From positions 1 to 64,000 of the forward strand of contig NZ_JAINWI010000018.1 in assembly GCF_021021435.1 (NCBI RefSeq): 64,000 nucleotides of DNA, written 5' to 3'. This document shows, piece by piece, positions 1 through 64,000 of the stretch (the first letter of the stretch is position 1; each line of letters starts with the position of its first letter). The notes beneath the pieces are model-generated. The model saw only the letters and a list, made by a program, of their open reading frames with translations, searched no databases and was not told where the DNA came from. This DNA comes from Seohaeicola saemankumensis (lineage in GTDB: Bacteria > Pseudomonadota > Alphaproteobacteria > Rhodobacterales > Rhodobacteraceae). Both the position numbers and the translations under genes were made by a program.

Positions 1-47
1 TCGCGGACCTCTTCACGGCCGTGCCGGAACTGATCGAGAAGCTGTAA
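1..47 (+). CDS. etfA: C-terminal end of electron-transfer flavoprotein alpha subunit (partial)
   Basis: Only the last 14 codons are present; they end DLFTAVPELIEKL before TAA at 45-47. The string closely resembles the conserved C-terminus of ETF alpha subunits (human ETFA ends with a similar DLFKVVPEMTE stretch). ETF accepts electrons from acyl-CoA dehydrogenases and passes them to ETF-ubiquinone oxidoreductase, which would suit an ACAD-rich neighbourhood. The call rests on a short peptide only. It could be another protein with a chance similarity, so confidence is moderate. Confidence 0.6.
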   Translation, partial: ADLFTAVPELIEKL

Positions 48-83
48 GGGCTCACGGCCCAACCAGCTTAACCATATCAAAGG

Positions 84-110
84 CCCGCCGGAGCTCCGGC
101 GGGTTTTTTT
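84..110 (+). terminator. Rho-independent terminator after etfA
   Basis: A perfect 20-nt GC-rich palindrome at 84-103 (arms CCCGCCGGAG / CTCCGGCGGG) is followed directly by seven T residues at 104-110. This is a textbook intrinsic terminator 36 nt after the etfA stop. It isolates the catabolic island from the upstream unit. Confidence 0.92.
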
Positions 111-200
111 GCGAGCCGAATGGGAGGCGAGCGGATCGGACAATCCCGAATGCGCGCGGTCGGAAGCCTTGTGACGCCTCGTCACATCGGCCTCGGTTCG

Positions 201-229
201 TTGTCAAGAAAAATAACACATGTTAGATT
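201..229 (+). promoter_or_regulatory. Promoter with palindromic operator (site 1) for the 266 ACAD gene
   Basis: The operator core TAACA-CA-TGTTA is at 214-225 (16-mer frame 212-227; the outer left bases deviate from TCTAACANNTGTTAGA). A -35-like TTGTCA at 201-206 and a -10-like TAGATT at 224-229 flank it with exactly 17 bp spacing, so the right half-site overlaps the -10. Other copies in this window show the same arrangement. Binding there would block RNA polymerase. Confidence 0.75.
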
Positions 230-265
230 CTGCTCAATGCAAGTTTGAATCGATAGGAATATAAT

Positions 266-1423
266 ATGTCTCTGATCAAGAACTCGCCTAGTTGGGCAGC
301 GGATGAACACAAGATGTTCGCCGATAGTACACGTAAGCTTTTCGACGCCGAAATGGCTCCGAACATTGAAAAATGGGCGGAACAGGGCATCGTCGATCGC
401 GACTTCTGGAGAACGGTCGGTCAGCAGGGTGTCATGGGTGGCTCGATTGCTGAAGAATATGGCGGGTTCGGGGGCGGAATCGGGTTCGATGCGATCACTG
501 TTTACGAGCAGGGGCGCACTGGTGATACGGGTTGGGGCTATGGCATCCAGTCCATCGTAATCCATTATCTCAACGCCTATGGCAGCGAGGAACAGAAGAA
601 AAAGTGGTTGCCGAAACTGGTCAGCGGAGACAGTGTTGCAGCGATCGCGATGACCGAACCGGGAACAGGTTCTGACCTTCAGAACGTCCAGACTTATGCC
701 GAAAAGGATGGCAACCACTACAAGATCAACGGATCGAAGATCTTCATTACCAACGGGCACACGGCGGATCTGGTTGTGATCGTGGCAAAGACCGACCGCA
801 ATGCCGGCGCCAAGGGCGTTTCGTTGATCGTTCTGGAAACCGAAGGCGCCGAGGGCTTTCGCCGGGGACGGAACCTCAAGAAACTGGGCATGAAAGGTTC
901 GGATACGGCCGAGTTGTTTTTCGAGGATGTGCGTGTGCCTACGGCGAACTTGCTTGGTCCGGAAGAGGGGCAGGGGTTCTACCAGTTGATGAAACAGTTG
1001 CCTTGGGAGCGGCTGATGATCGGCATTACCGCGCTAGGTTTTATTGACTTTGCGATCACTGAAACTGTGAAATATGTTCAGGATCGCAAGGCATTTGGAA
1101 GCCGGATCATAGACTTCCAGAACACACGCTTCAAACTGGCAGAATGCAAAACCAAGGCGGAATTGCTACGTTCCTTCGTCAATGACGGGCTCGTCCGGCT
1201 TGAAGCAGGAGAACTGGATGCGGCTACGGCTTCGATGGCGAAATGGTGGGGCAGCCAGACGCAGAACGAGGTCATGCACGAGTGCCTGCAACTGCACGGC
1301 GGGTATGGTTTCATGATGGAATACCCGATCGCGCGCCTCTATGCCGACAGCCGTGTCCAGATGATCTATGGCGGCACCAACGAAATCATGAAGGAACTGA
1401 TCGCACGTTCGATGGACGTTTGA
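266..1423 (+). CDS. Acyl-CoA dehydrogenase, LCAD-like
   Basis: The 385-aa protein has full ACAD length and all three domains: an N-terminal helical domain, a beta domain with the MTEPGTGSDL flavin/substrate motif near 129-138, and a C-terminal helical domain ending YGGTNEIMKELIAR. That ending is typical of LCAD-type enzymes, which carry the catalytic base on helix G; here it is Glu248 in LPWERLM. It would oxidise an acyl-CoA to the trans-2-enoyl-CoA with FAD and ETF. The start is ATG 266 with AGGA at 255-258. It stands alone under operator site 1 and converges on the CoA-transferase genes. Chain-length preference is unknown. Confidence 0.88.
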   Translation: MSLIKNSPSWAADEHKMFADSTRKLFDAEMAPNIEKWAEQGIVDRDFWRTVGQQGVMGGSIAEEYGGFGGGIGFDAITVYEQGRTGDTGWGYGIQSIVIHYLNAYGSEEQKKKWLPKLVSGDSVAAIAMTEPGTGSDLQNVQTYAEKDGNHYKINGSKIFITNGHTADLVVIVAKTDRNAGAKGVSLIVLETEGAEGFRRGRNLKKLGMKGSDTAELFFEDVRVPTANLLGPEEGQGFYQLMKQLPWERLMIGITALGFIDFAITETVKYVQDRKAFGSRIIDFQNTRFKLAECKTKAELLRSFVNDGLVRLEAGELDAATASMAKWWGSQTQNEVMHECLQLHGGYGFMMEYPIARLYADSRVQMIYGGTNEIMKELIARSMDV

Positions 1424-1433
1424 TCCGTCCGGT

Positions 1434-1460
1434 GCCGGGTGGGGCTATTCCTCACCCGGC
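1434..1460. terminator. Stem-loop between convergent genes
   Basis: Arms GCCGGGTGGGG (1434-1444) and CCTCACCCGGC (1450-1460) pair over 11 bp with one G-T wobble around a 5-nt loop. The hairpin lies between the ACAD stop and the end of the convergent CoA-transferase, whose TAG it includes. It has no T-tract, so termination efficiency is uncertain; it could serve both directions. Confidence 0.5.
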
Positions 1461-2611
1461 CCCAGGATTTCGTGGGTGTGTTCCCCAAGTCGCGGGGCTG
1501 GCCGATGGTCATGTCGGGCCGGGGTCGCCGAGAAGCGAACCGGCGGGCGTGTCGTCCAGATCGCACCTTCGGTTGGGTGATCAATCTGTTGAAAAAAACC
1601 TGTCGCGGCAAGATGCGGATCGTTGGGCAAATCTGACAGCTTTTGTACCGGCATGGCCGGGATGTCGGCCTGTTGCATAAGGTCAAGCCATTCCTTTGTG
1701 GTCTTGGTCAGCGCAATCTGCGCCACCAGATCGTATACCGCGTCTATGTCGCGGCTGCGGGTGTCCATGTCGGTGACCCAGACATGGCCAGCCATGTCAT
1801 CGCGTCCGACCGTCTGGAAGAATCGTGCCCACTGCACGTTGGTGTAGGGCAGAATCGTGATATAGCCATCTGCAGTCTGAACTGGGCGTCTGTGCGGAAC
1901 CAACATGCGGGCATAGCCGAAATCCTTCGGGGTCTCTTCAAAAGTGGCGCCGTCGAGATGCTCGACCATCAGAAAAGATGCCATCGTTTCAAACATCGGC
2001 ACCTCGACATGCTGAGCTTCCCCCGTGCGCTCGCGGTGGAAAAGCGCAGCTGTGATGGCAAATGCTGCGGTTACACCGCCAAGTTTATCGGCGAGAATCG
2101 TCGGGACATAAGCGGGCGGAGACTTGGGGTCACGCAATGTTGCCAGGCTGGCCAACCCCGAAACCGACTGGATAGAGTCGTCAAATGCGGGCTTGGCGGC
2201 GTAAGGTCCGTCCTGCCCGAATCCGGTAGCAGATACCGTGATCAGGTTCGGGTTTTTTTGCCGTAGAGTTTCAGGATCGAGAGACAATCTGGCGAGCGCC
2301 GCAGGCCGGATGCTTGAAATCATCACATCTGCATCGGCCAGTAGCTTGCGCAACTGACCGCGACCGGTTTGCGTTTTCAGGTCGAGTACGACGCTGCGCT
2401 TGTTTCGGTTGGCACCCAGAAAAGCGGCACCCATCAGTTTGTTGCGCGATGGCTGGACCTGGCGAAGCAGATCACCCTCTGGGCTTTCCACCTTGATCAC
2501 ATCGGCCCCCAGATCGCCCAACATCTGCGTCGCCAAAGGACCAAAAACCACAGAAGTCAGATCAATGATCTTCACGCCATGAAGGATCGCCGGTTTTTTA
2601 TCAGCGGTCAT
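1445..2611 (-). CDS. CaiB/BaiF family CoA-transferase
   Basis: The 388-aa protein is a class III CoA-transferase: N-terminal Rossmann-like region with GVKIIDLTSVVFGP and RNKRSVVLDLK, then a DGPYA region and a C-terminal domain. Members move CoA between carboxylic acids or racemise 2-methylacyl-CoAs. At the place of the catalytic Asp of formyl-CoA transferase (MxD) this protein has Glu in VEVPMFETM, so the usual acyl-enzyme chemistry should not be assumed. ATG 2611 is preceded by GGAAGGG. It lies 18 nt after the second CoA-transferase in one operon from operator site 2. Confidence 0.82.
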   Translation of the reverse strand: MTADKKPAILHGVKIIDLTSVVFGPLATQMLGDLGADVIKVESPEGDLLRQVQPSRNKLMGAAFLGANRNKRSVVLDLKTQTGRGQLRKLLADADVMISSIRPAALARLSLDPETLRQKNPNLITVSATGFGQDGPYAAKPAFDDSIQSVSGLASLATLRDPKSPPAYVPTILADKLGGVTAAFAITAALFHRERTGEAQHVEVPMFETMASFLMVEHLDGATFEETPKDFGYARMLVPHRRPVQTADGYITILPYTNVQWARFFQTVGRDDMAGHVWVTDMDTRSRDIDAVYDLVAQIALTKTTKEWLDLMQQADIPAMPVQKLSDLPNDPHLAATGFFQQIDHPTEGAIWTTRPPVRFSATPARHDHRPAPRLGEHTHEILGPGEE

Positions 2612-2629
2612 TTAGTTGCCCTTCCTTTT

Positions 2630-3775
2630 TTAAGAACGAGGGCCGAACTCGGCGCGAAGGGCTTTGCCTTGCGCATCGAAGGCCGGGCAGGGGCGCAGTG
2701 TCGTTTCGCCGACGCTGCGCCGGATCGGGGGCGTGGGGACGTTGATTTCACCGGAGGGCGTGCCAATCACGGACCGGTCAAGCTGGGGGTGATCGGACAG
2801 GGTTGCCACGTCGTTCACCGCTCCCGAGGCAATACCCGCAGCGTCAAGCCGTTTCAGCATCTCGGCGCGGTCAAGTGAGGTGAACACTGCCTTGATGAGC
2901 ACTTCGAGCGCGGGCTTGTTTTCAATTCGCGCCGTGTTGTCATGAAATCGTGGGTCGGTTGCCAAAGCCGCATCGCCCAGTATGTGTTCACAGAACAGTT
3001 GCCATTCACCGCTGTGCTGCACGGTAAAGACGACAAGCTGACCGTCCTTGCACTCATAGGCCCCGTAGGGGCAGATGACCGTGTGGTTTAGTCCGACACG
3101 GGGTGTCGGCTTACCGAGGTAATCGTGATAGAGCAGCGGCACCGCCATCCAGTCGGCCATAACATCAAACATTGCCACTGAAACGCCGCTGCCCTGGCCG
3201 GTGCGATCACGCCCCACCAGAGCTTCGCAAATTCCGGCATGGGCTGTCATACCTGTGGCGATATCGCAAACCGACACGCCAACCCGCCCCGGCCCGTCCT
3301 CCGTGCCGGTCACCGACGCAAGGCCGCTCTCGCATTGCACCAGAAGGTCATAGGCCTTGGCGTTGCGCATCGGGCCGTCTTCACCGTAGCCGGTGATGTC
3401 GCAGGTCACCAGACGCGGGAACCGTTCCCGAAGACTGGCGGAATCGAGTCCGAGCTTGGTTAGCGCGCCAGGCAGCAGGTTCTGAATAAACACATCTGCA
3501 TTTTCCAGCATCTTGAGCAGGATATCCCGGTCCTCGTCGGCTTTAATGTCCAGCGCGATCGATTCTTTCCCTCTGTTCAGCCATGTGAAATAGGCGCTTT
3601 CACCGTTGGCGGCGGTATCGTAGGCGCGGGCGAAATCGCCCGAACCCTTGCGTTCGATTTTAATGACACGCGCGCCGGCATCGGCCAACCGTGAGGAGCA
3701 AAAAGGCGCGGCGACGGCTTGTTCGAGCGCAATGACCAGTTTGCCGGAAAGGGGAGCTAAGTCTGAACCTGACAT
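2630..3775 (-). CDS. CaiB/BaiF family CoA-transferase
   Basis: A 381-aa class III CoA-transferase. It has the family N-terminus (LVIALEQAVAAPFCSSRLADAGA, then NRGKESIALDIK), a GYGEDGP loop, SVCDIATGM, and an Asp in VAMFDVM at the position of the formyl-CoA transferase nucleophile. This supports a real CoA-transferase rather than a racemase; the donor and acceptor acids are not predictable. I chose ATG 3775 (protein MSGSDLAPL). The longer frame back to 3838 would translate the operator and promoter and shows no family sequence. It is first gene of the leftward pair. Confidence 0.83.
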   Translation of the reverse strand: MSGSDLAPLSGKLVIALEQAVAAPFCSSRLADAGARVIKIERKGSGDFARAYDTAANGESAYFTWLNRGKESIALDIKADEDRDILLKMLENADVFIQNLLPGALTKLGLDSASLRERFPRLVTCDITGYGEDGPMRNAKAYDLLVQCESGLASVTGTEDGPGRVGVSVCDIATGMTAHAGICEALVGRDRTGQGSGVSVAMFDVMADWMAVPLLYHDYLGKPTPRVGLNHTVICPYGAYECKDGQLVVFTVQHSGEWQLFCEHILGDAALATDPRFHDNTARIENKPALEVLIKAVFTSLDRAEMLKRLDAAGIASGAVNDVATLSDHPQLDRSVIGTPSGEINVPTPPIRRSVGETTLRPCPAFDAQGKALRAEFGPRS

Positions 3776-3802
3776 GAGTTTCTCATAATTGATCCTAAGA
3801 GG

Positions 3803-3838
3803 TTGACTAAATCTAACAATTGTTAGAAATATTAGCAA
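3803..3838. promoter_or_regulatory. Divergent promoter region with perfect operator (site 2)
   Basis: TCTAACAATTGTTAGA at 3812-3827 is a perfect 16-bp palindrome. Leftward, TTGCTA (3838-3833) and TAGATT (3815-3810) are spaced by 17 bp across it. Rightward, TTGACT at 3803-3808 precedes a TAGAAA at 3824-3829 with a short 15-bp spacer. One bound repressor could close both promoters, controlling the CoA-transferase pair and the DUF35-thiolase operon. Confidence 0.82.
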
Positions 3839-3879
3839 TACGCATAAACAAAGACTGGATCACTTGAAGGAGAACGCCG

Positions 3880-4257
3880 GTGCAAGACGCCAAAGGACCA
3901 GACCAGTTTTTCCAACACGCGCTGGCAAATGGAGAGATCTCGCTGCCCATGTGTGAAGACTGCGGGGCCTATCACTTTTTCCCGCGAGTCCTGTGTCCAC
4001 ATTGTTATGGTGCTGCGATTTCGTGGAGGCAGAGCAGCGGCAAGGGACGGGTTTACACCACAACCGTCGTGCGCCGTAAGCCCGAACACGGTGGCGACTA
4101 CAACGTGTGCATGGTCGAGTTGGATGAGGGCGTTCGGATGATGAGCCGGGTCGAAGGGATTGCACCAGGTGAAGTTGCCATCGACATGGCCGTAACCGCT
4201 TTCGTGGGTGAGGCCGAGGGTGTTCCGGTCGTGCTCTTCAAGCCGTCGGAGGGATAA
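3880..4257 (+). CDS. DUF35 OB-fold protein with N-terminal zinc ribbon
   Basis: The 125-aa protein has the zinc ribbon CEDC...CPHC (Cys25, 28, 39, 42) followed by an OB-fold. This is the DUF35 layout known as the obligate small partner of thiolase-fold enzymes (for example ChsH2 DUF35 with Ltp2 aldolase, or PhlB). The start is GTG 3880 with a strong AAGGAGA at 3867-3873. The thiolase-fold gene follows 3 nt downstream, which strongly suggests a complex. It should stabilise or complete the neighbour's active site. No enzymatic role of its own is expected. Confidence 0.88.
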   Translation: MQDAKGPDQFFQHALANGEISLPMCEDCGAYHFFPRVLCPHCYGAAISWRQSSGKGRVYTTTVVRRKPEHGGDYNVCMVELDEGVRMMSRVEGIAPGEVAIDMAVTAFVGEAEGVPVVLFKPSEG

Positions 4258-4260
4258 TCC

Positions 4261-5412
4261 ATGACCGCTCAACTTCGGGGAAAATCAGCCATTGTGGGAA
4301 CCGGGCACGCTGGTTTCGGCGAGGCCTACGGCCTGACATCGTATGATGTCATGGCGCAGTCCGCTCTTGCGGCGCTTGGTGATGCCGGGCTGAAAATGAC
4401 GGATGTGGACGGGCTGTTCTGCACCATGATGGAAGACAGTATGCCAGCGCTGATGGCGGCTGAATACCTAGGCATTCAGCCCCGCTTCATCGACGGCACC
4501 ATGTCGGGCGGGTCGTCCTTTGTGAATTATCTGACATCCGCGACCATGGCGCTGGATGCCGGTCTGTGTGACGTCGCGCTGATCGTCTACGGCTCAAACC
4601 AGCGCACCGCGTCTGGAAAGCTGGTGACGGCCTCGCGCCCACCAGCCTATGAAGCACCATATAATCCGCGCTATCCGATCTCCGCTTACGCGATGGCGGC
4701 GGCGCGGCACATGCACGAATACGGCACTACCCGCGAACAACTGGCGGATGTTGCGGTCGCTGCGCGAGCCTGGGCGCGGCACAATCCCGAAGCTTTCGAG
4801 CGCGGCCCGCTGACCCGCGAGGACGTGTTGGGCGCGCGCATGGTGGGCGATCCACTGACTGTGCGCGACTGTTGTCTTGTCACCGACGGCGGCGGTGCGA
4901 TCGTGATGGTCCGCGCGGACCGCGCGCGGGATTTTCCAAAGGCGCCGGTTTATGTACTGGGCAGTGCTGCGGCAAGTTCGCACCGGCAGATTTCGCAGAT
5001 GAAAGATTTTACCGTCACCGCCGCGCGCGACTCGGGCGCGCGCTCGTTCGCTGCGGCCGGAGTGAGCCCGTCGGATATCCAGGCGGTCGAGCTTTATGAT
5101 GCCTTCACCATCAATACCATCCTGTTTCTTGAAGATCTGGGGTTCTGTGCCAAAGGCGAGGGCGGGGCCTTCGTCGAAGGCGGGCGCATCGCGCCTGGCG
5201 GCGTCCTGCCGGTGAACACGAATGGCGGAGGCCTGTCCTGCGTGCACCCCGGGATGTATGGTATCTTCACGGTGATCGAGGCTGCGCGTCAGATCCGTGG
5301 CGACGCGCCAGGTATTCAATTGAAGGATATCGATCTGGCGCTGGCGCATGGCAACGGCGGTGTGCTGTCCAGTCAGGTCACGGCAATACTTGGATCGCAA
5401 AATACACTCTGA
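4261..5412 (+). CDS. Thiolase-fold protein without nucleophilic Cys; Ltp2-like aldolase candidate
   Basis: The 383-aa protein has the SCP-x thiolase fold, but the active-site Cys (CSTGSS in true thiolases, as in the 63027 gene) is Met81 in TMSGGSS. The conserved EVHDAT/ELHDCF His is Tyr279 in ELYDAFT; His329 and Tyr333 lie in CVHPGMYG. Loss of Cys with gain of Tyr is the pattern of Ltp2, the retro-aldolase of steroid side-chain removal that works with a DUF35 partner, here encoded immediately upstream. I infer C-C cleavage of a beta-hydroxyacyl-CoA into a ketone or aldehyde and a short acyl-CoA. It is not a conventional thiolase. Confidence 0.8.
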   Translation: MTAQLRGKSAIVGTGHAGFGEAYGLTSYDVMAQSALAALGDAGLKMTDVDGLFCTMMEDSMPALMAAEYLGIQPRFIDGTMSGGSSFVNYLTSATMALDAGLCDVALIVYGSNQRTASGKLVTASRPPAYEAPYNPRYPISAYAMAAARHMHEYGTTREQLADVAVAARAWARHNPEAFERGPLTREDVLGARMVGDPLTVRDCCLVTDGGGAIVMVRADRARDFPKAPVYVLGSAAASSHRQISQMKDFTVTAARDSGARSFAAAGVSPSDIQAVELYDAFTINTILFLEDLGFCAKGEGGAFVEGGRIAPGGVLPVNTNGGGLSCVHPGMYGIFTVIEAARQIRGDAPGIQLKDIDLALAHGNGGVLSSQVTAILGSQNTL

Positions 5413-5435
5413 CGGCAATCAAGGGAGGAAAGTCA

Positions 5436-6293
5436 ATGCCATTGGATATCGATGCACTGTCAAACTGGGACTTTGAGGAAATCGAACAGACGCTGACCGA
5501 GCGGGATACCATTCTGTATGCACTCGGTCTTGGATTCGGAGAGGATCCGACCGACCAAAAGGAACTGGCCTATGTTTATGAAGACGGGCTCAAGGCAGTT
5601 CCCTCAATGGCGGTCACTTTGGGGTATCCTGGCTTCTGGCTGCGCAATCCCAAGACCGGCGTAAACTGGCAGAAAGTGTTGCACGGGGAACAGTGGCTGG
5701 ACATCTACAAGCCGCTGCCGACGCATGGCCGGATTGTTGGCCGCAGCAAGATCGACTTCATCGCCGACAAGGGCGAGGGCAAGGGAGCCATCATTTACCA
5801 AAGCCGCGATATTATCGACGCGGACAGTGGTGAAAAGCTGGCGCGCGTAGCGATGTCGGCCTTCTGTCGTGGCGATGGGGGCTTTGGAGGTGAAAATCAG
5901 GCTGGCCCCGCACCTGCAACGCTGCCTGATCGTGCCCCCGATCACGTCTGTGAAATCACAACCTTGCCGCGCCAGGCTCTCATTTATCGTCTCAGCGGTG
6001 ACTTCAATCCGCTTCATGCTGACCCGGATGTGGCCCGTTCTGTCGGGTTTGATCGCCCGATCTTGCATGGTCTGGCGACCTACGGGTTGGCGGCCCGGGC
6101 GATCCTCAAGACGTTGCTCGACTATGATGCGGCCCGGCTTGTCGGTCTGGATGTTCGGTTCTCGGCACCGGTCTACCCCGGCGAAACCGTGCGGTTTGAA
6201 ATCTGGGAAGAGGGCGGAGAGGCCCGATTCCGCGCGTCGATTCCGGCACGCGACGTGGTGGTGCTGAACAACGGCGCGGCGCGTTTCGTATGA
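5436..6293 (+). CDS. MaoC-like (R)-2-enoyl-CoA hydratase, double hot-dog
   Basis: At 285 aa this has the length of hydratase 2 of peroxisomal multifunctional enzyme 2: a degenerate N-terminal hot-dog and a C-terminal one carrying the hydratase-2 signature SGDFNPLHADPDVA with Asp189 and His194. It hydrates trans-2-enoyl-CoA to (3R)-hydroxyacyl-CoA and would supply the beta-hydroxy substrate for the preceding aldolase-like gene. ATG 5436 has GGGAGGAAAG upstream. It sits 23 nt after the thiolase-fold gene and 10 nt before the racemase-like gene. Confidence 0.88.
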   Translation: MPLDIDALSNWDFEEIEQTLTERDTILYALGLGFGEDPTDQKELAYVYEDGLKAVPSMAVTLGYPGFWLRNPKTGVNWQKVLHGEQWLDIYKPLPTHGRIVGRSKIDFIADKGEGKGAIIYQSRDIIDADSGEKLARVAMSAFCRGDGGFGGENQAGPAPATLPDRAPDHVCEITTLPRQALIYRLSGDFNPLHADPDVARSVGFDRPILHGLATYGLAARAILKTLLDYDAARLVGLDVRFSAPVYPGETVRFEIWEEGGEARFRASIPARDVVVLNNGAARFV

Positions 6294-6303
6294 AGAATTG
6301 ACA

Positions 6304-7440
6304 ATGGCGCAACCGCTTAAGGATATCCTGGTGTTGGATTTCAGCACCCTTCTTCCCGGCCCGATGGCGACGCTCATGCTTGCCGAGGCCGGGGCCGAGG
6401 TTATCAAGTTCGAACGACCCGGATTCGGGGAGGATGCGCGCCAAACTGAGCCCAAGATCGACGGAGAGAGCATCGGGTTTGCTTTGTTGAACCACGGTAA
6501 GCGGTCGGTTGCCATTGATCTCAAGTCAAGGGGAGCAGTAGAACGTCTGCGCCCCTTGATCGAGAAGGCTGATGTTCTGGTAGAGCAGTTCCGTCCCGGA
6601 GTGATGGGCCGGCTTGGGCTTGGTTATGATGCTGTGCGCGAGATCAATCCCGGTCTCATCTACTGTTCGATCACAGGCTACGGCCAGACCGGACCAAAGG
6701 CCAGCGCAGCTGGCCACGACCTCAACTACGTCGGTGATGCCGGTGTCCTGTCGCTGAGTCGCGGGCCAGATGACCAGCCAACAACTCCGTTCGGACTGGT
6801 TGCCGACATCGGCGGCGGAACCTATCCGGCGGTGATGAATATCCTGCTGGCCCTGATTGCGCGGCAGACAAGCGGGCAGGGGACGCATCTGGATATCGCA
6901 ATGTCTGAGGGCGCGTTCGCCTTTGCCTATTGGGCCCATGCCGAAGGTGTGATCGCCGGGCAGAACATTAAAAGCGGCGGCAGTCGCCTGACTGGCGGTC
7001 TGGCACGGTATCGACTTTATACGGCTGCGGACGGGCGTCAGATCGCCGTGGGCGCGTTGGAAGAAAAGTTCTGGCAGTCGTTTTGTGATGTCATTGGTTT
7101 GCCCGCGGCGCTTCGGGATGACTGGTCTGATCCAAATCCCTGTGCTGCGGAAGTTGCGAGTCTTTTGGGACAGCAACCCTCGACCCATTGGGAGCCTTTG
7201 CTGGCGGAGGCCGATTGCTGTTGTTCGGTCGTGAAAACGCCCGTGGAGGCATCGCTTGACCCGCATTTCAAAGCGCGTGACGTGTTTGGGCGGACCGTAA
7301 AAATCTCCGGTCGGGACGCTCCTGCTTTGCCGCTGCCAATTGCGCCGGAGTTCCGGTCTTCGGGAAGTTCGGTCGGATATGCAGCCGCTTTGGGCGAGGA
7401 CAATGCGCGTTATGGCGTGGACGTGCCGAAGACAGAGTAA
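6304..7440 (+). CDS. Alpha-methylacyl-CoA racemase-like CaiB family protein
   Basis: A 378-aa CaiB/BaiF protein. It follows alpha-methylacyl-CoA racemase (AMACR/MCR) rather than CoA-transferases: AGHDLNYVG carries the racemase His, LVADIGGG the racemase Asp, and DIAMSEGAF resembles the racemase DANMVEG segment with Glu in place of the transferase nucleophile. Such enzymes interconvert (2R)- and (2S)-methylacyl-CoAs so that methyl-branched chains can enter beta-oxidation. I chose ATG 6304; a TTG at 6298 is also in frame. It is the last gene before operator site 3. Confidence 0.8.
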   Translation: MAQPLKDILVLDFSTLLPGPMATLMLAEAGAEVIKFERPGFGEDARQTEPKIDGESIGFALLNHGKRSVAIDLKSRGAVERLRPLIEKADVLVEQFRPGVMGRLGLGYDAVREINPGLIYCSITGYGQTGPKASAAGHDLNYVGDAGVLSLSRGPDDQPTTPFGLVADIGGGTYPAVMNILLALIARQTSGQGTHLDIAMSEGAFAFAYWAHAEGVIAGQNIKSGGSRLTGGLARYRLYTAADGRQIAVGALEEKFWQSFCDVIGLPAALRDDWSDPNPCAAEVASLLGQQPSTHWEPLLAEADCCCSVVKTPVEASLDPHFKARDVFGRTVKISGRDAPALPLPIAPEFRSSGSSVGYAAALGEDNARYGVDVPKTE

Positions 7441-7446
7441 ATCTCG

Positions 7447-7488
7447 TTGACGGGCAGGTTCTAAATCGGTAATCTAACAATTGTTAGA
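7447..7488 (+). promoter_or_regulatory. Promoter with perfect operator (site 3)
   Basis: TCTAACAATTGTTAGA at 7473-7488 is identical to site 2. TTGACG at 7447-7452 and TAATCT at 7470-7475 are spaced by 17 bp, which would put the start point inside the palindrome about 20 nt before ATG 7504. It divides the rightward run into two separately controllable units in the same orientation. Confidence 0.78.
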
Positions 7489-7503
7489 AAAAGGGAGGAG
7501 CCA

Positions 7504-8223
7504 ATGGACAAGTCCGACGATGACCTGCCGGCTGAAGCCGAGCGTTATGTTATGCCATCGCACTTTGTGGAAAGTGATAGCTTGGAAGTGCAGGGCTTCG
7601 TGACATCGGCTTTGCGTGATCTTCCCGTGGACGCAACCAATCGAGACAAGGCAATCCGCCTGTTCGAAGCGGTTCGCGACGATATTCGCTATGATCCTTA
7701 TTGTTTCGCGCTGGATGCGGACTCTTACCGTGCCAGCCGGATAGCCGGAGCAGAAGCGGCATTTTGCGTTCCCAAGGCAATTCTGCTGGCGGCCTGCCTG
7801 CGTGCAGTGGGCATCCCTGCGGCTTTGGGGTTCGCGGATGTGCGCAACCACCTGAATACCCCCAAGCTGCAGGAGTTGATGGGGACCGATCTCTTTATCT
7901 TTCACGGCTATGTTCAGCTGTGGTTGGGGAATGAGGCCTATAAGGTCACCCCTGCATTCAATATGGAACTGTGTGAACGATTCGGGGTCAAACCCCTGGT
8001 GTTCGACGGCTATCACGACGCGCTCTTTCACGAGTTCGACGAACAGAACCACCGGCACATGGAATATGTGAATGATCGAGGTCTTTATTTCGACGCGCCG
8101 ATTGACGAGTTTCTAAAAGCCTTTAGGGAAACCTATCCGAAGCTGGAAGAGTTCAACCTGATCCGGATTTCAAAGGATGCAAACGGATACGATTCCGGTT
8201 TTGCAAAGGAGGATGCCACTTGA
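7504..8223 (+). CDS. Transglutaminase-like superfamily protein
   Basis: The 239-aa protein has a transglutaminase/protease-like core: DDIRYDP, then AFCVPKAILLAACLRAVGIPA with Cys88, and FHGYVQLWLGNEAYKV with His134. The third acidic residue of the triad is replaced (VTPAFN, Asn153). A C-terminal FDGYHDALFHEFD...HMEYV block is characteristic of a bacterial subgroup of unknown role. There is no signal peptide, so it should be cytoplasmic. It leads the operon, with GGGAGGAG at 7493-7500, and its stop overlaps the MaoC start. A thiol acyltransferase, amidase or hydrolase on a CoA-linked or conjugated substrate is possible but unproven. Confidence 0.75.
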   Translation: MDKSDDDLPAEAERYVMPSHFVESDSLEVQGFVTSALRDLPVDATNRDKAIRLFEAVRDDIRYDPYCFALDADSYRASRIAGAEAAFCVPKAILLAACLRAVGIPAALGFADVRNHLNTPKLQELMGTDLFIFHGYVQLWLGNEAYKVTPAFNMELCERFGVKPLVFDGYHDALFHEFDEQNHRHMEYVNDRGLYFDAPIDEFLKAFRETYPKLEEFNLIRISKDANGYDSGFAKEDAT

Positions 8224-8669
8224 GGTATCTGGATGATTTCGCGCCGGGCCAAGTTTTTCACTTTCGCAGCGCGCCGATGAGCACTGAAACGATAAAGGCG
8301 TTTGCCGCGGAATGGGATCCGCAGCGGCTTCACACCGACGAAGCCTATGCGAAAACCATTCACGGTAGCCTGATCGCCTCGGGCTTTCAGACAATGCTTG
8401 AGGTGTTTAGGCCAATCATGACGGAGCTGATGGTCGATGTCGCCAATATTGGTGGCATGGGCTTCGACAATTTGCGCTGGTTGCGGCCTGTGCGCCCGAA
8501 TGAGGCGCTTGATATTGAAATGACCATCAACTCGGTCACGCCTTCTAAAAGCAAGCCCGACAGAGGTGTTTTGCACTACACGCTTCATGCCAAAAACCCA
8601 AAGGGCGAGGTCGTTTTTTCAACCGACACCCCCGTGATGATCCAGCGGAAACAAAATGACATCGACTGA
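8220..8669 (+). CDS. MaoC-like dehydratase, single hot-dog
   Basis: The 149-aa protein has a single hot-dog domain with the MaoC dyad in AAEWDPQRLHTDE (Asp33, His38) and HGSLIASGFQ. It should hydrate an enoyl-CoA. The start is TTG at 8220, set by a near-perfect AAAGGAGG at 8205-8212 and overlapping the previous TGA (TTGA), so translation is coupled. It overlaps the next ACAD gene by 14 nt. In steroid clusters similar MaoC proteins follow the heteromeric ACADs, as here. Confidence 0.85.
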   Translation: MRYLDDFAPGQVFHFRSAPMSTETIKAFAAEWDPQRLHTDEAYAKTIHGSLIASGFQTMLEVFRPIMTELMVDVANIGGMGFDNLRWLRPVRPNEALDIEMTINSVTPSKSKPDRGVLHYTLHAKNPKGEVVFSTDTPVMIQRKQNDID

Positions 8670-9780
8670 TATGACGTCCAGCGAACAAGAAGATCTTCGC
8701 CTGCTGCGCGAGAGTGTGCGCACACTTTTTGCACGTGCAGGAGGAAGTAAAAGAGCCAGAACACTGCGTGATGCAGGAGGCGACTTTGACCCCGAAATGG
8801 TACGAGAATTGGCCGAGGCTGGCGTTTTTGGCGTAGCAGTACCCGAAGACAGCGGTGGTCTCGGCATGGGTCTGGCCGCCGGGGGGATCATCGCCGAAGA
8901 GGTCGGTCGCGTGATAGCCCCAGAGCCGGTCGTGTTGACGACTGGCCTGAGTCTCGGCCTTCTGAGCCGTCTTTGCCCGGAACATCCGAAGGTGCTGCAA
9001 CTCATCAGCGGTGAAATCGTATTGGCGGTTGCTTGGCAGGAGCGCGGCCCGGGCGGAGCGCCCGCCGATGCGACATGCCGGTACGCAGATGGAAAGCTGA
9101 CCGGCCGCAAGGCTTGGGTGGTCGGCGCGGCCGGTTCGCGCGGGTTCCTTGTTGTGGCTCAGGAAGACGAAGGACAGGTTCTGGTGTTGGTCGAGCCAAA
9201 CGCTGACGGGTTGGTCATCAACAAGCGAGCGCAAGCCGATGGCAGCGCCTTGGGCGAGCTTTCCTTTTCTGGAACCCCTGCCGCGAAACTGGCCAGCGGC
9301 AACGTGGTTACGGATGCGCTGGCACAAGCTGTCGCTGACGCTACGGCGCTTGCGGCGGCGGAGCTTGTCGGGCTGAGCCAGCGCGCATTCGAGATCACGC
9401 TTGACTACATTAAAACCCGAGAGCAGTTCGATAAGCCGATCGGATCATTCCAAGTCATTCAACACCGTGCGGTTGATCTCAACGTGGTGTGCGAGGTAGC
9501 GCAGGCAGGTGTTCGTGAAGTTCTGGCGCAGATGGACGGTGAAACGGATTCGAAGATTCGCGCCCGATTGGCCAGCCGAGCTAAGGCACGGGCGGTCACA
9601 GCGGCGAAGAAAATCACCCGCGATGCCATCCAGCTGCATGGCGCGGTCGGGTACACGGATGAGTTTGATATCGCGCTTTACCTGAATCGAGCTCTGGTCC
9701 TGTCGGCCTGGTTGGGCGACGACGCTTATCACCGGCGGCTTTGGTTCGAGGCACGCGAAGAAGAGGGATCTGCCCAATGA
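8656..9780 (+). CDS. Acyl-CoA dehydrogenase-like subunit lacking catalytic Glu (heteromer partner)
   Basis: The 374-aa ACAD homologue has a weakly conserved middle domain (no TEPGAGSD motif), a conserved TREQFDKPIGSFQVIQH segment and HGAVGYTDEF. The helix-G catalytic Glu (normally ER) is missing and the C-terminal E/GGTNE site reads WLGDDAY. This is the profile of the non-catalytic subunit of alpha2beta2 ACADs such as ChsE1-ChsE2. The catalytic partner begins 4 nt before its stop (ATGA). I infer a heterotetramer with the 9777 product. Confidence 0.82.
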   Translation: MTSTDMTSSEQEDLRLLRESVRTLFARAGGSKRARTLRDAGGDFDPEMVRELAEAGVFGVAVPEDSGGLGMGLAAGGIIAEEVGRVIAPEPVVLTTGLSLGLLSRLCPEHPKVLQLISGEIVLAVAWQERGPGGAPADATCRYADGKLTGRKAWVVGAAGSRGFLVVAQEDEGQVLVLVEPNADGLVINKRAQADGSALGELSFSGTPAAKLASGNVVTDALAQAVADATALAAAELVGLSQRAFEITLDYIKTREQFDKPIGSFQVIQHRAVDLNVVCEVAQAGVREVLAQMDGETDSKIRARLASRAKARAVTAAKKITRDAIQLHGAVGYTDEFDIALYLNRALVLSAWLGDDAYHRRLWFEAREEEGSAQ

Positions 9781-10928
9781 CCGACTGGAAGACAATGACA
9801 GATGCAGAATTCCGCAACGAGGTTAGTCAGTTCTTCAAGACTGAATACCCCGACGAGCTGCGCCATTTGCCCCACCGCCCGAAATTCGCCGAGATAGAGC
9901 AATGGCATCGTAGGCTGCATGCTAGGGGCTGGGTCGCGCCGGCCTGGCCTGCGGAATATGGTGGCATGGGGCTGAACGCGGCCAAGCTATTGATTTTTTA
10001 TGAAGAGCAGCAACGTTGGGGCGTCAATCGTGGCCGTGACATGGGCGTGCAGATGGTCGGCCCACTGATCATCAAGTTCGGCACCCAGGCACAAAAAGAC
10101 TATTGGTTGCCGCGTATTCTGAGTTGTGAAGACATTTGGTGTCAGGGCTACTCGGAACCAGGCGCCGGTTCCGATCTGGCCAATCTGCGCACGCGCGCTG
10201 AGATTGACGGCGACGAGTTTGTCATCAACGGACAGAAGATCTGGACCACGATGGCGCATGATGCCACGCATATCTTCATGCTGGTGCGCACTGATCCGAA
10301 TGCTCCCAAAAAACAACAGGGGATCAGTTTTCTTCTTGTTCCAATGGATCAGCCCGGTGTCGAGGTTCGCACGATCACAACCCTGTCGGGCGAGAAGGAG
10401 TTTTGCGAAGTATTCTTCGACAACGCTCGCACGCCGAAGGAAAACCTTGTCGGCGAGTTAAACAAGGGCTGGACGATGGCCAAGGCGCTGTTGAGCTTCG
10501 AACGCATTTTCATTGGCTCTCCAAGTCTGGCCCAGAACGCTCTGGGACAGCTTGAAATCTTTGCCCGTGGGCGTGGCGCGTTTGACGATCCGGTGTTCCG
10601 CGACCGCTTCACCCAAGCCGCGCTCGACGTCGAGGATCATGCCGCGCTCTACTCGCGTTTCGCTGATCAGCTCAAGCGTGGCGAAACGCTGGGCGCCGAT
10701 GTCTCGATGCTCAAGATCTGGGTGACCGAGTGCTTTCAGCGCATCACGGAACTGATGATCGAGGCGGCAGGCCCCGACGGCGGATCGATCGGTCCGCTAC
10801 AAGTCGGCAATATCAGTGTGGACGTCCTCTCGAGTTTCTACAAGGCCCGTCCCACCACGATATACGGCGGATCGAACGAGATTCAGCGCAATATTCTCTC
10901 CAAGGCCGTCCTCGGATTGCCTGGCTAG
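9777..10928 (+). CDS. Acyl-CoA dehydrogenase, catalytic subunit of a heteromeric pair
   Basis: The 383-aa ACAD resembles the FadE26/ChsE4 group: WPAEYGGMG, GYSEPGAGSDLANL, ALLSFERIFIG with candidate catalytic Glu242, and TIYGGSNEIQRNI near the C-terminus. ATG 9777 overlaps the preceding stop by 4 nt; an upstream in-frame extension to 9741 is discarded as it lies inside the partner gene. Together the pair would oxidise a bulky acyl-CoA and pass electrons to ETF. Confidence 0.87.
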   Translation: MTDWKTMTDAEFRNEVSQFFKTEYPDELRHLPHRPKFAEIEQWHRRLHARGWVAPAWPAEYGGMGLNAAKLLIFYEEQQRWGVNRGRDMGVQMVGPLIIKFGTQAQKDYWLPRILSCEDIWCQGYSEPGAGSDLANLRTRAEIDGDEFVINGQKIWTTMAHDATHIFMLVRTDPNAPKKQQGISFLLVPMDQPGVEVRTITTLSGEKEFCEVFFDNARTPKENLVGELNKGWTMAKALLSFERIFIGSPSLAQNALGQLEIFARGRGAFDDPVFRDRFTQAALDVEDHAALYSRFADQLKRGETLGADVSMLKIWVTECFQRITELMIEAAGPDGGSIGPLQVGNISVDVLSSFYKARPTTIYGGSNEIQRNILSKAVLGLPG

Positions 10929-10960
10929 ATCAACAACAACATAAGTAAAGGAACAGAAAC

Positions 10961-11770
10961 ATGTCTGATCGTTATGCAAAATACAACAAGTTGAAATTCG
11001 ACTATCCGGCGGATCGCGTTCTGCGCATTACGTTCGACCGACCGGAATCCTTCAATTCCGTAGATGCCGAAACGCATACCCAGATGACGGATATGTGGAT
11101 CGACATCGACCGCGACCAAGATATCAACGCTGTCATAGTGACTGGCGCAGGAAAAGCGTTTTCGGCCGGCGGCGACTTCAGCCTGATCGAGAACATGATC
11201 GGCAATTCACATGAGATTATGAAGACGTGGAAAGAAGCCAAGGATCTCGTCTACAACATCATCAACTGCAACAAGCCGATCATTTCCGCAATTAACGGGC
11301 CTGCGGCCGGTGCCGGGCTTGTTGTTGCCATTCTCGCCGACATCTCGATTGCCGGAAAGAAGGCCAAGATTGTCGATGGTCATCCGCGCTTGGGTGTTGC
11401 TGCTGGCGATGTCGCGGCGATCATCTGGCCGCTGCTGACCTCGATGGCCAAGGCGAAATACTATCTGATGACCTGCAAACCGGTTTCGGGCGAAGAGGCC
11501 GAGCGCATTGGCCTTGTGTCCATGTGCGTCGAGGATGACGAGTTGCAGCAGATTGCATTGGACACGGCCGTCGAACTGGCCAACGGCTCACAAAGTGCGA
11601 TCCGCTGGACCAAGTATTCGCTGAACAACTGGCTTCGTCAGGCCGGACCGATTTTCGATGCCTCAACCGCACTGGAAATGCTTGGCTTCATGAGCGAGGA
11701 CGTCAAGGAAGGGGTGCTGTCGCACCGCGAAAAGCGCGCGCCGAACTTCCGCAAGGACTGCCCGCTTTAA
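10961..11770 (+). CDS. Crotonase-fold protein lacking both hydratase glutamates
   Basis: The 269-aa protein has the enoyl-CoA hydratase/isomerase fold, with the oxyanion segment [10 protein letters not shown] and a [16 protein letters not shown] segment. Where hydratases have Glu in GGxELA it has Val, and where they have Glu in QPE it has GHPRLG. Both catalytic glutamates are therefore absent. Ring-opening hydrolases of this fold (BadI, EchA20-type) also lack them, so a hydrolase, decarboxylase or C-C bond-cleaving role is as likely as hydration. AAAGGAAC precedes ATG 10961. Confidence 0.78.
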
Positions 11771-11797
11771 ACCCTAAACGGACAAGGAGCCATGAAC

Positions 11798-12994
11798 ATG
11801 TCCGATGACATCTACCGTGACATCGCTCAAGCCTACGCCGCCGCGGCCGAAATGGCACCCGGTCTGAAGTCACGATTTGCAGCTGCCGGATTCGATCCGG
11901 CGGCTGTGTCATCGTTGGCGGACTTGTCTCGTCTGCCGGTAATGAAAAAAGAAGAACTCCTGAGGATCCAGCGCAACAATCCGCCCTTTGGTGGGTTTCT
12001 TGCCTCCGATCTGAAGGATGTCGGGCGTATTTATGTCTCTCCCGGCCCCATATTCGAACCTTCGCTTCCAGGCGGTGGCGGGCATGGTCTGGATTTGTTG
12101 TTCAAGGCCGCAGGGGTGGGCAGTGGAGACATCATCCTGAATACCTGGATGTATCACCTGGTTCCTGCGGGTCTGTTGTTTGACGAAGCGGCGCAGGCTG
12201 CGGGCGCGACAGTGATCCCCGGTGGCGTCGGCAATACCGAGCTTCAGGCACAGATCATCGTCGAAACCGGCGTGACTTCGATCTGCGCCTCGACCGCCTT
12301 TTTCCTGACACTCGCAGACAAGGTCATCGAAACCTATGGCCGAGATGCGTGGAAGGTAAAGACCGCCTTCCTCGGGGGCGAGATGGGCGATTGGATGGCC
12401 AAGCGCCGCCGAATCGAGGCTGATTATGGCGTATCAACCTGGGCCGCCTATGCCACCGCCGATTTGGGCCTTGTCGCCTACGAAGATGGTGGCGAAGGCT
12501 ACGTGGTTCACCCTGACCGCGTGGTGCAGATCTGCGATCCGGTCAGCGGCGCGCAAGTGTCGCAGGGTGAGCCGGGCGAAGTTGTCGTGACCGCCCGCGA
12601 CGCCACCTGGCCGATGATCCGGTTCGGTACCGGCGACAGTGCATTCGCGCTAGAAAGCAACGGGGATGGCAGCGTCAGCCGCATTTCCGCGTTGCAGGGC
12701 CGGGTCGGGGCGGCGGTCAAGGTCCGCGAGATTTTCGTCTATCCGCGCGTGATCGAGGAGGTCGTCATCGCCACGCCGGGGGCAAAGGCCGCGCAGGCTG
12801 TGGTGACGCGGGAAAACGATCGCGACATGATCCGCGTTTCTCTTGTTCTGGAGGAAGGCGCCGACACGGCCAAGGCCGAGGCAACCTGCGCCGAGGCTTT
12901 TAAATTGCATTCGAGAATTCGTGCTGACGCGGTGACAGTCGTCTCTGATTTGCCAGAGAATGCGGACTTGATCGTCAATCAGAAAGACAACTGA
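11798..12994 (+). CDS. Degenerate PaaK-like adenylate-forming protein
   Basis: The 398-aa protein aligns with phenylacetate-CoA ligases, including the C-terminal segment QGRVGAAVKVREIFVYP. The ATP-binding P-loop (SSGTTG in PaaK) is replaced by VSPGPIFEP. The N-terminal part is also short. It may have lost ATP-dependent ligation and instead bind or hydrolyse an acyl-CoA, or be regulatory. ATG 11798 fits the AAGGAG better than ATG 11792, which would be only 2 nt from it. It ends the rightward operon. Confidence 0.7.
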   Translation: MSDDIYRDIAQAYAAAAEMAPGLKSRFAAAGFDPAAVSSLADLSRLPVMKKEELLRIQRNNPPFGGFLASDLKDVGRIYVSPGPIFEPSLPGGGGHGLDLLFKAAGVGSGDIILNTWMYHLVPAGLLFDEAAQAAGATVIPGGVGNTELQAQIIVETGVTSICASTAFFLTLADKVIETYGRDAWKVKTAFLGGEMGDWMAKRRRIEADYGVSTWAAYATADLGLVAYEDGGEGYVVHPDRVVQICDPVSGAQVSQGEPGEVVVTARDATWPMIRFGTGDSAFALESNGDGSVSRISALQGRVGAAVKVREIFVYPRVIEEVVIATPGAKAAQAVVTRENDRDMIRVSLVLEEGADTAKAEATCAEAFKLHSRIRADAVTVVSDLPENADLIVNQKDN

Positions 12995-13232
12995 GACTCT
13001 CTGAAGCACCCGAAATTGGCAGTTGCAACAGCGAAGGGCAGTGGGGCAACCTGCTGCCCTATCCTGAGGCTCTAGTCATCGGTGCGCTCGCGGAACGCTT
13101 GGCCCAGAATCAGAAACTCTACGTGACAGTGGTTAAATAGAGCGCCGAAGAACTTTCGCTGGCGCTAGGCTAACGTCGAGGCTGGAGCAGTCCTGAGTTA
13201 TGCTGGGTCGATCCGGCTGGCCGAATTCCCCG
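12995..13232. other. Convergent intergenic spacer with imperfect stem-loops
   Basis: No coding sequence is supported between the two convergent operons. AGGGCAG (13035-13041) can pair with CTGCCCT (13054-13060), and AGCGCC (13141-13146) with GGCGCT (13161-13166). Neither is followed by a T-run. They may act as weak bidirectional terminators. Confidence 0.35.
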
Positions 13233-14381
13233 TCACCTCAGCCCTAGTCCGCGTGCGATGATGCCGCGTAGAATCTCGCGGGTGCCTCCCCGAAGCGAGA
13301 AAGACGGTACTGCGAGTTCAGTATAGGCTAACACCGCAGCATAGCTGTCGCGTCCTCCGGGCACGGCCGGTCGGGACACGAGGCTGCGGGCCAGACGAGG
13401 GACGTCCTGTTCAAACAACGCGCCCAAATCCTTGACTATGGCGGCTTGAAGTGCGGGGTTCTTGCCCTCGTTCAGCATCCTAGCGACCGAGCGTGACATT
13501 TGCCGCAGCACCATCAGATGCGCGGAAAGGCGACCGATCTCGGCCTGTTGCGCTTCGGTTGCGTCTTTGCCCAGCAATCGGATCAGTTCCTCGATAAGGG
13601 TGAAGGACGACAGGAATCGTTCCGGTCCGCTGCGTTCGAAGGCCAGTTCACTCATGACCTGCGACCAGCCCTCGCCCTTTTCGCCTAGAAGCGCGTCGGC
13701 TGGCAGAAAAGTATCGTCGAAGATGACCTGGTTGAAATGATGTTCGCCGGCCATGTCGATGATCGGGCTGATCTGGATGTTTTCGGTGGCTTTGAGATCA
13801 ATGAGGAACTGGCTCATACCGCCGTGGCGGTCGTCGCTTTTGTCGGTTCGGCAGAACAGGATCATGTAGTCGGCCACATGCGCATAGGTCGTCCAGACCT
13901 TGGTGCCGTTGACGCGGAAACCGCCCTCGACCTCGGTGGCGACTGTGCGCGTTGCAGCAAGGTCCGAGCCGGAATCGGGCTCGCTCATCCCTATGCAGAA
14001 ACACAATTCGCCCGCAGCGATGCGCGGTACGATAGCGCGTTTCTGTTCTTCGGTTCCTTTTGCCAGAATAAGCGGGCCACTCTGACGATCGGCGATCCAA
14101 TGCGAGATCACCGGCGCGCCGGCGGCCAAAAGTTCTTCTGACACGACATAACGTTCCAGTGCGCTGCGCGCATGCCCGCCGTATTCCCTGGGAAAAGTCA
14201 TGCCGACCCAGCCGCGCTGCGCCAGCTTGCGCGAAAAGTCACGGCTGAATCCGTTCCATGATTTCGCGCGCATGTCGGGTGGGAAATCGGCCAACTCTAC
14301 GGCCAGAAAGGCCCGGACTTCTTGTCTGAGGATGTCGTAATCGGTGTCAGGCGCGGGTGGGGGAAATGCGGTAAGGGTCAT
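13233..14381 (-). CDS. Acyl-CoA dehydrogenase, catalytic subunit of a second heteromeric pair
   Basis: The 382-aa protein has the ACAD motifs TFPREYGGHARS, GMSEPDSGSDLAATRT, a helix-G LAFERSGPERF with the likely catalytic Glu, and a C-terminal RGGTREILRGIIARG. ATG 14381 overlaps the end of the 14378 partner (ATGA), so the two are translated together. It closes the leftward operon that starts at 18774. The substrate is unknown; pairing suggests a bulky or ring-bearing acyl-CoA. Confidence 0.87.
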   Translation of the reverse strand: MTLTAFPPPAPDTDYDILRQEVRAFLAVELADFPPDMRAKSWNGFSRDFSRKLAQRGWVGMTFPREYGGHARSALERYVVSEELLAAGAPVISHWIADRQSGPLILAKGTEEQKRAIVPRIAAGELCFCIGMSEPDSGSDLAATRTVATEVEGGFRVNGTKVWTTYAHVADYMILFCRTDKSDDRHGGMSQFLIDLKATENIQISPIIDMAGEHHFNQVIFDDTFLPADALLGEKGEGWSQVMSELAFERSGPERFLSSFTLIEELIRLLGKDATEAQQAEIGRLSAHLMVLRQMSRSVARMLNEGKNPALQAAIVKDLGALFEQDVPRLARSLVSRPAVPGGRDSYAAVLAYTELAVPSFSLRGGTREILRGIIARGLGLR

Positions 14382-15436
14382 GCTGGGGTGCCTTGTGCAC
14401 TGCTGTCAGTGATGAAATGCCAGAAGGTTTCGTGGGGGCTCGACAAGGCGGCCCGCCCCAACTCCCTTGTCCAATCCAACTCGGTGCCGAACTCGTCGCG
14501 CCAACTCCAGATCCGTTTGGTGAAATGGTGCAGTGCATGTTCCTGAGTGTAGCCAATGGCTCCGTGAACCTGATGAGCCAGCGCACCTACCGTTTCCGCA
14601 GCTTCACCGGAACGGCTCTTGGCGGCGGCAACGGTCAGGGCGAAGGCTGGAGTATCATAACTGTCGGCCGCCATTTCAGCGGCGGCACGCGATGCGGCGG
14701 TTTCTCCGGCCATAGAAGCAAGGTAGTGTTGTATCGTCTGAAACTTGGCAATCGGTCGTCCGAACTGGACCCTGTCGTTGGCATATTCGACAGTCATCGA
14801 AAGAATGGTCTCCATAGCCCCGGCGGTGGCCAGACTGCGGATGAGCGCGCCTAGCCCGCGCATGCCGCCCAGCGACATTGGCAGAGGAGCGGCGTCAGCT
14901 GCGGTCAGCACAAGGTCGACCTCGGCATCGTCGCGTGGCATCCCGGCGAGATCCTGCGCCGGGATCACTGTCAGATCCTTGACTGGCAAAGATAGAACAT
15001 GATCGGTGCCGTTTAGCGCGGCTATGGTCACGATCCGGTCGACCCAACGGGCAAAAGGCACCACTTTCAGCTGTCCAATCGCATGAATCGCAGCACCGCG
15101 CCGCTCCAACTGCAGCGAGGCGCCTTCGGCGATGGTCAGTCTGCCGCCTGGCAGTTCCAGACCCGCACGCGCCAGCACCGCGTTCGCGATCAGAGTCTCA
15201 GCCAGTGGCAGCGGCAGGCCATGCGCCCCAGCGATGCGCACCAGCCCCAGCGCTTCGGCGGCGGGCACACCGAAACCGCCAGCCTCTTCAGGCACCAGCG
15301 CCATATGCAACCCGGCCTCCTCGATTCGCGTCCAGAGCGCCCGGGGGCAGTTTCCGGCAGCGGCGCTCTCGCGCAGGCCATGACCGATATTGTCGCGAAA
15401 CAACCGCTCGGCCATGTCATGGATCATTGATTCCAT
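14378..15436 (-). CDS. Acyl-CoA dehydrogenase-like subunit lacking catalytic Glu
   Basis: The 352-aa protein is shorter than usual, with a divergent middle domain lacking TEPGAGSD. VQFGRPIAKFQTIQH and VHGAIGYTQEH are retained. There is no Glu at the helix-G position (TAGAMETILSM) and no GGTNE at the C-terminus. This matches the non-catalytic half of heteromeric ACADs. It is followed by the catalytic partner with a 4-nt overlap. AAAGGACC precedes ATG 15436. Confidence 0.82.
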   Translation of the reverse strand: MESMIHDMAERLFRDNIGHGLRESAAAGNCPRALWTRIEEAGLHMALVPEEAGGFGVPAAEALGLVRIAGAHGLPLPLAETLIANAVLARAGLELPGGRLTIAEGASLQLERRGAAIHAIGQLKVVPFARWVDRIVTIAALNGTDHVLSLPVKDLTVIPAQDLAGMPRDDAEVDLVLTAADAAPLPMSLGGMRGLGALIRSLATAGAMETILSMTVEYANDRVQFGRPIAKFQTIQHYLASMAGETAASRAAAEMAADSYDTPAFALTVAAAKSRSGEAAETVGALAHQVHGAIGYTQEHALHHFTKRIWSWRDEFGTELDWTRELGRAALSSPHETFWHFITDSSAQGTPA

Positions 15437-15536
15437 CAGGTGGTCCTTTCAGACGGCGCGTTCTGGGCGCGGTTGTGCCGTGTTCCCGTCTGCCGTCGGG
15501 CAGCGGCGGTAGATGCATCCGCGTGTGCCTTCCTTC

Positions 15537-15562
15537 GCTGAACGCGTTAAAACGCGTTCAGC
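15537..15562 (-). terminator. Perfect inverted repeat across the ACAD stop codon
   Basis: Arms GCTGAACGCGTT (15537-15548) and AACGCGTTCAGC (15551-15562) are perfectly complementary around AA, and they include the TAA of the 15547 ACAD. No T-run follows in the leftward direction. The hairpin lies in the only sizeable gap (110 nt) of this operon. It may attenuate or protect the 3' end of the upstream message. Confidence 0.5.
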
Positions 15563-16713
15563 CCGGTCAGGTTGCGCCCGATAACCAGCTTCTGGATTTC
15601 GGTGGTGCCGTCGGGGATTGGCATGACCTTGGCGTTGCGGAAGTGGCGTTCGACGGGAAACTCCTTGGTGATACCGTTGCCACCGTGGATCTGCACGGCC
15701 TTACCGGCGATTTCGACAGCCATTTCCGTCGCATACCACTTCGCCATTGATGTCTGGGTGTCGCAGCGCACGCCCAGATCCAAAAGTTGCAGTCCGCGTT
15801 GGCACAACAATCGCGCGGCATCGAGATGCGTGACCATGTCGGCCAGATAGCCCTGGATCAACTGATGCCCTCCGATCGGCTTGCCGTGTTGTGTGCGATC
15901 CTTTGCATATTTTACAGCACATTCCAACGCTGCTTGGGCAATGCCAATGCTCGTCAGGCCGACAAACACTCGCGCGCTTTCAAACAGCTTCAAAGTCTGG
16001 AACAGGCCCCCGCCTGCATTACCGAGAACATGCTCGGCTGTGGTTTCGGCCCGGTCAAAAAACAATTCACAGGTCGATGCTCCGACAAGCCCCATCTTGC
16101 GCAATTCGCGGCTTTCATATCTGCCGGTGTCCCGGTCGACGATGACCATGGAAATCCCGTCGTCCAGATTGCAGACAACGATGGCAAAATCCGATTGGGC
16201 ACCATTGGAAATCCAAAGCTTCTGGCCAGTGACGAAAATCTTGTTTCCCTCACGTTCTGCACGGGTTTTGACCTCCCGCACATTCGAGCCGACCTCCGGT
16301 TCAGAAATGCAGGTAGCGCAAATCCGTTGGCTCCGCAGGAGCGGCTTGAGGTAAGCCTCTTTCTGAGCCGCATTTCCAAGAAGGTTGAGCGCGAACACTG
16401 CATGACTCTGGATCAGTACTGCAATCGCCAGATCGGCCCAGATCCGGGCCAGTTCCTCGTAAAGGATGCCATAGGTCATGCGGTCGATCCCGGCACCGCC
16501 ATCCTCTTCGGGGATCAGGCCGCTGATAAGCCCGAATTCCTCAACCTTGGCGAACAGGGATTTCAGCGTTTCTGCATCGGGCGGGTGGCCAAGGTTTTCG
16601 TATTTCTCGGCCAAAGGCGTGAACTCCGCTTCGGCCATCTTGCGGAAGTTTTCCAGCAACATGCGTTGCTCGTCTGTATAGATTGCCTGAGCGGCAGCCA
16701 TCACATTTTCCAT
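15547..16713 (-). CDS. Acyl-CoA dehydrogenase
   Basis: The 388-aa protein has ACAD motifs IPEEDGGAG, CISEPEVGSNVREVKTRA, GQKLWISNG, TQHGKPIGGHQLIQ and a C-terminal PDGTTEIQKLVIGRNL. In MCAD-type enzymes the base is Glu in YEGT; here that position is Asp in PDGT, while helix G holds Glu in LFESARVF. Which acts as base is open. ATG 16713 (MENVMAAAQ) with AAGGAAAA is chosen; the frame to 16878 runs into the thiolase gene and is not family-like. It lies 16 nt after the thiolase gene. Confidence 0.86.
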   Translation of the reverse strand: MENVMAAAQAIYTDEQRMLLENFRKMAEAEFTPLAEKYENLGHPPDAETLKSLFAKVEEFGLISGLIPEEDGGAGIDRMTYGILYEELARIWADLAIAVLIQSHAVFALNLLGNAAQKEAYLKPLLRSQRICATCISEPEVGSNVREVKTRAEREGNKIFVTGQKLWISNGAQSDFAIVVCNLDDGISMVIVDRDTGRYESRELRKMGLVGASTCELFFDRAETTAEHVLGNAGGGLFQTLKLFESARVFVGLTSIGIAQAALECAVKYAKDRTQHGKPIGGHQLIQGYLADMVTHLDAARLLCQRGLQLLDLGVRCDTQTSMAKWYATEMAVEIAGKAVQIHGGNGITKEFPVERHFRNAKVMPIPDGTTEIQKLVIGRNLTGLNAF

Positions 16714-16729
16714 TGTTCTTTTCCTTGTT

Positions 16730-17968
16730 TCAGCGACCCAGAATGGTGACGCAGGCTGCGGCTTCTTCGACGCCGTGCAGGCCTCCGCCGTTTTCGGCAA
16801 TCGCGTTTTGCGCGCCTTCAACCTGGCGCGCGCCTGCCTCGCCGCGTAATTGTGTGACCAACTCGAAAATCTGGCCAATACCGGTGGCCCCGACGGGGTG
16901 CCCCTTGGATTCCAGCCCGCCGGAAGGGTTCACGGGAATCCGTCCGCCGATTTTGGTGTCGCCGCGCAAGCTGGCCGGGCCGCCCTCGCCGAATTCGACA
17001 AATCCAAGGTTTTCGATTTGGATAACCTCACCGACAGCGGTGGCGTCATGCACTTCGGCGACTGACATATCTTCTGGGCCAAGCCCGGCCTGTTCATAGG
17101 CTTGAAGCGCGGCAAGGCGGGTCAGGTGATTTTCGTAATCTTCCGGCGGACGGTCGGTGCCGGAGCGCAGGATCGCGGCCTTGACTTTGATCGCGCGTGC
17201 GGGGTCTAGCCCAAGCCGTTTAAGCCCTTCGCGGGTGCATAGAACGGCCGCCGCTGCGCCATCGGAAATCGGCGCACACATCGGCAGGGTCAGCGGATAG
17301 GTGATAGGCGGCGCATGAAGAACCTGTTCGATCGTCATTGCGTCGCGATATTGTGCGAGCGGATTATGCGCTGAATGCGCGTGGTTCTTGGCGGAGACGG
17401 CGGCGAACTGTTCCTGCGTGGTGCCGAAGGTCTTCATGTGGAGCCGCGCGAAGCCTGCATAGACATCCATGAAAACGCTATATGGTTTGGTCGATTTCGA
17501 TCCTTCCGGTTCCGCGACCCCTGCGCCCAGATCAGCCAGACGCTGCGCGACTTCCTCGCCGTTGCTCACATCCCAGCCGCTGTCGAAGGCCGAAAACATC
17601 AGCGTGCGATCGTCGGAATACATCTTCTCGGCGCCCACGGCCAAGCAACAATCGCCATTGCCTGCCCTGAGGAAATCCACTGCCAGCTTGAACCCTGTCG
17701 AGGCGCTGGCGCAGGCGTTTTCGACATTGACCACTGGAATGCCCTGAATGCCCATCTCGCGCAACGCGATCTCGCCCCGGATCATGTGCTGGCCTTCCAT
17801 ATGGCCCTGCACGGCGTTCGAGAAGAACGCACCGTCGATACGATCAGCCGCGAGAGCAGCGTCCGAAAGTGCGGCTGCGACAGCGTCGCCCGTCATGTCC
17901 TTGATGGATTTGTCCCTGAATTTCCCGAATGGCGTCATCCCGACGCCCACAACATATATGTCCTGCAT
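16730..17968 (-). CDS. SCP-x-type thiolase
   Basis: The 412-aa protein has thiolase motifs: Cys86 in ENACASAS (nucleophile), EVHDATAVGE, NPSGGLESKGHPVGATG with the catalytic His, and a C-terminal ENGGGLHGVEEAAACVTIL. SCP-x thiolases cleave 3-ketoacyl-CoAs, often 2-methyl-branched ones, to propionyl- or acetyl-CoA. AGGAGG stands before ATG 17968. It lies between a crotonase and an ACAD in one operon. Unlike the 4261 protein, all catalytic residues are present. Confidence 0.88.
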   Translation of the reverse strand: MQDIYVVGVGMTPFGKFRDKSIKDMTGDAVAAALSDAALAADRIDGAFFSNAVQGHMEGQHMIRGEIALREMGIQGIPVVNVENACASASTGFKLAVDFLRAGNGDCCLAVGAEKMYSDDRTLMFSAFDSGWDVSNGEEVAQRLADLGAGVAEPEGSKSTKPYSVFMDVYAGFARLHMKTFGTTQEQFAAVSAKNHAHSAHNPLAQYRDAMTIEQVLHAPPITYPLTLPMCAPISDGAAAAVLCTREGLKRLGLDPARAIKVKAAILRSGTDRPPEDYENHLTRLAALQAYEQAGLGPEDMSVAEVHDATAVGEVIQIENLGFVEFGEGGPASLRGDTKIGGRIPVNPSGGLESKGHPVGATGIGQIFELVTQLRGEAGARQVEGAQNAIAENGGGLHGVEEAAACVTILGR

Positions 17969-17985
17969 CGTTTGTCCTCCTGATT

Positions 17986-18774
17986 TTAGTAACCGCGAAA
18001 CTGCGGTTTGCGTTTCTCACCGAATGCCGTCAGCCCTTCGCGCATGTCCCATGAGCGCATGTGCGCGCGCAGGTTCAGCATCTCTTCGGCAAGCGCGGCG
18101 GTTTCGTCGACATTCAGCGACCTGTTCGCGACCGCTTTCATTCGGCGCAGCACGGCGGGGCTCTTGTCAGCCAGCCGGTCGGTGAAGACCTGCACGGCCT
18201 CTCGTAACTGCGCATCTGGGACGACAGTGTTGACCAATCCCCAGTCCATCATGTCCCTGGCCGAAACATTATCGCCCGAGAACAACAGGTATTTCGCGCG
18301 GTTCAATCCGATCCGTTTTGGCAGGATTGCCGCACCCCCCGCGCCCGGAAAGACGCCGAAATTCGAGTGGGCATCACCCAACTTTGCGCTTTCGGCGGCA
18401 AAGACGAGATCACAGGCCATTACCATTTCCAGACCGCCCGCCATTGCCAGTCCGTTCACGGCAGCGATGACGGGTTTCGGGCCGTTGCGCATCAGCCCGA
18501 AGGCGTGTTCGACCAGATCGAGAAGATCCGGCTCACCGGGTTCATGTCTGGCACCCGCGACTTCCTTCAGATCTGCACCGGCGCAGAAGGCCCGGCCCGT
18601 GCCGGTCAAGACGATGGCGCGAACCGCATCGTCGGCAATTGCCGTTTCCAGAGCGGCAGTCATTTCGCGCAGCATCTGCGTTGACATGGCATTCATCTGG
18701 TCGGTCCGCTGGAAGGTGATCCATTCGGTTCTGGCCACACGTTCGACGGATAGGGTTTGGGGCGCTTCAGTCAT
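17986..18774 (-). CDS. Enoyl-CoA hydratase/isomerase family protein
   Basis: The 262-aa crotonase has the oxyanion-hole segment FCAGADLKEV and NGLAMAGGLEMVMACD with the first catalytic Glu. The second Glu site (QPE in hydratases) reads DAHSNFG, so it keeps one of two glutamates, as isomerases and some carnitinyl-CoA dehydratases do. A perfect AGGAGG precedes ATG 18774. It is the first gene of the leftward operon to 13233. That promoter region has no TCTAACA palindrome. Confidence 0.84.
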   Translation of the reverse strand: MTEAPQTLSVERVARTEWITFQRTDQMNAMSTQMLREMTAALETAIADDAVRAIVLTGTGRAFCAGADLKEVAGARHEPGEPDLLDLVEHAFGLMRNGPKPVIAAVNGLAMAGGLEMVMACDLVFAAESAKLGDAHSNFGVFPGAGGAAILPKRIGLNRAKYLLFSGDNVSARDMMDWGLVNTVVPDAQLREAVQVFTDRLADKSPAVLRRMKAVANRSLNVDETAALAEEMLNLRAHMRSWDMREGLTAFGEKRKPQFRGY

Positions 18775-18886
18775 GTTAACCTCCTGAAGAACATAGATAA
18801 TTATTTATTTTGACTTGCCTTTCGCGGCGGATTGCGCTGCTATGTTGCGGACCCGCACGCGGACGAAATGATAGTTGGAGAGTGAT
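18775..18886. promoter_or_regulatory. Divergent promoter region without the island operator
   Basis: This 112-bp spacer separates two divergent genes and is AT-rich at 18791-18815. A TTGACT at 18811-18816 resembles a -35, but no good -10 lies 16-18 bp downstream. No TCTAACANNTGTTAGA-like site is present, in contrast to eight other promoter regions in the window, so these two units may be controlled differently. Confidence 0.4.
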
Positions 18887-19990
18887 ATGAGCACTGCACC
18901 CCTGGCCGGCCTGAAAATCCTTAGCCTCGCCGAGCAATTCCCCGGTCCTTATGCGACAATGCTGTTGTCCGACATGGGGGCCGAGGTGATCATGATCGAA
19001 CGACCGGGTATCGGCGATCCGGCCCGGCAGTTTCCGCCGCTGTTCAGGGCGCTGAACCGTGGCAAGCGCAGCGTGGCGCTCGACCTGAAATCTGCCGATG
19101 GTCTTGCACAGTTTCGTACGCTTGCGCAAACTGCCGATGTCATTGTTGAAGGGTTTCGCCCCGGAAAGCTTGCGGCGCTCGGTGCCGGGTTCGAAGACAT
19201 CCGAAAGATAAATTCGAGCCTCGTTTATGTGTCGATTTCGGGCTATGGGCAGGACGGGCCATATCGGGACAGGGCAGGGCACGATCTGAGCTACGAAGGT
19301 GTTGGTGGTCTGCTGGCAGATCAGGCGGAGACGGGTCTCCCCGGACCGCTGCCCACCGTCCCTCTGGCGGATATTGGCGCGGCTTTGTTTGCGGCCATCG
19401 CGATCCTGTCGGCAGTTATCTCCAGCCAGCGCACAGGGCAGGGTCGTTACGTGGATGTCTCGATGTCGGACGCAGTCGTTTCCATGCTCACCGCCTTCCT
19501 CGTTCCGGCGGCCAATGGCACGCCGCTTGGCGAATTCATCGCCGAACCGGCCTATGGCGTGTTTACCTGCAAAGACGGCAAGTTGATGACGCTGTCCATT
19601 GCGCATGAGGACTGGTTCTGGAAACCGTTCTGCGAAGTGATCGGCAAGCCGGAGCGTGCCGGATTGAAAGGCCGCGACCGTGTGGCGCAAAAGGACACTC
19701 TGCGCGAAGAGATCGCGGCGGTGCTGGTCAGCAAGACACGCGCCGATTGGGGCGCTCTTTTCGACGAGGCCGGCGTGCCCTGGGGACCGCTCAATTCGTT
19801 GGTTGAAACGCTTGATGACCCGCATGTGCGCGCGCGTCAGTTGCTGCGAACCATGACCCAAGAAGGCGGAAAGACAGAAACTTTCTTGGTCCAGCCGCTG
19901 AAGTTTGACGATTTTGATTCCGAGATTTCGGGTCTGCCGCCGGAAATTGGCGCCGACAATGAAAGCATCTTTGCGGGGGGCTCCGATTGA
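18887..19990 (+). CDS. CaiB/BaiF family CoA-transferase or racemase
   Basis: The 367-aa protein has the family N-terminus (LKILSLAEQFPGPYATMLLSD, NRGKRSVALDLK) and GYGQDGPYRDRAGHDLSYEG. It combines racemase-like features (GHDLSY His, PLADIGAA Asp) with an Asp in DVSMSDAV at the transferase nucleophile position, so either activity is possible. ATG 18887 follows TTGGAGAG; the in-frame TTG at 18875 overlaps that ribosome site and is rejected. It is a single rightward gene converging on the SDR at 20013. Confidence 0.82.
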   Translation: MSTAPLAGLKILSLAEQFPGPYATMLLSDMGAEVIMIERPGIGDPARQFPPLFRALNRGKRSVALDLKSADGLAQFRTLAQTADVIVEGFRPGKLAALGAGFEDIRKINSSLVYVSISGYGQDGPYRDRAGHDLSYEGVGGLLADQAETGLPGPLPTVPLADIGAALFAAIAILSAVISSQRTGQGRYVDVSMSDAVVSMLTAFLVPAANGTPLGEFIAEPAYGVFTCKDGKLMTLSIAHEDWFWKPFCEVIGKPERAGLKGRDRVAQKDTLREEIAAVLVSKTRADWGALFDEAGVPWGPLNSLVETLDDPHVRARQLLRTMTQEGGKTETFLVQPLKFDDFDSEISGLPPEIGADNESIFAGGSD

Positions 19991-20012
19991 CGGTTGCCCT
20001 CTGCATTTGGCT

Positions 20013-20801
20013 TTAGCAGGCAAAGGAATACCCGCCATTCACAGGATAGGTCTGGCCGGTGATCCAACTGGCCGCATCCGAGCACAGAAACAGGATCATC
20101 CCGGCAGGGTCCTCCGGCTCGCCCAGACGACGGATCACATATTGCGAAAGCGCCCGTTTTTCGGCTTCAGCGTCGGGGATTAGATCGGCGACTGCCGGGG
20201 TTCTTGTGCCGCCCAAGGCGACGCAATTCGCGGTGATTCCAAAGCGGCCACCGGCCTTTGCAATGGCGCGCATGAATCCCGCCGCCCCGGCCTTGGCACC
20301 GGAGTAAACGGCCAGATGCGGCTCTCCCACGCGGCCCGCGTCAGAGATGACCGTGACGATGCGTCCATATCTGCCCTTGACCATTAGCGGCATCGCATGG
20401 CGGGTACAGTTTAGAACGCCATCGAAATTGGTGGCCATCCAACGGCGCCATTCCGAAGGGTCCGATTCCCAGAAGGGTACCAAATCGTCAAGCCGCGAAG
20501 TCGGCCCCGCGTTCCCGGCGTTGTTGACTAGAATATCGACGCTGCCGAAGGTTTCATGTGCCTTGGCAAAGGCCGTGTCGACCGCTTCGAAATCGGACAC
20601 GTCAAAAGCGAGCGGCAGCGCCTTTGCACCTGCCGCTTCTACTTCAGCGGCAACACTTTCGGCGCGCTCTGCGTGAAAATCGTTGACCACAACAGCGCCC
20701 GCACCGTGTTGGGCCAGATACAGTGCGACTTGACGGCCCACGCCTTGTCCGGCCCCGGATACAAATGCGGTCCGGCCCTTGATGTCGAGCAGTTCACTCA
20801 T
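20013..20801 (-). CDS. Short-chain dehydrogenase/reductase
   Basis: The 262-aa classical SDR has SGAGQGVGR (cofactor loop), NNAGNAGP, Ser in VISDAGRV and the catalytic YSGAK. A C-terminal ITGQTYPVNGGYSFAC closes the fold. It oxidises a hydroxyl, probably of a hydroxyacyl-CoA, with NAD(P). It is the last gene of the Liv operon, 12 nt after livF, with AAAGGAAAG before ATG 20801. Confidence 0.85.
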   Translation of the reverse strand: MSELLDIKGRTAFVSGAGQGVGRQVALYLAQHGAGAVVVNDFHAERAESVAAEVEAAGAKALPLAFDVSDFEAVDTAFAKAHETFGSVDILVNNAGNAGPTSRLDDLVPFWESDPSEWRRWMATNFDGVLNCTRHAMPLMVKGRYGRIVTVISDAGRVGEPHLAVYSGAKAGAAGFMRAIAKAGGRFGITANCVALGGTRTPAVADLIPDAEAEKRALSQYVIRRLGEPEDPAGMILFLCSDAASWITGQTYPVNGGYSFAC

Positions 20802-20813
20802 GATCTTTCCTTT

Positions 20814-21605
20814 TTATCCCAGCCACCTCTTGCGGCGTCGATAGTGTTTGATCTCGCGATAGCTCTTGCGTTCACCAGAGGCGGTGACGCCGAGATAGAA
20901 TTCCTTGATGTCTTCGTTGTCGGCGAGCTTGTCCGCCGGACCGTCCATCACGATCCGCCCGTTCTCCATCACATAGGCATAGTCCGCGATCGACAGTGCC
21001 GCGGCGCTGTTTTGTTCGACCAGGAAGAAGGTCGTTCCTTCCGATTTTAGTTGCTTGAGCACCTCGTAGACATCCCGGATCATCATCGGAGCGAGCCCCA
21101 GAGACGGTTCGTCGATAGCAATGATTTTTGGTTTCGCCATCATGGCCCGGCCGATCAGCAGCAGTTGCTGTTCACCACCGGACATAAAGCCGGCGGTGCG
21201 GCTACGCAGAGCGGTCAAGCGTGGCATCAGGGTATAGACGTGATCCAGACGGCGTTTTAACTCGGCTGAGTTGGGCACCATGTGCCCACCAACGATCAGG
21301 TTCTGCTCGCAGGTGAGGTGTCGCAACACGCGTCGGCCTTCCATCACGTGTATCAGGCCGTTCTTGACGACGTTCGACGTTTCCATGTTCTGGATCGCGG
21401 TGCCGTTCAGAATGATTGAACCTGCCGAAACCGTCCCGTCTTCAGATTTCAGGGTTCCGGAAATGGCTTTGAGTGTGGTGCTTTTTCCCGCGCCGTTGCC
21501 GCCAAGCAGTGCAACACATTGACCTTCTTGGACCGACATCGACACGCCCTTGAGCGCCAGGATGACGTCGGAATAGGTCACTTCTACGTTGTTGAGTTCC
21601 AGCAT
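20814..21605 (-). CDS. livF: Liv-type ABC transporter ATP-binding protein LivF
   Basis: The 263-aa ATPase has Walker A GGNGAGKST at 35-43, the FMSGGEQQLL signature, Walker B IIAIDEPS and a downstream LVEQNS. Start, length and order match LivF of the hydrophobic amino-acid transporter family. With LivG, LivH, LivM and the binding protein it forms one importer. Given the catabolic setting the cargo is probably a hydrophobic carboxylic acid rather than an amino acid. A stem-loop separates it from the binding-protein gene. Confidence 0.9.
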   Translation of the reverse strand: MLELNNVEVTYSDVILALKGVSMSVQEGQCVALLGGNGAGKSTTLKAISGTLKSEDGTVSAGSIILNGTAIQNMETSNVVKNGLIHVMEGRRVLRHLTCEQNLIVGGHMVPNSAELKRRLDHVYTLMPRLTALRSRTAGFMSGGEQQLLLIGRAMMAKPKIIAIDEPSLGLAPMMIRDVYEVLKQLKSEGTTFFLVEQNSAAALSIADYAYVMENGRIVMDGPADKLADNEDIKEFYLGVTASGERKSYREIKHYRRRKRWLG

Positions 21606-21634
21606 ATTTTTGCGCTCGAAGCTAAGGATTAGGA

Positions 21635-21658
21635 CGGGTGCCGCTAGCGCGGCACCCG
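21635..21658 (-). other. 10-bp stem-loop between binding-protein and livF genes
   Basis: CGGGTGCCGC (21635-21644) and GCGGCACCCG (21649-21658) form a perfect stem with a TAGC loop in the 60-nt gap. There is no T-run. Such elements behind binding-protein genes are known to stabilise the upstream mRNA and lower downstream expression, giving excess binding protein. That role is inferred here. Confidence 0.6.
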
Positions 21659-21665
21659 GTTGCGT

Positions 21666-22904
21666 TCACCACTTCTGAAGGTCGGGAACATCGACACCGG
21701 TGGCATCGATTGCGATCTTGCCGTCCTTCACGGTGCCGACATTCACTTTGAGACCCTGCAGAGGGAAGGGCGCGTCGGGGGTGAAGGTCAAGGTCGGCAG
21801 AAACCCATGTGTTTCCTCGGTTGTGATCGGCTGCGCAAAGAGCGCCTCGCGCACCTTCTCACCGGTCACACCATCGGCGCCATTTTCCTCGATCGCGTGC
21901 TGGATCACGGCCACTGTGTACAGACCCTGGGAAATGCCCATCGCGGTGACGACGTTCCACGGCGCCTCAAGGCCATAATCCGCAACCAGTGTTTCATAGA
22001 ATTGCCGCGCAGGAGTGTCCTCGTCGGCGGCAACTGCCATGCCGTAGGCTTCGTAGTCACCTTCGAGTTGCTCGAGTCCCCCAAGCGCAGCGCCGGAGGC
22101 GGGCAACCCGTTATGCGAGCTCATCATGATTGGGATATTGGCTCCGTTTGCTTGCAACCCCCGTTTTGCGGCAACCACAATAGAGGTGTTTGTCTGGATG
22201 ACGAGAGCTTCGGCCCCGGCCCGAACCACGCGGCGCATCTGTGCTGTCAGGTCGGTCGGTTGGACTTCAGTATAGATGACTTCAACCAAGTCGATTTCCT
22301 GCGGATGCTCTTCGGCATAGAGTTCGAGGCCCTTAGCCATATCGACATAGGCTGGCGATGCTTCGGAGGCCAGAATCGCAACTTTGAGCGGTTCGTCTCC
22401 GCCCCGCTTTTCGCGCATCCAATTTAGAAAACCTGCGCTCTCGTGCGAATAAGTCGGACGCGGGTTGAAGATCCAGGCATCGGACTGCCAAGCATATCCG
22501 TATGCGGCTGTCGCCATGAACATCGGAATCTTATCTTCTGGCAGGCGTTCAGACAGGGCGGCAACATCCGGCCCACCGAGGCCGACAACCGCAATCGGAT
22601 CCAGCTCAGATTTGATCCCCGGCCACAGGCTTGCGACCTGTGCAGCGTCATAGCGGGTTTCGTAGTTTTTGTAATTCAGAGTGACGCCGAGTTCCTGGCC
22701 GCTGGTTTCGTTCCACCAGTCGAACACGGTTTCCCGGCTTGCCGCCAGAATCGGCATGATATCGGCATACGGTCCCGAAAAGTCCGATAGCAGAGCCAAA
22801 TTGTATGTCGTTTCCGCATATGCCTTGATTGGCATGGCTGCCGTGACTGTTATGGCACCTGCCGCAAGTAGGCCGCGGAGCCCAAGTCTTGTCTTGTCCG
22901 TCAT
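21666..22904 (-). CDS. ABC transporter substrate-binding protein (Leu/Ile/Val-binding family)
   Basis: The 412-aa protein has a signal peptide of about 30 residues, probably cleaved after KAYA, then a type I periplasmic binding fold (YNLALLSDFSGPYADIMP near the N-terminus). It would bind the island's substrate in the periplasm. I chose ATG 22904 (MTDKTRLGLRG) because GGGAGGAA precedes it and the signal peptide begins there; the frame extends to 22943 without support. It sits between livM and livF. Confidence 0.88.
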   Translation of the reverse strand: MTDKTRLGLRGLLAAGAITVTAAMPIKAYAETTYNLALLSDFSGPYADIMPILAASRETVFDWWNETSGQELGVTLNYKNYETRYDAAQVASLWPGIKSELDPIAVVGLGGPDVAALSERLPEDKIPMFMATAAYGYAWQSDAWIFNPRPTYSHESAGFLNWMREKRGGDEPLKVAILASEASPAYVDMAKGLELYAEEHPQEIDLVEVIYTEVQPTDLTAQMRRVVRAGAEALVIQTNTSIVVAAKRGLQANGANIPIMMSSHNGLPASGAALGGLEQLEGDYEAYGMAVAADEDTPARQFYETLVADYGLEAPWNVVTAMGISQGLYTVAVIQHAIEENGADGVTGEKVREALFAQPITTEETHGFLPTLTFTPDAPFPLQGLKVNVGTVKDGKIAIDATGVDVPDLQKW

Positions 22905-22939
22905 TGTTATTCCTCCCAGGTTTAAAGCCGCGCTATTGG

Positions 22940-23992
22940 TCAATAGGGAAACGGCCAGATACGGTAAGATGATTTCAGGATATTCCAGCGGTGCATCAGT
23001 CCCTTGGGTTCAAGAATCATGAACAAAGCGATTACGCCGCCGAGAATGACATTCATGCCTGCGAACACTATGTCGCCGCCCAGAAAGGATACCGATTCGG
23101 CGATGTTGGGGCCGACGGTCGCTATGATTTCCTGGATGATACGGATGACGAAGACACCGATCAAAGCTCCTACGATCGACCCCATTCCGCCCACGATGAT
23201 CATTGCGACGAAGAAGATCGAGTGAAAGAGGGTGAATTGATCCACGCCGACAAAGCGGATCATATAGGCCCAAAGTGCGCCCCCCACACCGGCATAGAAC
23301 GCGCCGATCAGAAAGGCATTCGCCTTGGTGGCTGCAACGTTGATGCCCATAATGCCGGCTGCTACGTCATCGTCCCTGACGGCCACGAACGCCCGGCCAA
23401 AGCGTGATCGCACAATTCCGAAGGCACCGGCGACCATGATCGAGGCAACCACGAAATTCATGTAGAATTGCGCTGTTTCACCGACAAAACGCACTCCGAA
23501 AAGTTCCGCAGGTGGAACCGTGATGCCGTTTGACCCACCCATCCAGGTCGATGGGAGGTTCAGGATCGCAAAGTGAAAGATGAACTGGGCCGCGATTGTT
23601 GTCAGAGCCAGATAGAACCCTTTGATCCGCGCCGCCGTCAGTCCGAAGAGAAAGCCGAACGCCGCAGCCGAGAACCCTGCCAAGGGAATCGTAAGAAGGA
23701 ACGTCAGGCCGGTCTTCGAGGCTAGTATCGAGGCGGTATATGCACCGACGCCCATGAATGCCGCCTGGCCGAGATTGATCTGGCCAGCATAACCGGTGCA
23801 AATCTGAAGCCCGACGGCAATGACGGCGCTGATCAACATCATGTTCAGCACGGCGATAATGCGCCCGCTGAACAGATAGGGTGCCAACAGCATGAGAACG
23901 GCGAACAAGGCAAGGGCCAGAAGTTGCCAGCGGGTGCGGACAACGCGTCTGTCGGCGCGATAGCTTGTCGGGAAAATGCCGGACGGATCCAT
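22940..23992 (-). CDS. livM: Liv-type ABC transporter permease LivM
   Basis: The 350-aa inner-membrane protein has about nine hydrophobic segments and the LivM motif GYAGQINLGQAAFMGVGAYT. It forms the translocation channel with LivH. Only 3 nt separate it from livH, so translation is likely coupled; no strong ribosome site is seen at ATG 23992. The C-terminus ends after LEPKGL. Confidence 0.9.
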   Translation of the reverse strand: MDPSGIFPTSYRADRRVVRTRWQLLALALFAVLMLLAPYLFSGRIIAVLNMMLISAVIAVGLQICTGYAGQINLGQAAFMGVGAYTASILASKTGLTFLLTIPLAGFSAAAFGFLFGLTAARIKGFYLALTTIAAQFIFHFAILNLPSTWMGGSNGITVPPAELFGVRFVGETAQFYMNFVVASIMVAGAFGIVRSRFGRAFVAVRDDDVAAGIMGINVAATKANAFLIGAFYAGVGGALWAYMIRFVGVDQFTLFHSIFFVAMIIVGGMGSIVGALIGVFVIRIIQEIIATVGPNIAESVSFLGGDIVFAGMNVILGGVIALFMILEPKGLMHRWNILKSSYRIWPFPY

Positions 23993-23995
23993 GGT

Positions 23996-24880
23996 TTACA
24001 CCCGCTCGATTGTGCGCCAGCCGAACAAGCCAGTGGGCCGGATCAGCAGAATGGCGAGCATGATGATGTAAGGCACGACACTGCCCATAGAGCCGCCGAT
24101 CAGCGGATCAAGGTAGTTGGTAGTCAGGCTTTGGGCGATGCCGATGATCACCCCAGCAAGGATCAGCCCGCCGATAGACTCCAAACCGGCAAACAATGCC
24201 ACCGGCAGCGCGGCAAACCCGATATCCGAGGCAAGGAAGGTCAGCGACTTGCCGCTGAGAAAGATCATCGCGCCGATCGTGGACAGGATCGCCCCCACAA
24301 TCCAGGCAAAGGCGATCGACTCTTTCACTGAAATCCCCATCGAGGATGCGACAAGATGATCCTCCGCCACCGCAGTCATTCGCAAGCCGGACCGGGTTCG
24401 ATTGAAGAACCACGACAGGCCCACGGCAGCGATAATGGTAATGATGCCGCCAATCAGAAGATTCATCGGGATCAACATGTCGCCCAGGAACAGGGGTTTC
24501 AGCGGAAAGATGATCGGAAAAGGGCGAACGGCAGGGCCGAACAGCAACAGCACAAGCCCTCGCAACAGGATCAGCAGGCCGACCGTGACCATGACCATTG
24601 AAAACACAGATTCACCGATTAGCTTTGTCAGGAAAATCCGCTCGATTGCATACCCTACAAGACCTGCCAGAACCAAAGACAGCGGTATCGACAGCCACAG
24701 GCTGAGCCCCATTTGCATGGTCGTGAACCAGACGATGAACCCGCCGATGATGACAAGCTCGCCTTGCGCGAAATTGAATACCTTGCTGGCTCGGTAGATC
24801 ACGACGAACCCCATGGCCACCAATGCGTAGAGCAGGCCGATCAAAGCCCCGGTTATGATATCATTGATGAGATAAATCAT
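23996..24880 (-). CDS. livH: Liv-type ABC transporter permease LivH
   Basis: The 294-aa membrane protein has the LivH N-terminus (LLYALVAMGFVVIYRASKVFNFAQGEL) and about eight hydrophobic segments. It pairs with LivM. The start is ambiguous: GTG 24886 lies 4 nt from the GGGAG, ATG 24880 10 nt from it; I list the ATG. The synthetase gene ends 15 nt upstream. Confidence 0.9.
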   Translation of the reverse strand: MIYLINDIITGALIGLLYALVAMGFVVIYRASKVFNFAQGELVIIGGFIVWFTTMQMGLSLWLSIPLSLVLAGLVGYAIERIFLTKLIGESVFSMVMVTVGLLILLRGLVLLLFGPAVRPFPIIFPLKPLFLGDMLIPMNLLIGGIITIIAAVGLSWFFNRTRSGLRMTAVAEDHLVASSMGISVKESIAFAWIVGAILSTIGAMIFLSGKSLTFLASDIGFAALPVALFAGLESIGGLILAGVIIGIAQSLTTNYLDPLIGGSMGSVVPYIIMLAILLIRPTGLFGWRTIERV

Positions 24881-24895
24881 TGTCACCGAACTCCC

Positions 24896-26893
24896 TTAAG
24901 TTTGCGACTGCCGATTGGCAGCCTTAGATGCGTCTTCAACATCCGATACGTGAACACTGGCTTTGAGCACGCCCTGGCGGCCATCCTGATAGGTCACGGC
25001 GATTTCAAGGCTGGTCTTGTCATCACCGGCATAAATCGCCTCGACAAGCTTCGCATATCGCTCTTCCAGAAAGGCGCGGCGGAGTTTCCGGCTCCGGGTC
25101 AACTCGCCTTCATCCGGGTCTAGTTCCTTTGGAAAGTTCGCAAACCGCACCACGCGCGAACCCTCAGGCAGAAGCGCATTGATACGCGCTACTTCGTTCC
25201 TGATGAGTTCAAGAATCTCGGGTTTTTGCGACAGATCAGTATAGGTTGAAAAACTGATCTTGTTCTCTTCCGCCCAACGGCCGAGAACTTCCATGTCTAT
25301 ATTGATCAGCGCGCTGACAAAGTCTCGGGTTTCATCGCCCAGGGTCATCAGATCCTTGATGAAGGGGCTATAACGCAGCCGCGTCTCGATGAACTGCGGC
25401 GGATAGCTGTGCCCGTTTGCCAGTCGGCGCATGTCTTTGACCCGATCGAAGAACACGAGTTCTCCGTCGTCGGTCATCGAGACAGCGTCGCCGGTGGCAT
25501 ACCAGCCTTCTTCGGTCAGCGCCTCGGCAGTTTTATCGGGTTTGCCGTGATACCCGCCGAAACCCGATCCGCCGCGGACCTGAAGTTCCCCTTGCGGCGA
25601 AACCCGGTATTCGAGCGGGTTGCCATAGGAAGTGTTGCTTTGCATCCAGCTACCGCTTGTTTCAAGCTGATAGCTTTCGCCCACATGTGCGGTCAGAAGC
25701 CCGATCTCGGTCGCCCCGTAGACATTGCGCAGTTTGACACCCATCGCGTGGAACATGCGAAAGACATCCGGCGCCATCAGCGCACCGCCGCTTAGTGCGT
25801 TCTTGGCTTTCCCAAGTCCGAGATTGTCGCGCAGGTGATGCAGGACGAGCGCCTCGGCGATGGGGAGTTGCAGGCGAGCGGAAAGGGTTGGCTTGCGCCC
25901 TTCCAGATGTTCGACATAAACGTCGCGGCCGACTTTCATACCCCAGTTGTACATTGCCTTGCGGACGTTGCCGGCCCCCAGCATCCGAGCCTGAACGATA
26001 GAGGCGAGATTTTCCCACTGGCGCGGGCTGAACACCAAAGCGTCAACCGCGAGTTCGCGGATGTTATCCAGCACTTCCTCGGGGCCTTCGGGAAAGTTCA
26101 CGACCATCGGCGCGATCAGCCCGATCGACAGGCCGAAAATCTGTTCCGTCACCCAGGCCGGTGAGATATAGGTGAGGTATTCCGTGCCCGGTGCAATTTC
26201 GATCGCGCCCATCACCCGCGAGCAGTTGTCGAACAGATAGCGATGGCTGATGATAACGCCTTTGGGCTTTCCGGTGGTCCCTGACGTGTAGGACAGCAGA
26301 GCCGTGTCCTCGGCACGACCACGTTTGACATGATCTTCAAACCGGGAAGGGTCTTTGGCGTGTATTTGTCGTCCGGCGTCGCTCACGCTCTCGAACGAAC
26401 ACAACAGCGGGTGGTCGTAGTTCCAAAGCCCCGAACCATCCCAGTAAATGATCGCCAAGCCTCCCTGGTACTTGTTCGCGATCTCAATGCATTTATCAAC
26501 TTGTTCCTGGTCCTGCGCCAGAAATATTCGTGTCTGGGAATCTTCTGCGAGGTAAAGAATTTCCTCAGCGGTCTGATCAGGATAGACAGACAGAACCTTC
26601 CCGCCAAGTGACTGTACCGCGTATTCGGCCCAGAAATGCTCTGGCTCGTTCTCTCCGATCATCATCACGGAGTCGCCTGCTTTCAGGCCTTTGTCCTCCA
26701 GCCCGAGTGCCAGCGCTCGGACCTTGTCAAGCACATTGGCCCAAGTGAATTCGCGCCAGATTCCTAGGTGCTTATGGCGCTCGGCCAGCGCGTTGGGGGT
26801 TGAGGATGCACGCGCAAGCAAAACCTGTGGCAGGGTTTCGCTCTGCGTCACGGCCGGGTCGGTATAGACCATTGCTTTTCGTTGTTTGACCAT
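24896..26893 (-). CDS. Long-chain-type acyl-CoA synthetase within the transporter operon
   Basis: The 665-aa AMP-forming synthetase has the P-loop LLSYTSGTTGKPKG, YGATE (RNVYGATEIG) and STGD-like ATGDAVSMT. Length and layout fit long-chain fatty-acid or very-long-chain ligases (FadD15/HmgF-like). It converts a free acid to acyl-CoA using ATP. Its place between livG and livH suggests that imported acid is activated at once, trapping it in the cell. The start ATG 26893 has only a weak ribosome site. Confidence 0.88.
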   Translation of the reverse strand: MVKQRKAMVYTDPAVTQSETLPQVLLARASSTPNALAERHKHLGIWREFTWANVLDKVRALALGLEDKGLKAGDSVMMIGENEPEHFWAEYAVQSLGGKVLSVYPDQTAEEILYLAEDSQTRIFLAQDQEQVDKCIEIANKYQGGLAIIYWDGSGLWNYDHPLLCSFESVSDAGRQIHAKDPSRFEDHVKRGRAEDTALLSYTSGTTGKPKGVIISHRYLFDNCSRVMGAIEIAPGTEYLTYISPAWVTEQIFGLSIGLIAPMVVNFPEGPEEVLDNIRELAVDALVFSPRQWENLASIVQARMLGAGNVRKAMYNWGMKVGRDVYVEHLEGRKPTLSARLQLPIAEALVLHHLRDNLGLGKAKNALSGGALMAPDVFRMFHAMGVKLRNVYGATEIGLLTAHVGESYQLETSGSWMQSNTSYGNPLEYRVSPQGELQVRGGSGFGGYHGKPDKTAEALTEEGWYATGDAVSMTDDGELVFFDRVKDMRRLANGHSYPPQFIETRLRYSPFIKDLMTLGDETRDFVSALINIDMEVLGRWAEENKISFSTYTDLSQKPEILELIRNEVARINALLPEGSRVVRFANFPKELDPDEGELTRSRKLRRAFLEERYAKLVEAIYAGDDKTSLEIAVTYQDGRQGVLKASVHVSDVEDASKAANRQSQT

Positions 26894-26897
26894 TCCG

Positions 26898-27671
26898 CTA
26901 CCCCAGATATGCCTTGATCACTGCTGGGTTTTTCTGGATCTCTTCGGGCGTTCCTTCGGCGATCACTTTCCCAAAATCTAGCACCACGATCCGGTCGGCA
27001 ATATCCATCACCACACCCATGTCATGCTCAACCAGAACCACCGGAATTTTGCGCGCTTCGCGCACATCGAGAATGAAGCGCGCCAGGTCTTCCTTCTCTT
27101 CCGAGTTCATGCCAGCCATCGGCTCGTCCATCAGCAGTATCGACGGCTCCTGCGCCAGCGCTCGCCCCAGGTCGACCCGCTTGCGCAACCCATAGCCCAA
27201 TGTGCCGACAGGCCTGCTTCGGATTGCTGTAATTTCCAGGAAATCAATGATTTCCTCTGCCGCTTCGCGATGCTCGGACTCTTCGCGTATCACTGGGCCG
27301 AACTGGAAAAAGGCCTGAATCACATTCGATTTCATCAGCATGTGACGACCGATCATGATGTTTTCCACCACACTCTGCCCGGCAAAAAGATGGGTGCCCT
27401 GAAAGGTGCGCGCCAGACCCAGTCGAGCGATCTGGTCGACACGCAATCCTGTGACGTCTTTACCGGACAGTTCGACACGTCCTTTCTGAGGACGATAAAA
27501 CCCTGCTGTAACATTCAGAAGAGATGTTTTTCCGGCACCGTTCGGGCCTATGATTGCCAGCAATTCGTTGTCATTGACGGTGATGCTTACATCGTCGAGC
27601 GCAGTCACACCGCCGAATTTCAATGTCGCGCCATGAACTCCAAGCGGTGCGAATCCCGCAGCGGTGGTCAT
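26898..27671 (-). CDS. livG: Liv-type ABC transporter ATP-binding protein LivG
   Basis: The 257-aa ATPase has Walker A GPNGAGKTS at 42-50, the family Q-loop region, GYGLRKRVDLGRAL in place of the usual signature, and Walker B ILLMDEP. I chose ATG 27671: it overlaps the stop of a short leader frame (ATGA). The frame reaches back to 27785, but the added residues are not LivG-like and no ribosome site supports them. It is the first full gene of the importer operon. Confidence 0.82.
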   Translation of the reverse strand: MTTAAGFAPLGVHGATLKFGGVTALDDVSITVNDNELLAIIGPNGAGKTSLLNVTAGFYRPQKGRVELSGKDVTGLRVDQIARLGLARTFQGTHLFAGQSVVENIMIGRHMLMKSNVIQAFFQFGPVIREESEHREAAEEIIDFLEITAIRSRPVGTLGYGLRKRVDLGRALAQEPSILLMDEPMAGMNSEEKEDLARFILDVREARKIPVVLVEHDMGVVMDIADRIVVLDFGKVIAEGTPEEIQKNPAVIKAYLG

Positions 27672-27760
27672 ATCGTAATCCATGCTTGGTTTTGGCGTGC
27701 TGTGCGGTAAATCACCGCGGCACGAACTGTCGCCCAATTGACGTCTAGGCCTCCGCGCAT
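27668..27760 (-). CDS. Possible 30-codon leader ORF coupled to livG
   Basis: A short frame (MRGGLDVNWATV...) starts at ATG 27760 behind an excellent GGGGAGGAG and ends in TGA that overlaps the livG ATG. livG has no strong ribosome site of its own, so translation of the leader may drive it. The peptide resembles nothing I recognise. It may be only a translational-coupling device. Confidence 0.45.
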   Translation of the reverse strand: MRGGLDVNWATVRAAVIYRTARQNQAWITI

Positions 27761-27819
27761 CAACGCTCCTCCCCGCGATCTTCACAGAATTTTATTGGCT
27801 TTTTCCAGCCCCCTTCACA

Positions 27820-27848
27820 AAACTAACGTATGTTAGAAAACAAATCAA
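27820..27848 (-). promoter_or_regulatory. Promoter with operator (site 4) for the importer operon
   Basis: ACTAACGTATGTTAGA at 27822-27837 matches the palindrome with two deviations. On the minus strand TTGATT (27848-27843) and TAGTTT (27825-27820) are spaced by exactly 17 bp across it. The leader to the short ORF is about 55 nt. Confidence 0.75.
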
Positions 27849-28669
27849 CAACTGACTCTCGTGACCTCGCAGAGTAATTGGCGGAAAAAAAGCACTGGCT
27901 GGTTTCGTCCTGACGACGGACTGTCCCTGAGGCAGCATCGAGCTTGCAGGTCAACTGAATCTCGCAGGGGGGGGGTGTCATCGATGTCAGTGCTGGCCCC
28001 GGAAGGAAAACCCATGAGGAAACTTACTTATCGCCTTTGCCACAAGGTTCAAAAAGTAGTGTCAGCTTGAAGAAAGTGCCGTGCACGACAGGCCCAGCAT
28101 ATGCGTCCGGCCAGATCGAGATGCGCCAGTTCGACGGGTGGGAAACCTTGTCTCAACTCCTTGAGCCGATGCCCCTTGACCTTGCCGCCCGAGAAACCCA
28201 AGCGTCACATATGTTAGTGGACGAGCAAGTTCTCTAATCGTCGTGGACAAGATCTGATCGTGCAATGTTTCACACTGCGCGCCGGACTCCAATGTTCTCT
28301 CCGCGGTCGCCGTTCGGCGCCGCATGCTTGCGTTCAGGTTCGGGTGGATCGAAGTGGTATGCGCCGTCGCAACAGCCTGTGCTTGCTGTGCCTAAAGAGC
28401 AGTTGCTGATGCAATACCCCGCCGCGCATATCTAACACATGCGAAGGCGTTCATGGTAAAGGACCTGCAACTGCAGCATGTCGTATCCGACATCAAAGTT
28501 GCAAATCCTCCATCGCTAAAATCAAAAGCCGCGTTGGTCGATAACAACCGTGTCGAACATGTCTTTGCCCTCACACAGATCGGTGAGCTGGCCTCATTGC
28601 CCAGACCAAGGATGTTTCTTTGGATTGCGGCTTTGGTCCCGCATGTCAGGAATCTCGCCCAGACAAATT
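27849..28669. other. 820-bp stretch without a supportable gene
   Basis: Open frames here are short, interrupted and unlike any family I know. It contains a run of nine G at 27967-27975 and two degraded copies of the island operator: a right half TGTTAG at 28212-28217 with a weak left half, and a left half TCTAACA at 28431-28437 with a degraded right half. It may be a decayed gene and its promoters, or a transcription break between the ten-gene operon and the importer operon. Confidence 0.5.
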
Positions 28670-29833
28670 TCAGAACGACCGCGGCATACCCAGAATATGC
28701 TCGCCGACGTAGGACAGGATCAGGTTGGTCGAGATCGGGGCCACCTGATACAGTCGGGCCTCTCGGAACTTGCGCTCGACATCGTATTCCCGTGCGAAAC
28801 CGAAACCGCCATGGGTCTGGATGCAGGCATTGGCCGCCTCCCAACTGGCCTCTGAAGCCAGCAGCTTGGCCATATTCGCCTGCGCCCCACTATCCATCCC
28901 GGCATCGAATCGTCTGCAGGCTTCAAAGCGCATCAGATTGGCGGCCTCGATATTCACATAGGATCTGGCGATAGGGAATTGCACGCCCTGGTTCTGGCCG
29001 ATGGGACGGTCAAAGACGACGCGGTCGCCTGCATAAGCGCGAGCCTTGTCAACGAACCAGTATCCATCACCGATACATTCCGCCGCAATCAGGGTCCGTT
29101 CGGCGTTCAGCCCGTCAAGAATGTGGTAAAACCCGCGCCCTTCGGTCCCTATGAGATTTTCAGCGGGGATTTCCAGGCTGTCAAAAAATACTTCATTTGT
29201 TTCGTGTCCGGGCATATTGGCGATGGGGCGGACCTCCATGCCGTTGCCGATTGCCTCTTTCAGATCGACCATAAAGATCGACAGGCCCTGCGACTTTTTC
29301 TTGACCTCGTTCAGAGGCGTGGTGCGTGCCAGAAGGATCATCAGGTCAGAATGCTGGATGCGGCTGATCCAGACCTTCTGGCCATTGATCTCATACCGGT
29401 CACCCTTCTTGACCGCGGTGGTCTTCAGTTTGGTGGTGTCAGTTCCGGTTGTCGGTTCGGTCACGGCCATGGATTGTAGGCGCAACGCGCCGCTGGCAAT
29501 GCTGGGCAGGTATTTCTGCTTTTGCTCATCCGAACCGTGCCGCAGCAGCGTGCCCATATTATACATCTGCCCGTGGCAATGACCCGCGTTGCCGCCGCAG
29601 CGGTTCACCTCTTCCACGATGATCGAGGCTTCCGTCAACCCCAGACCCGAGCCACCGTATTCCTCGGGGATCATCGCCGCGAGCCAGCCCTCGCGGGTCA
29701 GCGCATCGACGAATTCCTCGGGGTAGGTTTCGTTCTCGCCGAACTTGCGATGATATTCCGGCGGAAACTGCGCGCAAAGTGCGCGCAAGGCGTCGCGCAA
29801 ATCGGTGTGAGTGTCTGGGGCTGACGTCTGCAT
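28670..29833 (-). CDS. Acyl-CoA dehydrogenase
   Basis: The 387-aa ACAD has IPEEYGGSGLGL, AVTEPTTGTDTTKL, NGQKVWIS and a helix-G Glu in LNAERTLIAAE. Its C-terminus reads APISTNLILSYVGEHILGMPRSF, a variant shared with the 37561 gene and lacking YEGT, so the base should be the helix-G Glu. It is the tenth and last gene of the operon starting at 40688, 3 nt after the citrate-synthase-fold gene. Confidence 0.87.
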   Translation of the reverse strand: MQTSAPDTHTDLRDALRALCAQFPPEYHRKFGENETYPEEFVDALTREGWLAAMIPEEYGGSGLGLTEASIIVEEVNRCGGNAGHCHGQMYNMGTLLRHGSDEQKQKYLPSIASGALRLQSMAVTEPTTGTDTTKLKTTAVKKGDRYEINGQKVWISRIQHSDLMILLARTTPLNEVKKKSQGLSIFMVDLKEAIGNGMEVRPIANMPGHETNEVFFDSLEIPAENLIGTEGRGFYHILDGLNAERTLIAAECIGDGYWFVDKARAYAGDRVVFDRPIGQNQGVQFPIARSYVNIEAANLMRFEACRRFDAGMDSGAQANMAKLLASEASWEAANACIQTHGGFGFAREYDVERKFREARLYQVAPISTNLILSYVGEHILGMPRSF

Positions 29834-29836
29834 TGG

Positions 29837-30631
29837 CTACTTCGCTCCCGGACCCGACGTTTCAAGAATTTCCTGCTCGGCACGCTGCCAAAGCTCATAA
29901 GAAATCGGGTTTTCGCTCTCTTCAAGGATATGACCGACCAGACCGATGGCGCGTGCCATGACACCAAAGCCGCGCACGATCTTCCAGGGAAAGCCGAATT
30001 CACAGCAGATGGCTCCAATCGCACCAGTGGCATTGATCGGCAGCATCTTGCCCGATTTTTCTTCGGCAACGGCCTGAATTTTCTGGATCAACTTGATGTA
30101 TTCACCGGACTTGCCGTTCTCGGCAGCGATCTGGAACAGGCGTGGCGTGCGCGGATCGACTGGCTTGTGCACCGGATGTCCGAGCCCCGGCACGATCATC
30201 TTGCGGGTGCGGAACTTTTCCACCGTCTCGACGGCCAGCGCATCCAGATCGACACCGGTGCCCAACTTGTCCTGTGGCAGCGCCTCGTAAAGCATTTTCG
30301 AGGCACCTTCCATCGAACCGACAAAGACGGTGCCCAGCCCACACAAGCCAGCCGCCACAGCCGCCTGAAGCGATTCCGGCGCCCCCATATAGGTCATCCG
30401 CGCCGCCAGTGCCGAAGGCGTGATGCCATGTTCGACCAGTGTAATGACGATGGCGTTGAACACCCGGCTTTCCTCGGGTGTGGCCTTGCGGCCTGTCAAC
30501 TGCAGGAATGCCAGATCGCCGAGGTTCATGTGCCCCAGAATCTCGTTGGGCAGGTCGAGGCCACGCACGCTGATCTTGTCAGAGGTGCTCCAGGCAATAT
30601 CGGAGCTGATTTTTTCTTTGCGTTTTCCCAT
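29837..30631 (-). CDS. Citrate-synthase-fold protein (citryl-CoA lyase family)
   Basis: The 264-aa protein corresponds to the C-terminal half of citrate synthase. GLGHPVHKPVDPR keeps the active-site His (about 152-155), but the first catalytic His (HGG) is replaced by VFVGSM and the catalytic Asp (NVDF) by INATG. These features match short proteins annotated as citryl-CoA lyases. It should make or break a C-C bond in a tertiary beta-hydroxyacyl-CoA. ATG 30631 overlaps the SDR stop (TAATG). Its adjacency to carboxylase and HMG-CoA-lyase genes suggests a step after carboxylation and hydration. Confidence 0.75.
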   Translation of the reverse strand: MGKRKEKISSDIAWSTSDKISVRGLDLPNEILGHMNLGDLAFLQLTGRKATPEESRVFNAIVITLVEHGITPSALAARMTYMGAPESLQAAVAAGLCGLGTVFVGSMEGASKMLYEALPQDKLGTGVDLDALAVETVEKFRTRKMIVPGLGHPVHKPVDPRTPRLFQIAAENGKSGEYIKLIQKIQAVAEEKSGKMLPINATGAIGAICCEFGFPWKIVRGFGVMARAIGLVGHILEESENPISYELWQRAEQEILETSGPGAK

Positions 30632-31545
30632 TAGACTGGATCCCAAGAAAAGACATCCGCCGAAACCTCGAGCGGCGTGAACTGCGATTTGAGCGCGGGA
30701 ATGGCGCGCTCGGCGATTTCATCGGCGGTCCAGCCATCACCGGAATGGATCGACCGTACCGGGCGGGGCTGGTTGAACAGGAAGATCTCGTTCTTGCGCA
30801 CCGCAAAGATTTGTCCTGACACGTCAGCCGCGCGGTCGCTCATCAGAAAACAGGCCATCGGCGCGACCTTGGCTGGTGTCATCTCCTTGATCTTGGCAAC
30901 CCGCGCCTTCTGTTCTTCGGTGTCGGTCTTGATCGACGAGATCATCCGGCTCCAGGCGAAGGGCGCGATGCAATTGGACCGGACGTTCCAGCGCTTGAGA
31001 TCAAGCGCAACAGATTTTGAGAAGGCCGCGATGCCCAGCTTCGCGGCAGAGTAGTTCGCCTGGGCAAAATTGCCGATCAGCCCCGAGGTCGAGGTCATGT
31101 GCACGAGCGCGCCGCTTTCCTGTTCGCGGAAATAGTCGGCGGCCGCGCGGCTGGTATTGAAGGCACCATAAAGATGGACCTTCACCACCGCGTCGAAATC
31201 CTCATAGGTCATCTTGTGGAAGTAACCGTCGCGCAGAATGCCGGCGTTGTTTACCACCCCGTCGATGCGGCCGAATTCTTTGACACCAGCTTCGATCATC
31301 GCGCGTGCGGCGTCGGGATCGGTGACGTTGCCGCCATCGGCAATGGCGTCGCCGCCTGCTGCCTTGATCTCTTCAACGACTTTCTGCGCCGCGGTTTCTG
31401 TCTGACCGGTGCCTTTCAGGGACGCGCCCAGATCATTGACGACCACGGCGGCGCCTTCCGAGGCTGCCATCAAGGCGATGTCACGCCCGATCCCCCCGCC
31501 GGCCCCGGTGACCAGAACAACCTTTCCATCAAGTGCCTTTGACAT
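30631..31545 (-). CDS. SDR resembling the 3-hydroxyacyl-CoA dehydrogenase domain of MFE-2
   Basis: The 304-aa SDR has GAGGGIGRD, VVVNDLGAS, NNAGILRDGYFHKM, and the active site Ser in TSTSGLIGNFAQAN followed by YSAAK. These are hallmarks of the (3R)-hydroxyacyl-CoA dehydrogenase of peroxisomal multifunctional enzyme 2. It would oxidise the product of the MaoC hydratases. ATG 31545 is chosen over ATG 31551 because AGGGAG stands 7 nt before it. Confidence 0.87.
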   Translation of the reverse strand: MSKALDGKVVLVTGAGGGIGRDIALMAASEGAAVVVNDLGASLKGTGQTETAAQKVVEEIKAAGGDAIADGGNVTDPDAARAMIEAGVKEFGRIDGVVNNAGILRDGYFHKMTYEDFDAVVKVHLYGAFNTSRAAADYFREQESGALVHMTSTSGLIGNFAQANYSAAKLGIAAFSKSVALDLKRWNVRSNCIAPFAWSRMISSIKTDTEEQKARVAKIKEMTPAKVAPMACFLMSDRAADVSGQIFAVRKNEIFLFNQPRPVRSIHSGDGWTADEIAERAIPALKSQFTPLEVSADVFSWDPV

Positions 31546-31557
31546 TCTCATTCTCCC

Positions 31558-32517
31558 TCAGCTTGCCTTGCGGTATTTGTCCAGGCCGCCGGTATGCATG
31601 ACCCGGCCCATGAGCGGTACGCCGATGATCTCTTCTGCCTTGACCGCCGCTGCGATCAGCTTGTCCAGATCAATGCCGGTCTCGATGCCCAACTCGTGAC
31701 ACAGGAACACTGCATCTTCGGTACAGACATTTCCTGCGGCGCGGGCGTGGCCGTGGCCCGCGAAAGGACAGCCGCCAAGACCGGCAACCGAGCTTTCAAA
31801 CATGTCCACGCCCATCGACAGAGCGGCATAAACGTTGGCGATTCCCAGCCCGCGTGTGTCATGGATATGCATACCGATGCGCGCCTCGGGCGCCATTTCG
31901 CGAAGGGCGCCGATCATGCGTTTGACCGCCTCGGGGTTTCCCCAGCCCATGGTGTCGGCGATCACAAGGATCGGCACGGGGATGTCCTCTTCTTCGCACA
32001 GTTGAAGTATGAAACGGAAATCGTCCAGGATGCGCTTTTGCGGGATCGGACCTTCGAGATTGCAGCCGAAGGCCGTCATCACATAGGCCGCGTCGACCGT
32101 ATATCCCTCTTCTTTGTAAAGGCGGACCCAGTCGCGTTGCCTTTCGCGCATCTCTACAGAGGAACAATTATTGTTTGATTGAGCGAATGCCTCGGACGGA
32201 TAGAACAGCAGGCGCGGATCGATATCGACCTCATGCGCGGTCAAGGCCTTGCGAAACCCTTTGTCGTTCAGCCAGAGCGACGTGTAGTTCACACCCGGCT
32301 TGCGCTTGATGCGCTGGAACAGCTCTCCGGTATCGGCCATCTGCGGCACGTATTTCGGGCTGACAAAGCTGCCGACCTGAATGCGCTTGAGACCGGTTTC
32401 GCTGAGCATGTCGATCAGCTCGATTCTTTCTTCGATCGGATAAATCTTTTTTTCGATCTGGAAACCCTCACGCGGGCCTTCCTCACGAAATTCGACGAAT
32501 TTGGGAAAGTCGTTCAT
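31558..32517 (-). CDS. HMG-CoA lyase-like protein (divergent)
   Basis: The 319-aa TIM-barrel protein shares HMG-CoA lyase motifs: HIHDTRG (metal-binding His pair) and SVAGLGGCPFAG with the catalytic Cys. The usual GPRDGLQ motif is GPREGFQ, so the metal-ligand Asp is Glu17, and an insertion follows the Cys (GHGHAR). HMG-CoA lyase yields acetoacetate and acetyl-CoA; LiuE of Pseudomonas is reported to act also on the isohexenyl homologue. Substitution may mark a larger substrate. ATG 32517 follows GGAG; the frame to 32580 enters the carboxylase gene. The MCC-type genes lie directly upstream. Confidence 0.82.
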   Translation of the reverse strand: MNDFPKFVEFREEGPREGFQIEKKIYPIEERIELIDMLSETGLKRIQVGSFVSPKYVPQMADTGELFQRIKRKPGVNYTSLWLNDKGFRKALTAHEVDIDPRLLFYPSEAFAQSNNNCSSVEMRERQRDWVRLYKEEGYTVDAAYVMTAFGCNLEGPIPQKRILDDFRFILQLCEEEDIPVPILVIADTMGWGNPEAVKRMIGALREMAPEARIGMHIHDTRGLGIANVYAALSMGVDMFESSVAGLGGCPFAGHGHARAAGNVCTEDAVFLCHELGIETGIDLDKLIAAAVKAEEIIGVPLMGRVMHTGGLDKYRKAS

Positions 32518-32521
32518 TTCA

Positions 32522-34528
32522 TCACTCCTCGGATGGCAGAATCTCGGCGATGACCTGGCCGCGATCGACCATGTCTCCATTCGAGACGGATATATTGCTG
32601 GCGATTCCGGCCGCAGTCGCCCGGATCGAGATTTCGAGTTTCATCGATTCCATGACCGCAACCACGTCGCCTTCGGCGACAGTCTGGCCGTCGGAAACCT
32701 TGATTTCGACAATCATACCCGTCAGTGGAGAGGTCACGGCGCGATCCGCCACAGCTTCGCCGCCGGCAAAGGCAAGGGGCGCGGCAGGGCGGAAGATAAG
32801 ACGGCCTTCGGGTGTGTCCAGTTCGATCACGCCGGCGTGCAGACGTGTCTCGATCAAGTGGACAGTGTCGCCCTCAGCAATACGCCAACGGCCCGGCGAG
32901 ATTTCACGTGCGGACAGTATCAGCGCTTCGCTGTTCTCCGAATAGACTGTGTATATTGCACCCGGTTTGACAGGCCCGACACGCAATTCCTCGGATGCCT
33001 GGTCTGAATCGGTGAGCGTCACACGCTGCCCCGCTTCGATAGCATCTCCGCCCAGGCCAAGCCGCCAGCCGGTAAAGGAGTCACGGTTGGCCCAGGGATT
33101 GGCGTTCGCGTCGCCGCGCGATGTAGTCACAAAGAGAATGGCGGCTGCCGCTTTCCACAGATCGGGGCGAACGAGGGCGGTTGCTTGTGTCAACTCGTCC
33201 AGCCTGCCGTCGATCCAGCGGGTATGCACCTGCATCCGTTCGAATTCAGGGTTTCGCGCCAGCGCCGTCAGAAAGGCGCGATTGGTCTCGACGCCTTCGA
33301 CCGAGACATGATCCAGCGCGGTAGCCAGACGCGCCAGTGCAGTTTCCCGGTCGGGCGCGTGCACGATCAGCTTGGCGATCATCGGATCGTAATAAGGTGT
33401 GACCGCGTCGCCTTCCTCGACGCCACTGTCGATGCGCAGGCCCGATGGCAGGCGGAGCGTGGAGAGCGTGCCCGTCGACGGGGCAAATTGCATACTTGGG
33501 TCTTCGGCGTACAGTCGCGCCTCGACCGCATGTCCGTTGATCTTGAGGTCCTCCTGAACCAGACCAAGGCCCGCACCTTCGGCAATGCGCAAGTGAAGCG
33601 CGACAAGGTCCAACCCAGTAATCGCCTCGGTAACGGGGTGTTCCACTTGAATACGCGGGTTCACCTCAAGGAAGAAATACTCGTCCCCCGCGACCAGAAA
33701 TTCGACCGTGCCCAGCCCGCGATAGTCCAGCGTTTCGCCCAAGCGCACCGCGTCGCGTGCGATGTCGTCCAGAAGCGTTCGGGGCAGACCCCAAGCCGGT
33801 GCTTCCTCGATGACTTTCTGGTGGCGGCGCTGAAGCGTGCAATCGCGTTCAAACAGATGTACTACATGGCCCTTGCCGTCGCCCGCGATCTGCACTTCGA
33901 CATGGCGCGCCTCGGGCAGGAAACGCTCCAACAACAGCCCTTCGGAGCCGAAGGTGGATTTAGCCTCGCGCAGCGCGCCTTCGATGTCCTCGACCAGCGT
34001 GGTTTCGTCGGTGACGAGCCGTTGACCGCGCCCGCCTCCGCCACCGACCGCCTTGAGCAGGACTGGCAGGCCCATTTGGCGCACCTCGTCGGCAATCTGC
34101 TGGGGATCCGACCGCGCGCCTTCCGCGCCTGAAATGACCGGGACGCTGGCTGCCACGGCGGCCTGTTTGGCGCTGGCTTTGTCGCCGAATCGTTCAAGCG
34201 TTTCCGGCGTCGGCCCCATAAAGATCATGCCGGCGGCTTCGACCGCACGGGCAAAGTCGGGGTTCTCTGCCAGAAAGCCGTAACCGGGATGGATTGCATC
34301 CGCACCCACTGATTGCGCGGCGGCAATCACCGCATCGATTTTCAGATAGCTTTCGGATGCAGGTCCGGCGCCAATACAGACCGATTTGCCAATCTCGCGG
34401 ACATGCAGGGCATTGGCGTCGGCCTGCGAATGTATACCGACAGGGGCGATACCGCTGGCCCGCGCGGTGCGCGCGATCCGGCAGGCAATTTCGCCGCGGT
34501 TGGCGATCAGAAGCGTTTTGATTTTCAT
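32522..34528 (-). CDS. Acyl-CoA carboxylase alpha subunit (biotin carboxylase-BCCP fusion)
   Basis: The 668-aa protein has an N-terminal biotin carboxylase (LIANRGEIACRIART, ATP-grasp region GGGGGRGQRLV, EVNPRIQVEHPVTE) and a C-terminal biotinyl domain with ESMKLE, the biotin-bearing Lys630. This is the fused alpha architecture of 3-methylcrotonyl-CoA carboxylase (MccA/LiuD) and AtuF. It carboxylates biotin with ATP and bicarbonate. The beta subunit is encoded 10 nt upstream. Which branched enoyl-CoA is used cannot be told from this subunit. Confidence 0.9.
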   Translation of the reverse strand: MKIKTLLIANRGEIACRIARTARASGIAPVGIHSQADANALHVREIGKSVCIGAGPASESYLKIDAVIAAAQSVGADAIHPGYGFLAENPDFARAVEAAGMIFMGPTPETLERFGDKASAKQAAVAASVPVISGAEGARSDPQQIADEVRQMGLPVLLKAVGGGGGRGQRLVTDETTLVEDIEGALREAKSTFGSEGLLLERFLPEARHVEVQIAGDGKGHVVHLFERDCTLQRRHQKVIEEAPAWGLPRTLLDDIARDAVRLGETLDYRGLGTVEFLVAGDEYFFLEVNPRIQVEHPVTEAITGLDLVALHLRIAEGAGLGLVQEDLKINGHAVEARLYAEDPSMQFAPSTGTLSTLRLPSGLRIDSGVEEGDAVTPYYDPMIAKLIVHAPDRETALARLATALDHVSVEGVETNRAFLTALARNPEFERMQVHTRWIDGRLDELTQATALVRPDLWKAAAAILFVTTSRGDANANPWANRDSFTGWRLGLGGDAIEAGQRVTLTDSDQASEELRVGPVKPGAIYTVYSENSEALILSAREISPGRWRIAEGDTVHLIETRLHAGVIELDTPEGRLIFRPAAPLAFAGGEAVADRAVTSPLTGMIVEIKVSDGQTVAEGDVVAVMESMKLEISIRATAAGIASNISVSNGDMVDRGQVIAEILPSEE

Positions 34529-34538
34529 GGTTCGCTCC

Positions 34539-36146
34539 TCACATCCTGAAGACGCCGAAATTGGTATCGACCTTGGGTCTGCGTGATGTCACATCCAGCA
34601 TCAGCGCCATGACGTCACGGGTCTCACTGGGCTCGATCACGCTGTCGATCCAAAGGTTGGAAGCAAAATTATAGGCACCCTGAAAATTTTCGTATTCCTT
34701 TCGGATCGGCGCCTTGAAGGCTTCTTCTTCCTCCGGCGACCAGCTTTTCCCTTCGCGTTCATGGATCTGCGCGCGGACCTGAGCCAGCACGCTTGCAGCC
34801 TGTTCGGGACCCATTATCGCGGAACGGCCCGTCGGCCAGGCGAACATCGCGTCCGGCTGGAACGGGCGGCCCAGCATGGCCAGATAGCCCGCTCCGTATG
34901 AGCCGCCGGTGATGATGGTGAACTTTGGCACTCGCGCAGAGGACATGGCCGTGATCATCTTGGCCCCGGCTTTGGCGATGCCCATCTGTTCGACTTCGCG
35001 GCCCACCATGAAGCCATTCACATCAGCGAGAAACAGCAACGGGATATCTCGCTGGACGCAGAGATTGATGAAATGCGTTGCCTTCAGCGCGGCTTCGACG
35101 AACAGCACGCCCGTATTTGCGAGTATACCGACCTCATGGCCATGGATGCGCCCCCAACCGGTCATGATCGTGTCGCCATAGAGCGGCTTAAATTCGTGAA
35201 AATCGCTGTCATCCACAAGCCGCGCGATGATCTCGCGGTTTTCGGTAGGTACCTTCGGGTCGCGGCTGATGATGCCGTAGATTTCCTCGACCGGATAGGC
35301 GGGGGGGCGCGGCGTTTGCGGCGTCTTGCGGGGCAGAGGCTTTTCGCCCAGATGGCTGACGATCTCGCGCGTGATGGCAAGCGCGTGGGCGTCATCCTCC
35401 GCAAGATGGTCGGTCACACCCGACACTGACGAGTGCATTTTGCCGCCGCCCAGTTCTTCTGCATCCACCTTTTCGCCCGTCGCGGCAAAGGTCAGTTCCG
35501 GGCCACCCAGATACATGAAGCCCTGGCCACGCACGATCACCACTTCATCGCAGAGCGCCGGGATATAGGCACCGCCAGCGGTGCAAGGCCCCATGACGAC
35601 GGCGATCTGCGGAACGCCGTCACCGGACATGCCGATCTGTTGGTGAAAGATGGACCCGAACTGGCCTTCGTCAGGAAACAGGTTGGCCTGATCGGGCAGG
35701 AAAGCCCCGCCCGAGTCAACAAGCGTGATGACAGGCAGGCGGTTATTCCATGCGATTTTTTGTGCCCGGACATGTTTGCGGCAGGTGATCCCGAAATATG
35801 TGCCGCCCTTCACGGTCGCATCATTGGCGATGATCATGCACTGACGACCTTCGATCACACCGATTCCGGTGATGATACCGGCACCGGGCGGAACACCTTT
35901 GTGCATGTTCAGTCCTGCCAGTTCGCCGAGTTCCAGAAAAGGTGTGCCCGGATCGATCAAACGCTCAATCCGTTCGCGGGGCAGGATCTTGCCTTTTTCC
36001 ACATGACGTTCGCGCGCTTTTTCGGGGCCGCCGACGCGCTGTGTGAGCCGGAGGGCATGCAGTTCGTCAACTTTATCGCGGTAAGACGCGTCGTTGGCGC
36101 GGAAGTCGTCCGACGCGGTGTCGAGAAGGGATTTCATTTTTGTCAT
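34539..36146 (-). CDS. Acyl-CoA carboxylase beta subunit (carboxyltransferase), MCC-type
   Basis: The 535-aa protein has both crotonase-like halves of a carboxyltransferase beta subunit, with KARERHVEKGKILPRERI, GGAYIPALCDE and SYGAGYLAMLGRPF. It resembles MccB/LiuB. It moves carboxylate from biotin to the gamma-carbon of a 3-methyl-2-enoyl-CoA such as 3-methylcrotonyl-CoA. ATG 36146 overlaps the preceding ligase stop (ATGA). It differs clearly from the second carboxyltransferase at 60422. Confidence 0.9.
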   Translation of the reverse strand: MTKMKSLLDTASDDFRANDASYRDKVDELHALRLTQRVGGPEKARERHVEKGKILPRERIERLIDPGTPFLELGELAGLNMHKGVPPGAGIITGIGVIEGRQCMIIANDATVKGGTYFGITCRKHVRAQKIAWNNRLPVITLVDSGGAFLPDQANLFPDEGQFGSIFHQQIGMSGDGVPQIAVVMGPCTAGGAYIPALCDEVVIVRGQGFMYLGGPELTFAATGEKVDAEELGGGKMHSSVSGVTDHLAEDDAHALAITREIVSHLGEKPLPRKTPQTPRPPAYPVEEIYGIISRDPKVPTENREIIARLVDDSDFHEFKPLYGDTIMTGWGRIHGHEVGILANTGVLFVEAALKATHFINLCVQRDIPLLFLADVNGFMVGREVEQMGIAKAGAKMITAMSSARVPKFTIITGGSYGAGYLAMLGRPFQPDAMFAWPTGRSAIMGPEQAASVLAQVRAQIHEREGKSWSPEEEEAFKAPIRKEYENFQGAYNFASNLWIDSVIEPSETRDVMALMLDVTSRRPKVDTNFGVFRM

Positions 36147-37534
36147 GGCAGGTCTGGATATTTTCTGAGAACGAAGGCGACCTTGGCGGCGCCGGGTTTT
36201 TCGAAAGAGTCGGCCGCAACCAGGTGAACGTCGGCCTTAAAAACCAAGGAGTCGCGCAGTCGTTGCTCGATTTTCTTTTTAAGGGTGGCATCATCGGCCG
36301 GATCCCGATCGGGGCCGCGTTCGACGATCACCGTCAGCGCACCTTGCGTAGTATGGCCTTCGAAATCGGCCACGATGCGCATAACGCCGTTGGTCTCCGG
36401 CACCATTTCGGTGATGACGCTGTTGATGGCCGACGGAAAGACATTTGCCCCGCGCACGATCAGCATATCGTCGGTACGTCCGGTGCAACGGATTTTGGGG
36501 CCGGTCCGACCGCAGGTGCATTCGGTGTCGATGACCTCGATATAATCACCTGACCGGAACCGCACCAGAGGGCTCGCCTGCCGGCCGATGGCGGTATAGA
36601 TCATCTCGCCTTCGGCACCTTTTTCCCAAGGTATGATTGCGCCGCTTTCGGGGTCGAGCAATTCGGTGATGATATAGTCCATGTTGACCATATGCATCCC
36701 CGTCTGGGCGTCACATTCGGCCCAATAGGTCACGCCCAAGTCGGTGCCGCCCAGCATTTCAGAGCATTTTGCACCCCATGCCTCTTCGATCTTGGCGCGA
36801 ATTGCAGGGATGCCACCGCCGGGCTCTCCGCCGACGACCACTTGTTCCACGCCCAATTCACTGGCCTTGCATCCCAGCACTTCTGGTGCCTTTTCAGCCA
36901 GGTGCAGAACGAAATTCGGAGCGCCGACGATACAACGCGGGCGCGTATCGGCGCAGGCGCGCAGCAGCCGCTCGACACCGCCGTCCGCTCCCACTGGCAC
37001 ATCGATCGTGCCCATGTACTGCAGGCCCTGCATCACCGGAATGCCGCCGACAAAGCCCTTGGCCAGCGAAAATGCATGCAGCACCATGTCGCCGGGGCGC
37101 ACGCCATTGGCAAAGAAACAACGCGCTGTCATCTCGTGCCACATCTCGGCGTCGGCTTCGGTGAGGGCAACATATGAGGGGCTGCCGGTCGTGCCCGACG
37201 AGGCCTGCATCTGGACGATGTCGGCCATCGGCGCGGCGCGGTGCTTGCCGAACGGCGGCGCGGCGGACAGGCTTTCGCGGATCTCGGTCTTGTAAGTGTA
37301 GGGCAGCTTCTGCAGGTCTTCGATGGTGCGTATATCGTCGAATTCCATACCGGCCTCGGCGAACTTTTCCTGATAAAAGGTCGAGTTCGCCTTGAGGTAG
37401 GCCATCTGATCACGCAACCGCTCTTCCTGAATGCGGCGCACCTCGTCGAGTGGCGTGCCCTCGATCTCGTGCCAGAAGCGATCATTTACCTTGTCAGCGG
37501 CATCCTCGCGCCGGAAGCGCATTCCAAATTGCAT
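36143..37534 (-). CDS. Phenylacetate-CoA-ligase-family enzyme
   Basis: The 463-aa PaaK-type ligase has an intact P-loop QASSGTTGSP, YWAECDAQTG, and a C-terminal TGRTDDMLIVRGANVFPSAI. It forms acyl-CoA via acyl-adenylate, typically from an aromatic or cyclic acid. ATG 37534 (MQFGMRF) with TGGAGG is chosen; the frame to 37612 enters the neighbouring ACAD. In contrast to the 11798 relative all ATP-binding residues are present. Confidence 0.87.
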   Translation of the reverse strand: MQFGMRFRREDAADKVNDRFWHEIEGTPLDEVRRIQEERLRDQMAYLKANSTFYQEKFAEAGMEFDDIRTIEDLQKLPYTYKTEIRESLSAAPPFGKHRAAPMADIVQMQASSGTTGSPSYVALTEADAEMWHEMTARCFFANGVRPGDMVLHAFSLAKGFVGGIPVMQGLQYMGTIDVPVGADGGVERLLRACADTRPRCIVGAPNFVLHLAEKAPEVLGCKASELGVEQVVVGGEPGGGIPAIRAKIEEAWGAKCSEMLGGTDLGVTYWAECDAQTGMHMVNMDYIITELLDPESGAIIPWEKGAEGEMIYTAIGRQASPLVRFRSGDYIEVIDTECTCGRTGPKIRCTGRTDDMLIVRGANVFPSAINSVITEMVPETNGVMRIVADFEGHTTQGALTVIVERGPDRDPADDATLKKKIEQRLRDSLVFKADVHLVAADSFEKPGAAKVAFVLRKYPDLP

Positions 37535-37560
37535 ATTGTCCTCCATTCTAGGCCGGGCGA

Positions 37561-38721
37561 TCAATAGGACCGAGGCAGACCCATGACCTTTTCGCCTATG
37601 AAGCTGAGGCACAGTTCGCGGTTCACGGGGGCCGTACGCAACAGGCGCACCAGCGGATACATCTCGTATAGTCCCGTATCCTCAGTGAAACCCGATCCGC
37701 CATGCGCCTGCAACGCGGCATCCACCGCTTCGATCCCAGCTTCGGCGGCGGCGTATTTTGCCATGTTTGACGAAGCCCCTGCCGGCAGTTTGTTGTCAAA
37801 CTCCCATGCCGCGCGACGGGTCATCAGGCTGGCCATCTCAACCGCTGTGTGCGCCTTGGCCATTGGGTGCTGCACGCCCTGGTGCGCACCGATGGGTTGG
37901 CCGAACACATTGCGCTCGGAGGCATAGTTCACGCCCTTGTTCAGGGCGAACCGGCCGATGCCGCAGCACAATGCGGCCAGGATGATGCGCTCGGGGTTGA
38001 GACTGTCGAACAGGATCGAGAACCCTTCGTCCACCTCGCCGACCACATCTTCGGGGCCCAGATCCACCTCGTCGAAGAACAAGGTCCACTGTTCTTCAGG
38101 CAGGGGGATCGAGATCTTAACCCGTTGCTTGTCGACGCCTTTTTTCTTCAGGTCTACAGCGAACAAGGTAAAGCCGTCGGTCTTACGGCTGACCTCGGTG
38201 TGCGGTTTGGTCCGCGCCACAACCAGGCAATAGTCCGATACTTCGGCACCGGTGATAAAGGTCTTTTCTCCGGACAGGCTGAACCGGTTGCCCCTACGCT
38301 TGGCCAGCGTGGTGGCCTTCATTGTGTTCGACCCGGCCCCCGGTTCGGTGATCGCGAAACAGAACTGGATATCACCGCGGCAGGCGGCCGGCAGCAGTTC
38401 TTTCTTGTGGAATTCGCTCCCATGGCTGGCGATGTGGGCCAGCGACATGGTTGGCCCGACCACCATCATCAGAAGCGGAATGCCGTGATTGGCAGTACCT
38501 TCCATGAACAGGGCCATTTCGGTCATGCCAAGGCCCGCACCGCCGTATTCCTCTGGGACCATGATGCCCAAAAAACCGTCATCGGCAATCTGCTTGAACA
38601 TCTCTTGCGGAAACTCATGCCTGCGCGCGTGGTCCAGCCAATAAGCATTGTCGTATTTTTGTGCCAACAGACCGCCGTATTCGTAAATCTGACGCTGTTC
38701 GTCGTTTAGAGTGAAATCCAT
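37561..38721 (-). CDS. Acyl-CoA dehydrogenase
   Basis: The 386-aa ACAD has VPEEYGGAGLGM, AITEPGAGSNTMKA, SGEKTFITGA and a helix-G Glu in LNPERIILAA. Its C-terminus is RTAPVNRELCLSFIGEKVMGLPRSY, the same unusual style as the 28670 gene at the other end of the operon; the two look like paralogues. It should oxidise an acyl-CoA with ETF as acceptor. TGAGGAC precedes ATG 38721. Confidence 0.87.
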   Translation of the reverse strand: MDFTLNDEQRQIYEYGGLLAQKYDNAYWLDHARRHEFPQEMFKQIADDGFLGIMVPEEYGGAGLGMTEMALFMEGTANHGIPLLMMVVGPTMSLAHIASHGSEFHKKELLPAACRGDIQFCFAITEPGAGSNTMKATTLAKRRGNRFSLSGEKTFITGAEVSDYCLVVARTKPHTEVSRKTDGFTLFAVDLKKKGVDKQRVKISIPLPEEQWTLFFDEVDLGPEDVVGEVDEGFSILFDSLNPERIILAALCCGIGRFALNKGVNYASERNVFGQPIGAHQGVQHPMAKAHTAVEMASLMTRRAAWEFDNKLPAGASSNMAKYAAAEAGIEAVDAALQAHGGSGFTEDTGLYEMYPLVRLLRTAPVNRELCLSFIGEKVMGLPRSY

Positions 38722-38730
38722 GTTTCGTCC

Positions 38731-39510
38731 TCAGGCCTTGAATTCAGGGGCGCGCCGGTTCTCGAACGCGTCGAGACCTTCGGCGACATCATCACTGGGC
38801 AACGCGCGCACGGCGGCATCACGTTCCAGCCGCATTTGCTGGTCGATTCCGAGATCCGCGCCTTCCCGTGCCAGCCGCTTCATCTCGGCGATACCGGGAC
38901 GCGAGCGGGTGGCGATTTTCTCGCAGTATTCCAGTGCGGACTTGTGCAGATCCGCGTCCGGCACGATGTAATTGACAAGCCCAGCCTCTTTGGCCTCTCC
39001 CGCCGCAAGCCAGCGGGCTGAGAACATCAGATCGAGTGCCCGGCGCTGCCCCATCAGCCGTGTCAGCCGCTGTGAGCCGCCCCAACCGGGAATCAGCCCG
39101 AATTGCGCATGCTGATCGCCAAACTGGGCGGTTTCGGCCGCGAAACATACATCGCATGCCAGCATCAGTTCGATCCCGCCGGCCAGACACAACCCCTGCA
39201 CAGCCACTACGACAGGAAGGGAGGAGGTTTCGAGCGCACGCAGGTTTTCCATGCCAAAGGCGATGAAATGATCCAGCGCGGCGGGATCGTTCAATTTACC
39301 TTTCACTTCCACCAGATCGGCGCCGGTACAAAAGTGCTTGCCCTGCGCCCGGATGAGGATCGTCCGGATTTCAGGGTTTGCCTCGAATTCCGATCGTGCG
39401 GCTGATATGCGCTCATGCACATCAAGTGACAGGCAATTGAATTTCTCGGGGCGGGCCAGCTCGATGATGCCGGTGTTGCCCTCGGTTGTGACGATGATGG
39501 GATCGTTCAT
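38731..39510 (-). CDS. Enoyl-CoA hydratase/isomerase family protein
   Basis: The 259-aa crotonase has FCTGADLVEV (oxyanion hole) and LAGGIELMLACD with the first catalytic Glu. The second Glu site reads DQHAQFGLIPGWGG, so only one glutamate is kept, as in the 17986 gene. Hydration, isomerisation or dehydration of a branched enoyl-CoA is possible. It overlaps the upstream ACAD by 4 nt. Confidence 0.84.
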   Translation of the reverse strand: MNDPIIVTTEGNTGIIELARPEKFNCLSLDVHERISAARSEFEANPEIRTILIRAQGKHFCTGADLVEVKGKLNDPAALDHFIAFGMENLRALETSSLPVVVAVQGLCLAGGIELMLACDVCFAAETAQFGDQHAQFGLIPGWGGSQRLTRLMGQRRALDLMFSARWLAAGEAKEAGLVNYIVPDADLHKSALEYCEKIATRSRPGIAEMKRLAREGADLGIDQQMRLERDAAVRALPSDDVAEGLDAFENRRAPEFKA

Positions 39511-40688
39511 TTCTGAGCACCCGTCGCCTTCTTGTCATACTGCAGCGCCATCCGTCCGACCTTCTCGCGAGCAATCACAAGCTTCTGGATTTGCGCTGTA
39601 CCGTCACCGATCTGCAGGCCGAGCACATCGTTGTAGCGCTGGTGGTGAGGCAGGTCGGTCGTATAGCCGTAATGCCCGTGCAGGATCAGGCACTGGTGCA
39701 GGATCTCGCAGGCGGTTTTGGGCAGATACCATTTGCACATGGCCGCTTCGGAGGTATGCGGCAGGCCACGGTCGCGCAGGTCCAGCGTGTAATAGCAAAG
39801 CTGGCGCATCATGGTCAGCTGGGTTTCGGCCTCGGCCAGCGGAAAGCTGACGCCCTGGTATTGCACGATGGGGGCCCCGAAGGCCTCGCGTTCCCGAACG
39901 TAGGCCCAGGTTTCATCCACCGACGCTTGCGCGGCCCCCAGGCATTCCAGCCCGATCAGCGCGCGGGAATAGTCGAAACCCGCCATGATCGTGCCAAAGG
40001 CACGGTCCTGTTCCGCCATCATGTTTTCGGCTGGCACGAATACATCGTCAAAGAACACCGACCCGCGCCCGACAGGTTTTGTGCCGATGTCTTCAAAATG
40101 AGTTCGCTTGATGCCTTCCTGGTTAAGATCGACAAAAAAGGCGCTAACCCCGCGCGAGCCGCCGCTAGGGTCGCCCGTGCGCGCGAAAACCACGGCAGCA
40201 TCGGCCTGGGACGCAAAGCTCATCGAGGTTTTCTCGCCGTTCAGCCGCCATCCGTTCCCAGATTTCTCCGCCTTGAGAATCAGATTGGCCGCATCTGACC
40301 CGCCGCGCGGCTCGGTCAGACCCAGACCAATGACAGCTTCACCCGAAACAACTTTGGGAACCCATTCCGATGCGATCTCTTTGGACGCGTGCTTGGCCAC
40401 CATGCCGCCCATGAGAGAGCCCAGAAGCTGCACGTAACTTGCGTTGAAATCGGCATAGGCGATCTCTTCGACGATCAGCCCCGACGTGACAGAGCTTTCG
40501 CCCAGCCCACCGAATTCTTCAGGCAGATCGGCCCCGATCAGGCCCAGTGCGCCCATCTCTTTGATCAGGGCGCGATCAAAGGTGTGGCCGCTTGCGCGCT
40601 CTTGATAAGTGGGCGCAAGTTTCTCAGTTGCAAAGCGCTTCGCGGTTTCGCGAAACGCCTTTTGATCTTCTGTAGGCTGGAATTGCAT
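39507..40688 (-). CDS. Acyl-CoA dehydrogenase, AliB-like, without canonical Glu
   Basis: The 393-aa ACAD has LPEEFGGLGES, LTEPRGGSDAANL, FGAPIVQYQGVSFPLAE and IGDGTAQIQKLVIARE. The helix-G position is Ser (FDYSRALIG) and the YEGT position is Asp (GDGT), so no canonical Glu is present. Cyclohexanecarboxyl-CoA dehydrogenases of the AliB/BadJ type are, as I recall, the group with such a C-terminus, which suggests a ring-bearing substrate. It is the first gene of the ten-gene operon; GGGAGGAG precedes ATG 40688. Confidence 0.82.
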   Translation of the reverse strand: MQFQPTEDQKAFRETAKRFATEKLAPTYQERASGHTFDRALIKEMGALGLIGADLPEEFGGLGESSVTSGLIVEEIAYADFNASYVQLLGSLMGGMVAKHASKEIASEWVPKVVSGEAVIGLGLTEPRGGSDAANLILKAEKSGNGWRLNGEKTSMSFASQADAAVVFARTGDPSGGSRGVSAFFVDLNQEGIKRTHFEDIGTKPVGRGSVFFDDVFVPAENMMAEQDRAFGTIMAGFDYSRALIGLECLGAAQASVDETWAYVREREAFGAPIVQYQGVSFPLAEAETQLTMMRQLCYYTLDLRDRGLPHTSEAAMCKWYLPKTACEILHQCLILHGHYGYTTDLPHHQRYNDVLGLQIGDGTAQIQKLVIAREKVGRMALQYDKKATGAQK

Positions 40689-40726
40689 CGGTGCTCCTCC
40701 CTATGACCGAAATTTATCTTTCCAAA

Positions 40727-40755
40727 AATCTAACAAATGTTAGAATATAGATCAA
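40727..40755. promoter_or_regulatory. Divergent promoter region with perfect operator (site 5)
   Basis: TCTAACAAATGTTAGA is at 40729-40744. Leftward, TTGATC (40755-40750) and TAGATT (40732-40727) are 17 bp apart across it and would drive the ten-gene operon. Rightward, TAGAAT at 40741-40746 is a good -10 with only a weak -35. The palindrome lies over both. Confidence 0.85.
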
Positions 40756-40781
40756 GAGTAGTTTTGAGGAGGAGGATCAAA

Positions 40782-42815
40782 ATGGAAAATGGACCATCGG
40801 GGAGCTTTGAAACCATGCTTTCCCCTATTCGTGCGGGTCGGCACGTGATGCGAAATCGTGTCATCATGGGGTCGATGCACACGCGGTTGGAAACCGAGCC
40901 TGACGGCATAGCCAAACAGATCGCGTTTTACGCCGAGCGAGCGCGGGGTGAGGCGGCGATTCTGATCACCGGGGGATTTTCGCCCAATGCCGAGGGCATT
41001 TTCGATCCAGAAGGTCCGCGAATTGATGACCCGGAAGAAGCGCGCAGCCTGCGCCCGATCTGCGAGGCGGTGCAAGCCGAAGGTAGCCTGATTTGCGCGC
41101 AACTTCTTCACGCCGGGCGCTATGCAAAAATCGAAGGGTGTGTGGCTCCGTCGCCGATCCGGGCACCGATCAACCGTTTCATCCCGCGTGAAATGACAGA
41201 AGCAGATATTCTCCGTACCATCGAGGATTTTGCCGTGGCCTCTGCGAATGCGCAGGCCGCAGGCTTCGATGGCGTCGAGATCATGGGGTCCGAGGGATAC
41301 CTCATCAATGAATTCACCGTTACTCACACCAACAAGCGCGACGACGACTGGGGCGGAAGCGCTGAGAACCGTCATCGATTCCCGGTCGAGATCGTGCGTG
41401 CAGTACGTGAACGCTGTGGTCCCGACTTCCTGGTCATCTATCGGATTTCGGCGGCCGATCTGGTCGAGGGCGGCGCGCCCGCCGATGAAATTGCCGCACT
41501 GGCGCGCAAGATCGAGGCAGCAGGCGCGGATATTCTGAACACCGGCATCGGCTGGCACGAGGCCCGTGTCCCTACGATTGCCTATCCGGTGCCGCGCGGT
41601 GCATGGCGCAAGGCGGCGGCTAACGTAAAAACGGCCGTGTCGATCCCGGTGGTCGCCTCAAACCGAATCAACACACCCGAACTCGCCGAAGACATACTCG
41701 CCTCTGGCGATGCGGACATGATCTCGATGGCGCGCCCGTTTCTGGCCGATCCGAATTTCGTAAAAAAGGCGCGCGAGGGTCGCTCGGACGAAATCAACAC
41801 CTGCATTGCCTGCAACCAGGCCTGCCTGGATTTCATCTTTTCGGACAGGCCGGTCGGGTGTCTCGTCAATCCCAGGGCCGGGCGTGAAACGGAATTTCGG
41901 GACACGCCAACCGACGTGCCAAAGAACGTGGCTGTCGTCGGCGGTGGCGCCGCAGGTCTGGCCACCGCGGCAGAGGCGGCGCGGCTGGGCCATTATGTCA
42001 CGCTGTTCGAATCACAGGACAAGCTGGGCGGTCAACTGAACCTGGCGCGCGCTGCACCGGGCAAGGACGAGTTCGACGAAACCCTGCGCTATTATGCCGG
42101 TCAGTTGAAAAAGCATGGTGTCAAACAGCGTCTGGGGCAGCGGGCCGATGTGAACGATCTTGAAGGCTTCGAGCATGTGGTCATCGCCACGGGCGTCACG
42201 CCACGCGTTCCCGAGTTGCCGGGTATCGACCATCCCAGCGTGGCGACCTATGCCGAAATCCTGTCCGGTGAGCGCGTGGCGGGCGACCGTGTCGTCGTGA
42301 TGGGGGCAGGGGGCATCGGCCATGATGTGGCCGAGTTCCTAGTGACTGATCCCGACGAGTTTGCCAATACTGAAGCCTTTTGCGATACTTGGGGTGTTGA
42401 CCCCGAATTTGCTTCGTCGGGCGCTCTGATCGGCGATCCCCTGGCACCGAAACCATCGCGCCGCAAAGTCGTCATGCTTCAGCGCAAGACAGAGAAACCC
42501 GGTGCAGGGCTTGGTGTCTCGACAGGGTGGATCCTGCGCAATGCGCTGCGCAAACATGGGGTCGAGGCCATGGGCGGAGTGACCTATGACCGCATCGACG
42601 ACGAGGGGCTGCATATCCTCGTGGACGGCATGCCAAAGATCATCGTGGCCGATACAATCGTGCTGTGCACCGGTCAGGAGCCGGAACGGGCCCTAGCAGA
42701 AGAGCTTGCCGCGCGCGGCGTCACGGTTACGATGATTGGCGGCGCAAAGGAGGCCGCCGAACTTGATGCGCTGCGCGCCATTGATGAAGGAGTGCGCCTG
42801 GCGCAAAGTCTTTGA
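40782..42815 (+). CDS. 2,4-dienoyl-CoA reductase-like flavoprotein (OYE-FeS-FAD)
   Basis: The 677-aa protein has an N-terminal old-yellow-enzyme barrel (about 1-350), a 4Fe-4S cluster motif CIACNQAC...C near 345-365, and a C-terminal FAD/NAD domain beginning VAVVGGGAAGL. This is the FadH/trimethylamine-dehydrogenase layout. FadH reduces 2,4-dienoyl-CoAs that arise from unsaturated chains, as in terpenoids. I chose ATG 40782 with GAGGAGGAGG upstream; the longer frame from 40737 lies in the operator. A ligase gene follows. Confidence 0.88.
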   Translation: MENGPSGSFETMLSPIRAGRHVMRNRVIMGSMHTRLETEPDGIAKQIAFYAERARGEAAILITGGFSPNAEGIFDPEGPRIDDPEEARSLRPICEAVQAEGSLICAQLLHAGRYAKIEGCVAPSPIRAPINRFIPREMTEADILRTIEDFAVASANAQAAGFDGVEIMGSEGYLINEFTVTHTNKRDDDWGGSAENRHRFPVEIVRAVRERCGPDFLVIYRISAADLVEGGAPADEIAALARKIEAAGADILNTGIGWHEARVPTIAYPVPRGAWRKAAANVKTAVSIPVVASNRINTPELAEDILASGDADMISMARPFLADPNFVKKAREGRSDEINTCIACNQACLDFIFSDRPVGCLVNPRAGRETEFRDTPTDVPKNVAVVGGGAAGLATAAEAARLGHYVTLFESQDKLGGQLNLARAAPGKDEFDETLRYYAGQLKKHGVKQRLGQRADVNDLEGFEHVVIATGVTPRVPELPGIDHPSVATYAEILSGERVAGDRVVVMGAGGIGHDVAEFLVTDPDEFANTEAFCDTWGVDPEFASSGALIGDPLAPKPSRRKVVMLQRKTEKPGAGLGVSTGWILRNALRKHGVEAMGGVTYDRIDDEGLHILVDGMPKIIVADTIVLCTGQEPERALAEELAARGVTVTMIGGAKEAAELDALRAIDEGVRLAQSL

Positions 42816-42842
42816 ACCTAAACCCTGGCAAGAGAGGATTCC

Positions 42843-44363
42843 ATGCTGACCGAAGTCTCGCGTGCAGGGCGCGCCGACCTGTATTCGATCTTTCGAACCC
42901 GCGCACAGGATTGCGCGGGGGATCTGGCCATCGAGGACGGCAGCAAGAGACTGACCTATGCCGAATTGCTGGGGCGGGTCGATCGTCTGGCGGCTGTCTT
43001 TCTGGCACGAGGCGTGGTGCCCGGCGACAGGATCGCGATCCTGTCGCACAACCGCTCAGAATACCTGGAGGTCGAACTGGCAGCGGCAGGTATCGGCGCG
43101 ATTGTCGCTTGCCTGAACTGGCGGCTTGCCCGCGATGAACTGCAGCACTGCATCGATCTGGTCGAGCCGGTGCTCGCGGTTGTCGAACCCGATCTTTCAG
43201 CAGCTTATAGCGCTGTCGCGGCGACACCCTGTCTAACCGTCGGGCCAGACCTGGAGACGGCCATTGCCGGGGTCGAGCCGGACCCGCGCACCGGAACCAT
43301 GGTCGACGATCCAGAGGCCGGTCTGACGATTTTGTATACCTCCGGGACTACGGGCCTGCCCAAGGGGGCCCTCATCAGCCACCGCGCGCATATCGCCCGA
43401 TCCATGGCTTTTGCGGCACAACTGGCACTGGATCCCGGTGACGGGTTTATCGCCTGGGCACCGATGTTCCACATGGCCTCCACCGATCATGCGCTGGCGA
43501 CGGTCCTGCGGGGCGGGACCGTGGTGATGGTGGACGGATTGCAGCCTGCAGTCATCAACGAAGCGTTGTCGCGCTACCGGATCGGCTGGTTCGTGATGAT
43601 GCCCGGTGCGCTGGACGCCTTTATCGCAGAACGACGCGCCAACCCTTTGCCCGTGAAGGGGATCAAGGTTTGCGGCGCCATGGCCGATCTGGTGCCGCCG
43701 CATCAGATCGCGGAGCTGACAGCCCTTCTGGACACGCCCTATCTGAATTCCTTCGGCGCAACTGAAACCGGCCTGCCGCCGGGGACCGCCGATCTGATTG
43801 CGCCGGGTGTGACCCCGGACCGGCTTTCAAAGCGCATCAGCGCATTTTGCGAGGTTCGGCTGGTCGATCCCGACGACCACGAAGTGCCGGATGGAACGCC
43901 GGGCGAAATGGCTGTGCGGGGTCCGACATTGTTTTCGGGGTACTGGAACGCCGACGACGCCAACGCCCGCGACTTTCGCAACGGCTTTTTCCACATGGGC
44001 GACTTGTTCCGGCGCAATGCGGACCGCACCATCGACTTTGTGGACCGGGCCAAATACTTGATTAAGACTGGCGGCGAGAACGTCTACCCTGCGGAGATCG
44101 AGCGTGTTCTTCTATCTCATCCCGGTGTGGTTGATGCCGCTGTAGTAAGGGCATTCGACGTGAAATGGGGAGAAAGTCCGGTGGCCTTTGTCGCCTGCAG
44201 CAAGGACGGGCCGGATGCCGAAGCGCTGATGAATTTGTGCCGTGACAACCTCGCAGGCTACAAACGGCCGCGCGAGTTTCTTTTTATCGCGTTCGAGGAT
44301 TTTCCCAGATCGACCAGCGGAAAGGTCCAGCGGCATGTCCTCGAAGCCCGGCTCGCGGATTGA
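42843..44363 (+). CDS. AMP-forming acyl-CoA ligase
   Basis: The 506-aa class I adenylate-forming enzyme has ILYTSGTTGLPKGALISHR, FGATETG, GDLFRRNADRTIDFVDR and the C-terminal catalytic Lys segment STSGKVQR. It resembles medium-chain, cyclohexanecarboxylate or aromatic acid ligases. It lies 27 nt behind the dienoyl-CoA reductase gene under operator site 5, which suggests it activates the same or a related acid. The exact substrate is not predictable. Confidence 0.87.
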   Translation: MLTEVSRAGRADLYSIFRTRAQDCAGDLAIEDGSKRLTYAELLGRVDRLAAVFLARGVVPGDRIAILSHNRSEYLEVELAAAGIGAIVACLNWRLARDELQHCIDLVEPVLAVVEPDLSAAYSAVAATPCLTVGPDLETAIAGVEPDPRTGTMVDDPEAGLTILYTSGTTGLPKGALISHRAHIARSMAFAAQLALDPGDGFIAWAPMFHMASTDHALATVLRGGTVVMVDGLQPAVINEALSRYRIGWFVMMPGALDAFIAERRANPLPVKGIKVCGAMADLVPPHQIAELTALLDTPYLNSFGATETGLPPGTADLIAPGVTPDRLSKRISAFCEVRLVDPDDHEVPDGTPGEMAVRGPTLFSGYWNADDANARDFRNGFFHMGDLFRRNADRTIDFVDRAKYLIKTGGENVYPAEIERVLLSHPGVVDAAVVRAFDVKWGESPVAFVACSKDGPDAEALMNLCRDNLAGYKRPREFLFIAFEDFPRSTSGKVQRHVLEARLAD

Positions 44364-44383
44364 TTTGCGCCCCGGCCCGGTCG

Positions 44384-44839
44384 TCAGCCCACCACGCCCG
44401 TTCGCCCCACAAGCGCCATAAGCGTTCCGGTCATCGTCGCGACCAGCTTCTCATCCTCGCCTTTCACGGCATAGGCACGCGCTTCGCAGATGGTCAGAGT
44501 CCTTCCCGGCTTCACCACGTCAGCGACGAAGCGAAACCGTTCGCCGTCCGCCGGGTTGAGCAGGTTGATCTTGAATTCGGCTGTCAAAACGGCTGCTTCC
44601 GCGGGCATCAGCGAAAAGGCCGCGTATCCGCAGGCGCTGTCGAGCGCGGTCGATACGATTCCGGCATGTAAAAAACCATGCTGCTGGGTCAGCGTATCCT
44701 GATGTGCCATTTCCAGAACAATGCGGCCGGGCGACAACTCGGCAATGCTGATCCCCAACGTATGCATCACCTGCTGGCGGTTGAAACTGTCATGCACGCT
44801 TGCGTCATAGTCGGGGTTCTTTGGTTCGAATCGCGTCAT
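44384..44839 (-). CDS. PaaI-type hot-dog thioesterase
   Basis: The 151-aa single hot-dog protein has QHGFLHAGIVSTALDSACGYAA, the PaaI family core with the catalytic Asp region. It should hydrolyse dead-end acyl-CoAs and free CoA. The gene converges on the ligase at 44363 with a 20-nt gap. GAGGAAG precedes ATG 44839. It is the first of three such thioesterases in the window. Confidence 0.83.
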   Translation of the reverse strand: MTRFEPKNPDYDASVHDSFNRQQVMHTLGISIAELSPGRIVLEMAHQDTLTQQHGFLHAGIVSTALDSACGYAAFSLMPAEAAVLTAEFKINLLNPADGERFRFVADVVKPGRTLTICEARAYAVKGEDEKLVATMTGTLMALVGRTGVVG

Positions 44840-44860
44840 GGCGGGTCTTCCTCTTCGATT

Positions 44861-45586
44861 TCATTCATTGATGACCACTCTTAGGCGGTCTTTGAGGCGC
44901 GCATCTTGTAGCGAAAGGCCAAATCGACACGTTGCGGACTGAGCGCGCAACGCGCCGGGCGGTTTGCCGGCAAAGGTACGGCAAGCGGCAGACAAATGAG
45001 ATTGATCATAATATCCGGCGTCCAGCGCCAGATCGCTCAGCGGCAGGGTCTGTGACGCGAGCTGCCCGAGAGCCTGACGAAAGCGTCGCGAAGCCGCAAG
45101 CCTCCGCCGCGACACGCCGGTTTCCGCCCGCACCTTTCGACGTTCGGTCCGGTCGCTGTACGCTCCGGGTGGCGCGGCAAAGCACAGGCCTTTCGCGAGG
45201 CCGTCAAGCACCGCGACAAGCGCAGGCAGGTCATCGTCCCCGGTCTGTACGCGGCCCAGTTCCAAGGCCAGCATGTCCAGCACTTTGAAGTCGGGCATTC
45301 GCTGCGGTCGTGACGACAGTCGCAGCCCGGCCACGACACCCTGGAAGGGCCTTGGGCGGGGCGTGAAACAAGGGCGCGGTTCTGCCAGCGATACGCGCGC
45401 CCCGTCGCTGTCGTCGCAGGTTATCGAAAGGGTAAAGAGGTCAGTTGCGAACCGGCCGCTTCCACGACGGCTTAGCACACCGGTATCGCGGAACACGAAA
45501 AGGTGGTCGATCTGTGTGGCCGCTTCCTGAGGCGGCGCCAACTCGAGATAGAGCGGCGGCGCCGCAAGGTCACAGGACAAAAGCAT
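44861..45586 (-). CDS. AraC-family transcriptional regulator
   Basis: The 241-aa protein ends in an AraC-type helix-turn-helix pair: LPLSDLALDAGYYDQSHLSAACRTFAGKPPGAL near 180-215. The N-terminal half has no recognisable ligand domain. ATG 45586 (MLLSCDLA) follows GAGAA; the frame to 45667 runs inside the NmrA gene and is rejected. It overlaps that gene by 17 nt, so the two are probably a pair. Its target genes cannot be told. Confidence 0.75.
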   Translation of the reverse strand: MLLSCDLAAPPLYLELAPPQEAATQIDHLFVFRDTGVLSRRGSGRFATDLFTLSITCDDSDGARVSLAEPRPCFTPRPRPFQGVVAGLRLSSRPQRMPDFKVLDMLALELGRVQTGDDDLPALVAVLDGLAKGLCFAAPPGAYSDRTERRKVRAETGVSRRRLAASRRFRQALGQLASQTLPLSDLALDAGYYDQSHLSAACRTFAGKPPGALRAQSATCRFGLSLQDARLKDRLRVVINE

Positions 45587-46424
45587 CCCGGTTCTCGGCG
45601 ACGAAATCGGCAAATCGACGCGCCGGGCGGCGGAGCACGTCGCTGACCGTGGTCTCGATACCGGCAAGGTAGCCCTTGGGCGCTATGGAGGCCAGTTCGA
45701 CCATGGCTCCGGCGACCTCGTCCTGCATTCCGCCTGCGACCATACCCGCCTTGGCATCTTCGGCCGACAGGGGCGCGCAGGTGACAGTCCGGCCTGTCAC
45801 CTCGGACAGGAGGGCGGCAATATCCTCTCCGGCAAGAGCTTCGGGTCCGGTCAGACCAAGAGCCTTGCCTTCGTACCCCGGAGCGGTCAGCGCCTCGGCG
45901 GCGACATCCGCGATGTCGCGGGCGTCGATCCAGGCTACGGGGCCGCCCAGATCGTCGTAATAGACCCCATCTTTTGCAATATTTCCGGCCTGCCAGAGCA
46001 GATTCTGCATGAAATACGTCGGCTGAACGAAGGTCCAGTCAAGGCCACTTTGCTTCAACAGTTCCTGGGTTTCGGAATGCCATTTCCCAAAGGTCAGCCC
46101 CGCCTTGGGCGACGCGCCAAGCCCCGTGGCTACAACGATATGGCGCACGCCAGCAGCTTTGGCCGCCGCGACCACATTCGCCTTCCACTGACGCATGTCC
46201 CGATGGGCAGGCGTAACCAGGTATATCTTTTCTGCTCCGTCGCAGGCCCGCGCCAGCGCTGTGGGATCAGCGAAATCCGCAGCGACTGCCACGCATCCTT
46301 TGGCCTTAAGCGCGTCTAGCTTGGAGGTATCGCTGGTGACAGCACGCACGGTCGCGTCTTTTGCCAGAAGCGTATCGACAAGAGGCGCGCCAGTGGTGCC
46401 CGTGGCTCCGAATACAGTGATCAT
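45570..46424 (-). CDS. NmrA/SDR-a5-like NAD(P)-binding protein
   Basis: The 284-aa protein starts with the dinucleotide loop MITVFGATGTTGAP and has the atypical SDR plan seen in NmrA-like redox sensors and QOR2-type NAD(P)H:quinone oxidoreductases (GKWHSETQELLKQSGLDWTFVQPTYFMQN). AAAGGAGAAA precedes ATG 46424, which overlaps the synthetase stop. It could be an oxidoreductase or a sensor; there is no clear link to acyl-CoA chemistry. Confidence 0.8.
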   Translation of the reverse strand: MITVFGATGTTGAPLVDTLLAKDATVRAVTSDTSKLDALKAKGCVAVAADFADPTALARACDGAEKIYLVTPAHRDMRQWKANVVAAAKAAGVRHIVVATGLGASPKAGLTFGKWHSETQELLKQSGLDWTFVQPTYFMQNLLWQAGNIAKDGVYYDDLGGPVAWIDARDIADVAAEALTAPGYEGKALGLTGPEALAGEDIAALLSEVTGRTVTCAPLSAEDAKAGMVAGGMQDEVAGAMVELASIAPKGYLAGIETTVSDVLRRPARRFADFVAENRDAFVL

Positions 46425-48358
46425 GATTTCTCCTTTTGCAGGTTTGCTATAGGCTGAATGGTTTCAGGGTTGCTGATCGATGACAGATCGCCCGGATCCT
46501 GACCGAGGAAGGCGGCGCGTACGACCCGGCGCATGATTTTCATGCTCCGGGTTTTTGGCAGCGCCTCGACAAAGTGGATCTCGCGCGGGCGGAAGGGTTT
46601 CGAGACGATTTCTCCGACCTGATCCTTGAGCTGTTCGACAAGGGCAGCGTCGGGCGACACGCCCGGTGCCGGCACACAGATACAGACCACGGCCACCCCC
46701 TTGATCTCGTCGGGCGCGGCAATGGCTGCGGCTTCCACCACCTGTCCCGTCTCGGTGAGGGCCGCCTCGATCTCGGGTGGTCCTATGCGTTTGCCGGCGA
46801 TGTTCAGCGTGTCATCCGACCTTCCTAATATGTACCATGTCCCGTCTGGATCGCAGCGCACCCAGTCACCATGCCGCCAGATGCCGGGATAAGTGGACCA
46901 GTAGGTTTCAAGGTAGCGCTCGCGGTCTCTCAAAATGGCGGGGGTCAGGCCCAGCGGTGGCTGTGTCACAACGAGTTCGCCCACTTCGCCCGGGCGGGCT
47001 TCGCTGCCGTCCTCGCTCAGCACTTTCGCCCCGACACCCAACGCCTCGGCGGAGAATCCGCCAGGTTTGATTTCGTGCAGCACGGTCGAAGTCAGGATCG
47101 CGCCGAAAAGCTCGGTCCCGCCCGAGATATTCAGCGGCACCGCGCGGCGGCGGCAGATATGGTCGAGTTGCCACAGCCAGGCGTCGAGGGTCCAGGGTTC
47201 ACCGGTCGAGGCAACAATGCGCAGGGACGACAGGTCGTAGCCCGTCAAGAGTCCAGAATCCTGCGTCATGAACTGCCGCACCAGGGTTGGGGCGACGCCC
47301 ATGTGGGTCACGTTCATATCGGAAGCAAGACGTAACAGCCGAAAGGGATCGCCTGGCGTTGATGGTGCACCCTCGGCCAGTATCAGCGTCGAACCGGACA
47401 AGAGCACCGACAAAAGCGTGAGCGGGCCCATGACCCACCCCATGTCGGTCATCCATAGGTGCCGGTCATCCTGTTTCATGTCGAGACACAGCATGAAATC
47501 GGCCGTGGCCTTTGCCTGCGCCCCCAAATGGGTATGCACGACGCCTTTGGGCCGACCGGTCGTGCCCGAGGTGTAGGCGATCAGAAAGATGTCTTCGGCC
47601 GCGACTGGAACAGCCGCGAAATCCGGGCTGGCCGCCCCCACGGTTTCGGCCCAGTCGAGATCGCGGGCTGGATTGGCCACCGCGCCGCCGAACCGTCGCA
47701 GGCTGATTACGGTATGGGCCGTTGGCACCTCGGTCAGGGCCTTGGCAAGGGTCGCCTCCATCCATACTGGCTTGCCTCGTCGGGGTGTGGCGTCCGCTGT
47801 CAACACCGCCACCGCAGCGGCATCGTTCAGCCGCGATACGATGGCTGCGGGCGCAAAGCCGGAGAACAGCGGCACCGCCACCGCGCCCAGCCGGGCAATA
47901 CCCATAAGCGCGGCCTCGATTTCGGGGATCATCGGCATATAGATGCCGACCGCTTGGCCGGGCTTTACACCGCGGGCGGCAAGGGCTGAGGCGACACGGG
48001 AGGCTTCGGCGGCAAGTTCGGAATAGGTCCAGCGGCGGCGGCTTCCGTCCTCGCCGACCCAGTCGATTGCGACCTTGTCGCCCAGGCCGTCGGCAATTCG
48101 AACGTCAAGACAGGTTTCCGTCAGATTCAATGTGCCTCCGACGGCCCACTTGACTGATTCGGAACCTTGGGAGATATCCCGCAGCCGCGTATAGGGCCGC
48201 ATGAACCGTATACCGGCATGTTCAATGATCCGGCCCCAGAACCAGTCCGGCTCTTCATTCGAGCGGCGGACAAGACCCTCGTAACTGTCAATGCCGCAGT
48301 CTTTCAAAAAACCGGTCAGCGTGCTTGTCCGCTGAATGTCAGAGTCTGGTTGAAACAT
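46421..48358 (-). CDS. Acetyl-CoA-synthetase-like acyl-CoA synthetase
   Basis: The 645-aa AMP-forming synthetase is of Acs size and layout: N-terminal WFWGRIIE region, P-loop YTSGTTGRPKGVVHTHLG, RSDDTLNIAGKRIGPPEIE and the C-terminal catalytic Lys in KTRSMKIMRR. Substrate is a short or medium acid, perhaps acetoacetate or a released branched acid. I chose ATG 48358 after AAAGG; the track to TTG 48364 is rejected. A terminator lies between it and the upstream SDR gene. Confidence 0.87.
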   Translation of the reverse strand: MFQPDSDIQRTSTLTGFLKDCGIDSYEGLVRRSNEEPDWFWGRIIEHAGIRFMRPYTRLRDISQGSESVKWAVGGTLNLTETCLDVRIADGLGDKVAIDWVGEDGSRRRWTYSELAAEASRVASALAARGVKPGQAVGIYMPMIPEIEAALMGIARLGAVAVPLFSGFAPAAIVSRLNDAAAVAVLTADATPRRGKPVWMEATLAKALTEVPTAHTVISLRRFGGAVANPARDLDWAETVGAASPDFAAVPVAAEDIFLIAYTSGTTGRPKGVVHTHLGAQAKATADFMLCLDMKQDDRHLWMTDMGWVMGPLTLLSVLLSGSTLILAEGAPSTPGDPFRLLRLASDMNVTHMGVAPTLVRQFMTQDSGLLTGYDLSSLRIVASTGEPWTLDAWLWQLDHICRRRAVPLNISGGTELFGAILTSTVLHEIKPGGFSAEALGVGAKVLSEDGSEARPGEVGELVVTQPPLGLTPAILRDRERYLETYWSTYPGIWRHGDWVRCDPDGTWYILGRSDDTLNIAGKRIGPPEIEAALTETGQVVEAAAIAAPDEIKGVAVVCICVPAPGVSPDAALVEQLKDQVGEIVSKPFRPREIHFVEALPKTRSMKIMRRVVRAAFLGQDPGDLSSISNPETIQPIANLQKEKS

Positions 48359-48377
48359 TCGCAACCTTTCCGCACCG

Positions 48378-48408
48378 AAAAAAAATGGCCGTACTTAATG
48401 CACGGCCA
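48378..48408 (-). terminator. Rho-independent terminator after the BadH-like SDR gene
   Basis: Read leftward, TGGCCGT and ACGGCCA (48408-48402 and 48392-48386) form a 7-bp stem with a 9-nt loop followed by eight T residues (48385-48378). It ends the SDR transcript about 70 nt behind its stop and makes that gene a separate unit from the synthetase. Confidence 0.8.
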
Positions 48409-48474
48409 GTCAGGGAGGTAACTCTTGGCACGATTTGGCAGCAGCGCCGTGTGACCGGCTCCGCTGCCAGCGTT

Positions 48475-49236
48475 TTAACCGTGCATGGACAAGCCGCCTG
48501 AAACCGAAATCACCTGGCCGGTGATGAACCCAGCGTCATCCGACGAAAGAAAGCAAATGATGCCAGGGTAATCTGACGGTTGTGCCAGGCGCTTCATCGG
48601 AATTGCCCGCTTGAGACCTTCGGCGATCTTTTCACCGGCCTCGCCCTCAGCAACCTGAGCGAAAAGCGGAGTGTCGGTGGGGCCGGGCGCAACCGCGTTC
48701 AATTGAATACCTTTGCGTGCTAGTTCGCGCGCCACGGTCTTGGTGAACGAGATGATGCCGCCCTTGCAGGCCGAGTAGACGGCCTCGCCCGATGACCCGA
48801 CCCGACCGGCGTCAGACGCGATATTGACAACGCGGCCGCCCCCGTTTTTAACCATGCTTGGAAGCACCGCGTGATGCATATTGAGCGGTCCATAAAGATT
48901 GATGTCGATGACCTTTTTCCAAAGATCGGCATCGGTATCCAGGAACGGTTTGATCACGTCCCAGCCGGCGTTGTTCACCAGCACATCAATCGGCCCTCCG
49001 GCCTCGAACCCGGCCACTGCCGTGTCGACCTGAGCGCGGTCGGTGATATCTACCTTGAAGGCCTGCGCCTTTCCACCGGCCTCGGTGATCAGTCGAACAG
49101 TTTCTTCCGCCCCTTCCATGTTCAGATCGAAAACGGCCACCTCGGCACCATATTCGCCGAACCGTTCGCAAACTGCACGACCGATGCCGCTGCCACCGCC
49201 GGTCACGATGACCCGTTTTTCAGTCAACCCTCGCAT
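48475..49236 (-). CDS. SDR resembling 2-hydroxycyclohexanecarboxyl-CoA dehydrogenase
   Basis: The 253-aa SDR has TGGGSGIGR, VFDLNMEGAE, NNAGWDVIKPF, MHHAVLPSMV, NIASDAGRVGSSGEAVYSACKGG (active site Ser, Tyr, Lys) and FITGQVISVSGGLSMHG. These blocks closely follow BadH of Rhodopseudomonas palustris as I remember it, which oxidises 2-hydroxycyclohexane-1-carboxyl-CoA. A general 3-hydroxyacyl-CoA dehydrogenase is the alternative. I chose ATG 49236 with GGGAGAGGAG; the frame to 49290 has no such support. It is divergent from the double TetR gene. Confidence 0.8.
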   Translation of the reverse strand: MRGLTEKRVIVTGGGSGIGRAVCERFGEYGAEVAVFDLNMEGAEETVRLITEAGGKAQAFKVDITDRAQVDTAVAGFEAGGPIDVLVNNAGWDVIKPFLDTDADLWKKVIDINLYGPLNMHHAVLPSMVKNGGGRVVNIASDAGRVGSSGEAVYSACKGGIISFTKTVARELARKGIQLNAVAPGPTDTPLFAQVAEGEAGEKIAEGLKRAIPMKRLAQPSDYPGIICFLSSDDAGFITGQVISVSGGLSMHG

Positions 49237-49291
49237 GTGGAAGTTCTCCTCTCCCGTTACACTTTCTAAGGAGCTTGATTCGACGCTCACT

Positions 49292-49326
49292 TTGATGTAT
49301 TCTAACAGTTGTTAGATTTATTGCAA
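49292..49326. promoter_or_regulatory. Divergent promoter region with perfect operator (site 6) at the regulator gene
   Basis: TCTAACAGTTGTTAGA is at 49301-49316. Leftward, TTGCAA (49326-49321) and TAGAAT (49304-49299) are 16 bp apart. Rightward, TTGATG (49292-49297) and TAGATT (49313-49318) are 15 bp apart. The site would let the regulator control itself and the BadH-like gene. Confidence 0.82.
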
Positions 49327-49361
49327 TAGACAGCCTCACCTCTGACAAGTATCGACATTGG

Positions 49362-50702
49362 ATGGCACGACAGATTGAAGATACCAGGATAGTGAATGAC
49401 GATCTGAGCAAATCAGAGAGGACCCGCAAAGCCATACTCGCTGCGGCCGCACGACTTTTTCGGTATGAAGGTTATCACGCAACGACGATGCGCGACATCG
49501 CGCAGGAAGCTGGCATTGAGGCCGGCAGCATTTATTACCACTTTCAATCCAAGGACCAGATTCTGAGCGAAGTTCTCGAACTTGGCGTGCGTCAACTTTA
49601 TGAGAAAGTCAGTGACATCGTTGGATCGGCAACGAGAAGTTCAGAGGATTTTCGCAAGACCTTCGAATTGCTGATTGAAACACACCTGACCTATCTGTTG
49701 ACCGACAGCGACTTCACGTCGGCCAATATTCGGAACTATCCGATGTTGTCAGACGAAACACGCGCCCCGCATCGCGAGTTGCGTGCTTCATATGCAGGGG
49801 CTTGGGGCAGATTCCTCAATGACGCCAAACGCGCCGGTCACCTTCGAAGTGACATATCCACGACAGTGATCCGGCAGTTTATCCTGAGCGCCATGAACTG
49901 GACCGTGGAATGGTATAATGTCGACAAGTATCCGGTGCGCATCCTCGCGGAACGGATGAGCAAGCTTATACTTGACGGAATGTGTTTCCGTGACAGGGCG
50001 GACACCAAAGGTTTGAAACTGTATCCCGCCGTTCCCGCCAAGACCGAGGATTCCAACGGCAAGGCCGCGAAGACCCGAGGAGAAATTCTTCAGGCCGCAG
50101 CGCGCGTTCTAAGGGACAATGGCTATAAGGCAACGACGCTGAGGAAGATCGCAGAAGAAGCGGACATGCAGGCGGGCAGCGTCTACTACCACTTCAACTC
50201 CAAGGAAACGATCGTTGACGAAGTTCTGAACGCCGGACTGGGCGACTTGCTAACTGGCGTCGAAGCGGCGGTTCAGAAATTCGATGCGCCGTACGATCAT
50301 CACGCCAGGATAGCGACTGCAATCTGGACGCACCTGGATTTCCTCTTCAAGGCAAGCGAATTCACTTCGGCGAACATCCGAAGCTATGGAATGCTTCCCA
50401 ATAATTTCAGGGAGAGGCACAGAGCTATTCGTCACGAATATGGAAAACTCTGGGACCGTATACTCCGCGAAGCTCAGGAAGACGGCGCGATAAGGTCGGA
50501 TATCAAGATCGTTCCCTTGCGCCAAGTCATGTTGGGCGCCTTGAACTGGACGGTAGAGTGGTTCAATCCGAACAAGGCTGGAGAGGAAGGGTATATATCT
50601 CTGCCTGAGTTCTCCGCGATGCTCATCGATCTTCTACTGGAAGGAATTTGCAAACGAGAGGCCATTCCATCGACGGGGCAAGACACGCCCGAAACCAATT
50701 GA
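49362..50702 (+). CDS. Tandem (double) TetR-family regulator, likely repressor of the island
   Basis: The 446-aa protein holds two complete TetR units. Unit 1 has its HTH at about 20-67 (recognition helix AGSIYYHF, 54-61) and unit 2 at about 237-284 (AGSVYYHF, 271-278). Their ligand domains share FTSANIR-Y-ML and NWTVEW blocks, showing an internal duplication. Usual TetR proteins are 190-220 aa and dimerise; this could bind a palindrome as a single chain. It is the only TetR gene in the window, and an operator copy overlaps its promoter. Inducer is probably an acyl-CoA. The start ATG 49362 has only a weak ribosome site. Confidence 0.88.
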   Translation: MARQIEDTRIVNDDLSKSERTRKAILAAAARLFRYEGYHATTMRDIAQEAGIEAGSIYYHFQSKDQILSEVLELGVRQLYEKVSDIVGSATRSSEDFRKTFELLIETHLTYLLTDSDFTSANIRNYPMLSDETRAPHRELRASYAGAWGRFLNDAKRAGHLRSDISTTVIRQFILSAMNWTVEWYNVDKYPVRILAERMSKLILDGMCFRDRADTKGLKLYPAVPAKTEDSNGKAAKTRGEILQAAARVLRDNGYKATTLRKIAEEADMQAGSVYYHFNSKETIVDEVLNAGLGDLLTGVEAAVQKFDAPYDHHARIATAIWTHLDFLFKASEFTSANIRSYGMLPNNFRERHRAIRHEYGKLWDRILREAQEDGAIRSDIKIVPLRQVMLGALNWTVEWFNPNKAGEEGYISLPEFSAMLIDLLLEGICKREAIPSTGQDTPETN

Positions 50703-50707
50703 TGTGA

Positions 50708-51112
50708 TTACACCAAAAGGAAGTGATACAGCCCTTCCGCGACCGCCTTTTCCCGTTCCGCCTGCCAAGTAATCACGCTGACACTCGCCATCCGCTTGCC
50801 CTTGCGCGTCACTTTGGCGTGGGCAAAAAGCGGTCCCTTCACACCTGGTCTCAGATAATCGACGGTCAGGTTAATCGGCTTGGCCGGAACGTCCGCGAAA
50901 TCGGGCTGTACCGCGATGGCGGCAGTGGCTTCCATGAAACTCGCAATTATGCCGCCATGGTAATACTCCATGACCGGGTTTCCGATATGGCGGTCTTCAA
51001 AGGTAATTTCCGCTTCGGCATGGAGACCGTCCAGGCTTTGAACTTCAAAATTGAGAAAACGGAAGAATGGCACTCTTGATGCGTGTGCATTGACAATTTG
51101 CAAATCTATCAC
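50708..51112 (-). CDS. PaaI-type hot-dog thioesterase
   Basis: The 134-aa hot-dog protein has MEYYHGGIIASFMEATAAIAV, the family helix, and VDYLRPGVKGPLFAHAKV. The start is GTG 51112, overlapping the stop of the upstream thioesterase (GTGA), so the two are coupled and may form a hetero-oligomer. It is the last gene of the leftward operon and converges on the TetR gene with a 5-nt gap. Confidence 0.82.
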   Translation of the reverse strand: MIDLQIVNAHASRVPFFRFLNFEVQSLDGLHAEAEITFEDRHIGNPVMEYYHGGIIASFMEATAAIAVQPDFADVPAKPINLTVDYLRPGVKGPLFAHAKVTRKGKRMASVSVITWQAEREKAVAEGLYHFLLV

Positions 51113-51591
51113 GAGGCTTCTCTTTCAGTTAGCGCGTCAAACAGGCTGGTGTCACCACGCGTCAAAGCAAACGAGGCGGTTCCACGGGCTATTTCGGCAT
51201 CCTCATGGCCGTCGAACCAGATGCTGCCGGAATTGAAGGCAATGTGGCGGGTCTCGCGAAAACAATGCGCGCGAACGATCACATCCGCGCGCGAACGGGC
51301 AGGGCGCAGATAATCAACTCTGAGGTCAAGAGTCGCCATCGTGCTGACGCCTTCGATAGCAACAAAGTTTGCCAGTCCGAAGACACTATCCAGAAGGGCC
51401 GTCAGGATGCCACCATGAAGCCTGGTTTGATCCACGTCGACGCAAAAGTCAGGGTTGAACGGCATCCGAACCCGAACGCCCTCGGTCGAGACCTCTTCGA
51501 TCTCAAGCGCCATATGCGTTATCAGCCCCTTACCGCGCGCATTCCACATCAGGGCGATCTGCTCCATCTTCTTTTTGGAGATATCAGACAT
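51109..51591 (-). CDS. PaaI-type hot-dog thioesterase
   Basis: The 160-aa hot-dog protein has QTRLHGGILTALLDSVFGLA and VDYLRPARSRADVIVRAH. It is clearly related to its neighbour at 50708. It should release acids from CoA thioesters and so buffer the CoA pool. It lies 12 nt after the crotonase gene. Start ATG 51591 follows GGGAAA. Confidence 0.82.
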   Translation of the reverse strand: MSDISKKKMEQIALMWNARGKGLITHMALEIEEVSTEGVRVRMPFNPDFCVDVDQTRLHGGILTALLDSVFGLANFVAIEGVSTMATLDLRVDYLRPARSRADVIVRAHCFRETRHIAFNSGSIWFDGHEDAEIARGTASFALTRGDTSLFDALTEREAS

Positions 51592-51603
51592 AGGAATTTC
51601 CCA

Positions 51604-52407
51604 TTAGCGCCCCGTGAAGTTGGGTTTGCGTTTCTCGATGAACGCAGCAACCGCCTCGTGGTGGTCTTCGGTCTGATGCATGAGCGCCTGATAGGCCGCG
51701 GCAGAGTTCAGGAAATCCGGTAGATCCATTCGTTCGGCATTGCGCATCAGACGCTTGGCGATCCGCACCGCCCGCGGAGGTTTCGCTGCGATGACGGCAG
51801 CCCGTTCGCGGGCCCGTTCCATCAATTTTTCATGGGGCACAAGTTCAAGCACCATGCCAAGCTCCAGCGCCTCTTCGGCCCCGACCATGCGCCCAGAGAA
51901 GGTCAGATCGGCGGCCTTTTGATGGCCCAGACGACGCAACATAAACCAGCTACCTGCATCGCCCGGAATGATCCCGAGATTCAGAAACACCTCGCCGAAT
52001 TTTGCTTTCTCTGAGGCGATGCGCATGTCGCACATCATGGTCAGGTCGCAGCCAGCGCCGACCGCAGGTCCGTTGACCGCGGCGATCGTCGGAACATCCA
52101 TATTATAGAGGGCCTGTGGCAGGCGCTGCACCCCATCGACATAACTCTGCGCCGCCGCAAGCGGCTCCTTGCGGAACACGCTTTCGGGGTCGTTCATTTC
52201 CTTGATGTCGCCACCGGCGCAAAAGGCCGGATCGGCGCCGGTGAGAATCATCACGCTGACCTCCGGGTTCGCCTGCACCTTGGTGAAGGTCTCCAGAAGA
52301 GCGGCGATCATGTTGTTGCCGGTCACCGGGTTGCGCCGCTCGGGATCATTCAGCGTGACCGTGGCGATCCTGTCTGAGATCTCCAGAAGGACGGGTTGTT
52401 CACTCAT
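51604..52407 (-). CDS. Enoyl-CoA hydratase/isomerase family protein
   Basis: The 267-aa crotonase has FCAGGDIKEMN and NGPAVGAGCDLTMMCD, with Asp at the first catalytic Glu position. The second Glu position is Phe in FGEVFLNLG, though a Glu lies two residues before it. A standard hydratase mechanism is therefore uncertain. ATG 52407 (MSEQPVL) follows GAGGAGACGG and overlaps the SDR end by 8 nt; the frame to 52437 is rejected. Confidence 0.82.
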   Translation of the reverse strand: MSEQPVLLEISDRIATVTLNDPERRNPVTGNNMIAALLETFTKVQANPEVSVMILTGADPAFCAGGDIKEMNDPESVFRKEPLAAAQSYVDGVQRLPQALYNMDVPTIAAVNGPAVGAGCDLTMMCDMRIASEKAKFGEVFLNLGIIPGDAGSWFMLRRLGHQKAADLTFSGRMVGAEEALELGMVLELVPHEKLMERARERAAVIAAKPPRAVRIAKRLMRNAERMDLPDFLNSAAAYQALMHQTEDHHEAVAAFIEKRKPNFTGR

Positions 52408-53254
52408 TTTTTCCGTCTCCTCGTTCGCGTTTCTCAAACATCTGCGGATTTATCATGTCGCGGGCATCGTGGCCCATATGCAGAGTTTCCCCACCGTCAA
52501 CATAGATATCTTCGCCGGTGATGAAATTCCCCAGATCGGACGCAAGGAAAATGATCGTCCCAGCTATATCCTCGGCCATACCCATCCGGTTCAGGACCGA
52601 TCGGTTCAATTCTTTCCACCGTTCCGGTGGAATGGGATAGCGGCCAAGTGCGTCAGTCTTGATTGTTCCCGGCGCAACGCAGTTCAGACGGATCCCGTAT
52701 TCGCCCCATTCGGCGGCAAGTGTCTTCATCATGCCTGTGACGCCGGCGCGGGCAGCGACTGTGTGGGTAAAGCCGGTCAGCGCGGTGCGCGCTGAGATGG
52801 CGGTGACAAACACGACCGAACCACCATTGTCATACATGAAATGATCGGCAGCGGCGCGGGTCATCTGCCATGACCCTATCAAGTTGTTGCGAATGACCGC
52901 CTCGAAGCCCTTGTTAGTGATGTCACGGGCTGCAGCGATGTACTGGCCACCGGCATTGTTCACCAGAACATCCAGCCGCCCGTAATGGTCCTTGATGCGT
53001 CCCATAGCGGTTTCGATACTATCCTCGTCGCGGGTATCGCCGGACACGACAAACGCTTCGCCTCCCGCCGCGCGGATCATTTCGGCGGTCTCTTCCAGCG
53101 GCTCTTCACGGCGCGCAAACAGCGCCAGTCTGGCCCCGCATGAGGCCATCTCAAGCGCCGTCGCCCGACCCATTCCAGAGCCAGACCCCGTCACGAGGGC
53201 AACCTTGCCCGCCATCAGATCCGGCGCGTAGCGCCGTAATTTCTTGTCGCTCAT
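52400..53254 (-). CDS. PECR/DECR-type SDR (enoyl- or dienoyl-CoA reductase)
   Basis: The 284-aa SDR has TGSGSGMGR, NNAGGQY and AAEWGEYGIRLNCVAPGTIKT. The YxxxK active site is absent: the aligned segment is HTVAARAG, with Thr165 and Arg169. That is the pattern of peroxisomal trans-2-enoyl-CoA reductase (PECR) and of 2,4-dienoyl-CoA reductases, not of alcohol-type SDRs. I infer NADPH-dependent reduction of an enoyl- or dienoyl-CoA. GAGGAGGGGG precedes ATG 53254. Confidence 0.8.
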   Translation of the reverse strand: MSDKKLRRYAPDLMAGKVALVTGSGSGMGRATALEMASCGARLALFARREEPLEETAEMIRAAGGEAFVVSGDTRDEDSIETAMGRIKDHYGRLDVLVNNAGGQYIAAARDITNKGFEAVIRNNLIGSWQMTRAAADHFMYDNGGSVVFVTAISARTALTGFTHTVAARAGVTGMMKTLAAEWGEYGIRLNCVAPGTIKTDALGRYPIPPERWKELNRSVLNRMGMAEDIAGTIIFLASDLGNFITGEDIYVDGGETLHMGHDARDMINPQMFEKRERGDGKNE

Positions 53255-53267
53255 GATGTCCCCCTCC

Positions 53268-54467
53268 TCAGTTCTTCAGCAACTCGCCGGAAATGATGAG
53301 TTTACGCACTTCTTGGGTGCCCGCGCCAACTTCAAGCACGCGACCGGTGCGATAAAGCCGGTTCACCTCGGTATCGCGCATGTAGCCCGAGCCGCCGTGG
53401 ATTTGCACCGCCCTATCCAACACGAAGGAGGTCGCCTCGGCAGCCTTGAAGATCGCGGCAGCTGTGAGCTTGTGGATTTCGCCGCGTCCGCCCTCGCCCT
53501 CTTCAAGGCCCTCACACATGGCTGCGGTGCGCAAGGAAAGGCTCCGCGCCGCCTCAATCTGGGTATACATGTCGGCGAGCATCGCCTGTACCATCTGGAA
53601 CTTGGCGATCGGTTTGCCGAATTGCTGGCGTGTCTTAGCGTAGTCGATGGAAATATCCAATGCCCGCTGTGCAATGCCCAAGGCGTTGAAACAGACAATA
53701 GCCCGTTCAAGATCCAGCCCGGACATGGTCACCGCCACGCCGCCATCCAGCTTGCCGACCATGTTCTTAGCGGGCACCCGGCAGTCTTCGAACACCAATT
53801 CGCCGGTGGGCGAGCCGCGGAACCCCATCTTGTTGAGCTTCTGCGCCACCTTGAAACCCGGCGTGTCGGTTTCCACGATAAAGGCGGAGATACCCTTGGC
53901 GCCCTTTTCCGGCGAGGTCTTGGCATAGACCAACACCAGATCGGCAATCGGCCCGTTGGTGATGTAGATCTTTGCCCCGTTCAGGATATAATCGTCGCCA
54001 TCCTTTTTTGCCGTTGTCCGCATCGAGCCAAGCGCATCGGATCCCGCGCCAGGTTCGGTCAGGCCCAGAGCACCCACCAGCGTGCCGTTGCACAGGCCCG
54101 GAAGGTACTTGCGGCGCAACTCCTCATTGGCGTTGCGATAGATATTGTTGACGCACAGGTTGTCGTGGGCCACATGAGTAAGCCCGATCGCGGCAGAGGC
54201 CCGCGACAGCTGTTCGGTGATGATACAGGCGGAAGTAAAATCGAGCCCGGCACCACCAAATTCCGGCGGCACGTTCAGGCCGAGATAGCCCATCTCGCCC
54301 AGCTTGGGAAAGACCGAAGTCGGCAGGTCGTCGGTGTCATCCATCTCTGCGTTGAGGTGATGGAACTCTGACATGAAGAACTTGCCTGCCTGATCGGCCA
54401 GGGCCTGCTGTTCGTCCGTCATGAAATGTGTTGGCAAAGTGGTGTCGTTGCGCAGTTGCTTGTTCAT
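53268..54467 (-). CDS. Isovaleryl-CoA dehydrogenase-type ACAD, paralogue 2
   Basis: The 399-aa ACAD has LTEPGAGSDALGSM, IYITNGPIADL, SGLDLERAIV with the IVD-type helix-G Glu, and LEVGAGTQEVRKLII at the C-terminus. These are isovaleryl-CoA/citronellyl-CoA dehydrogenase (LiuA/AtuD) features, pointing to a 3-methyl-branched acyl-CoA. ATG 54467 (MNKQLRND) follows GGGGGACG; the frame to 54611 enters the neighbouring gene. It is a close tandem copy of the next gene. Confidence 0.88.
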   Translation of the reverse strand: MNKQLRNDTTLPTHFMTDEQQALADQAGKFFMSEFHHLNAEMDDTDDLPTSVFPKLGEMGYLGLNVPPEFGGAGLDFTSACIITEQLSRASAAIGLTHVAHDNLCVNNIYRNANEELRRKYLPGLCNGTLVGALGLTEPGAGSDALGSMRTTAKKDGDDYILNGAKIYITNGPIADLVLVYAKTSPEKGAKGISAFIVETDTPGFKVAQKLNKMGFRGSPTGELVFEDCRVPAKNMVGKLDGGVAVTMSGLDLERAIVCFNALGIAQRALDISIDYAKTRQQFGKPIAKFQMVQAMLADMYTQIEAARSLSLRTAAMCEGLEEGEGGRGEIHKLTAAAIFKAAEATSFVLDRAVQIHGGSGYMRDTEVNRLYRTGRVLEVGAGTQEVRKLIISGELLKN

Positions 54468-54480
54468 GGTCACGTCCCCC

Positions 54481-55695
54481 TCAGGCGCGCAAAAGTTCTT
54501 CGGCAATGATGATCTTGCGGACTTCGCTTGTGCCCGCGCCGATCTCCAACAGCTTGTTGGCGCGGAACAGCCGGTTGATCTCGGTGTCCTGCATGTAGCC
54601 AGAGCCACCATGGATATGGCAGGCTTCGGTCACCGCCTTGTTGAATGCTTCACCAGCGTACAGACAGGCTGCCGCAGTCAGTTTGTGGATTTCACCTCGG
54701 CCCCCGGCACCTTTAGGCAGGCCGACACATGCAGCCAGCGCGCGATAGCTGAAGGCGCGGGCGGTTTCGACCTCGATGTAGATCTCGGCCAGTTTCGACT
54801 GCACCATCTGGAAACTTGCGATCGGCTTGCCGAATTGCTCGCGGATCTTCGCATATTCCAGGCCGAGCTCCAGCGCGCGCTCGGCCATGCCGACACAGAC
54901 CGAGGCTACCATGGCGCGTTCCAGGTCGAGCCCACTCATGACAACCGACACGCCGCTGTTCTCTGCACCCATCATGGCAGAGGCCGGCACACGACAGTCT
55001 TCGAACACCAACTCTCCGGTGGGCGAACCGCGGAAGCCCATTTTGTCAAGCTTTTGCGCCACTTTGAAACCGGGATTGTCTGTCTCGATGATGAAGGCGG
55101 AAATGCCCTTGGCACCTTTCGATTTGTCGGTCTTGGCGTAAAGCAGGATCACATCGGCAATCGGGCCATTGGTGATGTAGATCTTCGAGCCGTTGATGAC
55201 ATAGTCATCGCCGTCGCGGCGAGCGGTGGTCGCCATGGACCCGAGTGCATCGGATCCCGCGCCCGGTTCGGTCAGTCCCAGAGCACCGACCAGGTCGCCC
55301 GAGCAAAGACCAGGCACATATTTCTTCACCTGCTCTTGCGATCCATTGCGCAGCAGGTTGTTCAGGCACAGGTTGTCATGCGCCCCGTGCGATAGACCTA
55401 CAGCCGGGTTCCATTTCGAGATTACCTCGGACACTAGCGCCTGAGTGAATTCGTTCTGACCCGATCCGCCAAGCTCTTCAGGCGCGGTAATCCCCAGCAA
55501 GCCCAGTTCGCCCATCTGCTTGAACAGATCGTCCGGCCACCATTCCTCGTCATCCATGCGCGCTTGCAGCGGGTGCAGCACCTCGCGCGACACCCGATCC
55601 ACGTGATCGACAATCTGGCGTTGCTCACTGGTCAAAGAATAGTTCGCCCTGATGGCTTCCAAATCAGCCGCTATAGCCTCACTTTGAGTGGTCAT
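54481..55695 (-). CDS. Isovaleryl-CoA dehydrogenase-type ACAD, paralogue 1
   Basis: The 404-aa ACAD shares long identical blocks with the 53268 product (LTEPGAGSDALGSM, KMGFRGSPTGELVFED) and has SGLDLERAMV and LEIGAGTSEVRKI. IVD-type chemistry on a 3-methyl-branched acyl-CoA is expected; the pair may divide chain lengths as LiuA and AtuD do. ATG 55695 (MTTQSEA) follows GGGAGG; the frame to 55848 crosses the operator and is rejected. It is the first gene of the leftward operon. Confidence 0.88.
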   Translation of the reverse strand: MTTQSEAIAADLEAIRANYSLTSEQRQIVDHVDRVSREVLHPLQARMDDEEWWPDDLFKQMGELGLLGITAPEELGGSGQNEFTQALVSEVISKWNPAVGLSHGAHDNLCLNNLLRNGSQEQVKKYVPGLCSGDLVGALGLTEPGAGSDALGSMATTARRDGDDYVINGSKIYITNGPIADVILLYAKTDKSKGAKGISAFIIETDNPGFKVAQKLDKMGFRGSPTGELVFEDCRVPASAMMGAENSGVSVVMSGLDLERAMVASVCVGMAERALELGLEYAKIREQFGKPIASFQMVQSKLAEIYIEVETARAFSYRALAACVGLPKGAGGRGEIHKLTAAACLYAGEAFNKAVTEACHIHGGSGYMQDTEINRLFRANKLLEIGAGTSEVRKIIIAEELLRA

Positions 55696-55726
55696 ATCAT
55701 CCTCCCGAAAAATGCCGTCCACAGTG

Positions 55727-55763
55727 TTGACCAAAATCAAACATATGTTAGAAAATAGATCAA
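55727..55763. promoter_or_regulatory. Divergent promoter region with operator (site 7)
   Basis: TCAAACATATGTTAGA at 55737-55752 has one deviation from the palindrome. Leftward, TTGATC (55763-55758) and TTGATT (55740-55735) are 17 bp apart. Rightward, TTGACC (55727-55732) and TAGAAA (55749-55754) are 16 bp apart. It controls the IVD-type operon and the crotonase-AtuA-carboxylase operon together. Confidence 0.82.
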
Positions 55764-55827
55764 GCCAAGCTTTTAACGACCTGACGTAAGAAAGCATGGT
55801 GTTCTGAATACAGGGGGGACTTCGGAA

Positions 55828-56613
55828 ATGACTGAGAGCATTGTTCAATCGCAGGCGCTCGGCAAAGAAGTGCGTATCACGATTCGACGTCCTGAGAATC
55901 GAAATGCCCTAAACCGTGAAGTCGCAGACGGGATCATGGCCGCCATATATGCTGCCGAGAAGAACAGCGATTGCCGTGTGATCGTTCTGACCGGCGAGGG
56001 CGATCGCGCCTTCTGCGCCGGAGGCGACATCAAGGCGGGTGCGGATGGCGGCCCGTTTGTTCAGGATCCCTCGGACCCGGATCATTTTGCCGGAAAGTTA
56101 TTCGAAACGATACAGGCGTGTCGAAAGCCAACGATCGCGCGCATCAACGGCGTCGCGATGGGTGCGGGGGCGGGCATCATCTGTGCATGCGACCTTGCGG
56201 TGATGGCCGATCATGCGCGCATCGGAACGCCGGAAGTAAAAGTGGGCCTGTTTCCCATGACGATCGTGCCACCGATGATGCGTGTTTTGCCTCGGCGGAG
56301 GCTGATGGAGATGTTCATCACTGGCGTTCCTCTGACGGCCGAAGAAGCCCTGCAATTCAATCTGGTCAACTATGTGACCGATGCCGCGGGGTTGGACGAC
56401 AAGGTTGGAGAACTGGTTGCCCAGATTGCCGCGCAGTCGCCGAGCGCGATCCGGCTGGGAAAATACGCCTGTCACGCGATGGAGGACATGACCTATCCGC
56501 AGCAAATGCGGTTTGCAGAAACGCTTTTACCGCGAGTAGCACAGACCGAAGACGCGCGAGAAGGCTTTGATGCCTTCATTACGAAGCGCAAACCTGAATG
56601 GACGGGCCGCTAA
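55828..56613 (+). CDS. Enoyl-CoA hydratase, AtuE/methylglutaconyl-CoA hydratase-like
   Basis: The 261-aa crotonase has FCAGGDIKAG, INGVAMGAGAGIICACD (no Glu at the first site) and GTPEVKVGLFPM with the second catalytic Glu. It leads the AtuA and carboxylase operon, the position held by hydratases of the leucine/terpene pathways that hydrate the carboxylated glutaconyl-CoA. That assignment is by context. GGGGGGAC precedes ATG 55828. Confidence 0.83.
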   Translation: MTESIVQSQALGKEVRITIRRPENRNALNREVADGIMAAIYAAEKNSDCRVIVLTGEGDRAFCAGGDIKAGADGGPFVQDPSDPDHFAGKLFETIQACRKPTIARINGVAMGAGAGIICACDLAVMADHARIGTPEVKVGLFPMTIVPPMMRVLPRRRLMEMFITGVPLTAEEALQFNLVNYVTDAAGLDDKVGELVAQIAAQSPSAIRLGKYACHAMEDMTYPQQMRFAETLLPRVAQTEDAREGFDAFITKRKPEWTGR

Positions 56614-56634
56614 GCAAGCGGGGAGGAGAGGCAC

Positions 56635-58434
56635 ATGTCGGAACGAAAACTGCGCATCGGATGCGCATCGGGCTTCTGGGGCGATACGCCGGAAGCGATC
56701 GGTCAACTGGTCTCAAAGGGTGAGATCGACTATCTTGTTTTTGACTATCTGGCAGAGGTGACAATGTCGCTGATGGCGCGTGCCCGCGCCAAAACGCCCG
56801 AGTCGGGCTATGCGCCGGATTTCGTAAAGGCGCTTGTTCCGTGGCTGCCTGCAATCAAACGTCAGGGCATCAAGGTCGTTGCCAATGCCGGGGGCGTGAA
56901 CCCACGTGGATGCCGCGACGCGCTTGCCAAAGCCGCTGCCGAGGCCGGGCTTGATCTCTCGGTCGGTGTCGTGCTGGGCGATGACCTGTTGCCTAGGGCT
57001 GATGAAATTCGCAAAAGCGGTCAGACGGAAATGTTCTCGGGTGTCGAATTTCCAGACGATATCTGGAGCATGAATGCCTATCTGGGTGCCCGGCCCATCG
57101 CGACCGCGCTGGATGCCGGGGCCGACATCGTGATCACGGGGCGCTGCGCCGACAGCGCGGTGGCGCTTGGCCCCTTGATGCACGAATTCGGCTGGGGCGA
57201 TGACGACTGGGACAAGCTCAGTCAGGGATCGCTGGCCGGCCATCTGATCGAGTGCGGTCCCCAGGGAACGGGTGGTAATTTCACCGATTGGCGGGACGTG
57301 CCGGGCTGGGATGATATGGGAATGCCTATTGTCGAAGTGTCGGAAGACGGCAGTTTCGTCATGACCAAGACACCGGACACAGGCGGGCTGGTCGTACCCG
57401 GATCGGTTGGAGAGCAGATGCTCTATGAAATCGGCGATCCGCGCGCCTATCTGTTGCCTGACGTGATCTGCGACTGGTCCGGGGTCACGCTGGAACAGGT
57501 CGGGCGCGATCGAGTGCTGGTCAAGGGCGGCAGGGGTCTGGGGCGCACTAACAGCTACAAGGTGTCGGCCACCCATGCTGATGGCTGGCGCGCGGTCTCT
57601 ACCCTGACACTGGCCGCGATTGATGCGCCTGCCAAGGCGGAACGCGTGGCCGAGGCGATTCTGACCCGCTGCCGCCGAATTTTCCGCGACCGCAACATGG
57701 GCGATTTCCGGCAGGTCAGCGTCGAGGTTTTGGGCGCCGAGTCCACTTATGGCGCAAATGCACGCGCCCAGACCCGCGAGGTGGTGCTCAAGATCGGCGC
57801 GGTCCACGATGATCGCGCTGCGCTGAACATCTTTGCCGGAGAAATCGCACCGATGGCGATTTCGACCGCGCAGGGCCTGACCGGGTTCTTCGCCGGACGG
57901 CCAAAGGTGCAACCGGTGGTCCGTCTGTTTTCCTTCTTGCATAGCAAGGCCGAGACCCCCGTCGCTGTCGAGGTCGACGGCAAGGATGTGCCCGTCACCG
58001 TGGCCACCACGACAGTCCAACTTGATCCGCCTGCCGCGCCGCCGGCAGATAGCCGCGCGCCCGGTTCGGACGCGGTCAAGGTGCGCCTCGTCGATCTGGC
58101 CTGGGGACGCTCAGGCGACAAGGGAGATATCGCCAATATCGGCATCCTCGCGCGCAAGCCGGACTACCTGCCATATATCCGCTCGGCTCTGAGCAAAGAG
58201 GTGGTGAAAGACTATTTTGCTCATGTTTGCGACGGCAAGGTCGAGCGGTTCGAACTGCCCGGAAGCCATTCGCTGAACTTCCTGTTGCATGAATCGCTTG
58301 GCGGGGGCGGCATTGCCTCTGTCCGCATCGACCCGCAAGGCAAAGGGTTTGCGCAGATGCTGCTTGATATCGAAATTCCCGTACCGGCCGATCTGGCCGC
58401 CCGCGATGGGCTGACGGCCTCGGACCGGAACTGA
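56635..58434 (+). CDS. atuA: AtuA-like acyclic-terpene-utilization protein (DUF1446)
   Basis: The 599-aa protein has an N-terminal DUF1446 domain (about 1-450; RIGCASGFWGDTPEA, VANAGGVNP, ITGRCADSA) and a C-terminal AtuA-like ferredoxin-fold domain (about 480-590) with LAWGRSGDKGDIANIG. AtuA is required for citronellol/geraniol growth in Pseudomonas, but its reaction is not settled. It is followed by biotin carboxylase genes as in related clusters. GGGGAGGAG precedes ATG 56635. The presence of this family is the best single hint at isoprenoid chemistry. Confidence 0.87.
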   Translation: MSERKLRIGCASGFWGDTPEAIGQLVSKGEIDYLVFDYLAEVTMSLMARARAKTPESGYAPDFVKALVPWLPAIKRQGIKVVANAGGVNPRGCRDALAKAAAEAGLDLSVGVVLGDDLLPRADEIRKSGQTEMFSGVEFPDDIWSMNAYLGARPIATALDAGADIVITGRCADSAVALGPLMHEFGWGDDDWDKLSQGSLAGHLIECGPQGTGGNFTDWRDVPGWDDMGMPIVEVSEDGSFVMTKTPDTGGLVVPGSVGEQMLYEIGDPRAYLLPDVICDWSGVTLEQVGRDRVLVKGGRGLGRTNSYKVSATHADGWRAVSTLTLAAIDAPAKAERVAEAILTRCRRIFRDRNMGDFRQVSVEVLGAESTYGANARAQTREVVLKIGAVHDDRAALNIFAGEIAPMAISTAQGLTGFFAGRPKVQPVVRLFSFLHSKAETPVAVEVDGKDVPVTVATTTVQLDPPAAPPADSRAPGSDAVKVRLVDLAWGRSGDKGDIANIGILARKPDYLPYIRSALSKEVVKDYFAHVCDGKVERFELPGSHSLNFLLHESLGGGGIASVRIDPQGKGFAQMLLDIEIPVPADLAARDGLTASDRN

Positions 58435-58446
58435 GAGGATACGACA

Positions 58447-59916
58447 ATGACCATTTCAAAACTCCTGGTTGCAAACCGCGGCGAAATCGCAGCGCGCGTG
58501 TTGCGAACCGCCAAGGCACGCGGCCTTGCAACGGCGGTCTTGCGCCATGAATCGGAGCAAGAGGGCCCCGCCCATCTGATTGCCGACGAGATTGTGACCA
58601 TCGAAGGGCCAACGCCTGTGGCCGCCTATCTCGATATTCCGCAGATTGTCGAGGCTGCAAAGAAAATCGGCGCCGACGCGGTGCATCCCGGCTACGGCTT
58701 TCTGTCAGAGAATGCGGCCTTCGTCGCGGCGCTGGAAAAGGCCGGTGTGACATTTGTCGGCCCGACCTCTGAGGTCATCGCCCTGATGGGCGACAAGGTC
58801 CGCGCCCGCGGCTTTGTCGAAGAACGCGGGTTTCCCGTCGCGCCCTCGGCGATCGAAGATGACGATCCGGCGAGTTTTGTCGAACGCGCCCGCACGGTGG
58901 GCTACCCTCTGCTGATCAAGCCCTCGGCTGGCGGCGGCGGCAAAGGTATGCGCATTGTGCGCGAAGACAGCACGTTGGAAACCGAAATCGAAACGGCACG
59001 TCGCGAAGGCATCCGTTATTTTGGCGATGGCCGGCTGTTTGTCGAACGCTACATCGAACGCCCGCGTCATATCGAGGTGCAGGTGATGGGCGACGGGCAG
59101 GGTAACGTGGTCCATTTCTGGGAACGCGAATGTTCGATCCAGCGCCGGTTCCAGAAGATTATCGAAGAAACGCCGTCACCGGCGCTGACCCCAGAACAGC
59201 GGGACGAGATCTGTGAAACCGCTGCAGGGATTGCCCGCGCCGTCAAATACCGCGGAGCAGGGACCGTCGAATTCATTTATGCGCAGGACGGGGCCTTTTA
59301 CTTCCTCGAAATGAACACCCGCCTTCAGGTCGAACATCCGGTGACCGAACTGGTGACTGGCTTCGATCTGGTCGCAGAGCAACTACGCATCGCGGCAGGT
59401 GAGGGGCTGAGCGCGACGCAGGCGAATATTCCCCAGACTGGCCATTCGATCGAACTACGCATCTGTGCCGAAGACGCGACGGCCGATTTTCGCCCCTCGA
59501 TCGGGGATATCCTGCTGCTGGATGAACCCTCCGGCCCCGGCGTGCGCGTGGACAGCGGCATTCTGGACGGCGGCAAGGTGACCACCGATTTTGACCCGAT
59601 GCTGTCTAAGCTGATCGTGCATGGCCGCGACCGCGTAGAGGCCATCGCCCGTGCGCGGCAAGCGGTGCAAAACTATGTGGTTCTCGGGGTGACGACCAAC
59701 ACCGGATACCTAGATGCAATCCTTGCACATCCAGATTTTGCCGCAGGTAACGTTTCAACCGGGTTCCTTGCTGAACAATCCGAAACGCTGACCGCTCCGG
59801 CTGAGGACATCTCTGAGCTACTGATGGCGGCAGCGGCCTTATCAGATGAACGATTGGTGGGCGACGTAATGCAGATACCGGAAATGTACCGCAAGATGGG
59901 CGGGTGGAGAAACTGA
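58447..59916 (+). CDS. Acyl-CoA carboxylase, separate biotin carboxylase subunit
   Basis: The 489-aa protein is a biotin carboxylase without a biotinyl domain: LLVANRGEIAARVLRTA, ATP-grasp loop SAGGGGKGMRIV, LEMNTRLQVEHPVTE. The biotin carrier is encoded by the next gene, so this carboxylase has three subunits, unlike the fused enzyme at 32522. It carboxylates biotin with ATP and bicarbonate. Its TGA overlaps the carrier ATG. Confidence 0.89.
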   Translation: MTISKLLVANRGEIAARVLRTAKARGLATAVLRHESEQEGPAHLIADEIVTIEGPTPVAAYLDIPQIVEAAKKIGADAVHPGYGFLSENAAFVAALEKAGVTFVGPTSEVIALMGDKVRARGFVEERGFPVAPSAIEDDDPASFVERARTVGYPLLIKPSAGGGGKGMRIVREDSTLETEIETARREGIRYFGDGRLFVERYIERPRHIEVQVMGDGQGNVVHFWERECSIQRRFQKIIEETPSPALTPEQRDEICETAAGIARAVKYRGAGTVEFIYAQDGAFYFLEMNTRLQVEHPVTELVTGFDLVAEQLRIAAGEGLSATQANIPQTGHSIELRICAEDATADFRPSIGDILLLDEPSGPGVRVDSGILDGGKVTTDFDPMLSKLIVHGRDRVEAIARARQAVQNYVVLGVTTNTGYLDAILAHPDFAAGNVSTGFLAEQSETLTAPAEDISELLMAAAALSDERLVGDVMQIPEMYRKMGGWRN

Positions 59917-60419
59917 TGCAACGGATTTTTCAGATCGACGGAGAAGAGACCGAATGCTGGCTGGGCCATGATGGCAGCCGCTTCGTATTGAATACACCCG
60001 ATGGTTCTGTTGCCTGCGAATTGAACCCGACGGCTCTGCCGGGCGGTTATACGTTGCGTGCCAAGGGTGTTGTGCGCGAACTGCGATTGGCGGTGGGACC
60101 GGATGCAACTTTTGTGCACATGAACGGCCGGACCCACGAAATCCGACGCATTGACCCCGACGAACGTCTGGCCGGACGCGACAAGGGCGCAAGCGATGAT
60201 CGGTTGGTCGCGCCTATGCCCGGCGTCGTGGTGTCGGTCGCGGTCAAACCCGGCGATACAGTTGCAGAAGGCCAGCCGCTTTTGGTTATCGAAAGCATGA
60301 AGCTTGAAACCACACTGACGGCGCCACGTGACGGGGTCGTTGCTGAAATGCCATTCGCCGAAGGCGACAGTTTCAGGCTGAAAGACATCCTGGCCCAATT
60401 GGCCCCGGAGGAGGAGTGA
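59916..60419 (+). CDS. Biotin carboxyl carrier protein subunit
   Basis: The 167-aa protein has an N-terminal region of about 90 residues resembling the BT domain that links alpha and beta subunits, then a biotinyl domain with VIESMKLE and the biotin-bearing Lys129. I chose ATG 59916, which overlaps the biotin carboxylase stop (TGATG) and has GGAG 6 nt upstream; the in-frame GTG 59904 is inside that ribosome site. It shuttles carboxylate between the flanking subunits. Confidence 0.88.
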   Translation: MQRIFQIDGEETECWLGHDGSRFVLNTPDGSVACELNPTALPGGYTLRAKGVVRELRLAVGPDATFVHMNGRTHEIRRIDPDERLAGRDKGASDDRLVAPMPGVVVSVAVKPGDTVAEGQPLLVIESMKLETTLTAPRDGVVAEMPFAEGDSFRLKDILAQLAPEEE

Positions 60420-60421
60420 GA

Positions 60422-62029
60422 ATGCGCCGGATTGAAAGTCTGATCGACACCAACGCCGCCGACTACAAGGCAAACTATGCCGCCATGTCCGAGCGACTGA
60501 AAGAGTTTCACGCCCGCCAGCAAGCGGCGCGTTTCGAACGCCCGCAACGCGATATTGATCGCCTTGCCCGCCAAAACAAACTGGGCGTGCGCGAGCGGTT
60601 GAAACTACTACTGGACCCCGGCACGCCCTTTTTGGAGTTTTCCACACTTGCCGCTTGTCGCGAATACGACGGCACCGTGCCTGGCGCCGCTGTGGTGACG
60701 GGCATCGGTATTGTGCAGGGCCGCGAGGTCGCCATCCACGCCAATGACGCGAGCGTCAAGGGCGGGGCTTGGTATCCACATACCGTCAAAAAGGTCGTGC
60801 GGCTTTTGGATGTGGCGCTGGAAAATCGCTTGCCGGTTGTCCATATCTGCGACAGCGCTGGCGGCTTTCTGCCATTGCAGCATGGCGTCTTTCCCGACCG
60901 CTATCTGGGCGGACGAGTGTTCCGCAACCAGGTCAAGCTGAGCCAAGCCAACATTCCGCAAATCGCGGTGGTCGGCGGGCATTGCACCGCAGGCGGTGCC
61001 TATGTACCTACGCTGAGCGATTACAACATCATCATCGAAGGCACTGGGGCGATTTTCCTTGGCGGTCCCCCGCTGGTCAAGGCGGCCACCGGCGAAGAGG
61101 TCGGTGTTCAGGAACTTGGTGGGGCGGTTATGCATACCTCGGTTTCGGGAACCGGCGACTACCGAGCCGCCACTGAACAGCACGCCTTTTCACTGGCGCG
61201 CGAGATTGTCAGCCAATGGAAGCGCACCCCGAAAACGATCATCGAAACCGCCGCTTTTGAAGAGCCATACTACGACCCCAAGGAGCTTTATGGGATCATC
61301 CCCAAGGACCGGAAAACCCAGTTTGATATGCGCGAGGTTCTGGCGCGGATCGTCGATGGCTCGCGCTTTCACGAATACCAGCCCGACTATGGCACCACGA
61401 TGGTTTGCGGCTTTGCTCATATCTGGGGTTACAAGGTTGGCATCCTTGCCAACAACGGGGTGTTGTTCAACGACAGCTCGCTGAAGGCGGCGCATTTCAT
61501 GCAGCTTTGCAATCAGAACCGCACACCTCTGGTCTTCTTTCAGAACATCACTGGCTATATGGTGGGCCGCGAATACGAAGAACGCGGCATCGCCAAGGAC
61601 GGTGCCAAGATGCTGATGGCGCAGGGCGGTTCGGTCGTACCGAAGTTTACCGTGATCGCCAATGCCTCGTACGGGGCAGGCAATTACGGCATGTGCGGGC
61701 GGGCCTGGGATGCGCGCACGCTGTTTATGTGGCCGCAAGCCGAGATCGGCGTGATGGGGGCGGATCAGGCCGCTAATACCATGGCGGACGTCAAGATCCG
61801 GCAGCTTCAGCGTGAAGGCAAAGAGCTGACAGAAGAAGAAATCGCCGCAATCCGTGAACCGGTGCTGGAAAAATACAAGCGCGATGTCGAAGCCTATACC
61901 TCCACCTCGGAACTGTGGGATGATGGCATCCTCGATCCGGCGGACACACGCAACGCGCTTGGCATGTCGATTTCCGCCTCGCTCAATGCACCGATCGAGG
62001 AACCACACTACGGGATCTTCCGGCTGTAA
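60422..62029 (+). CDS. atuC: Geranyl-CoA-carboxylase-like carboxyltransferase subunit
   Basis: The 535-aa carboxyltransferase has GGAYVPTLSDYNII, SYGAGNYGMCGRAWDARTLFMWPQAEIGVMG and DPADTR near the end. Overall it resembles AtuC, the beta subunit of geranyl-CoA carboxylase, although 3-methylcrotonyl-CoA carboxylase is hard to exclude by eye. It would carboxylate the gamma-methyl of a cis-geranyl-type enoyl-CoA. ATG 60422 follows GGAGGAGGAG; GTG 60416 is within it. The AtuA neighbour supports the assignment. Confidence 0.8.
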   Translation: MRRIESLIDTNAADYKANYAAMSERLKEFHARQQAARFERPQRDIDRLARQNKLGVRERLKLLLDPGTPFLEFSTLAACREYDGTVPGAAVVTGIGIVQGREVAIHANDASVKGGAWYPHTVKKVVRLLDVALENRLPVVHICDSAGGFLPLQHGVFPDRYLGGRVFRNQVKLSQANIPQIAVVGGHCTAGGAYVPTLSDYNIIIEGTGAIFLGGPPLVKAATGEEVGVQELGGAVMHTSVSGTGDYRAATEQHAFSLAREIVSQWKRTPKTIIETAAFEEPYYDPKELYGIIPKDRKTQFDMREVLARIVDGSRFHEYQPDYGTTMVCGFAHIWGYKVGILANNGVLFNDSSLKAAHFMQLCNQNRTPLVFFQNITGYMVGREYEERGIAKDGAKMLMAQGGSVVPKFTVIANASYGAGNYGMCGRAWDARTLFMWPQAEIGVMGADQAANTMADVKIRQLQREGKELTEEEIAAIREPVLEKYKRDVEAYTSTSELWDDGILDPADTRNALGMSISASLNAPIEEPHYGIFRL

Positions 62030-62035
62030 CTGCTT

Positions 62036-62072
62036 GCGGGACGGCGCACCGATTTAGGGGGTGCCGTCCCGC
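62036..62072. terminator. GC-rich stem-loop between convergent genes
   Basis: GCGGGACGGC (62036-62045) pairs perfectly with GCCGTCCCGC (62063-62072), and the stem may continue after a bulge. No T-run follows on either strand. It lies behind the carboxyltransferase and in front of the convergent PaaY-like end, a suitable place for a bidirectional terminator. Confidence 0.55.
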
Positions 62073-62140
62073 GTCAAGGTCTTTCCATCTGGCGCTTTCG
62101 CAATGCGAAGTTCGCCGCCGCAGTCCGGTGCCCGGACAGG

Positions 62141-62752
62141 TCAGGACGACGTCTGCCGCGCCTCCTGAATCGAAACGACGTCAGAGGCTGCCACCTCGGG
62201 CCGGTCGGCTTCGACCATCTTCAGCGGCTCGACGGGCATCAATCCGGCCAGACAGTCACGCGCGAGTTTCTGGTATTCCGCCGTCCCGCGTGTCTTCCAA
62301 GCGACTTCCTTCTCGCTGACGCCGCGGATCACCTTGGCTGGCGATCCGACCACCATCGAACGCGGCGGAATCACGGTTTCGCCTCGTACAAAAGCTTGTG
62401 CGCCGACGATTGATTCCGCCCCTAGTTCTACACCATCCATGATAACAGCATTCATCCCGACCAAAGCGTTCCGGCCCACAATACAACCGTGCAGGATCGC
62501 ACCGTGGCCGATATGACCGTCGGATTCGACCACTGCGTCGCGCCCGGGAAAAGAATGGATGATGCAGTTGTCCTGCACATTGGCGCCATCACCGATCACG
62601 ATCTTGCCAAAGTCGCCTCGCAGGCTTGCCCCGGGTCCGATGTAGCACCCATGCCCCAGGATGACATTTCCGATAAGGACGGCCTGAGGATGGACATATG
62701 TGTCCTCGGGCACAACGGGTATAAACCCTTTGAATTCATAACAGTACGCCAT
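62141..62752 (-). CDS. PaaY-like gamma-carbonic-anhydrase-fold protein
   Basis: The 203-aa left-handed beta-helix protein has hexapeptide repeats ([31 protein letters not shown]) and metal-binding His residues in IHSFPG and [10 protein letters not shown]. PaaY of phenylacetate clusters is a thioesterase that removes aberrant CoA adducts; CaiE is related. A similar salvage role fits here. AAAGGAAG precedes ATG 62752. It is a single leftward gene behind operator site 8. Confidence 0.85.
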
Positions 62753-62875
62753 TCTCGCTTCCTTTCGCAGTCTGCATGTCGCTGGTTTAAGAAAACAGTC
62801 ACCAAACGTTCATGGACAGTCATGCTGGCAACCGAAGGTCCGAAATGCGCTGCCTTCCATTACCCACATTCAAAT

Positions 62876-62904
62876 AAAAGAACATATGTTAGAAAAAGGG
62901 GCAA
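62876..62904 (-). promoter_or_regulatory. Promoter with operator (site 8) for the PaaY-like gene
   Basis: AAGAACATATGTTAGA at 62878-62893 keeps a perfect right half and a weaker left half. Leftward, TTGCCC (62904-62899) and TCTTTT (62881-62876) are 17 bp apart across it. The -10 is poor, so this promoter is less certain than the others. Confidence 0.6.
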
Positions 62905-62930
62905 GCACCCTACGTCACGGCCTTACAGTG

Positions 62931-62975
62931 TTGACAGTTGATGGGCTCAGGAGTTTAATTCTAACAAATGGTAGA
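62931..62975 (+). promoter_or_regulatory. Promoter with operator (site 9) for the SCP-x thiolase gene
   Basis: A consensus -35 TTGACA (62931-62936) and TTTAAT (62954-62959) are spaced by 17 bp. TCTAACAAATGGTAGA (62960-62975; one deviation) follows immediately and would cover the start point. Its centre is 82 bp from that of site 8. Confidence 0.8.
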
Positions 62976-63026
62976 AAATGGTATGGCGCAGCTTTGCAAC
63001 AGCCAGATTAAAATTGGGAGAGAGAG

Positions 63027-64000
63027 ATGAAAGACAAAGCTTATGTCGCCGGCGTCGGGATGGTGCCGTTCCAGAAGCCTGGAAAATCCGAAAGCTATGA
63101 CGTAATGGCGGCGGCTGCGACCCGCTCCGCTCTGGCGGACGCAGGGTTGGATTATAGAAAAATTCAACAGGCCTATGTGGGTTATGTCTATGGCGACAGC
63201 ACCTGCGGTCAGCGCGCCTTGTACCATGTTGGAATGACCGGCATCCCGATTTTGAATGTGAACAACAACTGCTCGACCGGTTCGTCTGCCTTGTTCCTGG
63301 CCCGGCAGGCAGTTGAAAGCGGCGCGGTTGATTGTGCTCTGGCACTTGGGTTCGAGCAGATGCAGCCCGGCGCAATCGGTGCGATGTTCCATGATCGGGT
63401 AAGCCCGTTTGCGGCCTTCGACGAAGAAACCGACATACTGGTAGGCAGCTCGGACATCCCGCTGGCGTTGCGATACTTCGGTGGTGCGGGCAAAGCGCAT
63501 ATGGACGAGTTCGGCACCCCCCTTGAGACTTTCGCCAAGATTCGCGCCAAGGCCAGCCGACATGCAGCGAAGAATCCGGTGGCCCTGTTCCGGCAGGAAG
63601 TGACAGCTGAAGACGTCATGGCAGCACAGGTCGTCTGGCCGGGCGTGATGACCAAGCTCATGGCCTGTCCGCCAACCTGCGGCGCAGCGGCGGCAATCAT
63701 CTGTTCCAAGGAATTCGCCGACAAGCACGGACTGGACAGTTCCGTTCGGATTGCGGCGCAGGCAATGACAACGGATGGCATGGAAACTTTCGAAGCACAT
63801 GATATGCGCGAAGTGGTGGGCTTTTCGATGGCCAAGCGCGCCGCCGATCAGGTCTACGAGGCCGCGGGCGTCGGGCCAGAAGACGTGGATGTGGTCGAAT
63901 TGCACGACTGTTTCGCCCATAACGAGCTTATCACTTACGAGGCACTTGGCCTTTGCGGTCGCGGCGAAGCAGCAAAATTCGTTGATGATGGTGACAACAC
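63027..64000 (+). CDS. SCP-x-type thiolase / lipid-transfer protein (partial at right edge)
   Basis: The frame is open for 324 codons and runs off the window. It has the thiolase nucleophile Cys82 in NNNCSTGSSALF and ELHDCFAHNELITYEALG, so, unlike the 4261 protein, it looks catalytically competent. SCP-x thiolases cleave 3-ketoacyl-CoAs, including 2-methyl-branched ones. GGGAGAGAGAG (63016-63026) precedes ATG 63027. Its operator-bearing promoter suggests the regulon continues to the right. Confidence 0.86.
   Translation, partial: MKDKAYVAGVGMVPFQKPGKSESYDVMAAAATRSALADAGLDYRKIQQAYVGYVYGDSTCGQRALYHVGMTGIPILNVNNNCSTGSSALFLARQAVESGAVDCALALGFEQMQPGAIGAMFHDRVSPFAAFDEETDILVGSSDIPLALRYFGGAGKAHMDEFGTPLETFAKIRAKASRHAAKNPVALFRQEVTAEDVMAAQVVWPGVMTKLMACPPTCGAAAAIICSKEFADKHGLDSSVRIAAQAMTTDGMETFEAHDMREVVGFSMAKRAADQVYEAAGVGPEDVDVVELHDCFAHNELITYEALGLCGRGEAAKFVDDGDN

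Follow-up and report, generated by a model that had tools for sequence, protein, structure and literature searches.

Ordinary repressors of the TetR family are dimers of two chains. The double-TetR architecture, in which two units are joined in one polypeptide, is not new, as one such protein has already been solved: Mce3R of Mycobacterium tuberculosis (PDB 9b7y), which like the protein described here has two TetR units in one chain of 400–450 aa; its regulon concerns lipid metabolism and it controls its own gene, as is also proposed for the present protein. The paper on Mce3R (PMC11667970) places it in an infrequent double-TFR subfamily, for which 204 members predicted in Actinomycetes are cited, and presents it as the first double TetR to be solved. 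According to the same paper its sites are 25 bp long and non-palindromic, and each chain has one ligand-binding domain, with a cavity that could have room for two ligands or for one large inducer. In the C2 dimer that was observed the protomers sit on separate duplexes, and the authors suggest looping. The homodimer of double chains, formed through helix 15, is a trait of the Mce3R type. Another paper (PMC3511530) names Mce3R together with AtuR among the TetR-like repressors of divergent neighbours. Two linked TetR units are also described, in PMC1797012, for the engineered single-chain Tet regulator sc-rtTA; that fusion is man-made whereas the present one is natural. The single-unit structures I2/PfiT (4mxm), PfmR (3vpr), KstR2 (4w97) and AibR (5k7z; solved with isovaleryl-CoA according to the entry title) are among the nearest solved sequences or folds; they have the fold of each unit of the present protein but one unit per chain instead of two. 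EdcR was considered as a further lead and dropped, since PMC8700777 describes a TetR with one HTH domain and a different operator. Among the papers listed for the open-licence literature, in part the best 20 of 47, 903 and 714, none is about this alphaproteobacterial double TetR family.

The double TetR considered here is encoded in a window of 64,000 nucleotides, the whole stretch of DNA analysed (G000:C10:1-64000, from a genome of 4.09 Mb in 75 contigs). Its parts are as follows.

49362–50702, plus strand: double TetR repressor gene (P0001), 446 aa, from the list of open reading frames, Pfam and orthologues
49410–49985, plus strand: first TetR unit, HTH at about residues 20–66, recognition helix EAGSIYYHF, PF00440 at 49434–49574; the span aligned by the single TetR P0002
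49986–50063, plus strand: linker between the TetR units
50064–50600, plus strand: second TetR unit, HTH at about residues 237–283, recognition helix QAGSVYYHF, PF00440 at 50085–50225

The first-pass annotation had proposed two full TetR units in one 446-aa chain, with the recognition helices AGSIYYHF and AGSVYYHF, and both statements hold. Pfam finds two TetR_N stretches (E 3.9e-37 for the whole protein, passing the cut-off) and two TetR_C_24 stretches (E 2.3e-30), and in the search of the own genome both PF00440 matches lie within one open frame of 468 codons. The protein has the N-terminal HTH (PF00440) and the helical ligand and dimerisation domain after it which are expected of the TetR family, and it has the two complete TFR units in one polypeptide which mark the Mce3R type; the third TetR family trait, a palindromic operator near the own gene, is suggested by the sequence upstream. 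The score of 158.8 bits with the ScbR-type model NF041196 (cut-off 150) comes from two stretches, P0002 reaching 74.8 bits, and is more likely an annotation trap than a sign of membership. The halves are identical at 42.9% of 205 aligned residues, with 59.6% in the HTH and 39.2% in the ligand domain. The motifs FTSANIR and NWTVEW had been pointed out as shared, and they do occur in each half, but the single relative P0002 has SSANVR and NATLEW at the corresponding places, so that such motifs are no mark of doubles. Among 81 aligned proteins nearly all have the recognition helix AGS[IVL]YYHF in both halves, the deviations being YYYF in two of the 81 N halves and EPGS in one C half. The linker stretch between residues 208 and 234 measures 26–28 residues in all 81, with a poorly conserved sequence.

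An AlphaFold2 model of the chain, built with 31 family sequences, has a pLDDT of 84.5 and a pTM of 0.82, the latter not being proof of the arrangement of the units. The best Foldseek match to the model is Mce3R (TM 0.61/0.69, 425 columns), and VIA-align superposes it on 9b7y_A with Z 28.0 and rmsd 4.5 over 368 residues (model residues 16–431, both units), at 16% identity in the structural alignment; the next structural matches are single TetRs with Z up to 18.6. The monomer prediction which had been suggested as a check thus gave a chain predicted to fold like Mce3R across both units, and the two units are predicted to pack as a single-chain, omega-shaped pseudo-dimer. At the DNA the two proteins appear to differ. 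The operator of Mce3R is asymmetric, whereas here the site upstream of the gene reads as symmetric instead of non-palindromic, the recognition helices too are symmetric, and both halves derive from a single subfamily. The present family would thus be a symmetric counterpart to Mce3R.

The putative operator is a 16-bp palindrome, TCTAACANNTGTTAGA. The window contains nine matches with at most three mismatches where 0.58 are expected, and these palindromes are therefore not due to chance. The first-pass annotation had placed one of them in the promoter of the double gene, which was confirmed. The sites and the divergent gene are listed here.

212–227: weak putative operator, 2 mismatches, upstream of an acyl-CoA dehydrogenase gene (266)
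3812–3827: putative operator, exact, where a CoA-transferase III gene (minus strand) begins; inside its longest frame, upstream given a later in-frame start
7473–7488: putative operator, exact, upstream of a gene without Pfam family that starts at 7504
27822–27837: weak putative operator, 2 mismatches, upstream of the ABC transporter gene 26898–27785 (minus strand)
40729–40744: putative operator, exact, between the minus-strand gene 39507–40688 and an old-yellow-enzyme-type reductase gene (plus strand)
48475–49290, minus strand: divergent SDR gene, BadH-like (2-hydroxycyclohexanecarboxyl-CoA dehydrogenase), 368 bits and below the cut-off of 431
49301–49316: putative operator TCTAACAGTTGTTAGA, exact, in the gap that separates the double TetR gene from the divergent SDR gene; a promoter-like −10 of the minus strand overlaps it
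55737–55752: putative operator, 1 mismatch, between an acyl-CoA dehydrogenase gene (minus strand, given a later in-frame start) and a plus-strand gene
62878: weak putative operator, 3 mismatches
62960–62975: putative operator, 1 mismatch, upstream of a thiolase gene (63027)

All of these sites lie near gene starts. Those at 3812, 40729 and 55737 are inside longest frames, that of the reductase beginning at 40737 within the operator, and can be read as upstream of their genes only if a later in-frame start is assumed. The divergent SDR gene is a likely target of control; the promoter-like −10 at the 49301 site is a weak signal, with one such site against 0.3 in shuffles. The whole own genome has seven sites with at most one mismatch, six of them on the contig of the cluster. 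An exact TCTAACATATGTTAGA is found off that contig, at L148:2269-2284 (G000:C16:14768-14783).

Around the sites are genes for acyl-CoA dehydrogenases, enoyl-CoA hydratases, CoA ligases, CoA transferases, thiolases and thioesterases, as well as carboxylases with an AtuA protein, the old-yellow-enzyme-type reductase and the ABC transporter gene. Part of this annotation comes from a counterpart of the cluster on a Roseibium plasmid, where the gene corresponding to 39507–40688 (minus strand) is annotated as acyl-CoA dehydrogenase. The plus-strand gene beside the 55737 site has a counterpart annotated as enoyl-CoA hydratase, and the AtuA and carboxylase genes come next. At 56635–62029 the gene for an AtuA-family protein is followed by genes for a biotin carboxylase, a biotin carrier and a carboxyltransferase, an atu-like module in a catabolic cluster of the roseobacter type. 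AtuA is named in Pfam for acyclic terpene utilisation, and clusters of the atu type are controlled by AtuR in Pseudomonas. The double TetR probably controls a large cluster which degrades unusual fatty-acid-like compounds. The enzymes of the cluster, together with near structural matches such as AibR and FadR which according to their titles contain CoA esters, suggest a CoA thioester as the putative inducer. A tRNA scan of the window found no tRNA.

Conservation of the site was examined in 80 loci with a double gene, the best of 226 candidates. In 78 of the 80 TCTAACANNTGTTAGA is present, with at most two mismatches, 20–130 bp upstream of the gene; it is absent before the Acidocella gene (L134), and one locus (L123) is cut off by the end of the contig. 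The 78 sites amount to 48 distinct 40-mers and 23 distinct 16-mers, the loci are thus related, and the fraction 78/80 overstates their independence. Over the 1.52 Mb of these same best 80 loci there are 171 sites with at most one mismatch and none for the reversed pattern. Deviations are balanced between the half-sites of the 23 distinct 16-mers (left 9, right 11), and no asymmetry of the operator is apparent. Within the family the operator may have diverged, since a double of 41% identity (L147, G736:C5:234189-235448) has no TCTAACA palindrome at up to three mismatches in its 4.3-kb locus.

It had also been suggested to look for co-occurrence of the architecture with TCTAACA sites, and this was found. 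The 12 genomes with the double, of which G003 has only a piece, have 89 sites (7, 1, 8, 8, 8, 8, 9, 7, 11, 9, 6 and 7, thus 1–11 each) against 4 for the reversed control. In 34 relatives without the double there are five sites in total, with none in 29 of them, and 19 for the reversed pattern; these 34 were searched out of 59 such genomes, the 25 left out being mostly incomplete or small. In G234 all eight sites are inside 137 kb around the double gene on a contig of 3.1 Mb. Sites, regulator and enzyme cluster travel together, and therefore co-occurrence alone does not name the reader.

The distribution of the double was followed in several sets of genomes. Among 394 genomes of the family 11 match at E <= 1e-38, ten of them (the own genome included) with at least 75% identity and one (G091) with 54%; G276 has an additional second copy of 54% identity. 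The relatives search, with 61 genomes, found the double only in the own genome and in G003, where a C-terminal piece of 135 residues (81% identity) lies at a contig end, and two further matches were single TetRs. A draw of 385 genomes from the whole class gave three with a match at E <= 1e-80, namely the own genome, G660 (89%) and G736 (copies of 47% and 41%). The best 80 of 226 candidates in the scan of named genomes are mostly from Rhodobacterales (roseobacters), with some from Rhizobiales including Bradyrhizobium, one from Acidocella and one from Marinobacter, and many of these 80 are metagenome-assembled. PLSDB has 42 plasmid records with the double. Three are from Rhodococcus and 39 from Alphaproteobacteria, with Pseudosulfitobacter accounting for 21 records, many of them alike; 13 of the 42 are typed as conjugative, 5 as mobilizable and 24 as non-mobilizable. 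From genomes and plasmids together the gene is therefore patchy and partly plasmid-borne. Some loci with doubles of about 55% identity have a separate single TetR downstream (L135:11432-12091, L144:2966-3613). Long match spans in L135–L138 had looked like a triple TetR; the open frames there encode a double (442 codons), and the 220 codons downstream belong to a frame of their own, with a TetR match in L135.

One-unit relatives with the same type of operator bear on how the site may be read. The genome G454 has a single TetR whose identity to the halves of the double is 48.5% and 50.8%. It is divergent to the orthologous SDR gene (76% identity), and its neighbours include the orthologous counterpart of gene 39507–40688 (83%) and two hydratase-like genes (87% and 62%). 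Upstream of this single is TCTAACGTGTGTTAGA, which differs from the consensus of the double in one base, and no more than 4 kb away are two sites that match the wider pattern TCTAACRNNYGTTAGA but for one mismatch; the whole G454 genome has four sites of the wider pattern against none of the reversed one. In the other genomes the degenerate pattern and its reverse gave 0/3 (G718), 1/8 (G682), 2/3 (G590), 6/4 (G676), 9/7 (G660), 2/3 (G736), 0/3 (G523) and 0/1 (G494); as it is not above the reversed control in several of the nine, the analysis relies only on G454 and on sites immediately before TetR genes. Among 18 loci found with the single P0003, this SDR gene is divergent beside the singles of G043, G718 and G454 and beside the double of G660. 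The sites TCTAATGGTAGTTAGA (G043) and TCTAATACTAGTTCGA (G718) are more deviant, and the singles of L167 and L168 have TCTAACGTTTGTTAGA and TCTAACGTCTGTTAGA upstream.

One-unit members with this operator type are expected to bind as homodimers, and as the double has the operator type in common with them it would be a covalent dimer on the same type of site; most likely it works like an ordinary homodimer whose two chains have been joined covalently. Of the arguments for this, the shared operator type is the best. We consider it probable that the protein is a natural single-chain TetR pseudo-dimer on TCTAACANNTGTTAGA which represses itself and the cluster and is released by a metabolite of the pathway. 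Two units of one subfamily, held by a linker of near-constant length, would form one pseudo-dimer whose two like recognition helices read the two halves of the 16-bp palindrome, an operator of the type used by one-unit members. When bound it would cover promoter elements and so repress its own gene, the divergent SDR gene and further operons of the CoA-thioester catabolic cluster, until a pathway metabolite, probably a CoA thioester, releases it. For this reading the two units, the conserved site before the gene, the co-occurrence with sites and the symmetry of the site are taken from the sequence, the fold is predicted, and binding, repression and ligand follow by inference.

The first-pass annotation had let the two HTHs of one chain read the palindrome, partly because this was the only TetR gene. 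That is correct within the window, but the same contig has more TetR matches (C10:65318, 85447 and 86200), so that this argument fails just beyond it, whereas the reading itself is supported by sequence and predicted fold.

C10:65249–65878 (to 65881 in L001:1250–1882): single TetR P0002, 1.25 kb beyond the window, with the TetR match at C10:65318

P0002 adjoins a carboxylase operon. The cluster thus has two related regulators, P0002 and the double, whose operators differ slightly. That P0002 is the true reader of the palindromes, the double having another role, we hold to be improbable. Its recognition helix KAGSIYYHF is similar to those of the double, its promoter contains CCTAACAAGTGTTAGT, a palindrome with two mismatches at C10:65209 just upstream of the start at about 65249, and it or a relative of at least 72% identity is present in 9 of the 12 double genomes. 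Against this, G384 has nine sites with a best P0002 match of 53%, and G091 has seven sites although its best single is 38% identical to P0002 (matches of 42% are halves of its own double), while G001, G002 and G006 have a P0002 relative of 49–50%, no double and no site at up to one mismatch. G003 has a relative of 48% and one site. In all, P0002 matches were found in 18 of 46 genomes searched, some of them halves of doubles. Moreover, P0002-type genes keep a sister operator of their own, CCTAAC-N4-GTTAG, in eight of nine close loci. These counts and the operator variant make P0002 unlikely as reader of all sites, and since the sites follow the double and the P0002-type operator differs, the double is the likelier reader; cross-binding of P0002 to some of its sites is possible.

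Two other arrangements concern the double itself. A homodimer of doubles could grip two operators with four HTHs and so bring distant promoters of the cluster together in a DNA loop, as the C2 dimer of Mce3R with one protomer per duplex suggests (PMC11667970) and as the several separate sites, eight within 137 kb in G234, would allow. We find this rather unlikely: judged by eye, which makes this a weak argument, most promoters have one site, a few pairs being 78–82 bp apart, and such a dimer is compatible with the single-chain model but unneeded for reading one operator. Alternatively only one unit might bind DNA, the second being a sensor relic, with a conventional homodimer formed through one pair of units. 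The ligand domains have indeed diverged more (39% identical) than the HTHs (60%), but the HTHs are equally conserved in the two units of the aligned doubles (mean top-residue frequency 0.852 and 0.856), so that neither has the look of a relic, and the superposition of the predicted fold on Mce3R takes in both units; this arrangement is very improbable.

Under the single-chain reading, fusing a homodimer could bring assembly independent of concentration, free divergence of the ligand halves and insulation from paralogues such as P0002. It is tempting, though speculative and on balance doubtful, to go on from the first-pass idea that two non-identical pockets could sense two acyl-CoAs and to think that the fusion made an obligate heterodimer which reads DNA symmetrically while its diverged ligand halves integrate two CoA thioesters, and that this arose more than once in the subfamily. 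What was gained by fusion is directly testable because nature supplies a control, a relative with one unit that occupies the corresponding locus and has an almost identical operator. The sites also suggest a regulon map for a large CoA-thioester catabolic cluster on chromosomes and plasmids of marine roseobacters.

The origin of the fusion was approached with trees. One of 58 rows held 20 of the 81 aligned doubles and 18 of 25 distinct singles, near-copies and short ones being removed; one of 43 rows omitted three long-branched singles and nine near-duplicate doubles and added three doubles (Rhodococcus, L146 and L147). In both, the N halves and the C halves are sister clades with no singles between. 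In a later tree with more singles, from which three further singles were removed and 3 of 18 new loci left out (already present, or a double), S_L171 joins the N halves (94/77) and S_L158 the C halves (89/79), neither strongly. The alphaproteobacterial double may have come either from an in-place tandem duplication or from fusion of two close paralogues.

The double on a Rhodococcus plasmid (pRB98, WP_230990348.1, L152) has 440 aa in two units, with 30% identity over 93% of the query, and like the present one adjoins acyl-CoA dehydrogenase and CoA-transferase genes. Its halves group together in the tree (100/97), in which the halves of Mce3R are not among the rows. Trees constrained to place its N half among the alphaproteobacterial N halves are rejected (p-AU 2.9e-5), as are those that place its C half among the C halves (2.4e-5), in tests named after the first tree was seen. 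Since its own halves group together and these constraints are rejected, it is probably a separate duplication, although the same picture could result from long branches or from gene conversion between halves. No TCTAACA palindrome was found upstream of the Rhodococcus gene. Another palindrome, CCTAATCCAGATTAGG, at L152:7686-7705 about 280 bp upstream, may be its operator, and a further one lies nearer to the gene at L152:7815-7834.
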